A DNA stretch of 42,449 nt from Gammaproteobacteria bacterium (GTDB lineage Bacteria; Pseudomonadota; Gammaproteobacteria; Steroidobacterales; PWYM01), in NCBI GenBank assembly GCA_007127715.1, contig SKYU01000074.1, positions 1-42,449 on the forward strand. Direction: 5' to 3'. Shown here one piece after another: positions 1-42,449 of the stretch. The notes under the pieces were generated by a model. The model searched no databases and was not told the origin of the DNA. It saw only the letters and a program-made list of their open reading frames with translations. Every line of letters starts with the position of its first letter. The first letter of the stretch is position 1. The translations under genes were made by a program, and so were the position numbers.

Positions 1-428
1 CGCCGCCCCCGCCCCCGCCGGCAGAGCCGGAGCGCCCGTGTCCGGAGCCCCGGCCCGGGCAGCCGGTGGACGAAGACGGCTGCGCACTCGAGATCGAGCT
101 GCCGGGCGTGAATTTCGAGTTCGACTCGGCGCGACTGCTGGCCAGTTCCGAGCGGATCCTCGACGAGGCGGCCGAGATCCTCCAGCTGTATCCGTTCCTG
201 CGGGTCGAGGTCCAGGGGCATACCGACAGCCGTGGCAGCGCGGCCTACAACCAGCAGCTCTCGGAGCGCCGGGCGCAGGCGGTGCGCGACTACCTGATCT
301 CGCGGGGTGTGGCACCGGGTAACCTCACGGCCCGTGGCTACGGCGAAGAGCGCCCCATCGCCAGCAACGATACCGACGAGGGCCGGGCCCGCAACCGCCG
401 GGTCGTGCTGAGTTTCATCGTCGATTGA
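1..428 (+). CDS. OmpA-family C-terminal domain protein, 5'-truncated by window edge
   Basis: Frame is open to the left edge (PPPPPAEPERPCPEPRPGQPVDEDG...). OmpA/MotB-like peptidoglycan-binding signature: VNFEFDSARLLASSERILDEAA...VEVQGHTDSRGSAAYNQQLSERRAQAVRDYLISRGV...GYGEERPIASNDTDEGRARNRRV. Confidence 0.93.
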   Translation, partial: PPPPPPAEPERPCPEPRPGQPVDEDGCALEIELPGVNFEFDSARLLASSERILDEAAEILQLYPFLRVEVQGHTDSRGSAAYNQQLSERRAQAVRDYLISRGVAPGNLTARGYGEERPIASNDTDEGRARNRRVVLSFIVD

Positions 429-450
429 CGTGGTGCCAAGGCGCCATGAA

Positions 451-476
451 CCCCGGCTTCGGCCGGGGTTTTTTTT
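451..476 (+). terminator. Rho-independent terminator after OmpA-family gene
   Basis: CCCCGGC-TTCG-GCCGGGG (7-bp perfect stem, UUCG tetraloop) followed by T8. Confidence 0.93.
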
Positions 477-511
477 GCGTGGGTCGTGGCAATGACCGGA
501 CGGGCAGCGGG

Positions 512-1186
512 ATGGTGAGCGAGGCCAGGGGCGCGGAGCGGGCACGCCTGTGCTCTGGTGCGGCGGGCCTGGGCATCACGCTTGCGCCGGCCGTGGCCGA
601 GCAGCTTCTGGCGCTGCTGGATGAGCTTGCCCGCTGGAACCGGGCATACAACCTGACGGCCGTCCGTGAGCGCGCCGAGATGCTCACTCACCACCTGCTG
701 GACAGCCTGAGCGTGCTGCCCGCCCTGACCGGTGGCCGGGTGATCGATGTCGGTACCGGCGCGGGCTTTCCCGGGCTGGTGCTGGCGCTGGCCGATCCCG
801 ATCGCCGTTACACACTGCTCGACAGCAACGGCAAGAAGATCCGCTTCGTCGAGCATGCGCTGCGTACCTTCGGCATCCGGAATGCCTGCGCGGTCCAGTC
901 GCGGGTCGAGGACTACCGGCCGACGCCCGGCTTTGATACCGTCGTCGGCCGCGCGTTCGCCCCGACCGCGCGCTTTGCCGCCAGCTGCCGGCACCTGCTG
1001 GCCCCGGGCGGCGAGATCGTGATGATGAAGGGACGGCATGCCGTCAGCGAGCTCGCAGGGCTCCCGGGCGACTGGCGGGTCACCGTGGAGCCCGTGGAGG
1101 TCCCCGGCCTGCACGAGGCGCGCCACCTCGTGAGGCTGCGGCTTGCGGACGACGCGCCCGAATCTCCACTGCAGGAACGAACATGA
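512..1186 (+). CDS. rsmG: 16S rRNA (guanine527-N7)-methyltransferase RsmG (GidB)
   Basis: WNRAYNLTAVRERAEMLTHHLLDSLSVLP...VIDVGTGAGFPGLVLA motif. Start taken at ATG 512, downstream of the terminator; the ORF-track start at 425 would run through the terminator. Confidence 0.95.
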   Translation: MVSEARGAERARLCSGAAGLGITLAPAVAEQLLALLDELARWNRAYNLTAVRERAEMLTHHLLDSLSVLPALTGGRVIDVGTGAGFPGLVLALADPDRRYTLLDSNGKKIRFVEHALRTFGIRNACAVQSRVEDYRPTPGFDTVVGRAFAPTARFAASCRHLLAPGGEIVMMKGRHAVSELAGLPGDWRVTVEPVEVPGLHEARHLVRLRLADDAPESPLQERT

Positions 1187-1977
1187 CAAGAACCATTGCG
1201 GTGGCCAACCAGAAAGGCGGTGTCGGCAAGACGACCACGGCCATCAACCTGGCCGCTTCCCTGGCCGCCACCCGTCGGCGCGTGCTGCTGGTCGATCTGG
1301 ACCCGCAGGGCAACGCCACCATGGGCTGCGGTATCGGCAAGAACGATCTCGAGCGCACCAGCTGCGATGTGCTGCTGGGCGAGGCCACCGTCGCCGAGAC
1401 CGTGGTGGATGTCGAAGAAGGCGGTTTCCGGCTGCTGCCAGGTAACGACGACCTCACCACGGCCGAGGTCCAGCTGCTGCAGGAGATCGGCCGGGAGATG
1501 CGCCTGCGCAAGGCCCTGGAACCGGTGCGCGGCGACTACGATTACATCCTGGTCGACTGCCCCCCGTCGATCAACATGCTGACCCTGAACGCCCTGACCG
1601 CCGCCGACGGCGTGCTCATCCCCATGCAGTGCGAGTACTACGCGCTGGAGGGGCTGTCCGCGCTGGTGCGGACCATCGAACAGATCCGCGACAGCGTGAA
1701 CCCCGGCCTGCAGATCGAGGGTCTGCTGCGCACGATGTTCGACCCCCGCAACAACCTGGCCAACGAGGTCTCGGCCCAGCTGATCCAGCACTTCCGCGAC
1801 AAGGTCTACCGGACGGTCATTCCCCGGAACGTCCGTCTTGCCGAGGCGCCGAGTTTCGGCAAGCCCGCGCTCTACCATGACAAGTACTCGCGCGGGGCGC
1901 TGGCCTACCTGGCCCTGGCGGGGGAGCTCAATCGCCGCGAGGACGAGCGTCGCCGGGCGTCCGGGAGCAGCGAATGA
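1183..1977 (+). CDS. parA: Chromosome partitioning ATPase ParA (Soj)
   Basis: Deviant Walker A KGGVGKTTTAINLAASLA; LVDLDPQGNATMG; ATGA overlap with rsmG stop. Confidence 0.97.
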   Translation: MTRTIAVANQKGGVGKTTTAINLAASLAATRRRVLLVDLDPQGNATMGCGIGKNDLERTSCDVLLGEATVAETVVDVEEGGFRLLPGNDDLTTAEVQLLQEIGREMRLRKALEPVRGDYDYILVDCPPSINMLTLNALTAADGVLIPMQCEYYALEGLSALVRTIEQIRDSVNPGLQIEGLLRTMFDPRNNLANEVSAQLIQHFRDKVYRTVIPRNVRLAEAPSFGKPALYHDKYSRGALAYLALAGELNRREDERRRASGSSE

Positions 1978-2035
1978 GCTCGACCGGGCTCTGCTACACT
2001 ACCGCGCCTTTGCTGTCAGGCAGACAGGCTGAGCG

Positions 2036-2920
2036 ATGACATCCAGGAAAAAACGCCTCGGCCGCGGCCTCGACGCGCTGCTGGGGGGGCAGGCACCGCG
2101 GGCCGATCAGGCTGGGGGCGAAAGCGCGGACGGGGAGCTGCGGCGTATTCCGGTCGAGCATCTGCAGCGTGGCCGTTACCAGCCGCGCAGCGACATGCGC
2201 ACCGAGACGCTGGAGGAGCTCGCCCAGTCGATCGCCGCCCAGGGCGTGGTCCAGCCCATCGTTGTGCGGCCGATCCCGCAGACCCCGGCCGGCGTGCGTT
2301 ACGAGATCATCGCCGGGGAACGCCGCTGGCGGGCTGCCCAGCTGGCCGGTCTCGGCGAAGTGCCGGCGCTGGTGCGCGAGGTCCCCGACGAGGCGGCCGT
2401 CGCCATGGCGCTGATCGAAAACATCCAGCGCGAGAACCTCAACCCCCTCGAGGAGGCGCGTGCCCTGTCGCGGCTGATCGAGGAATTCGACATGACTCAC
2501 CAGGCCGCCGCCACAGCGGTCGGCCGTTCTCGCGCGGCGGTCAGCAACCTCCTGCGGCTGCTCGAGCTCGACGACGAGGTGAAGACCCGTGTCGAGCGTC
2601 GGGAGATCGAGATGGGGCACGCCCGGGCGCTGCTCGGGCTGCCGGCGCCAACCCAGCGCGAGGCGGCCCGGCAGGTCGTGAAGGGCCAGCTCTCTGTCCG
2701 CGCCACCGAGCAGCTCGCCCGCCGTCTGCAGAAAGGCGAGTCCCGACCGGCGACCCCACCGGCCCGTCCGGACCCCGACATCACGCGTCTGGAGACCGAT
2801 CTCGCCGACCGTCTCGGCGCGAGGGTCCGGCTCCAGCACGGCAAGGCCGGCGCGGGCCGGCTGGTGATCAGCTACCACAGCGTCGAGGAGCTCGAGGGCA
2901 TCCTGCGGCACATCCGCTGA
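2036..2920 (+). CDS. parB: Chromosome partitioning protein ParB (Spo0J)
   Basis: RLGRGLDALLG N-terminus, GERRWRAAQLAGL, ALIENIQRENLNPLEEA ParB box, HTH. Confidence 0.97.
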   Translation: MTSRKKRLGRGLDALLGGQAPRADQAGGESADGELRRIPVEHLQRGRYQPRSDMRTETLEELAQSIAAQGVVQPIVVRPIPQTPAGVRYEIIAGERRWRAAQLAGLGEVPALVREVPDEAAVAMALIENIQRENLNPLEEARALSRLIEEFDMTHQAAATAVGRSRAAVSNLLRLLELDDEVKTRVERREIEMGHARALLGLPAPTQREAARQVVKGQLSVRATEQLARRLQKGESRPATPPARPDPDITRLETDLADRLGARVRLQHGKAGAGRLVISYHSVEELEGILRHIR

Positions 2921-2946
2921 GCCCCATGGCCTGCCCTCGGCAACAA

Positions 2947-2975
2947 TTGAAGCAGTGCAACAAAGTCTATATACT
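2947..2975 (+). promoter_or_regulatory. Sigma70-type promoter for atp operon
   Basis: TTGAAG (2947-2952), 17-bp spacer, TATACT (2970-2975), just upstream of atpI; expected TSS about 2981-2983. Confidence 0.75.
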
Positions 2976-3014
2976 GCCGCGCCTCGGACAGGGCGGCAGG
3001 GCGACTTGATAGCC

Positions 3015-4176
<1,162 letters not shown>

Positions 4177-4215
4177 GCGCCTGCGGCGCCCGTCCCTTTC
4201 ACGCTTGTCTTTTAA

Positions 4216-4524
<309 letters not shown>

Positions 4525-4548
4525 GCCGGCGGATCCGTTCGGTCCTGA

Positions 4549-4572
4549 CACCATTACGGGCACCATTACGGG
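4549..4572. repeat. Perfect 12-bp tandem duplication in atpE-atpF spacer
   Basis: CACCATTACGGG x2 at 4549-4560 and 4561-4572. Confidence 0.98.
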
Positions 4573-4581
4573 AGCTGTAAC

Positions 4582-5055
4582 GTGCAAGTCAGTCTAGGCA
4601 CCCTCATCGCGCAGGGCATCTCTTTCTTCGTCTTCATCTACGTGACGATGAAGTTGGTGTGGCCGCCCTTGGTGAAGGCCATGGCCGAGCGACGCGCCAA
4701 GATCGCCGATGGCCTGGCTGCCGCAGAGCGTGGCAAGAGCGAGCTCGAGGAGGCCGGAACGCAGGCCGATGCCCTGGTTCGCGCCGCGCGTGATCAGGCC
4801 GCGGAAATTCTCGAGCAGGCCAACCGCCGTGCTGCCAGCATCGAAGCGGAAGCCAAGGCCGATGGCGAGCGCGAGCGCGAGCGTCAGCTTGCGGCCGCGC
4901 GCGCCGAGATCGAACAGGAACTCACCCGGGCGCGCGACGAACTGCGTGGCCAGGTGGCGACCATCGCCGTGACCAGCGCCGAGAAGATCCTCGGTCGCGA
5001 GATCGACGCGGGCAAGCACCGCGACATTCTCGATAAGCTGGCCACGCAGATCTGA
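4582..5055 (+). CDS. atpF: F0F1 ATP synthase subunit b
   Basis: N-terminal TM then long charged coiled coil with A/E/R content; position between atpE and atpH; GTG start. Confidence 0.95.
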   Translation: MQVSLGTLIAQGISFFVFIYVTMKLVWPPLVKAMAERRAKIADGLAAAERGKSELEEAGTQADALVRAARDQAAEILEQANRRAASIEAEAKADGERERERQLAAARAEIEQELTRARDELRGQVATIAVTSAEKILGREIDAGKHRDILDKLATQI

Positions 5056-5063
5056 GGCCGGTC

Positions 5064-5624
5064 ATGGCTGATCACAAGACCGTTGCCCGCCCCTACGCAA
5101 GCGCCCTGTTTCAGGTCGCACGCGAGCATGGCGAGCTCGCACGATGGTCTAACGCGCTGTCGGTGCTTGCATCCGCCCTGGGTGACGAAGGCCTCCAGGC
5201 GTGGCTGGACAGCCCGCGCATGACTGATGCCGAGCGCGTCGCCCTGCTGATGGATATCGCGCAGGCGGCAGATCCCGAAGCTGGCGCCGTGCTGGCCGAG
5301 GACCGCGGAGCCAACTTCCTGAAGCTGCTGGCGGAAAACGACCGCCTGGCGATACTGCCGGATGTCGCGCTGCTGTTCGAGGAACAGCGCCACCTGGAAG
5401 AAAACACCATGGACGTGACAATGGTCGCGGCCAGCGATGTGGACGATGCCACGAAGGCGGCCATCAGTGCGGCACTGGAATCGCGGCTGGGCCGCACGGT
5501 GCGCCTCTCGGTGACCGTGGATCCCGCCCTGCTGGGCGGGGCGGTCATTCGAGCCGACGATCTGGTGATCGACGCCTCGCTGAAGAGCCGGCTCGCCAAG
5601 CTCGCGACCTCACTCATTCGATAA
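5064..5624 (+). CDS. atpH: F0F1 ATP synthase subunit delta
   Basis: ARPYASALFQVARE N-terminus; C-terminal VDPALLGGAVIRADDLVIDASLKSRLAKL. Confidence 0.96.
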   Translation: MADHKTVARPYASALFQVAREHGELARWSNALSVLASALGDEGLQAWLDSPRMTDAERVALLMDIAQAADPEAGAVLAEDRGANFLKLLAENDRLAILPDVALLFEEQRHLEENTMDVTMVAASDVDDATKAAISAALESRLGRTVRLSVTVDPALLGGAVIRADDLVIDASLKSRLAKLATSLIR

Positions 5625-5642
5625 ATTCCCGAGGAATCCACC

Positions 5643-7187
5643 ATGGCCTTGAAGGCTTCTGAAATCAGCCAACTGATCAAGGAACGCATCGAGAAATTCG
5701 ACGCTGCGGCTGAGGCACGTGATGTCGGTACCGTCATCGGCGTCGCCGACGGCATCGTGCGTATCCATGGCCTGCGCGGCGTGGCCTACGGCGAGATGCT
5801 CGAGTTCCCGGGCGAGACCTACGGGATGGCGCTCAACCTCGAGCAGGACTCCGTGGGTGCCGTCATCCTCGGCAGCTACCAGCACATCTCCGAGGGCGAC
5901 GAGGTCAAGACCACCGGGCGCATCCTGGAGGTGCCGACGGGTGAGGCTCTGCTGGGTCGCGTCGTCGACTCACTCGGCAACCCCATCGACGGAAAGGGTC
6001 CGCTGAAAGGCGATCCGGTCATGTCGCCGATCGAGAAGATCGCCCCGGGGGTCATCGACCGTCAGTCCGTCTCCCAGCCGGTGCAGACGGGTCTCAAGGC
6101 CATCGATGCAATGGTACCCGTCGGCCGCGGCCAGCGAGAGTTGATCATCGGTGACCGTCAGACCGGCAAGACAGCCGTCGCCGTGGACGCGATCATCAAC
6201 CAGAAGGGCACGGGCATCAAGTGCATCTATGTGGCGGTCGGGCAGAAGAACTCTTCGGTCGCCAACGTGGTGCGGAAGCTCGAGGAAGAGGGCGCGATGG
6301 AGCACACCATCGTGGTTTCCGCCTCCGCCTCGATGTCCGCCGCGATGCAGTACATCGCGCCCTACTCGGGCTGCGCCATGGGCGAGTACTTCCGCGACCG
6401 TGGCCAGGATGCACTCATTATTTACGATGACCTGACCAAGCAGGCCTGGGCTTACCGGCAGGTGTCGCTGCTGCTGAAGCGCCCGCCCGGACGCGAAGCC
6501 TATCCGGGTGACGTCTTCTACCTGCACTCGCGTCTGCTCGAGCGCGCCGCGCGCGTGAACGCCGACTACGTCGAGAATTTCACCAACGGCGACGTCAAGG
6601 GCCAGACCGGCTCGCTCACGGCGCTGCCGATCATCGAAACCCAGGCGGGCGACGTCTCGGCGTTCGTGCCCACCAACGTGATTTCCATCACCGACGGGCA
6701 GATCTACCTCGAGACCGACCTGTTCAATGCGGGTATCCGACCCGCGATCAACGCAGGCCTCTCGGTCTCGCGCGTCGGCGGTGCTGCCCAGACCAAGATC
6801 ATCAAGAAGCTCGGTGGCGGTGTCCGCCTGGCGCTCGCACAGTATCGCGAACTCGCCGCTTTTGCCCAGTTCGCCTCGGACCTCGATGCCGCCACGCGCC
6901 GTCAGCTCGAGCGCGGTCGTCGGGTCACGGAACTGATGAAGCAGCCGCAGTACGCGCCGCTGTCCGTCGCCGAGATGGCCGTCTCGCTGTACGCCGTCAA
7001 CGAAGGCTTCCTCGATGATGTCGACGTCGAGAAGATCGTCGAGTGCGAGCGTGCCATGCACGCCCATGTGCGGGCGAACTTCGGCGAGCTGTTCGAGCGG
7101 ATCAATACCTCCGGTGACTACAACGATGAAATCGCCGACGGCCTGAAGCAGGCCATCAGTGACTTCAAGGCCAACGGCGCCTGGTAA
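5643..7187 (+). CDS. atpA: F0F1 ATP synthase subunit alpha
   Basis: [20 protein letters not shown]-loop; full-length 514 aa; [17 protein letters not shown]. Confidence 0.98.
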
Positions 7188-7220
7188 GCGCGCCCGCGCG
7201 AATACGATCACGGGAATCCC

Positions 7221-9486
<2,266 letters not shown>

Positions 9487-9501
9487 GCGGGGTCCTGCAG
9501 C

Positions 9502-9924
9502 ATGGCCAGCATCCACGTCGACATCGTCAGTGCCGAGGGCGAGATCTTCGAAGGCGACGCCGCGATGGTCTTCGCGCCCGCGCGCGAAGGCGAGATCGGC
9601 ATTGCGCCGCGCCATGCGCCGCTGCTCACCACGCTGGTGCCGGGCGAGGTCCGGGTCCAGGCCGAGGATGGCGAGGAGCGGCTGTTCTTCGTCACCGGCG
9701 GCATCCTGGAGATCCAGGGCCATCTGGTCACCATTCTTGCCGAGACCGCGCTTCGCGCCGACGAACTCGATGAAGCCGCCGCCCTGGAAGCCAAGCAGCG
9801 GGCCGAACAGCTCCTGGCTGATCGGCCCGAGGGCATCGATCTTGCGCAGGCCCAGCAGGAACTTGTCGAGGCCGCGGCGCGCTACCAGGCCGCTCAGAAG
9901 CTCAAGGGCCGCGATCTCCGCTGA
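9502..9924 (+). CDS. atpC: F0F1 ATP synthase subunit epsilon
   Basis: VDIVSAEGEIFEGDAAMVFAPAREGEIGIAPRHAPLLTTL. Confidence 0.96.
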   Translation: MASIHVDIVSAEGEIFEGDAAMVFAPAREGEIGIAPRHAPLLTTLVPGEVRVQAEDGEERLFFVTGGILEIQGHLVTILAETALRADELDEAAALEAKQRAEQLLADRPEGIDLAQAQQELVEAAARYQAAQKLKGRDLR

Positions 9925-9990
9925 ACGGGCGCGGGCGCGCTGTGACCTGGCGCCCCCCACGCCAGCAGTGTCTGCGCTAACATCCCGCCC

Positions 9991-11382
9991 ATGACCGAAG
10001 TGACTCCGCTCAGCGTGGTCGTGCTCGCGGCCGGTGCGGGCAAGCGCATGCGCTCACCCCTGCCGAAAGTGCTCCAGCCTCTGGCAGGCCGGCCACTGCT
10101 CTCCCATGTGCTGCAGTGCGCTGATGCGCTGCGCCCTGATGCCATCCACGTCGTCTACGGCCACGGGGGCGAGGCGGTCCGCGCGCGCTTTGCCGATGTC
10201 GCCTCCCTGCGGTGGGTCGAGCAGGCCGAGCGCCTTGGCACCGGGCACGCGGTCGCCCAGGCCATTCCCGAGATTGCCGATCACCACAGGGTGCTGGTGC
10301 TCTGCGGCGACGTGCCGCTGCTCCAGCCCGACACGCTCGAGGCGCTGCTGAGCGGCAGCGCGCAGGGGGTGGGCGTGCTCACGGTCGAACTGCCCGATGC
10401 CACCGGCTACGGGCGCATCGTCCGCGACGCCGCGGGCCGGGTCACCGCCATCGTCGAGGAGCGCGACGCCGACGAGGCCACCCGGGCGCTTCGCGAGATC
10501 AACACCGGCGTGATCGCGGCCCCGGCCGCCCGGCTGCGGGGCTGGCTCTCCCGCCTGCGCAACGACAACGCCCAGGGGGAGTATTACCTCACCGACATCA
10601 TCGCCATGGCGGTCGCCGAGGGGATGCCGGTGGTCGGCATCCGTGCCGGCGATGCCGACGAGGTCGCGGGCATCAACACCCGCCAGCAGCTGGCCGATGC
10701 GGAGACCGCGCTCCGCCGCCGTGCCGCCCGCATGCTGATGGCGCAGGGCGCGATCCTCGCCGACCCCGCCCGCATCGACGTCCGTGGGGAAGTGACCGTG
10801 GGTCAGGACGTGTTCCTCGATGCCAATGTCACGCTCGAAGGGCGGGTCGAGCTGGGCGATGGCGTACGCGTCGGGCCGAACGTCGTGCTGCGCGACGTCA
10901 CCCTCGGCGCGGGTACCGAGGTCCACCCGTTTTCCCTGCTTGAGGGCGTGAGCTGCGGTACGCACTGCCAGCTCGGCCCCTACGCGCGCGTGCGGCCTGG
11001 CAGCCAGCTTGCCGACCGGGTGAAGATCGGCAATTTCGTCGAAGTGAAGAACAGCCGCCTGGCCGATGGCGCCAAGGCCAACCACCTGAGCTATGTGGGC
11101 GATGCGGAGGTCGGGCGTGACGTGAACATCGGTGCCGGCACCATCACCTGCAACTACGACGGCGCCAACAAGCATCGTACGGTTATTGGCGATGGCGCCT
11201 TCATCGGTTCGGGCGTCGAGCTCGTCGCCCCCGTGGAGATCGGTGCGGGCGCCACCATCGGCGCAGGCTCCACCATCGCCAAGGATGCCCCGGCGGGCCA
11301 GCTGACCCTTGCGCGCACCCGCCAGACCACCTTGCGCCACTGGCAGCGCCCCACCAAGAAGCGGCCCGACCCGGGCCCCTGA
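9991..11382 (+). CDS. glmU: Bifunctional UDP-GlcNAc pyrophosphorylase / GlcN-1-P N-acetyltransferase
   Basis: VVLAAGAGKRMRSPLPKVLQPLAGRPLL; hexapeptide repeats and NFVEVKNSRLADGAKANHLSYVGDAEVG. Confidence 0.98.
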   Translation: MTEVTPLSVVVLAAGAGKRMRSPLPKVLQPLAGRPLLSHVLQCADALRPDAIHVVYGHGGEAVRARFADVASLRWVEQAERLGTGHAVAQAIPEIADHHRVLVLCGDVPLLQPDTLEALLSGSAQGVGVLTVELPDATGYGRIVRDAAGRVTAIVEERDADEATRALREINTGVIAAPAARLRGWLSRLRNDNAQGEYYLTDIIAMAVAEGMPVVGIRAGDADEVAGINTRQQLADAETALRRRAARMLMAQGAILADPARIDVRGEVTVGQDVFLDANVTLEGRVELGDGVRVGPNVVLRDVTLGAGTEVHPFSLLEGVSCGTHCQLGPYARVRPGSQLADRVKIGNFVEVKNSRLADGAKANHLSYVGDAEVGRDVNIGAGTITCNYDGANKHRTVIGDGAFIGSGVELVAPVEIGAGATIGAGSTIAKDAPAGQLTLARTRQTTLRHWQRPTKKRPDPGP

Positions 11383-11400
11383 CACCCCTGCGGAGGCCCC

Positions 11401-13233
11401 ATGTGCGGCATCGTCGGAGCAATCGCTGAGCGTAACGTCGTGCCCATCCTGCTCGAGGGCCTGCGCCGCCTCGAGTATCGCGGCTACGACTCGGCCGGCC
11501 TCGCGGTCGTGCAGAATGCCACTCTGGAACGCCGTCGCAGGGTTGGCAAGGTCCGTGAACTGGAGGACGCGCTGTCCGCGGCGCCGCTGGCCGGCGCCAT
11601 CGGCATCGCCCACACGCGTTGGGCGACCCACGGCGCCCCTACCGAAGACAACGCCCACCCGCACATGTCGGCGCCCGGTGTCGCCGTGGTGCACAACGGT
11701 ATCATCGAGAACCATGCACTGCTGCGAGAGGAGCTGCAGCGCGCGGGCTTCACCTTTACCTCCGATACCGACACGGAAGTGATCGCCCATCGCGTCGAGC
11801 AGCATCGTCGCAGCAGCGGCGACCTCGTCTCAGCCGTTCGGGACACGGTCGCCGAACTCGACGGCGCCTACGCCCTGGTCGCCATGAGCGTGGCCGAACC
11901 CGACACGCTGGTCGCCGCGCGTGCCGGCTGCCCGGTGGTGATCGGTCTTGGCCTCGGCGAGAACTTCATCGCCTCGGACGTGGCTGCCCTGCTGCCGGTC
12001 ACCCGCCGGTTCATCTTTCTGGAGGAAGGAGACCTGGCGGTCGTCCGCCGGACCGCCATCGAGATCTTCGACGCCGCCGGCCACAAGGTCGAGCGCCCGG
12101 TCCGCGAAAGTGAGCTCGCCGCCGACGCGGTCGAGCGCGGGCGCTTCCGTCACTACATGCAGAAAGAGATCCACGAGCAGGCCGGGGCCGTCGCCCGGAC
12201 GCTCGCAGATCGCATCGATGGCGGACGGGTCGTCGCCGAGGCCTTCGGCGCCGAGGCCGCTACGCTCCTGGCCAAGGTGCGTCAGGTTCACATCGTCGCC
12301 TGCGGCACGAGCTACCACGCCGGCCTCACGGCCCGCTACCAGATCGAGGAGCTCTGCCGTATTCCCGTGAGTGTGGAGATTGCCAGCGAGTATCGATATC
12401 GCTCGCCCGTGGTGCCGGCCGATACGCTGTTCATCGCCATCTCCCAGTCAGGCGAGACCGCCGATACGCTGGCGGCACTGCGGCTGGCCAAGACTCTCGG
12501 CTACCTCTCGACGCTTGCGATCTGCAACGTGCCCGAGAGCTCCCTGGTCCGAGAGGCGGAGCTTTGCCTGATGACCCACGCCGGGCCCGAGATCGGTGTC
12601 GCCTCGACCAAGGCCTTCACCACCCAGCTGGCCGCGCTGGCTTTGCTGACCCTGGCGCTCGCCGCCGCCAACGGGACCAGCCCGGAGACCGAGCGTACGC
12701 TCACCACGCAGCTGGCCGAGCTGCCGGGCCTGATCGAGCAGACCCTCGCGCTGGACGAGGCTATCGCCAAACTGGCAGAAGCCTTCGTCGACAAACATCA
12801 CGCACTGTTTCTCGGCCGCGGTGCCCTGAACCCTGTGGCGATGGAAGGTGCGCTGAAGCTGAAGGAGATTTCCTACATCCACGCTGAGGCCTATCCCGCC
12901 GGCGAGCTCAAACACGGCCCCCTGGCCTTGGTGGATGAGGACATGCCCGTAGTCACGGTTGCACCAAACAACGAGCTGCTCGAGAAGCTGAAATCGAACC
13001 TGGAGGAGGTACGCGCCCGCGGAGGCCAGCTGTTCGTCTTTGCCGATCCGCGCGTGACCTTCGAATCCTCACCGGGCGTCACGGTCATGCGCCTGCCCGC
13101 GCATGCCGAGCCGCTGCAGGCGCCACTGCTCTACACGCTCCCGCTGCAGCTGCTGGCCTACCATGTCGCGGTGCTGAAGGGTACGGATGTCGACCAGCCG
13201 AGGAACCTCGCGAAGTCGGTGACGGTGGAGTAG
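11401..13233 (+). CDS. glmS: Glutamine--fructose-6-phosphate aminotransferase (isomerizing)
   Basis: [35 protein letters not shown]; two SIS domains; C-terminal [15 protein letters not shown]. Confidence 0.98.
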
Positions 13234-13236
13234 ACG

Positions 13237-13428
13237 GTGCAAGGATTGGAAACCGCGCACCTCCAGTGCCCTTGCTGCTGGGAGACCATCGAAGTGGTGG
13301 CCGACTGCTCGGTTGCCGAGCAGGAGTACGTGGAAGACTGCAGTGTCTGCTGTCGCCCCATCGTCATCACCCTGGTCTGCCACGACGGCGAACTCGTCGA
13401 ACTTTCGGGACGCTCCGAGGACGAATAG
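13237..13428 (+). CDS. CPXCG-motif cysteine-rich small protein
   Basis: CPCCWETIEVVADCSVAEQEYVEDCSVCCRPI: paired CxxC motifs typical of the CPXCG family. Confidence 0.85.
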   Translation: MQGLETAHLQCPCCWETIEVVADCSVAEQEYVEDCSVCCRPIVITLVCHDGELVELSGRSEDE

Positions 13429-13531
13429 ACCCTCTCCCTGATCGGCTGTACCGATCGCTCCGCTCGCCCCTCGACCGGGACCCGGCTTCGGTTAGACTGC
13501 AGAGCCTGACGGGTTCCAACGGAAATCGCCC

Positions 13532-14059
13532 ATGCCCTCTTCTCTCCAGGAACAGCTGCTGAAGGCCGGTCTGGTCCAGAAGGACAAGGCTCAGAAGCTT
13601 GCGCGCCAGCAGGCGAAGAAAAAGCGCCAGCGACCGGCAAGCGAAATCCCGGCCAAGACCTCCGCACGTGATGCAAAGCGGCTCGAGCGCGATCGGGCGT
13701 TGGCCGCCGAGCGAAATGCCAAGGCCCGCGCCCGCGAACGGGAACATCAGCTACGCCAGCTGATCGAGGCCCATCGTGTCGAGCGAAAGGGCGATCTCGC
13801 CTACGCGTTCACCCATGGCGGACGGGTCAAGCACCTGTACGTGGACGAGAGCCAACGCCGCCAGCTGGCCAGCGGCGCGCTGGCGGTGGTTCGCCTCGGC
13901 GCCCGCTTCGAACTCATCCCGCGGGCCGCGGTCGAACGTGTTCGTGAGCGCGCACCCGATGCGATCGTCCTCGATCATGCGTCCAAACCCGGCGAAAAAG
14001 ACGGCTCTGTGGCCCCCGGCTACGAGGGCTTCGAGGTCCCTGACGATCTGGTCTGGTAG
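13532..14059 (+). CDS. DUF2058 (YaiL-like) protein
   Basis: SLQEQLLKAGLVQKDKAQKLARQQAKKKRQR...; basic coiled N-terminus with the C-terminal fold typical of DUF2058. Confidence 0.85.
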   Translation: MPSSLQEQLLKAGLVQKDKAQKLARQQAKKKRQRPASEIPAKTSARDAKRLERDRALAAERNAKARAREREHQLRQLIEAHRVERKGDLAYAFTHGGRVKHLYVDESQRRQLASGALAVVRLGARFELIPRAAVERVRERAPDAIVLDHASKPGEKDGSVAPGYEGFEVPDDLVW

Positions 14060-14141
14060 CGGCCCGCCCGGTGCTCCCCTGCAGGAGCGCGCGCCAGACG
14101 GTATCTTTACCCCCGACTTCACTTCACAGGGAGCTGTGATC

Positions 14142-15332
14142 ATGAAAGAAAGTTTTCGTGCCCCGCTCAAGGCGCTGGTCCCACTGACCTTGCTGGCCGG
14201 GCTGTCCGCCGCGATGACGACGTCCGGGCCCATCGGCACCGCTGCGGCCGCGGACGCCTCGAACGGCTTCGAGCCGCGTGAGCTTCGCAGTGAATACCAC
14301 CGGTTGAACGTCTCCCGTGTGGCCGGCGGGCTGTCCCGTCCCTGGGGGCTGGCTTTCCTGCCGGATGGGGATTACCTGGTGACCGAGCGCACCGGTGCGC
14401 TGCTGCGCATCAGCCCGGATGGCAGCCGCCAGCGCATCGAAGGCGTCCCCGAGGCTGCCGTCTTCCGTCAGGGTGGCCTGCTGGATGTCAGCCTGCATCC
14501 GCAGTTCCCCGACAACCGCTGGGTCTACCTCAGCTACTCGCGTGGCGACGATGAGTTCACCACCACCGCCGTCGCCCGGGGCCGGCTTGAAGGCAACCGC
14601 CTGGTCGACGTCGAGGAGATCTTCGAGCAGGACCGCAAGTCCGAACCCGGCCGCCACTACGGGTCGCGCTTCGCCTGGATGGCCGATGGCACCCTGCTGG
14701 TGTCGATTGGCGACCGCGGGGCCGAGCCGCCACGTGCCCAGGACCTCGGCGATCATGCCGGCACGGTACTCCGCCTGAACGCAGACGGCAGCGTGCCCGA
14801 GGACAATCCCTTCATCGGCCACGAGGGCGCCTTGCCCGAAATCTGGGCCTACGGGTCCCGGAACATCCAGGGCATGGTCATCGATCCCGTCAGTGGCAAG
14901 GTCTGGGCGACCGAGCACGGCCCGCGCGGAGGCGACGAGCTGAACCTGATCGAGCCGGGCAACAACTACGGTTGGCCGGACGCGGGCCTGGGCCGTGATT
15001 ACCGCACGGAAGAACCCTTCAGCGACGCCCGCAGCCTGCCAGGCATGATCGACCCGGTGTATGAAATCGCGCCGACGCTCGGTCCTTCGGGGCTTGCGCT
15101 GGTCACCGGCGACCGCTTCCCCCGCTGGCAGGGCAACCTGCTGGCCGGTGGCCTGCGCGCCGAGCGTCTGCGCCGGCTGGTCATCGAGAACGACGTGGTC
15201 GTGCACGACGAGGAGCTGCTGACCTTCGAGCTCGGGCGGATCCGCGATGTGCGGGAGGGGCCGGATGGCGCGATCTATGTCCTCACCGACCACGATGAGG
15301 GCGGGCTTTACCGTATCGACTCTGCCGACTGA
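14142..15332 (+). CDS. PQQ-dependent sugar (glucose/sorbosone-type) dehydrogenase, secreted
   Basis: Signal peptide; GLSRPWGLAFLPDGDYLVTERTGALLRIS, GGLLDVSLHPQFPDNRWVYLSYS, YGSRNIQGMVIDPVSGKVWATEHGPRGGDELNLIEPGNNYGWP. Confidence 0.92.
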   Translation: MKESFRAPLKALVPLTLLAGLSAAMTTSGPIGTAAAADASNGFEPRELRSEYHRLNVSRVAGGLSRPWGLAFLPDGDYLVTERTGALLRISPDGSRQRIEGVPEAAVFRQGGLLDVSLHPQFPDNRWVYLSYSRGDDEFTTTAVARGRLEGNRLVDVEEIFEQDRKSEPGRHYGSRFAWMADGTLLVSIGDRGAEPPRAQDLGDHAGTVLRLNADGSVPEDNPFIGHEGALPEIWAYGSRNIQGMVIDPVSGKVWATEHGPRGGDELNLIEPGNNYGWPDAGLGRDYRTEEPFSDARSLPGMIDPVYEIAPTLGPSGLALVTGDRFPRWQGNLLAGGLRAERLRRLVIENDVVVHDEELLTFELGRIRDVREGPDGAIYVLTDHDEGGLYRIDSAD

Positions 15333-16417
15333 GCGGCCAGCCGCCGCGGGCCCAGTCGAATCACCCCGCTTGCCTCCAGGCTGCGCAGCCGCCTGGAGGC
15401 AAGCGTCTGCAGGCGTCGATCGGCGGCCGGCACCGCCGCAAAACACGGTGGCCGCCGACGCAGCAGATGCCACGCCTCCTCGCGCAGTACCCGACCGAGG
15501 TGCTCGAGGTTGTGCTGGATGAACTCCATGTAGGGGTTCTGTCCGTCGAACACCAGCTCGAGGTAGCGGTAGGCGCGATTGAAGGTCACCACCAGTCGAC
15601 GTTTCGCCGATTCCTCGTAAAACGCGAAGGTCTTGCGCAGCAGATCACGGCCCGAGCGATACGCGATGTCGATCGCGCCGTCGTCGCGTTCGTGCACGGC
15701 CACGCCGCCGAGCACGAACTCCGGGTACAGCCGGTCCCGGCACTTCTCCAGATAGCAGCGATCGGACATCTGCGCGAGCAGATCGGCTGTGCCCAGCAGG
15801 TGGCCCGTGAGGCAGTCACGGGGGTCGTCCAGCTCGATCTGTTCGAGATTCACCTCGTAACCGGTGTAATGCACGATCTGCGCGGCGATGTCCGCCTGGC
15901 CGCCCAGTCCGAGCGACGGCAGGTAACGGCGCAGGAATGCGGCGCTGCGTGACACATGGTTGACCGTGAATTCGGCACCGGTTTCCGCGAGGGCATCCTG
16001 CTCGAGGTGACGCACATAGCCGGCATCATGGAACAGGGCGGTGATCAGGCCCATGGTGGCGCGCTCCGCGCCCAGGGCTTCATCGGCGGCGCAGCCGCGC
16101 TCATGGCCCACGAGCAGCCGGGCCATTGCGAGCACCATGTCCAGCGTGTGCTGGCGGTCGTGATAGCTGGTATCGCAGCCCGCGTAGCCCTCGGCCTCGC
16201 CGTCGAACAGCCGTTGGAAATCATGGAATGCCAGCCACAGGACATCGATCGGCGCCTTGGGCCAGTGTGCGGAAAACAGCGCCAGAACCGCATCGCGGAC
16301 GTCAGCCACCTGGCTGACGCGCACGCGATTGGTCACGTCGTACTCGCTGCGCCGTTCCTGCAGGCGCTCGGCTGAACCCGGCCTCCGGCGTGGCAGATCA
16401 CCTGCGCGGATGCTCAT
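15308..16417 (-). CDS. HD-domain, PDE-like metal-dependent phosphohydrolase
   Basis: YHDRQHTLDMVLAM and LITALFHDAGYVR, then LLGTADLLAQMSD. ATG 16417 forms an ATGA overlap with the xthA stop. Confidence 0.75.
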   Translation of the reverse strand: MSIRAGDLPRRRPGSAERLQERRSEYDVTNRVRVSQVADVRDAVLALFSAHWPKAPIDVLWLAFHDFQRLFDGEAEGYAGCDTSYHDRQHTLDMVLAMARLLVGHERGCAADEALGAERATMGLITALFHDAGYVRHLEQDALAETGAEFTVNHVSRSAAFLRRYLPSLGLGGQADIAAQIVHYTGYEVNLEQIELDDPRDCLTGHLLGTADLLAQMSDRCYLEKCRDRLYPEFVLGGVAVHERDDGAIDIAYRSGRDLLRKTFAFYEESAKRRLVVTFNRAYRYLELVFDGQNPYMEFIQHNLEHLGRVLREEAWHLLRRRPPCFAAVPAADRRLQTLASRRLRSLEASGVIRLGPRRLAAQSAESIR

Positions 16418-17187
16418 GGTTGCCACTCGAACTCGGCCAGCACCGGGGCATGATCGGAAGGGCGCTCCCAGGCCCGCGGAGCGCGATCGACCACGCAGGC
16501 GGTACATTGCCCGGCCATGACGGCCGTGCCCAGGATCAGGTCGATCCGCAGGCCGTGATTGCGCCGGAAGCCCCCGGCGCGGTAATCCCACCAGCTGAAG
16601 GTCGCCTCCGGCTGCTCGAAGCGCCGGAACAGATCCTCCAGCCCGAGTTCGAGCAGGCTGCCAAGCGCGCGACGTTCGGGCTCGCTGCAGAGCACCTTGC
16701 CTGCCCACGCGACCGGGTCATGGACGTCGCGGTCGTCCGGCGCGATGTTGAAGTCTCCCATGACGATCACCCTGTCGTGACGGCTGAGCTCTTCGGCCAG
16801 GGTCTGCCGCAGGGCCTCGAGCCAGCCGAGCTTGTAGACGTACTTGTCGGAGTCTACCGCCTGGCCGTTGGGGACATACAGGTTCCAGATACGCACGCCC
16901 CCGACGGTGGCCGCCATGACCCGCCGTTGTGGATCGTCCAGGCCATTGAGGTCGGTGATCGGGTCCTGGGGCGTCTCCCGGGCCAGCAGTGCGACGCCGT
17001 TGTAGGTCTTCTGGCCCGCGTAGACCACGTGATATCCAGCGTCGGCCAGTGCATCGACCGGGAATTCCCCGTCGGTGAGCTTGGTTTCCTGCAGCCCCAG
17101 GATGTCTGGCGAGGCGAGCGCCAGCCATTCGAGTACCTGCGGGAGCCGCACGCGTAGCGAGTTCACGTTCCAGGTCGCGATCTTCAT
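16414..17187 (-). CDS. xthA: Exodeoxyribonuclease III
   Basis: MKIATWNVNSLRVRLPQVLEWL...DILGLQETKL; MGDFNIAPDDRDVHDP; RIDLIL...SDHAPVLAEF. Confidence 0.95.
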   Translation of the reverse strand: MKIATWNVNSLRVRLPQVLEWLALASPDILGLQETKLTDGEFPVDALADAGYHVVYAGQKTYNGVALLARETPQDPITDLNGLDDPQRRVMAATVGGVRIWNLYVPNGQAVDSDKYVYKLGWLEALRQTLAEELSRHDRVIVMGDFNIAPDDRDVHDPVAWAGKVLCSEPERRALGSLLELGLEDLFRRFEQPEATFSWWDYRAGGFRRNHGLRIDLILGTAVMAGQCTACVVDRAPRAWERPSDHAPVLAEFEWQP

Positions 17188-19205
17188 GCTGCAATTCCGC
17201 TCTGGCGCAGCAGGGCGCTGGCATCGGGCCGGCGTCCCCGGAACGCAACGAACGCCTCCATGGCATCCCTGCTGCCGCCGACCGCGAGAATGCTCTCCCG
17301 GAACCGGCGCGCCGTTTCGTCATGGAACGCGCCAGCCTCCTCGAAGGCGGCAAACGCGTCGGCTGCGAGCACCTCCGCCCACTTGTAGCTGTAATACCCG
17401 GCGGCATAACCGCCGCCGAAGATGTGGGAGAAACTGTGGGCAAACCGGTTCCACTCAGGGGCGGAGACGACGGCCATGTCATTGCGGACCTCGGCCAGCA
17501 CCGCGTCCACGCGACTGCCCACGGCAGGTTCGTAGCCCGCATGCAGCCGGAAATCGAACAGGGCGAACTCGAGCTGGCGCAGGGTCTGCAACCCGGCATG
17601 GAACGCGCGGGACGCGCGCAGCCGCCCCAGCAGGTCGGCAGGGAGCGGCGCGCCGGTCTCATGGTGGCCGGAGATCAGCGGCAGGGTCTCGTCCAGCCAG
17701 GCGTAGTTCTCGAAAAACTGGCTGGGCAGCTCGACGGCGTCCCACGGGACCCCGTTGATGCCGGCCAGCGACGGGTAGTCGACGCGGGTCAACAGGTGGT
17801 GCAGGGTGTGGCCGAACTCGTGGAACAGGGTGACCACATCCTGGTGCCCGAGCAGCGAGGGCTGGCCGTCCTCGGGCGGGGTGAAGTTGCAGACCAGGTA
17901 GGCCACCGGATGGCTGACATCCTCGCCGAGCGCCGCGCGTACGACGCATTCGTCCATCCACGCGCCCGTGCGCTTGCCGGCCCGCGCGTAGAGGTCGACG
18001 AAAAACCCGCCGATACTGCTGCCGTCGCCGTCCTCGACGGCGAAATACTCGACGCTCGGATGCCAGCAGGCCACCCCGTCGATCCGCCGCACCCGCAGTC
18101 GGTACAGCCGCTCGGCGATCCCGAACATCCCCGCGAGCACGCGGGGGACCGGGAACCAGGGCCTCAGCTGCTCATCCGACAGCGCAAAGCGCTGCTCACG
18201 AAGCTTCTCCGCCCAATACCCGACATCCCACGCGGCAAGGGGTCCGCCCGCGAGGGCCTCGAGTTCTGCCAGTTCCCGCGCCGCCTGCGGCCGACAGCGC
18301 GTGGCGAGTGCCTCGAGGAACTCGAGCACCTCGGCGGTGGAGCCGGCCATCTTGCGGGCCAGCGACAGCTCGGCGTAATTGTCGAAGCCGAGCAGCCCGG
18401 CCGCCTCGTGGCGGCAGGCGAGGATCCGCTCGATCACGCGGCTGTTGTCGAGCGCGGATTCGTCGCTGCGCTGGTCTGAGGCGCGGGTGACCCAGCCGCG
18501 ATAGAAATGCTCGCGCAGCGGTCGGTGGTCGGCGTGGGTCATGACCGCGACGTAGGTCGGCGCGTCGAGGCCGAACAGCCAGCCGTCCTGCCCGCGCGCC
18601 TGCGCGGCCTGGGCGGCGCGGCGCAGGGTGCTCTCCGGCAGGCCGGCCACCTCCTCGGTGCGGGTTGCGTGGTGGCGCCAGCTGTCGGTGGCGTCCAGCA
18701 CGTTCTGCTCGAAGGTGGCCTGCAGCATGGACAGCTCCTGCATGAGCTGGGCGAACCGTTGCTGACGCTCCGGGGGCAGATCCACGCCCGCCAGGCGAAA
18801 ATCCCTCAAGGCCTGAGCCACGAGCATGCGCTGGCTGGCATCCAGAGTGGTGTCCGTGCGCTCGATGTGCTGCATCGCACTGCACAGGGCCTGGTTCTGT
18901 CCGAGTTCAGTGGTGTACTCGGAGAGCAGGGGCAGGCAGTGGTTATAGGCCTCGCGCAGCGCGGGGCTGCTGGCCACGCCATTGAGATGCGAGACCGGCG
19001 ACCACACACGCGCCAGCCGGTGTCCCAGCCGTTCGAGGGTGAGCACCAGGCGGGTGAAGCTCGGCGGCTCGGGGGCGGCCAGCAGGTCGGCCAGTGCGGC
19101 GCGGTTCTCGGCCAGCAGCCGTTCCACTGCCGGTTGTACATGCTCGGGGCGTATCTCGCCGAAACGCGGCAGACCGGAGAGATCGAGCAGAGGGTTGTCA
19201 TCCAT
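17184..19205 (-). CDS. prlC: Oligopeptidase A (M3 metallopeptidase)
   Basis: HEFGHTLHHLLT zinc motif; FEYFA-like M3 core; full length 673 aa. Confidence 0.94.
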   Translation of the reverse strand: MDDNPLLDLSGLPRFGEIRPEHVQPAVERLLAENRAALADLLAAPEPPSFTRLVLTLERLGHRLARVWSPVSHLNGVASSPALREAYNHCLPLLSEYTTELGQNQALCSAMQHIERTDTTLDASQRMLVAQALRDFRLAGVDLPPERQQRFAQLMQELSMLQATFEQNVLDATDSWRHHATRTEEVAGLPESTLRRAAQAAQARGQDGWLFGLDAPTYVAVMTHADHRPLREHFYRGWVTRASDQRSDESALDNSRVIERILACRHEAAGLLGFDNYAELSLARKMAGSTAEVLEFLEALATRCRPQAARELAELEALAGGPLAAWDVGYWAEKLREQRFALSDEQLRPWFPVPRVLAGMFGIAERLYRLRVRRIDGVACWHPSVEYFAVEDGDGSSIGGFFVDLYARAGKRTGAWMDECVVRAALGEDVSHPVAYLVCNFTPPEDGQPSLLGHQDVVTLFHEFGHTLHHLLTRVDYPSLAGINGVPWDAVELPSQFFENYAWLDETLPLISGHHETGAPLPADLLGRLRASRAFHAGLQTLRQLEFALFDFRLHAGYEPAVGSRVDAVLAEVRNDMAVVSAPEWNRFAHSFSHIFGGGYAAGYYSYKWAEVLAADAFAAFEEAGAFHDETARRFRESILAVGGSRDAMEAFVAFRGRRPDASALLRQSGIAA

Positions 19206-19282
19206 GGCGGCTGTCCTGCGCTCCCTGAGCGCACCGATGATACCCTGATCGGCTGAAACTCACCCCTGTCGAGGAGGACGCC

Positions 19283-20632
19283 ATGACCACCCATTTCGAT
19301 CTTATTGCCATCGGTGGCGGCAGCGGCGGACTGGCGGTCAGTCAGCGCGCCGCCGAGTATGGCTGCCGGGTTGCAGTGATCGAGGAGGCGCGTCTCGGCG
19401 GCACCTGCGTCAACGTCGGCTGTGTCCCGAAGAAGGTGATGTGGTATGCGGCCACGCTGGCCGAGCACTTCGACATGGCGGCGGGGTATGGTTTCCAGGT
19501 GACGGCCTCACCGGTCGACTGGGGGCAGCTGAAGGCACGCCGCGATGCCTACATCGAGCGCCTGAACGGCATCTATGCGGGGAACCTGGAGCGCAAGGGC
19601 ATCCAGCGTATCGAGGGCCGCGCGAGTTTTCTGGACGCGCGCACCGTCGAGGTCGACGGTCAGCAGCTGACGGCCAAGCATATCGTCATCGCCGCAGGTG
19701 GTGAGCCGATGGTCCCGACCGTCCCCGGTGCCGAATACGGGATCACCTCGGACGGCTTTTTCGCGCTGGAGCATCAGCCGCGACGTGTGGCGATGGTCGG
19801 CAGCGGGTATATCGCCATGGAACTCGGCGGGGTGTTCCACGCGCTCGGGTCTGAGGTGACGGCCGTGCTGCGCCGTGACCGTGCGCTGCGCGAGTTCGAC
19901 GGCATGCTCGGCGAACAGCTGCTGGTGCAGATGCAGGAGGACGGAATCCGGGTGGAAACCGGGTGCGTGCCCGCGGCCCTGGAGCGGGTGGCAGAGGGCC
20001 TGATGCTGGTGGCCGAGGATGGCCGGCGGCTGGGCCCGTTCGACAGCGTGGTGTGGGCCATCGGCCGGCGCCCGCGCAGCGCCGGGCTGGCTCTGGACGC
20101 CGCCGGCGTGGCCTCCGACGCCGTGGGCTTCATTCCCGTGGACCGCTATCAGAACACCAATGTCGAGGGCATCTATGCGATCGGCGACATCACCGGCAAG
20201 GCGGCGCTCACGCCCGTGGCGATCGCCGCGGGGCGTCGGCTCGCCGACCGGCTGTTCGGGGGCATGGACGGCCGGCACCTGGACTACACCGACATCCCCA
20301 CCGTGGTGTTCACCCATCCGCCGATCGGCACCGTCGGCATGAGTGAGACGGCCGCGCGCGCGCGCCATGGCGATGACCGGATCCGGATATACACCACGAA
20401 ATTCACGCCCATGTCCTGGGCCCTGCAGTCCCGCAAGGTCCCGGCACGGATGAAGCTGGTGACCCTGCTGCCCGACGAGCGGGTCCTCGGGGTGCATGTG
20501 ATCGGCGAGGGCGCCGACGAGATGCTCCAGGGCTTTGCGGTGGCGGTACGCATGGGTGCGACCAAGCGGGATTTCGACGACACCGTGGCCATTCATCCGA
20601 CCAGCGCCGAGGAACTCGTCACCCTGCGCTGA
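19283..20632 (+). CDS. gorA: Glutathione-disulfide reductase
   Basis: [23 protein letters not shown], redox-active [20 protein letters not shown]-terminal [15 protein letters not shown]. Confidence 0.95.
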
Positions 20633-20644
20633 GCGCGCAGCTGA

Positions 20645-21691
<1,047 letters not shown>

Positions 21692-21700
21692 GCACCGCGC

Positions 21701-22546
21701 GTGGACCGTTACGCCGTCATCGGTCACCCGGTCGCGCACAGCCGCTCGCCGTGGATCCACGCCGAGTTCGCACGCAGCACCGGCCAGGCGCTGACCTATG
21801 GACGCATCGATGCGGTAGCGGATGCGTTTGCGGCCACCGTACGGTCGTTTTTCGATCAGGGTGGCCGTGGCCTGAACGTCACCGTCCCGCACAAGGAGGC
21901 CGCCTTCGCGCTGGCTGCGGTGCATGGGCGAGAGGCGCAGGTCGCGGGCGCGGTCAACACGCTGTCGCTGACGCCGGACGGGACGCTGCGGGGTGACAAC
22001 ACCGACGGTCGCGGCCTGGTGCGCGACCTCACGGTCAACCTCCACTGGCCCATTGCCGGCCGGCGTGTGCTGCTGATCGGCGCGGGCGGCGCCGCGCGCG
22101 GAGTCCTGGCGCCCCTGCTGGCCGAGCACCCCGGGGCGCTGTGGGTGGTCAACCGCACGCCGGCGCGCGCGCATGCGCTGCTCGAGCAGGCCGGTGCCCC
22201 GGCCGGACTGGTGGCTGGCGGTTTTGACCGGCTGAGCGGGGCCCCCCCCTTTGACCTGCTCATCAATGCCACCTCCGCCGGGCTGTCCGAGGTCGCCCCG
22301 GCACTGCCGGAGACCTGCGTCGGGCCGGCCAGCCGCTGCTATGACATGCTTTACGGACCGGGGACGACGCCCTTTCAGCGCTGGGCGCGCGGGCAGGGTG
22401 TCCGGGAGGCGCCGGCCCAGGGGCTCGGCATGCTGGTCGAGCAGGCGGCCGAGTCGTTTGCGATCTGGCGGGGTGTGCGGCCCGAGACCGCTGCGGTGCT
22501 GGCGGCGCTGCGCAGGCAGCTCGATGCCGTCTCGCCTAGCGGCTGA
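21701..22546 (+). CDS. aroE: Shikimate dehydrogenase (NADP+)
   Basis: YAVIGHPVAHSRSPWIHAEFARSTGQ; NVTVPHKEAAF; NTDGRGLVRDL; GAGGAARGVL. Confidence 0.96.
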   Translation: MDRYAVIGHPVAHSRSPWIHAEFARSTGQALTYGRIDAVADAFAATVRSFFDQGGRGLNVTVPHKEAAFALAAVHGREAQVAGAVNTLSLTPDGTLRGDNTDGRGLVRDLTVNLHWPIAGRRVLLIGAGGAARGVLAPLLAEHPGALWVVNRTPARAHALLEQAGAPAGLVAGGFDRLSGAPPFDLLINATSAGLSEVAPALPETCVGPASRCYDMLYGPGTTPFQRWARGQGVREAPAQGLGMLVEQAAESFAIWRGVRPETAAVLAALRRQLDAVSPSG

Positions 22547-22868
22547 TCTGCTGTACCTCGATCCGCCGTCCGCGGTCGCGCGCGAAGCTGAAGCGCCCGG
22601 TCACTTCCACCTCCTCGTCCACGAGCGCACTCACCGCGTCGTCGGGTGTCAGCCCGACCCTGTTCAGCGCCGCATCCTCCAGCCAGTAGTGCCTGGGGTC
22701 GGGATGACCGCGAACCACGCCCCGGGTACGCACCAGGCGCCCCTGGAAGTTCTCCTGCTGCGCCACCAGCAGCTCGAGCTCCAGCCCGACTACCAGTTCC
22801 TCGCGCCCGCAGCCCGAGAGGGTCAGCGCCAGCAGCGCAAGCGTCGGGGCGGCCAGCCACCTGGCCAT
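22536..22868 (-). CDS. Small putative lipoprotein, possible OB-fold
   Basis: MARWLAAPTLALLALTLSGCGREE with lipobox LSGC. Alternative GTG at 22901. Tail overlaps the aroE stop. Confidence 0.65.
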   Translation of the reverse strand: MARWLAAPTLALLALTLSGCGREELVVGLELELLVAQQENFQGRLVRTRGVVRGHPDPRHYWLEDAALNRVGLTPDDAVSALVDEEVEVTGRFSFARDRGRRIEVQQISR

Positions 22869-22890
22869 GTCGAATCGGCCCGGTAGGCGT

Positions 22891-25800
22891 TCAGAATTCA
22901 CGGGTATCGATCTCCAGTACGGTCAGTGCCTGCAGCCCCTCAGGCGTGTTGTGCGAGACCCCACCGAGGTAGAGGCTGTCCGGGGCCAGGCCCCGCCAGC
23001 GCAGCTCCACGTCGTGGTCCACCCCGGTGGCCACGGTGCCCGGGCCCAGTACGGTGAGGTTGCCGACATCGTCGTCCAGGCCGAACGACCAGGCCAGCAG
23101 CAGGTAGCGCGCCCCGGGACTCTCTGTCGGGTCGGTGGCGAAGCCGTGGACCAGAGCGGCATAGCGCCCGGGCGCGGGTAACAGCAGGCTGACCTGCTCG
23201 TTGCTGCCTGGCTCGGTACTCCGCCCGACCGGCGTGCAGAGTTCGCCAGGGCAGTAGAAGAGATAGAGATCGAGATCGTCATTGCCGTCTGTGAGCTCGT
23301 CGCGCAACGCGAAACGCGCGTAGGCCTGGCCCTCGGGGATGTCGATCAGGTGCTGGGTCACGCCCTGACCATCGCGGAAGCTGAAACTCTGGTCGGGGTC
23401 CTGCGCCACCTGCCCTTCGACCAGCAGGGGTTGGCGCAGCCCATGTGCGCCGGGCTGGTAGCCGCCATCGTAGCCGCCGCGCAGCACCAGAACGGCCTCG
23501 CCATCGGTGCCGGTCAGTGCCAGCTCGGCCGGGGCGGCCAGTGCGCGGGCGCGGGCGGCCATGGGGCTGCGCACCAGGTGTGCGTCGCTGCGCCAGCGCA
23601 GCTCGCCAAACCGCCATTCATTGAGCGGCAGCGCCGCACGCCTGGCGATGTCGACGCTGTAGGTCGCGGTGTCACCGGCGGCCAGGTTGAGTACCGAGGG
23701 CGACACGGTCACGTCTGTGCCGACCGGAGCGTCGACCTCGACGGTGTAGCGGCCGGCTTCGACCGCGGTCAGGCGCCGTTCCAGACGTGTCTGTCCGACC
23801 AGTTCGGCCACGCCGATGGACGGGAGATTGAGGTCGACCGCCCGCAGCGAGACCCCGCTCGCCGCCAGCACCGCGCAATCCGCCGCGCTGAAGGCCCCGC
23901 TGCCGATTCCGCAGCTGAAGGCGGCGTAGTCCAGCAGTTCTGCATCATAGACGGCGCCTGGCTTGACGGCGGCCTGTGGATCGACCTGGCCGGCGCCCCG
24001 GGCGAACGGATCGGCGGGCGTCTCGCCGTCTTCGAGCACCAGGTCCTGCCAGGCGGTGGTCATCATCGCCGATTTCAGCATGGCCGGGCGCCAGTCCGGA
24101 TGACGTTCGCGCAGCAGTGCAGCCACACCGGCGATCACCGGAGCGGACTGCGAGGTCCCCGAGAGCACCTGGAAGCGTTCGCCCGGTTCGCCGGCAGAGG
24201 GCGTCGGCGTGTGTGCGCCGAGCAGATCGATGCCCGGTGCGGTGATGTCCGGCTTGATCAGGTCGGGCGCCCCGAGTGTCGGCCCGCGGGCGGAAAACGC
24301 CCCCATCACGTTGCCGGTCACGGGCTCCTCGCGCAACCGGCCCCTGAGCAGTTCGACCTCGATCCGGCGGCCTTCCGCCAGGCCCGTGACCAGCCGCTGT
24401 CCGTCCGCCGCGGACACCATGACGGCCGGGAGATCGACATCTGCCCCATCGCTGACCATCGTGATCGGCGGACCCGCAGTGTTGTAGACGATGGCGCCGA
24501 TGGCGCCGGTGACGCGGATCCGCTCCAGCTTGCTCGCGAAGCTGCAGCCGCCGCGGCGGACCAGCGCAATCCGCCCCGAGAGCTCTGCGGCGTTCACCAG
24601 CGGCTGACAGGCATCGTCACGCGTGCCCGGCGAGCCGTCCGGCAGCCTCTCCACGCCGTCATCCACCCGTCGGAGCTCGCCGGCGATCGGGCCGCTGGCG
24701 GACAGCCGCGTCGTGAACGCGGCTTCGCGCATCACCAGGTCGCCGGCGAGTGCCGCCGGCGAGATGATGCGGATGACTTCCTCGAAGCGCCTGCCCGGGC
24801 GAGTGTTGGCCGCCACGGTCATGACCCAGGGAGAGTCCGCCGGAGCGCCGATGGTGCCTGCCATGGGGCCATCATTGCCGGCGGCGACTGCCGTGAAGAC
24901 CCCGGCATCGGCCGCGAACAGCAGCGCGACGTCGTCGGGCCCGGTGAACCCCGGTTCGGGGTTGCCCACGGAGTAGTTGATCACATGGACACCATCGGCG
25001 ACGGCATCGTCGATGGCGCGCGCGAGGTCCGAGGTGTTGCAGGTCGCCCGGGTCTCGCCGGGGCGCAGCCAGCAGGCCTTGTAGACGGCCACCCGCGCGC
25101 GCGGGGCGACGCCGCGGGTGCGGCCGACGCGGGTGCCGAACAGCGTCGCCTCGACATCGTTGCCCGCGGCGATGCTTGCGATATGGGTGCCGTGGCCATC
25201 GGCATCCCGCGGCGACAGGAACTCGCCATCGTCAAGCGCATGACTGGCCAGAAACCCCTCGCTGTAGAAGCGAGCGCCGATCAGCTTGTTGTTGCAGTCA
25301 CTGGCCGAGAAGGCCTCGCCGGCCTGGCAGACCCCCTGCCATCCGAGGGGGGGATCGTAGGCGAGCTGGCGTCGCGCCTCGCGGTGGCTGCGGCACAGCC
25401 AGCGACCGAGCAGAGAGACCCGCGCCCACTCGCTGCGGCACAGGCGCGGCAAGGGCCGCAGGTCGCGGTCGGACAGCGAGGGGTGACCGGGCGCGACACC
25501 GCTGTCGATGACGCCGATGATCACGTCCTCACCCCGCAGCCCCTGGGCGACGTCAAGCCCTCCCGCCAGGCCGAGTCCGAGAAAGCGAACCGTCTCTGCG
25601 CCGGCGAGCGGCCGGCTGCGGTCTTCCCAGATCCCGCGCACATCGGGATGCGCGCGCAGCGCCTCGAGCTGCTCGGGCGTCAGCTGCGCGGCAAAACCGT
25701 TGAACACGTGGCGGTAGCTGTAGAGCTTGTGCTGCCGTGCGCCGATCTGGTCGAGCAGCTGCACGTGGCTGCTCTCGAGGCGCCGGGCGTGGGCCAGGGC

Positions 25801-26052
25801 CGGGCCAGCCTCGCGGACTCGACGCATGTCCGGTTCGCCGCGCGCGCTCGCTGTCCGGGTGGCGAGGTCGCCGCGCGCCACAGCCATCGCCGGTGGTTCG
25901 GCGAGCTGGACGATGTAGACCTGGCGGGCCTGGCGCGGGGGCTCCATCGGCCCGGCCAGACGCAGCTCGGCACCGGGCAGCGCCGGGGTCGGGCCCTGCG
26001 CCATGGCCGGCATCGCCAGCAGGCACAGCAGAGCGAGCCATCGATGGGTCAT
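22891..26052 (-). CDS. Secreted S8 (subtilisin/cucumisin-like) serine peptidase with I9 prodomain, PA insert and C-terminal domains
   Basis: Signal peptide; catalytic Asp VIIGVIDSGV, His DADGHGTHIASIAAG, Ser LSGTSQSAPVIAGVAALL; IKPDITAPGIDLLGA; GAGQVDPQAAVKPGAVYD. Confidence 0.93.
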   Translation of the reverse strand: MTHRWLALLCLLAMPAMAQGPTPALPGAELRLAGPMEPPRQARQVYIVQLAEPPAMAVARGDLATRTASARGEPDMRRVREAGPALAHARRLESSHVQLLDQIGARQHKLYSYRHVFNGFAAQLTPEQLEALRAHPDVRGIWEDRSRPLAGAETVRFLGLGLAGGLDVAQGLRGEDVIIGVIDSGVAPGHPSLSDRDLRPLPRLCRSEWARVSLLGRWLCRSHREARRQLAYDPPLGWQGVCQAGEAFSASDCNNKLIGARFYSEGFLASHALDDGEFLSPRDADGHGTHIASIAAGNDVEATLFGTRVGRTRGVAPRARVAVYKACWLRPGETRATCNTSDLARAIDDAVADGVHVINYSVGNPEPGFTGPDDVALLFAADAGVFTAVAAGNDGPMAGTIGAPADSPWVMTVAANTRPGRRFEEVIRIISPAALAGDLVMREAAFTTRLSASGPIAGELRRVDDGVERLPDGSPGTRDDACQPLVNAAELSGRIALVRRGGCSFASKLERIRVTGAIGAIVYNTAGPPITMVSDGADVDLPAVMVSAADGQRLVTGLAEGRRIEVELLRGRLREEPVTGNVMGAFSARGPTLGAPDLIKPDITAPGIDLLGAHTPTPSAGEPGERFQVLSGTSQSAPVIAGVAALLRERHPDWRPAMLKSAMMTTAWQDLVLEDGETPADPFARGAGQVDPQAAVKPGAVYDAELLDYAAFSCGIGSGAFSAADCAVLAASGVSLRAVDLNLPSIGVAELVGQTRLERRLTAVEAGRYTVEVDAPVGTDVTVSPSVLNLAAGDTATYSVDIARRAALPLNEWRFGELRWRSDAHLVRSPMAARARALAAPAELALTGTDGEAVLVLRGGYDGGYQPGAHGLRQPLLVEGQVAQDPDQSFSFRDGQGVTQHLIDIPEGQAYARFALRDELTDGNDDLDLYLFYCPGELCTPVGRSTEPGSNEQVSLLLPAPGRYAALVHGFATDPTESPGARYLLLAWSFGLDDDVGNLTVLGPGTVATGVDHDVELRWRGLAPDSLYLGGVSHNTPEGLQALTVLEIDTREF

Positions 26053-26161
26053 GTCGGATCCGCGGCGATCGTCACTGGCGGGGACCGCGGGCGGCCCGCG
26101 GCATTTGACGTAACGCTACCACAGGCCCGTGGGCAGCCGACAGGGTGGCCGTGCGCGCGGA

Positions 26162-27091
26162 TCAGGGGTCGGCGGCCAGTTCCTCGAGCCAGTCGCGGGG
26201 CCGGAGGTAGTCGGCCAGCCCGGCTTCGCGGCTGCCGGCCGGTGGCTGCCAGTCATAGCTCCAGCGCACCAGCGGCGGCAGCGACATCAGGATCGACTCG
26301 GTGCGACCGCCTGACTGCAGGCCGAACAGCGTGCCGCGGTCGAAGGCCAGGTTGAACTCGGCATAGCGTCCGCGCCGATGCAGCTGGAATTCGCGCTCGC
26401 GCTCGCCATAGCCAAGGTCCCGACGGCGCTGCACGATCGGCAGATAGGCGCGCATGTAGTGATCGCCGACGCTGCGCATCAGGCCGAAACAGCGCTCGAA
26501 GCCCTCCTGGTTCAGGTCGTCGAAGAACAGGCCACCGACGCCGCGGGTTTCCTGGCGGTGAGGCAGGAAGAAATACTCGTCGCACCAGGCCTTGAACCGC
26601 GGGTAGAGCGCCTCGCCGAAGGGCTCGCAGGCGGCGCGTGCGGTTTCATGCCAGTGCCGGATGTCCTTGTCGAAAGGGTAATACGGCGTGAGGTCGAAGC
26701 CCCCGCCGAACCACCAGACCGGTGCGCTGTCGGGCGCCTCGGCGACGAAGAAGCGGACGTTGGCGTGGCTGGTCGGCACGTAGGGGTTTCGCGGATGGAT
26801 GACCACCGAGACTCCCATGGCGCGGAAGCCGCGTCCGGCAAGTTCCGGCCGGGCCCGCGTTGCGCTGGGGGGGAGGGTATCGCCCTGCACGTCGGAGAAG
26901 CCGACTCCGGCCTTTTCGAAGACGCCGCCCTCGCTGAGGATTCGGCTCTCGCCGCCGCCACCTCCGGGCCGCACCCAGCTGTCCGCCTGGAACCGGCCCG
27001 GTCCGTCCGCCGTCTCGAGAGCGCGGCAGATGTCATCCTGGAGACCCCGCAGGTAGGCGTGAACCTCGCTGATGGAGATGGCGTCTTTCAT
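26162..27091 (-). CDS. hemF: Oxygen-dependent coproporphyrinogen III oxidase
   Basis: [82 protein letters not shown]. Confidence 0.97.
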
Positions 27092-27152
27092 GGTTCACTC
27101 CTGGCCGGCGCGCCCGTCGCCATGACCCTCCGGCCTGCCACGGGGGCCTCGC

Positions 27153-27710
27153 TCAATGGCGCAGCCATCGACCGCTGGCCGCATCGCGGATGGGGGTGGG
27201 GCGCGTCAGCCCGCCGGTGGCGCCGCCCAGCAGCCCGTCGAGGCCGTCGCCGAAATAGACCCGCGCCCGCAGGGCGGTGCGGGCGGGCGGCTTGCCCGAC
27301 GGGTTGGCGCTGGTGGAGATCAGCAGCCCGCCAGCCCTCCGGCACAGCTCCGCCGCCGGGGCGAATGCCGTGACCCGGGTCGCCAGGGTGTCGCGTCCTC
27401 CGGTCACCCAGTCGGGGACCCACGACGCCGCCGGTAGAATCCAGGTGAGCGGCCCCGGCCAGCTCGCGGCGACTTCCGTCCAACGCCCTGCCGGCAGAGG
27501 AGCGCACAGTGGGCGCAGGGCCTCCACCGAGGCGGCAAGCACGATGAACCCGGCCTCGAAAGCCCGGCCCTTGAGCGCGAGGATACGGTCGACGGCCTCG
27601 GGGTCCAGCGGGTCGCAGGCCAGGCCGTAGACACCCTCCGTAGGATGGGCGATCACGCCGCCGCTGCGCAGGATACGCGCCGCCACCCGCAGCTGATGGG
27701 CGCTGCTCAT
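27153..27710 (-). CDS. tsaC: Threonylcarbamoyl-AMP synthase (YrdC/Sua5 family)
   Basis: GGVIAHPTEGVYGLACDPLDPEAVDRILALKGR; LISTSANPSGKPPA. Confidence 0.94.
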   Translation of the reverse strand: MSSAHQLRVAARILRSGGVIAHPTEGVYGLACDPLDPEAVDRILALKGRAFEAGFIVLAASVEALRPLCAPLPAGRWTEVAASWPGPLTWILPAASWVPDWVTGGRDTLATRVTAFAPAAELCRRAGGLLISTSANPSGKPPARTALRARVYFGDGLDGLLGGATGGLTRPTPIRDAASGRWLRH

Positions 27711-27725
27711 CTTCGCCCGTGGGGA

Positions 27726-30359
27726 CTAGCCGATGCCGGCCGCACCGCCGGTGCGGGCGTTGGCGCCGGCGCTGGCGGCCTTCTTGCCACCGGCCTTCTT
27801 CGTCGCGGCCTTCTTCGTGGCGGCCTTCTTCGTGGCGGCCTTGCCTGTGGCGGTCTTGCTTGCCGCGGTTTTTTTCTTGGCAGTCTTTTTCCTGCCGGCC
27901 TTGCCTGCCGTGGCCTTTTTGGCCCCCGCCTTTTTCCTGGCGACCTTCTTTTTCGCGGCGGGGCCGGTGCTGTCGGTCTTGCGGGCCGCACCCCGTCCTC
28001 GGCCGCGGCGCTCCGGAGCCTCGGCCAGCAGTTTCTCGCAGTCGGCCAGACCGAGGCTGGCGGGCTCGACATCCTTCGGAATCTTGGCGTTCTTCTGGCC
28101 GTCCGTGACATACGGGCCGTAGCGGCCGTTGAGCACGGAGATCCCGTTGTCGAACTCGCGGATGATGCGGTTGGCATCAGCCTGCTTCTTGGCCGCGACC
28201 AGTTCCAGGGCGCGCGGCAGGCCGATCGTGTAGGGGTCGTCGTCCGCCGGAATCGACACGTACTTCGTCCCGTACTTCACGTAGGGCCCGAACCGCCCGA
28301 TGTTCACCAGGACCGGTTCGCCCTCCGGCGTCTCGCCGAGATCGCGGGGCAGACGGAACAGCACCAGCGCCTCCTCGAGGTCGATCTGGTCCATTTTCTG
28401 GCCTGGTCGCAGTCCGGCGAACAGCGGCTTCTCCTCGTCCTCCCGGGTACCGATCTGGACGATGGGACCGAAGCGCCCCATACGCACGCTGACCGGCCGA
28501 CCGCTCTTGGGATCGGTGCCCAGTTCGCGCGCCTGCACGGCTTCCGCGCGGCTGACCGAGACTTCCTTGTCTTCTACGAGCTTGTGGAAGTCTTCCCAGA
28601 ACTCGCGCATCAATGGCACCCAGTCACGCTCGCCGCGGAACACCTCGTCAAGAGAATCCTCGAGTTTCGCGGTGAATTCGTAATCGACGTACTGGGAGAA
28701 GTGCCGGGTCAGGAAGGTGTTGACGATTTTTCCGACGTCGGTGGGAATGAACCGACGGGCATCCATCTCGACGTACTCGCGCTGCTGCAGCGTGGAGATG
28801 ATGCTGGCATAGGTGGACGGACGGCCAATTCCGTATTCCTCGAGGGCCTTGACCAGCGAGGCTTCGGAGTAGCGTGGCGGCGGCTCCGTGAAATGCTGAT
28901 CGGCGCGTACATCGCGCAGCTGGACCTCGTCGCCCTCTTCCATGTCGGGCAGGATGCGATCGCCGTCCTCGCCGGTCTTGGCGTCGTCCTGGCCTTCCTG
29001 GTAGACGGCCATGAAACCGGGATGACGGAGCACCGAGCCCGTGGCACGGAAACTGGCGCGCGTTCTGCCCTCCGGCCCGGCCAGCAGGTCCACCGCGACC
29101 GTATCGAAGGTGGCGTGGATCATCTGGCAGGCGACCGTGCGCTTCCAGATCAGGGTGTAGAGCTTGAGCTGGTCGGAGGTCAGGCGGCCACGCAGCGATT
29201 CGGGCGTCCGCTTCAGCGAGGTCGGGCGGATCGCCTCGTGTGCCTCCTGGGCATTCTTGGCCGTCGTCTTGTAGAGCCTGGGGCGTTCCGGCAGGTTCTC
29301 GGGGCCATAGCGCGACTCGATCAGTTCGCGGGCCTGGGCGAGCGCCTCGTTCGACAGGCTGACCGAGTCGGTCCGCATATAGGTGATGAGGCCGACGGCC
29401 CCCTCGTCGGTGTCGATGCCCTCGTAGAGCCGCTGCGCGACACTCATGGTGCGGCTGGCGGAGAAACCGAGCTTGCGTGACGCCTCCTGCTGGAGCGTCG
29501 AGGTGGTGAAAGGAGCCGCCGGATTGCGCCGCCGCTGCTTGCGCTCGACGCGCACGACCTTCAGGACGCCTGGACGGGCAGGCGGCTGCGCCCCCTGCAG
29601 CTCGCCGCCATCGTCGGGCAGCTCGCCCGCCCCGGCCGCCGCCAGCAGGTGCTCACGGGCGCCACGGGCGCTGTCGATGTCCTGGAAGCTGAACTGCTCG
29701 ACCCGCTCGCCGCGGAATTCCCACAGCCTCGCCGTGAACGGGTGATCCTCGCGCAGCGCGTCGGCTTCGAGCGTCCAGTACTCGCGCGGGACGAAGGCCT
29801 CGATTTCGGCCTCACGCTCGCAGATCATCCGCAGGGCCGGGCTCTGTACGCGACCGGCGGACAGGCCGCGGCGAACTTTCTTCCACAGCAGCGGTGAGAG
29901 GTTGAAGCCGACCAGATAATCCAGCGCCCGGCGGGCCTGCTGGGCGTTCACCCGCTCTGTGGAGATCTCGCGGGGGTCGGCGATGGCACGGCGGACCGCC
30001 TCGCGGGTGATCTCGTAGAACACGACACGGTGCACGGGCTTGCCATTCAGCAGCGAGCGTTCGCGCAGAATCTCGTACAGGTGCCAGGAGATGGCCTCGC
30101 CTTCGCGGTCGGGGTCGGTGGCCAGGTAGACCGCATCGCTTTTCTTCACGGCCCGCGCGATCGCGTCGACATGTTTCTGGTTGCGCTCGATGATCTCGTA
30201 GCGCATCTCGAAATCATGTTCGGTATCGACGGCACCACCCTTGGGCACCAGGTCGCGGACATGCCCATACGAGGCCATGACCTGGAAATCCTGGCCCAGG
30301 TATTTTTCGATGGTCTTCGCCTTGGCAGGCGACTCGACGATGACTAGGTTTTTGCTCAT
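27726..30359 (-). CDS. topA: DNA topoisomerase I with lysine-rich C-terminal tail
   Basis: MSKNLVIVESPAKAKTIEKYLG; YLATDPDREGEAISWHL Toprim; GLITYMRTDS active-site Tyr region; GRFGPIV/GRFGPYV/GRYGPYV C-terminal repeats; Lys-pentad tail. Confidence 0.97.
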   Translation of the reverse strand: MSKNLVIVESPAKAKTIEKYLGQDFQVMASYGHVRDLVPKGGAVDTEHDFEMRYEIIERNQKHVDAIARAVKKSDAVYLATDPDREGEAISWHLYEILRERSLLNGKPVHRVVFYEITREAVRRAIADPREISTERVNAQQARRALDYLVGFNLSPLLWKKVRRGLSAGRVQSPALRMICEREAEIEAFVPREYWTLEADALREDHPFTARLWEFRGERVEQFSFQDIDSARGAREHLLAAAGAGELPDDGGELQGAQPPARPGVLKVVRVERKQRRRNPAAPFTTSTLQQEASRKLGFSASRTMSVAQRLYEGIDTDEGAVGLITYMRTDSVSLSNEALAQARELIESRYGPENLPERPRLYKTTAKNAQEAHEAIRPTSLKRTPESLRGRLTSDQLKLYTLIWKRTVACQMIHATFDTVAVDLLAGPEGRTRASFRATGSVLRHPGFMAVYQEGQDDAKTGEDGDRILPDMEEGDEVQLRDVRADQHFTEPPPRYSEASLVKALEEYGIGRPSTYASIISTLQQREYVEMDARRFIPTDVGKIVNTFLTRHFSQYVDYEFTAKLEDSLDEVFRGERDWVPLMREFWEDFHKLVEDKEVSVSRAEAVQARELGTDPKSGRPVSVRMGRFGPIVQIGTREDEEKPLFAGLRPGQKMDQIDLEEALVLFRLPRDLGETPEGEPVLVNIGRFGPYVKYGTKYVSIPADDDPYTIGLPRALELVAAKKQADANRIIREFDNGISVLNGRYGPYVTDGQKNAKIPKDVEPASLGLADCEKLLAEAPERRGRGRGAARKTDSTGPAAKKKVARKKAGAKKATAGKAGRKKTAKKKTAASKTATGKAATKKAATKKAATKKAGGKKAASAGANARTGGAAGIG
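27780..27959 (-). repeat. topA: 12 x 15-bp coding repeat (5-aa pentads ending in Lys) in topA 3' end
   Basis: AAKKK-VARKK-AGAKK-ATAGK-AGRKK-TAKKK-TAASK-TATGK-AATKK-AATKK-AATKK-AGGKK read without break; three consecutive near-identical 15-mers at 27795-27839. Confidence 0.95.
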
Positions 30360-30364
30360 GTTCC

Positions 30365-30390
30365 AAAAAAAACCGCAGCTCCGGCTGCGG
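30365..30390 (-). terminator. Intrinsic terminator / possible attenuator between smg and topA
   Basis: On minus strand: CCGCAGC-CGGA-GCTGCGG (7-bp perfect stem, 4-nt loop) then T8; T-tract ends 5 nt before topA ATG. Confidence 0.85.
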
Positions 30391-30420
30391 CAGCATCAGC
30401 GGACGGCGATGACCGGCGCA

Positions 30421-30909
30421 TCAGTGAATGGCGCCCGGGCCCTCTGCAAACACCAGGTCTTCCATCCTGGCATACGCGCTTTCCTGTCCCGGTTGGCTGA
30501 ACAGTACCATCAGCACGACCCACTTGATGTGGTCGATGTCGATATCGACCGTGTCCAGGGCCAGCAGGCGGTCGATAAGCAGTTCGCGCTGCGCGGGGCT
30601 CAGGATGCCGATCTGTTCAAGGTAGAGCACATAGCCACGGCAGCCGGCATCCAGGCGGGACTGCTCGTGGGCATCGAACACCCTCAGCGCATGTTCTGTC
30701 GGCGCACTGGGATGGCTGTCCTCGCCCTCATTCAGCCCATCGAGCCACTCGAGGGCCCGGTCGATCTCGCGATCGCCGAATCCGGCCCGTTCGAGTTCCA
30801 GCCGCAGCTCGCTGCGGTCCGGTTCCGGCTCCTCGTCGGCGTCCACGTAGGTTTCGAACAGGTACATGAGGACGTCGAGCACATTTTCGGTCATCAGGAT
30901 CTCTTTCAT
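30421..30909 (-). CDS. smg: Smg family protein (DUF494)
   Basis: ENVLDVLMYLFETYVDAD...; EQIGILSPAQRELLIDRLLAL; DIDHIKWVVLMVLFSQPGQE; between dprA and topA. Confidence 0.94.
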   Translation of the reverse strand: MKEILMTENVLDVLMYLFETYVDADEEPEPDRSELRLELERAGFGDREIDRALEWLDGLNEGEDSHPSAPTEHALRVFDAHEQSRLDAGCRGYVLYLEQIGILSPAQRELLIDRLLALDTVDIDIDHIKWVVLMVLFSQPGQESAYARMEDLVFAEGPGAIH

Positions 30910-32072
30910 GGCCCGTCGCGGCGTGCCGCGAAGCGCCCTCCGGGCCGTGCTTCCACCGCCCCTTGCAATTCGAGGATCAGCAGCATGGAGGAAACGGACT
31001 CGGGCGTCAATCCGGAGCGCGCTGCCAGGACGTCTACTGTCTGCGGAGAAAACTCCATTGCCTTCAATAGCTTGAGATACTCCGGATCGAGCCCCTGGGG
31101 GCGCTCGCGCGTCTCGGTATGGGTCTCGGAGTCGGGCCCCGACGGTGGCCGGGTGGCCAGCAGAGCCCCCAGCGCCGGGCGCAGCTCACCCAGGATGTCG
31201 TCGCAGGTTTCCACCAGCCGGGCGCCCTCCTGGATGAGGCGATGGCAGCCCCGAGCCATGGGATTGTGGATGGAACCGGGGATCGCGAACACCTCGCGCC
31301 CCTGTTCGCCCGCCAGCCGCGCGGTAATCAGCGAGCCACTGTGCAGGGCCGCCTCGACCACCAGCACGCCCAGGGCCAGGGTGGCGATGAGACGGTTGCG
31401 TGCGGGGAAATGACCGCGTCTGGGCGGCGTGCCCGGCGGGTACTCGGAGATCAGCAGTCCGGCGGCGGCGATCCGCTCGCCGAGGGCGCGGTTTTCGGCC
31501 GGATACAGTGTGTCGATGCCGCCCCCCAGCACGGCCAGGGTGTCGCCGCCGACGGCCAGTGCGCCCTCGTGGGCCGCGGCATCGATCCCGCGGGCCAGGC
31601 CGCTGGTGATCACCAGACCGACGCCGGCCAGCGCCGCCGCGAAGGCCCGGGCCATATCCCGGCCGTCGTGTGTGGGGTGACGACTGCCGACCATGGCCAG
31701 TTGGGGCTCGGACAACAGTTCCCGCCGGCCCTGCAGCCAAAGCGCCGGCGGTGGCGCGGAGAGTTCGCGGAGACTGGCCGGGTAGTCGGCATCCTCGAGG
31801 GTGACGAGCCCGGCACCCGGCTGCGCCAGCCAGGCCAGGTCTGCGGCCAGGCGATCTCGATCCGGGTGACGGAGTGTCTCGATGGCCGGCTGCGAAAGCC
31901 CGAGCGCCGCGAGCTGGCGGGTCGGCGCACCGACCAGTTCGACCATGGAACCGGCCGTCTGCAGGGCCTGGCGCAGCTGGCGCGGGCTCAACCCGGGCGC
32001 CCGCAACGCTGCGAGCCAGGGAAGCGACCGATCGGCCGGCGCGTCGGTCACGCGGGTGTGGCCTGTCGGCAC
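30906..32072 (-). CDS. dprA: DNA-processing protein DprA
   Basis: LAMVGSRHPTHDGRDMARAFAAALA, VITSGLARGIDAAAHEGAL, LAVLGGGIDTLYPAEN, YPPGTPPRRGHFPARNRLIATLALGVLVVEAALHSGSLITA. Confidence 0.96.
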   Translation of the reverse strand: MPTGHTRVTDAPADRSLPWLAALRAPGLSPRQLRQALQTAGSMVELVGAPTRQLAALGLSQPAIETLRHPDRDRLAADLAWLAQPGAGLVTLEDADYPASLRELSAPPPALWLQGRRELLSEPQLAMVGSRHPTHDGRDMARAFAAALAGVGLVITSGLARGIDAAAHEGALAVGGDTLAVLGGGIDTLYPAENRALGERIAAAGLLISEYPPGTPPRRGHFPARNRLIATLALGVLVVEAALHSGSLITARLAGEQGREVFAIPGSIHNPMARGCHRLIQEGARLVETCDDILGELRPALGALLATRPPSGPDSETHTETRERPQGLDPEYLKLLKAMEFSPQTVDVLAARSGLTPESVSSMLLILELQGAVEARPGGRFAARRDGP

Positions 32073-32159
32073 GGGGCCGCATACGGGGCGTGGGGTGAGC
32101 GGTCTGCCGCCCGCGGGTGGGCCGGGCGGCCGCCACCGCAGGGTGCTGCGATCCGGGGC

Positions 32160-33299
32160 TCAGCTGCCGGGAGTGCGGACCGTATCGAGGACCCGGAATT
32201 CGTTGACCGACTGCATGACCAGGGCATAGCTGATGCGATCGAAGCTGCGGAACACCATGATGGTGGCCGCCAGTTCCTCCGGCAAGGTCACTTTCTCGCC
32301 GAACATCCCGGATCCACCGATGGTGTCGCGCACGACCTCGCCGGCCTGGTGTACCTGCAGCACATGGCCCGGTGCGATTCCGTCACGCTCGCCACGGTTG
32401 ATGACCACGACCATCCACGGTCCGATCAGCGAGAGCCCCTCGCGGACCGCGATGACCCGGCCCTCGATGGCCCGCTCCGGGGCGCGGGGCAGGAAGTTCA
32501 ATGAGGGCATCCGTTCCTCGGGGAGCAGACGGTCGCCGCGCAGGGTCTCGCGTTCGGAATCGGTGAGCGTCAGGGTTGCCGGATCGCCACCCCGTCGCAG
32601 CCGGCCGCGGCCTGTGTACTGTCCCTGATATCCGACCACCGCGCCGTCATCCGGATCGATCAGCGGATCGCCGACGTTCACCACGCTGAAAAACTCGCCC
32701 GTGCCCGCATCGATACCGCGCACATAGACGTCGTCACCCGCGGCGGCCATCAACTTTCCTTCGCGGAAGGTCAGCACGTAGGGCAGGTTTTCCGCCTGCT
32801 CGCGGGTGAGCACCGACGGGCGTGTCAGAAATGCGCGGATCGCCTCGAACGGAATGGTCGGGATGGCGTCGTCGAGCCGCTGTTCGCGGACCTGCGGCGA
32901 GCGGCGCTCGACCATGCCGCGCTCGAGCATGAGCCTCGGCTGCCCATCGATGTAGACCAGCGAGATCACGTCGCCCGGGAAGATCAGATGGGGATTGGCG
33001 ATCTGGGGGTTGACCTGCCAGATCTCTGGCCAGACCCAGGGATCGCGGAGAAATCGCGAGGCGATGTCCCAGAGGGTATCGCCCCGCTGGACGACATGGC
33101 GCTCGGGATGGCGGGGGTTCAGTGCTGCCGTCCCGCCCAGCTGCCCGGTCGTGGCAACCAGGGTCATGGCGCCTGCGCCGGACTGGGCGACGGAGATGGC
33201 CGGGGTGAACGCGCTGCTTTCCCGGGCCAGACCCGGTGCGGCGGCGAGGCCGGCAGCCACGAGGACGAGCACCGGCAGGCGGGACATGACGGATCGCAT
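32160..33299 (-). CDS. LysM peptidoglycan-binding domain protein, secreted
   Basis: Signal peptide from MRSVMSRLPVLVLVAAGLAAAPGLA; LysM HVVQRGDTLWDIASRFLRDPWVWPEIWQVNPQIANPHLIFPGDVISL; conserved next to dprA and def. Confidence 0.9.
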   Translation of the reverse strand: MRSVMSRLPVLVLVAAGLAAAPGLARESSAFTPAISVAQSGAGAMTLVATTGQLGGTAALNPRHPERHVVQRGDTLWDIASRFLRDPWVWPEIWQVNPQIANPHLIFPGDVISLVYIDGQPRLMLERGMVERRSPQVREQRLDDAIPTIPFEAIRAFLTRPSVLTREQAENLPYVLTFREGKLMAAAGDDVYVRGIDAGTGEFFSVVNVGDPLIDPDDGAVVGYQGQYTGRGRLRRGGDPATLTLTDSERETLRGDRLLPEERMPSLNFLPRAPERAIEGRVIAVREGLSLIGPWMVVVINRGERDGIAPGHVLQVHQAGEVVRDTIGGSGMFGEKVTLPEELAATIMVFRSFDRISYALVMQSVNEFRVLDTVRTPGS

Positions 33300-33389
33300 C
33301 GTTTGCAGGGCTCCCCGTGCCTGGAGTGATAACCTGATGAAAGTGTGCTCCACGTTGCGGTCAGGGCCCGCCGACCAGTTCACAGATAC

Positions 33390-33398
33390 TGATATACT
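33390..33398 (+). promoter_or_regulatory. Extended -10 element (TGATATACT) upstream of def
   Basis: TGn-TATACT in the lysM/def divergent spacer; no good -35, consistent with an extended -10 promoter. Confidence 0.5.
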
Positions 33399-33538
33399 GG
33401 CGTCTTGAGCGCTGCCCGTACGTGGAACCGGCGGTCAGACGGGGGGTCCAACCCGCTGTTCTGCGCAACTCTAGCAGCATTGACCCGCGCTGGGCACTCC
33501 GTGCCCCTGCAGACCATACCGACGACACCGACAACACC

Positions 33539-34057
33539 ATGGCCAGACTGACGATACTTGAATACCCGGACCCGAGGCTGCGCACCCGCGCACAGCCGGT
33601 GGAGACCGTGGACGACGAGATCCGCCAACTTGTTGCCGACCTGTTCGAGACCATGTACGCGGCGCCTGGCATCGGCCTCGCCGCCACCCAGGTCAACGTG
33701 CACAAGCGCGTGCTGGTCGCGGACGTCTCCGAGGAGAAGAACCAGCCGGTGGCGCTGATCAACCCCGAGATCCTGGCGGCCGAGGGCGTCGAGGTCACAG
33801 AGGAAGGCTGCCTCTCCGTTCCCGGCTACTACGATCGCGTCGAACGCCCTGACCGCATCCGCGTCAGGGCCCTGAACGTCGATGGCGAGACGTTCGAAAT
33901 GGATGCCGAGGGCCTGCTCGCCGTCTGTATCCAGCACGAGATGGACCATCTCGAGGGCAAGCTGTTCGTGGATTACCTCTCCGAACTCAAGCGCAACCGC
34001 CTGCGCAAGCGTGCCAGCAAGGCCCGTCGTCAGGAGCCGGCCGGCGCCACCGTCTGA
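33539..34057 (+). CDS. def: Peptide deformylase
   Basis: [37 protein letters not shown] (three PDF motifs). Confidence 0.97.
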
Positions 34058-34160
34058 GCCCGGTCGCGCGACGCCCGGGCTGCTCCCGGATATTCCAGAA
34101 CGTCCAGCACTCCCGGCGGGCCGGCCGGTGGTTGCCGGACGGTAATCGAGAGAAGCACCG

Positions 34161-35117
34161 ATGAGCGCAAAACCCCGGGTGGTGTTTGCCGGGACCCCCG
34201 AATTTGCCGTGCCTTCGCTGCAGGCCCTGCTCGCGGACGGCTGGCCGGTGGTCGGCGTGCTCACGCAGCCGGACCGCCCTGCCGGGCGCGGGCGGAGACT
34301 CGTGCCAGGGCCGGTCAAGCGTGCCGCGCTGGCTGGCGGGTTGCCGGTCCTCCAGCCTGCCGGGTTGCGCGATGCCGAGAGCCGCGCGAGGGTTGCCGCG
34401 CTGGCGCCGGAGCTGCTGGTGGTGGCGGCTTATGGCCTGCTGCTGCCGCAGTCGGTGCTCGATCTGCCGCGCCTGGGGTGCATCAACGTCCACGCCTCGC
34501 TGCTGCCCCGCTGGCGGGGCGCAGCCCCCATCCAGCGGGCCATCCTGGCCGGTGACCGCGAGACCGGCATCAGCATCATGCGCATGGTGCGTCGGCTCGA
34601 TGCCGGCCCGGTTCACCTGATGCGCCGCCTGGCGATTGGCGATCAGGAAACCGCTGGCGAGTTGCATGACCGTCTGGCGCGCCTTGGCGGTGAGGCTCTT
34701 GTCGCCGCGCTGCCCGGGATCGTCGCCGGTTCGCTGCCCGCCGAACCGCAGCCGGAGACAGGCGTGACCTACGCCGCCAAGCTGGAAAAAGACGAGGCCA
34801 GGCTGGACTGGTCGTTGCCTGCGGCACGGCTGGCCCGGCAGGTGCGCGCCTTCAATCCCTGGCCGGTTTCCGAAACCAGCCTTGATGACGTTCGGGTGCG
34901 CGTCTGGCGCGCGCGGGCCCTGGCGGGTGACCCGACCACGGAGGACGGGCCGGCCATGCCGGGCACGCTGCGCGTGGACGAGGGCCGGCGCCTCAAGGTC
35001 GCCACCGGCGAGGGCTGGCTCGAGCTGCTGGAAGTGCAGTGGCCGGGCAAGCGCGTCATGACCGCTGCGCAGGCGCTGTCCGGCCGCGGCGACCTCGATG
35101 GCCGGCGCTGCCGGTGA
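34161..35117 (+). CDS. fmt: Methionyl-tRNA formyltransferase
   Basis: VVFAGTPEFAVPSLQALL...TQPDRPAGRGR; GCINVHASLLPRWRGAAPIQRAILAGD. Confidence 0.97.
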   Translation: MSAKPRVVFAGTPEFAVPSLQALLADGWPVVGVLTQPDRPAGRGRRLVPGPVKRAALAGGLPVLQPAGLRDAESRARVAALAPELLVVAAYGLLLPQSVLDLPRLGCINVHASLLPRWRGAAPIQRAILAGDRETGISIMRMVRRLDAGPVHLMRRLAIGDQETAGELHDRLARLGGEALVAALPGIVAGSLPAEPQPETGVTYAAKLEKDEARLDWSLPAARLARQVRAFNPWPVSETSLDDVRVRVWRARALAGDPTTEDGPAMPGTLRVDEGRRLKVATGEGWLELLEVQWPGKRVMTAAQALSGRGDLDGRRCR

Positions 35118-36433
35118 CGGGTTCGGCGATCGGGGTGGCACCCCGCGCGCAGGCGGCACGGGCGGTCCATGCCGTGCGCGTGCAGGGTCGCAGCCTGGAC
35201 GATGCGCTGGCCGAGGCCGCGACCGAGGTGGCGCTGAGGGACCGCCCGCTGCTGCAGGCGCTGGCCTACGGCACCGTTCGCTGGCATCGCCGGCTTGCCG
35301 GTTTCACCGACCGTCTGCTGACCCGGCCGCTGCAGCCCCGTGATGCCATCCTCGCCGACCTGCTCGCGGTCGGCCTGTTTCAGCTGGAAGCGATGCGGGT
35401 CCCGCCGCGCGCGGCTGTGCACGCCACCGTGGCGGCCACCGAAGTCCTCCACCGGCCACGGGCCCGCGGACTGGTCAATGCGGTGCTCAGGCGGTTCCAG
35501 CGCGAGCGCGACAGCCTGGTGAGGGCGGTGGATGCCCAGCCCGCCTTCCGCCACGCCTTTCCGGACTGGCTGTATGCCGCCCTGGCCGAGGACTGGCCCG
35601 AGGAGGTCGAGGCCCTGGCGACCGCCAGCAATGCCGTGCCGCCGATGTGGCTGCGCGTCAACGCGGCCCGCGGCAGTCGCGAGGCCTACGCCGACCGGCT
35701 GGCCGCCGCCGGACATGCCGCCCGCTCCCATCCCGAGGCGCCGGAAGCCTTGTGCCTGGAGACACCCGCCGAGGTTGCGGCCCTGCCGGGCTGGGCGCCG
35801 GGGGATGTCTCGGTGCAGGATGCGGCAGCGCAGCTCGCGGCGCGGCTGCTGGCGCCCGCGCCGGGTCAGCGGGTGCTCGATGCCTGCGCGGCGCCCGGAG
35901 GCAAGACGGCCCATCTCCTGGAGACCACGCCGGGGGTCGCCGAGCTGGTGGCGCTGGATGTCTCGCCCGGCCGCCTTGCGGAACTCGAGCGGGGGCTGGC
36001 CCGTCTCAGCCTGCGGGCACGCTGTCTCGTCGGGGATGCCGCCCACCCTGCGGCCTGGTGGGACGGTCGGCCTTTCGATCGCATCCTGATCGATGCACCG
36101 TGTTCCGCCACGGGGGTGATCCGGCGCCATCCCGACATCAAGCTGCTTCGCCGCCCGGAGGATGTCGATCGCCTGGTCGGTCTGCAGGCCGCGATCCTGG
36201 ATGCGCTGTGGCCCCTGCTGGCGCCTGGCGGACGCCTGGTCTATGCCACCTGCTCGGTGCTCCGGCGGGAGAATGACAGCCAGATTGCAGCTTTTTTACA
36301 ACGAACACCCGACGCGATACTGGCGCCCGACAGTGGCGTAATCTCCCGGCCAGGCAGGCAGATACTGACCGGCGAGACGAACATGGACGGCTTCTATTAT
36401 GCTTGTCTGCAACACTCGTTGACGGAAGCCTGA
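35114..36433 (+). CDS. rsmB: 16S rRNA (cytosine967-C5)-methyltransferase
   Basis: DACAAPGGKTAHLLE, DAPCSATGVIRRHPDIKLLR, ATCSVLRRENDSQIAAFL; GTGA overlap with fmt stop. Confidence 0.95.
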   Translation: MTGSAIGVAPRAQAARAVHAVRVQGRSLDDALAEAATEVALRDRPLLQALAYGTVRWHRRLAGFTDRLLTRPLQPRDAILADLLAVGLFQLEAMRVPPRAAVHATVAATEVLHRPRARGLVNAVLRRFQRERDSLVRAVDAQPAFRHAFPDWLYAALAEDWPEEVEALATASNAVPPMWLRVNAARGSREAYADRLAAAGHAARSHPEAPEALCLETPAEVAALPGWAPGDVSVQDAAAQLAARLLAPAPGQRVLDACAAPGGKTAHLLETTPGVAELVALDVSPGRLAELERGLARLSLRARCLVGDAAHPAAWWDGRPFDRILIDAPCSATGVIRRHPDIKLLRRPEDVDRLVGLQAAILDALWPLLAPGGRLVYATCSVLRRENDSQIAAFLQRTPDAILAPDSGVISRPGRQILTGETNMDGFYYACLQHSLTEA

Positions 36434-36439
36434 GCCCCC

Positions 36440-37045
36440 GTGACCGCCGCCTGTACCCGCTGGTTCCCTGGACATGGCGTCCTGCCGATGCTGCGGGTCG
36501 TCGTGTGTCTGGTGGCGCTGGGGCTGCTGGCCCCGTCGCCCGCCCAGGCCGTGGAGGGCCGCTTCGAGGTGCGTTCGGCCGCGCTGGAGCTGATCGATGG
36601 GGTGTATTTCCTCGACGCGCGGGTGCAGTACCGGCTCAGCACCCAGGCGCTGAATGCGCTGGAAGCCGGGGTCGCGCTTACCATCGAGCTGCAGCTCGAG
36701 GTCGAGCGCCGACGGCGTCTCCTGCCCAACCAGACGGTCGCGACGCTCAGCCAGCGTTACCAGCTGCAGTATCACGCGCTGTCGAACCGCTACGTGCTGC
36801 GCAATCTCAACAGTGGCGAGCAGGAATCGTTTGCCACCCTGTTCGCGGCGCTCAATCAGCTTGGACGGGTGGTCGATCTGCCGGTCATCGACGCCGCCCT
36901 GCTCGACTCCGAGAGCCGCTACCAGTTCCGCCTGAGGGCCGTGCTCGATACGCGGGAATTTCCTGGCCCGCTGCGCCTGCTGGCGTTCTGGGCGGACGGC
37001 TGGCGCATCGAGAGCGACTGGTTCCGATGGCGGCTGGACGACTGA
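36440..37045 (+). CDS. DUF4390 domain protein, secreted
   Basis: Signal peptide then EGRFEVRSAALELIDGVYFLDARVQYRLS...; conserved position between rsmB and ntrY-like kinase. Confidence 0.85.
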   Translation: MTAACTRWFPGHGVLPMLRVVVCLVALGLLAPSPAQAVEGRFEVRSAALELIDGVYFLDARVQYRLSTQALNALEAGVALTIELQLEVERRRRLLPNQTVATLSQRYQLQYHALSNRYVLRNLNSGEQESFATLFAALNQLGRVVDLPVIDAALLDSESRYQFRLRAVLDTREFPGPLRLLAFWADGWRIESDWFRWRLDD

Positions 37046-39258
37046 GACGGCGTCTGTATGCCGCGCTGATGCTGGTCGGCGCGGTGCTGTGGCTGAGTGC
37101 GTTGCTGCTGCTGGCCCAGACCGCGCAGAGCTCGGCCCAGTTCGACCGGCTGCAGAACTGGATCCTGCTGGTGAATGCCGCCGGGGTGGTCGTGCTCCTG
37201 CTCCTGATTGCGGCAAGCCTGATCCGGCTGGTGCGCGACTATCGCGGGCACGTTGCCGGCGCCCGGCTGAAAGCCCGGATGCTCGGCACCTTCATCGTGC
37301 TGGCGGTCCTCCCACTGGTGCTGGTGTACTACTACGCCGTGCAGTTCATCAACCAGGGCATCGACAGCTGGTTCAACGTCGATGTCGAGCAGGGCCTGAG
37401 CAACGCCATCGAACTCTCCCGCCTGTCGCTGGACCTCCGCACGCGCGATTACCTGGAGCGCACCCAGACCATGGCCCGGGAAATGGCCTCCATGGACAAC
37501 TCCGAACTGCTTCTCGACCTCTCTCGCCTGCGCCGTGACCATGGCGCCACCGACATCACCGTGTTCGGCCAGGCGAGCCGCATCATCGCCACCAGTTCCG
37601 CGGAGGCGATGATGGCCGTGCCGGCTCTCCCCTCGGACGAGGTGATGTTCCAGCTTCGCCAGCGCCGACCCTTCGTCAACCTCGAGCCGGCACCCGACGG
37701 GGCCTTCCAGGTCCGGGTCATCGTGCCCGTGCCCGTGGAGCAGCCCGGTGGCGAGCCGCGGGTCGTCCAGGCGTTCTATCCGCTGGTCGATCGTCTCGCG
37801 GGCCTTGCCGAAAGCGTGGAGCAGTCCTACACGCGCTTCCGGGAGCTCGCCTTCCTGCGTGCGCCACTGAAATACACCTTCACCCTCACCCTGACACTGG
37901 TGCTGTTGCTCTCGCTGCTCGGTGCCGTGTACGGCGCGCTGTTTTTTTCAAGGCGACTGGTCGCGCCGATCCAGCAGCTGGTGGCCGGAACCCGGGCGGT
38001 CGCGCGCGGGGATTTCGACACGCGCCTGCCCGTACCCGCCCGCGACGAGATCGGGTTCCTGGTCAACGCCTTCAATGACATGACCCGCCGGCTGTCGCGC
38101 GCGCGGGAGGAGGCGCAGCTCAGCGAACAGCGCCTGGAAAGCGAGCGCACGGGACTCGCCATCATTCTCGCGCGCCTGTCCACCGGCGTGCTGGCCCTGG
38201 AGCCGGACCTGACGATCCGCGTGGCCAACCAGGCAGCCGGTGGCATTCTTGACGTGGACGTGACCCGCCTGGCCGGTACGCCGCTGGCCGAGGCGACCGG
38301 CAGTGCCTCGCCTCTGTTCGCACAGTTCGCAGGGCTGGTGGCCCGGCATCTGGCCGCGGGCGAGCATGAGTGGCGGGAACAGGTGGTGCTGCAGGGTGAG
38401 AGCGGGCGACGGGTACTGATGTGCGCGTGCACGCTGCTGCCCGGGGACGAGGCGGACCAGTCCGGACATGTCGTGGTGTTCGACGACATCACCACGCTGC
38501 TGCAGGCGCAGCGCGATGCCGCCTGGGGCGAGGTCGCCCGGCGCCTGGCGCACGAGATCAAGAATCCGCTCACACCCATCCAGCTTTCCGCGGAGCGCCT
38601 GCGAAGGCGCTATCTCGGCCAGCTCGCAGAAGAGGACGGACAGCTGCTTGATCGCGCGACCCACACCATCGTGCAGCAGGTCGAAGCAATGAAGCAGATG
38701 GTCAACGCCTTCAGCGAATACGCGCGCGCGCCGGACATGAGCTTCGCGCCGCTCGACCTCAATGCGCTGGTGACCGAGATTGCCGAGCTCTATCGGGTTC
38801 AGCCTGAAGCCGCCGTCATCACGCTGGCGCTCGACCCCACCGTGTCCCGGATCGAGGCCGACGCGGGGCGGGTCCGCCAGATCCTCCACAACCTGCTGCG
38901 CAACGCACTCGAGGCCCTCGATGGCCAGGGGGACGGCGAGATCACCATCAGCACGGCCCGGGTGGGCGAGCCGGTGGCCTGCGTGCGCCTGTGCGTCCAC
39001 GATAACGGCCCGGGGTTTCCGCTGGATGCCGTTGCCGAGGTGTTCGAGCCCTATGTCACCAGCAAGCCCAAGGGTACCGGCCTGGGTCTCGCCATCGTCA
39101 AGAAGCTCGTCGAGGAGCACGGTGGGCGCATCGAGGCGCGCAATGACGAGCAGGGCGGCGCGCGCGTGAGTATACTGCTGCCTGTCGATGAGACAGCCCG
39201 GGAAGCCATGCTGTCGAATCAGTCATGGCGAAGGGAACAACGGCGGGAGCGCGCATGA
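37027..39258 (+). CDS. NtrY-like membrane sensor histidine kinase (HAMP, PAS, HisKA, HATPase)
   Basis: N-terminal TMs, HAMP, LAHEIKNPLTPIQLSAERLRRRY H-box, NLLRNALEAL N-box, DNGPGFP, GTGLGLAIVKKLVEEHGG. Confidence 0.94.
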   Translation: MAAGRLRRRLYAALMLVGAVLWLSALLLLAQTAQSSAQFDRLQNWILLVNAAGVVVLLLLIAASLIRLVRDYRGHVAGARLKARMLGTFIVLAVLPLVLVYYYAVQFINQGIDSWFNVDVEQGLSNAIELSRLSLDLRTRDYLERTQTMAREMASMDNSELLLDLSRLRRDHGATDITVFGQASRIIATSSAEAMMAVPALPSDEVMFQLRQRRPFVNLEPAPDGAFQVRVIVPVPVEQPGGEPRVVQAFYPLVDRLAGLAESVEQSYTRFRELAFLRAPLKYTFTLTLTLVLLLSLLGAVYGALFFSRRLVAPIQQLVAGTRAVARGDFDTRLPVPARDEIGFLVNAFNDMTRRLSRAREEAQLSEQRLESERTGLAIILARLSTGVLALEPDLTIRVANQAAGGILDVDVTRLAGTPLAEATGSASPLFAQFAGLVARHLAAGEHEWREQVVLQGESGRRVLMCACTLLPGDEADQSGHVVVFDDITTLLQAQRDAAWGEVARRLAHEIKNPLTPIQLSAERLRRRYLGQLAEEDGQLLDRATHTIVQQVEAMKQMVNAFSEYARAPDMSFAPLDLNALVTEIAELYRVQPEAAVITLALDPTVSRIEADAGRVRQILHNLLRNALEALDGQGDGEITISTARVGEPVACVRLCVHDNGPGFPLDAVAEVFEPYVTSKPKGTGLGLAIVKKLVEEHGGRIEARNDEQGGARVSILLPVDETAREAMLSNQSWRREQRRERA

Positions 39259-40610
39259 CGGCGTCCAGGATTCTTGTCGTCGATGACGAGGCGGATATCC
39301 GCACCCTGATTCAGGAAATCCTCTCCGAGGAGGGTTACGCCGTGACCGTGGCCGCCAATGCCGCGGACGCGCGCGCCGCGGCCGAGGCGGACGGCTTCGA
39401 TCTGGTACTGCTGGACATCTGGATGCCCGACACCGACGGCATCACGCTGTTGCGCGAATGGGCAGAGGCGGATGTGCTCAAGTGTCCCGTGGTCATGATG
39501 TCCGGTCATGGCACGGTCGACACCGCCGTGGAGGCCACCCGCCTCGGTGCCGTGGATTTCATCGAGAAACCCCTGTCACTGACCAAGTTGCTGCGCACTG
39601 TCGAGCGCAGTCTCGAGGAAGGCGCCCGGCCCCGTGCCGGCGGGGCAGCCGGTCGCGGCGCACTGCCCGAGATGCTGGTCCCGGTCGGGCGCAGCCGCAC
39701 CATGCAGACCCTGCGCGATCATGCCCAGCGGATCGCACCGCATGACGCCCCGGTCACCATTTTTGGCGAGCCGGGCACCGGTCGGGAGGCCTTTGCCCGG
39801 CATATCCACGCAATAGGCCCGCGGGCCAAGGCTCCCTGGGTCGGGGTGGTGGCCGCGTCACTGACGGCCGAAACAGCCGCCACGCAGCTGTTCGGCACCC
39901 CGGAGGCGCCCGGGCTGCTTGAGCGGGCTGCCGGCGGCGTGCTGTTCATCAACGATCTGTCCAGCCTGGGCAACATGGCCCAGGGGCTGCTGTTCTCCGC
40001 CCTGGAGCAGGGGTCCTGGACGCCGGTCGGAGCCACGCAGGCACGTGAGCTCGATCTGCGCCTGCTCTGCTCGGCCCCTCCGGAGTTCGAGGCGCGTCGC
40101 GAGGGGTTCCGCCAGGACCTCTACTCGCGCCTCACCGTACTGACCCTCAGGGTGCCGCCGTTGCGCGACTACGCCGAAGACGTGCCGGATCTGCTGCGTC
40201 ATTTCGTCGACCGCCTCATCGATGCCGAGGGACTGCCGCTGCGGCGCTTCAGCATCGCGGCGCAGAATCGGCTGCGCAATTACCCCTGGCCGGGCAACGT
40301 CCGGGAGCTTCGCAACCTGGTGCACCGGTTGCTGATCCTCGGTGGCGACGAGGAGATTTCACTGGCCGAGATCGAGGCCGAGCTGGAGGTCGCGGCCTCG
40401 GCCAGCGAACCGTTGGTGAAGCAGGACCTGCTGGCCATGCCCCTGCGCGAGGCCCGGGAACACTTCGAGCGCGCCTACCTGCAGCAGCAGCTTCAACTCT
40501 GCGGCGGCAAGGTCGGGCAGCTTGCGAAGCGGGTGGGTATGGAGCGGACCCACCTCTACCGGAAGCTGCGCTCGCTCGGCGTCGACTTCCGTCAGTCCGT
40601 GGACGACTGA
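39255..40610 (+). CDS. NtrX-like response regulator with degenerate AAA+ domain and Fis-type HTH
   Basis: Receiver ILVVDDEADI/LLDIWMPDTDG/EKPL; AAA+ relics GEPGTGRE, FINDL, FRQDLYSRL, NYPWPGNVRELRNLVHR; HTH GGKVGQLAKRVGMERTHLYRKLRSLGV. ATGA overlap with kinase stop at 39255. Confidence 0.92.
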   Translation: MTASRILVVDDEADIRTLIQEILSEEGYAVTVAANAADARAAAEADGFDLVLLDIWMPDTDGITLLREWAEADVLKCPVVMMSGHGTVDTAVEATRLGAVDFIEKPLSLTKLLRTVERSLEEGARPRAGGAAGRGALPEMLVPVGRSRTMQTLRDHAQRIAPHDAPVTIFGEPGTGREAFARHIHAIGPRAKAPWVGVVAASLTAETAATQLFGTPEAPGLLERAAGGVLFINDLSSLGNMAQGLLFSALEQGSWTPVGATQARELDLRLLCSAPPEFEARREGFRQDLYSRLTVLTLRVPPLRDYAEDVPDLLRHFVDRLIDAEGLPLRRFSIAAQNRLRNYPWPGNVRELRNLVHRLLILGGDEEISLAEIEAELEVAASASEPLVKQDLLAMPLREAREHFERAYLQQQLQLCGGKVGQLAKRVGMERTHLYRKLRSLGVDFRQSVDD

Positions 40611-41971
40611 CTGTCATCGGCCGCTTCTGCGGCCGGCATCCGTTCGCGAAGCGCCTCAGGCGGCATGGTGTCGCGCTTGAGGATGTTGATGATCGCCGCC
40701 TGTACGGCCGGGTCCGGGATCGGTCCCGACGAGACGATCATCGACGTGCCTGGCACGAAGCGCTGCGGATCGGCGATGTAGGCCGCCAGCGTCTCCTCTG
40801 TCCATACCAGCCCCTCGCGCCCGGCGCGCGCCAACGCCGGGCTGTAGTGGAATCCCGGCACCGTGCCCGCCTGCTGACCGAAAATGGCATGCAGGTTGGG
40901 ACCGACCTTGAACCGCCGGTCCCCGGCGGTGACCGTGTGGCAGAAGGTGCACCACTTGTAGAGATCCTCGCGGATCTGGCGCTCGAAAGCCGTCTCTGGA
41001 TAGACGACCACCGACATCCGGACCTCGGCATGCCAGACACGGTCGTCCTCGACCGCCACCACCTCCCCACGTGGCCAGGGGGTCACCCTGAACTGCTGGT
41101 AGGGACCCAGTGCGCCGACCGTCACCAGGGCCAGTGCCGCCACCGGGGAGAGCAGCCGTGCCATGCCCCCGGGGCCGCGCGCCGTCTCCCGCTGCTGCAG
41201 CGGCGGAGGGACGAGGCGTTCGGGGAAGTCGGTCGGGCCACCACGCGTGGGCGCCTGGACCACGACCGTCGAGTCATGGCGGCTGCGGTGCAGCAGGGTG
41301 CCGGCCAGCCAGACCAGGCCCATCAGGACGGCAAACACCGCCAGAGCAGGGGGGCCGGGTTCCGGGCCGCCAAAGGTCGCGAGCGCGTAGACCGTGGAGC
41401 CTAGCGAGACCAGTACGAAGGCGGCGAGCCCCGGTGGCAGCAGGACGAACAGGCCGCGGCCATGGAACAGCTTGCCCCAGGCGGCGGCCAGCAGGGCGCC
41501 GAGCGCGAGCAGCGTGATCATGAAACCCGCGCTGGAGTGGAAGTATCCGGAGAACTGCCAGAGTGCACGGCTCTCGCCGAGCAGCGGCGGCAGAGGGATG
41601 GGTCCGAGATGCAGGCGCATGCCCTCACCCCAGCCCCAGCCCAGTCCCAGCACGGGCGCCACGGCCAGGATGAGCAGAATGCCGAGGGCCACGGTCCGGC
41701 CCCAGAGCCAGTATCCTGGCGGGACGCCGGTACCGGGACGGGCCCCGCGAGCCTCCCGCCACCAGACCCAGAGGCGCCAGAGTGCCAGCGCGAAAAGTAC
41801 CGCGCCGACGAGGAAATGCCAGCCCCTGAGCTCGTCGCGCAGCGGCAGGGCGCGGTCGGTCCGCGCCTTGACGATGGTGACCCAGGAATGGGCGAGGTAG
41901 GCCATGGCAAGCAGCCAGTCCAGTGCGTGGCTTAGACGGCTGCGCGCCGCGGGGGGTGTCCGGGAGCTCAT
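40592..41971 (-). CDS. Cytochrome b561-like membrane domain fused to C-terminal class I cytochrome c
   Basis: b561-like His-containing TMs (LSHALDWLLAMAYLAHSW, GWHFLVGAVLFALALWRLWVW, GYFHSSAGFMI); heme c site WCTFCHT with VGPNLHAIFGQQAG and VPGTSM (Met ligand). Confidence 0.85.
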   Translation of the reverse strand: MSSRTPPAARSRLSHALDWLLAMAYLAHSWVTIVKARTDRALPLRDELRGWHFLVGAVLFALALWRLWVWWREARGARPGTGVPPGYWLWGRTVALGILLILAVAPVLGLGWGWGEGMRLHLGPIPLPPLLGESRALWQFSGYFHSSAGFMITLLALGALLAAAWGKLFHGRGLFVLLPPGLAAFVLVSLGSTVYALATFGGPEPGPPALAVFAVLMGLVWLAGTLLHRSRHDSTVVVQAPTRGGPTDFPERLVPPPLQQRETARGPGGMARLLSPVAALALVTVGALGPYQQFRVTPWPRGEVVAVEDDRVWHAEVRMSVVVYPETAFERQIREDLYKWCTFCHTVTAGDRRFKVGPNLHAIFGQQAGTVPGFHYSPALARAGREGLVWTEETLAAYIADPQRFVPGTSMIVSSGPIPDPAVQAAIINILKRDTMPPEALRERMPAAEAADDSQSSTD

Positions 41972-42104
41972 CGGGTGGCCCTGCGAGTGGCTGGAGGGTT
42001 CATGAATCTTAGCCGTCCCGGCGCGCGCACAGGTCTGGACCGGCCGGTCAACAAGCTTCCTGTCCACCAGGCAGATGGGTGGCCCGCAGCGGTTCGTGGC
42101 CCGA

Positions 42105-42449
42105 TCAGTCCGGGACGCGGATCAGCAGCACGTCGATGCGGGCCTCGCGAAGCTGGTCGCGGACGCGGTTCAGCTCGCCGAGGTCGGCGATCGGCCCGAT
42201 GCGCACCCGGTGGAAAGTGTCCTGGTCGATCTGTACCCGCTGGATCGAGGATTCGATGCCGCGGAGCGCGAGGGTGGCACGCATGCGGTCGGCATCCTCC
42301 TGGCGCCTGAACGAGCCCGCCTGCAGCACATAGCTGCCCGGGGCCTCGACCGGCGCGGGAGAAGGCTGGGCCCCACCATCGCGGCGGACCGGGGTTTCCG
42401 TCTCCGGCAGGACCACCTCGAATTGCGGCAGCAGCTCGTAGAAGTCGAA
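42105..42449 (-). CDS. SPOR-domain protein, 5' end beyond right window edge
   Basis: Open to edge as FDFYELLPQFEVVLPETE...; SPOR core GSYVLQAGSFRRQEDADRMRATLALRGIESSIQRV...FHRVRIGPI. Confidence 0.9.
   Translation of the reverse strand, partial: FDFYELLPQFEVVLPETETPVRRDGGAQPSPAPVEAPGSYVLQAGSFRRQEDADRMRATLALRGIESSIQRVQIDQDTFHRVRIGPIADLGELNRVRDQLREARIDVLLIRVPD

Follow-up and report, generated by a model that had tools for sequence, protein, structure and literature searches.

The window analyzed here is a stretch of 42,449 nucleotides (positions 1 to 42,449 of contig SKYU01000074.1, assembly GCA_007127715.1) from a Gammaproteobacteria bacterium that GTDB places in Steroidobacterales, PWYM01, and whose draft genome is 90% complete in 217 contigs. 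It carries, in this order, fmt, rsmB, a DUF4390 gene (plrP), the gene of an NtrY-type histidine kinase, and the gene of a response regulator with a degenerate AAA+ domain (Table 1). The arrangement rsmB-plrP-plrS-plrR has been described in beta- and gammaproteobacteria, where PlrP has been suggested to act on the kinase as the third member of the system (PMC13001219). The regulator open reading frame extends from 39225 to 40610 on the forward strand, and the ATG at 39255 is its probable start, since in a congener the frame is closed by a stop codon shortly before the matching ATG. This ATG overlaps the stop codon of ntrY (ATGA, 39255 to 39258), and plrP in turn ends beyond the inferred start of ntrY (overlap at 37027 to 37045), which suggests translational coupling of plrP-ntrY-ntrX. 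The kinase boxes were described as intact in the initial annotation, and they are (H box HEIKNP, N box NLLRNALEAL, G boxes DNGPGF and GTGLGL).

Consecutive parA-parB, atp operon genes, glmU, and glmS occupy positions 1183 to 13233, and the block continues to fmt-rsmB-plrP-ntrYX; it is apparently an origin-proximal region of the chromosome. The trkA gene that follows the regulator in Bordetella is not found downstream of ntrX here, because the next gene lies on the opposite strand. That gene (40592 to 42067, reverse strand, convergent with ntrX) encodes what looks like a b-type cytochrome membrane domain, a weak Pfam match, fused to a C-terminal c-type heme domain (CTFCHT) that has an NCBIfam match to cytochrome c-550.

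Table 1. Features of the rsmB-plrP-ntrY-ntrX locus (positions in the window)
Feature	Position	Strand	Basis
rsmB, 16S rRNA methyltransferase, conserved upstream neighbor	35039-36433	+	NCBIfam RsmB above cutoff
plrP-type gene, periplasmic DUF4390 protein	36440-37045	+	PF14334, 150.7 bits
ntrY/plrS-type histidine kinase	37027-39258	+	PF19312, HAMP, HisKA, HATPase_c; start inferred
ntrX/plrR-type response regulator	39255-40610	+	ORF and Pfam domains; 451 aa
Receiver domain	39270-39602	+	PF00072
Phospho-acceptor Asp codon	39414-39416	+	Present in every aligned ortholog covering the site
Degenerate AAA+ (Sigma54_activat) core	39684-40148	+	PF00158, 99.5 bits
Walker A GEPGTGREA	39765-39791	+	Arg codon (39783-39785) where Lys is expected
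Shortened L1 without GAFTGA, 12 residues TPEAPGLLERAA between LFG and GG	39897-39932	+	Sequence
Walker B region GGVLFINDLSSL (LFINDL; D to N, E to D)	39933-39968	+	Sequence
Degenerate sensor I RLLCSAPPEF	40059-40088	+	Sequence and clade conservation
Arginine-finger segment FRQDLYSRL	40107-40133	+	Sequence
AAA+ lid with strongly conserved QNRLRNYPWPGNVREL	40164-40406	+	PF25601 (AAA_lid_14), clade alignment
Fis-type HTH	40455-40571	+	PF02954 (HTH_8); most conserved domain of the clade

The regulator matches Response_reg, Sigma54_activat, AAA_lid_14, and HTH_8 in Pfam, and its receiver, AAA+ domain without GAFTGA, and Fis-type HTH follow the order seen in Brucella NtrX. Its gene lies directly after that of an NtrY kinase, with rsmB and plrP upstream, as in the NtrYX loci of beta- and gammaproteobacteria. 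The best NCBIfam model is the NtrX equivalog NF051870, at 374 bits against a curated cutoff of 600 bits, which places the regulator in the wider NtrYX (NtrX/PlrR) family and outside that equivalog. It lacks what marks a canonical bacterial enhancer-binding protein (bEBP), namely, GAFTGA in L1, the Walker A Lys, the Walker B Asp-Glu pair, and the sensor I Thr-Asn pair. An AlphaFold2 model has a mean pLDDT of 87.7, mostly above 90 in the AAA+ core, with an uncertain arrangement of the domains (pTM of 0.57). The core fold is thus predicted to be intact, so that nucleotide binding would still be possible. By both sequence and fold, the best PDB matches are the Brucella NtrX structures with ATP and ADP (5m7n, 5m7o, and 5m7p), and in a structure search with the predicted model, the AAA+ domain superposes on the cores of FleQ and FlrC at about 2 Å.

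The substitutions that the initial annotation had read in the AAA+ domain are all present: Arg for Lys in Walker A at residue 177 from the probable start, a change shared with relatives of the same clade; Asn for Asp and Asp for Glu in Walker B; and RLLCSAPPEF in place of RVIAATN at sensor I. The L1 segment is indeed 12 residues long and without GAFTGA, but the yardstick needs correction, since the usual length among 216 NtrX orthologs is 16 residues, and the additional loss of four is common to some relatives. The phospho-acceptor Asp, the Fis-type HTH, and FRQDLYSRL had been described as retained, and all three are there; the final Arg of FRQDLYSRL, however, is not a trait of this lineage, being His in four congeners and Arg in only 13 of 86 clade members. 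Errors or pseudogenization could be suspected in a draft genome of this kind. A sequencing error, frameshift, or pseudogene is nevertheless so improbable that it can practically be dismissed: the same substitutions recur in the four congeners, which speaks against sequencing errors, and the Lys-to-Arg change is found across family-level groups of the order. The frame is open, and within the genus, dN/dS is 0.06 to 0.15 for the whole gene and 0.07 to 0.25 for the AAA+ core, values that are not those of a pseudogene. The ntrX gene is under purifying selection.

In bEBPs, the GAFTGA loop contacts σ54 and the Walker residues drive ATP hydrolysis. The fate of both was followed in orthologs drawn from the order of the window, from a sample of the class, and from contigs of named genomes. 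The regulator is present in 170 of the 274 sampled genomes of the class, and GAFTGA occurs in none of the 216 aligned gammaproteobacterial NtrX orthologs; the alignment shows that it is absent from Brucella NtrX too. NtrX proteins without this motif have already been published for Caulobacter (PMC10274813) and for Thioalkalivibrio, a gammaproteobacterium (PMC5744179). Loss of GAFTGA is therefore old, and already known to mark the entire NtrX family. The proposal of the initial annotation that this regulator does not activate σ54 is backed by the comparison, as a property of the family and not of this gene in particular.

That the regulator still uses some other surface to activate σ54, either by itself or in rings shared with a canonical bEBP, is very improbable. 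The genome does contain rpoN, for which the initial annotation had proposed a search, and at least six other bEBPs with GAFTGA, GGTL(F/L)LDE, and Lys P-loops. The presence of rpoN is no argument for such activation, because bEBPs with intact motifs coexist in the genome; these also indicate that the motif loss is specific to the ntrX gene, whose Sigma54_activat score of 99.5 bits compares with 200 to 256 bits for seven other bEBPs of the genome. Besides the absence of GAFTGA from every ortholog, two genomes, G236 (98% complete) and G040 (88% complete), keep the regulator without σ54 and without any other bEBP above the cutoff. Their P-loops are wrecked (GEPGCEF and GEAGTDKEE), and receiver and HTH are preserved in both.

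A further genome without rpoN (G097, 99% complete, regulator 61% identical) was set aside as evidence for σ54 independence, because its bEBP L232 keeps an intact GAFTGA, so that the assembly may simply lack its rpoN. Equal caution is due for G144, G267, G313, G242, G243, G234, and G251, all of which retain many strong Sigma54_activat proteins. The genome of the window encodes a second bEBP-like AAA+ protein (L008, G000:C161:4760-5257; 658 aa) with GPTGSGKT and GGTLLLEE, in which the pattern used found no GAFTGA-like motif.

In a FastTree phylogeny from which the P-loop columns were left out, the Walker A Lys is replaced by Arg in 85 of the 86 orthologs of a single clade (support of 98). This clade consists of the order of the window, with Steroidobacteraceae, Woeseiaceae, and Rariloculus among its named members, together with one Natronospirales genome and two other near relatives. 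Parsimony over the whole tree requires 11 changes between Lys and non-Lys, which implies about ten more losses of Lys outside the clade, some of them to Leu, Ile, Gln, or Asn. The Lys, Asp, Glu, and both Arg residues are all kept in only 11 of 213 orthologs, and loss of the Lys showed no significant correlation with the other catalytic losses in phylogenetically independent pairs. No earlier report of a clade-wide conserved arginine P-loop was found in the literature searched, in a search that was not exhaustive; this P-loop with its decayed hydrolysis residues, set in a graded series leading to domain loss, appears to be the new part of these observations.

Among the 242 AAA+ columns of the clade alignment, the G, E, G, G, and R of the P-loop rank between 1 and 27 in conservation, and the Walker B Asp/Glu, sensor I Thr/Asn, and arginine-finger positions rank between 119 and 241, with the sensor I Asn position at 241. 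Together with the dN/dS values, this indicates a functional protein in which the hydrolysis residues are no longer maintained and the arginine P-loop is. The main rival, which we regard as unlikely, denies the domain a functional role: nucleotide binding and hydrolysis would both be irrelevant, and the AAA+ domain would be an inert remnant heading for the deletion seen in betaproteobacteria. This reading would fit with the AAA+ core being the fastest-evolving folded domain (mean column entropy in the clade of 1.56 bits for AAA+, 0.87 for the receiver, and 0.42 for the HTH), with the wrecked P-loops of G236 and G040, and with the absence of the domain from beta-type regulators (PMC13001219). 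Indeed, in two genomes with the order plrP-ntrY-ntrX (G164 and G280), the regulator consists of receiver and HTH only (234 to 240 aa), which shows that such a system can do without an AAA+ domain. The domain is also shortened in part in L252 (G316:C89, ORF residues 161 to 368), a possible intermediate in domain loss that has the P-loop GESGSGRE and the same gene order. Within the clade, however, the P-loop GE.G.GR is nearly invariant, and its Arg is spelled by six codons (CGC, CGG, CGT, CGA, AGG, and AGA), which points to a residue that is actively kept; drift would not give such a pattern. The AAA+ lid is conserved as well. The conservation of the arginine P-loop thus argues against an inert domain within the clade, but not across the family as a whole.

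A missing GAFTGA does not by itself mean that ATP is no longer used, since the Caulobacter NtrC, which lacks the motif, depends in vivo on residues of both Walker A and Walker B (PMC10274813). This precedent raises the alternative that the regulator still hydrolyzes ATP and requires this at σ70 promoters, as proposed for that protein, and the Walker B catalytic Glu is kept in 48 of the 86 clade members. We consider this quite improbable, given that the Walker A Lys is missing clade-wide, that most members have also lost sensor I, the arginine finger, and the Asp of Walker B, and that the protein of the window is without Lys, Asp, and Glu together. With Lys gone from Walker A, Asp and Glu gone from Walker B, sensor I lost, and the arginine finger missing in relatives, ATP hydrolysis by the regulator is very probably absent, though an Arg P-loop may still support it at a slow rate.

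Several known systems share part of this organization. Brucella abortus NtrX has the same receiver-AAA+-Fis HTH architecture, with 39% structure-aligned identity, no GAFTGA, and the C-terminal motifs PLREARE-FE and GMER in common; it differs in keeping the Walker A Lys, Walker B LYLDE, and FREDLFHRL, and the alphaproteobacterial ntrYX adjoins ntrBC and not rsmB-plrP (PMC13001219). Bordetella PlrSR and other betaproteobacterial NtrYX systems have the gene order rsmB-plrP(DUF4390)-ntrY-ntrX (PMC13001219) and a closely similar receiver and HTH, but their regulators are without any AAA+ domain. The NtrC proteins of Rhodobacter capsulatus and Caulobacter are AAA+ response regulators that act at σ70 promoters without the σ54 loop (PMC10274813). 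They belong to another clade and have another partner kinase; the Caulobacter protein keeps and needs the Walker A Lys and Walker B Asp, and that of R. capsulatus needs ATP binding rather than hydrolysis (PMC10274813). The c-di-GMP-binding regulators VpsR and FleQ have the AAA+ bEBP fold, and VpsR works with σ70 (PMC9303241), but their N-terminal signaling differs, and control by c-di-GMP is theirs. In FleQ, the c-di-GMP pocket is formed by LFRS, an RN after Walker A, and ExxxR (PMC9303241).

Taken together, the best explanation, in which we have considerable confidence, is that the product of this rsmB-plrP-ntrY-ntrX locus is a regulator of the NtrX/PlrR type that would bind DNA under the control of phosphorylation, independently of σ54 and without hydrolyzing ATP, the AAA+ domain serving as a structural or nucleotide-sensing module. 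NtrY would phosphorylate, or dephosphorylate, the receiver Asp, and PlrP would modulate the kinase; the phosphorylated regulator would then bind DNA through its intact Fis HTH and regulate σ70-type promoters. Modulation of the kinase by PlrP and DNA binding by NtrX are taken from the literature on relatives, and the sequence state, clade-wide conservation, purifying selection, locus context, and predicted fold come from the present analysis. The comparative evidence also backs the suggestion of the initial annotation that the protein may be a phosphorylation-controlled DNA binder. Contact with σ54 would be impossible without GAFTGA. The AAA+ domain may have been retained as a folded dimerization or linker module, and a nucleotide may still bind to its conserved arginine P-loop, whether for structure or for sensing. 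We infer σ54 independence, absence of hydrolysis, action at σ70 promoters, and nucleotide binding from these data. The NtrX site proposed earlier, GCAn9TGC (PMC7240162), is not enriched in the window (20 observed versus 21.8 expected), and no target was found with it; a consensus scan of the locus found no σ70 promoter-like sites.

The living NtrX proteins form a graded series, from those in which GAFTGA alone is missing (Brucella), through those with decaying hydrolysis residues (most gammaproteobacterial orthologs) and those with the Lys replaced by a fixed Arg (the order of the window), to those in which the AAA+ domain is wholly gone (beta type). This series is natural material for asking what role an AAA+ domain has once σ54 remodeling is lost. 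More tentatively, and with somewhat less than even confidence, we propose that in this large clade an AAA+ enhancer-binding ATPase became a nucleotide-sensing, non-hydrolyzing regulator, with an invariant P-loop Arg for the catalytic Lys, and that the clade would preserve an intermediate on the path from an NtrC-like σ54 activator through NtrX to the beta regulators without AAA+. For annotation, the automatic label "sigma54-dependent regulator" is wrong for this protein in the 170 sampled genomes that carry it. Separately, one contig titled Rhodospirillaceae (L094) encodes a regulator that the tree places within the gammaproteobacterial arginine clade, and the title of this contig is probably wrong.
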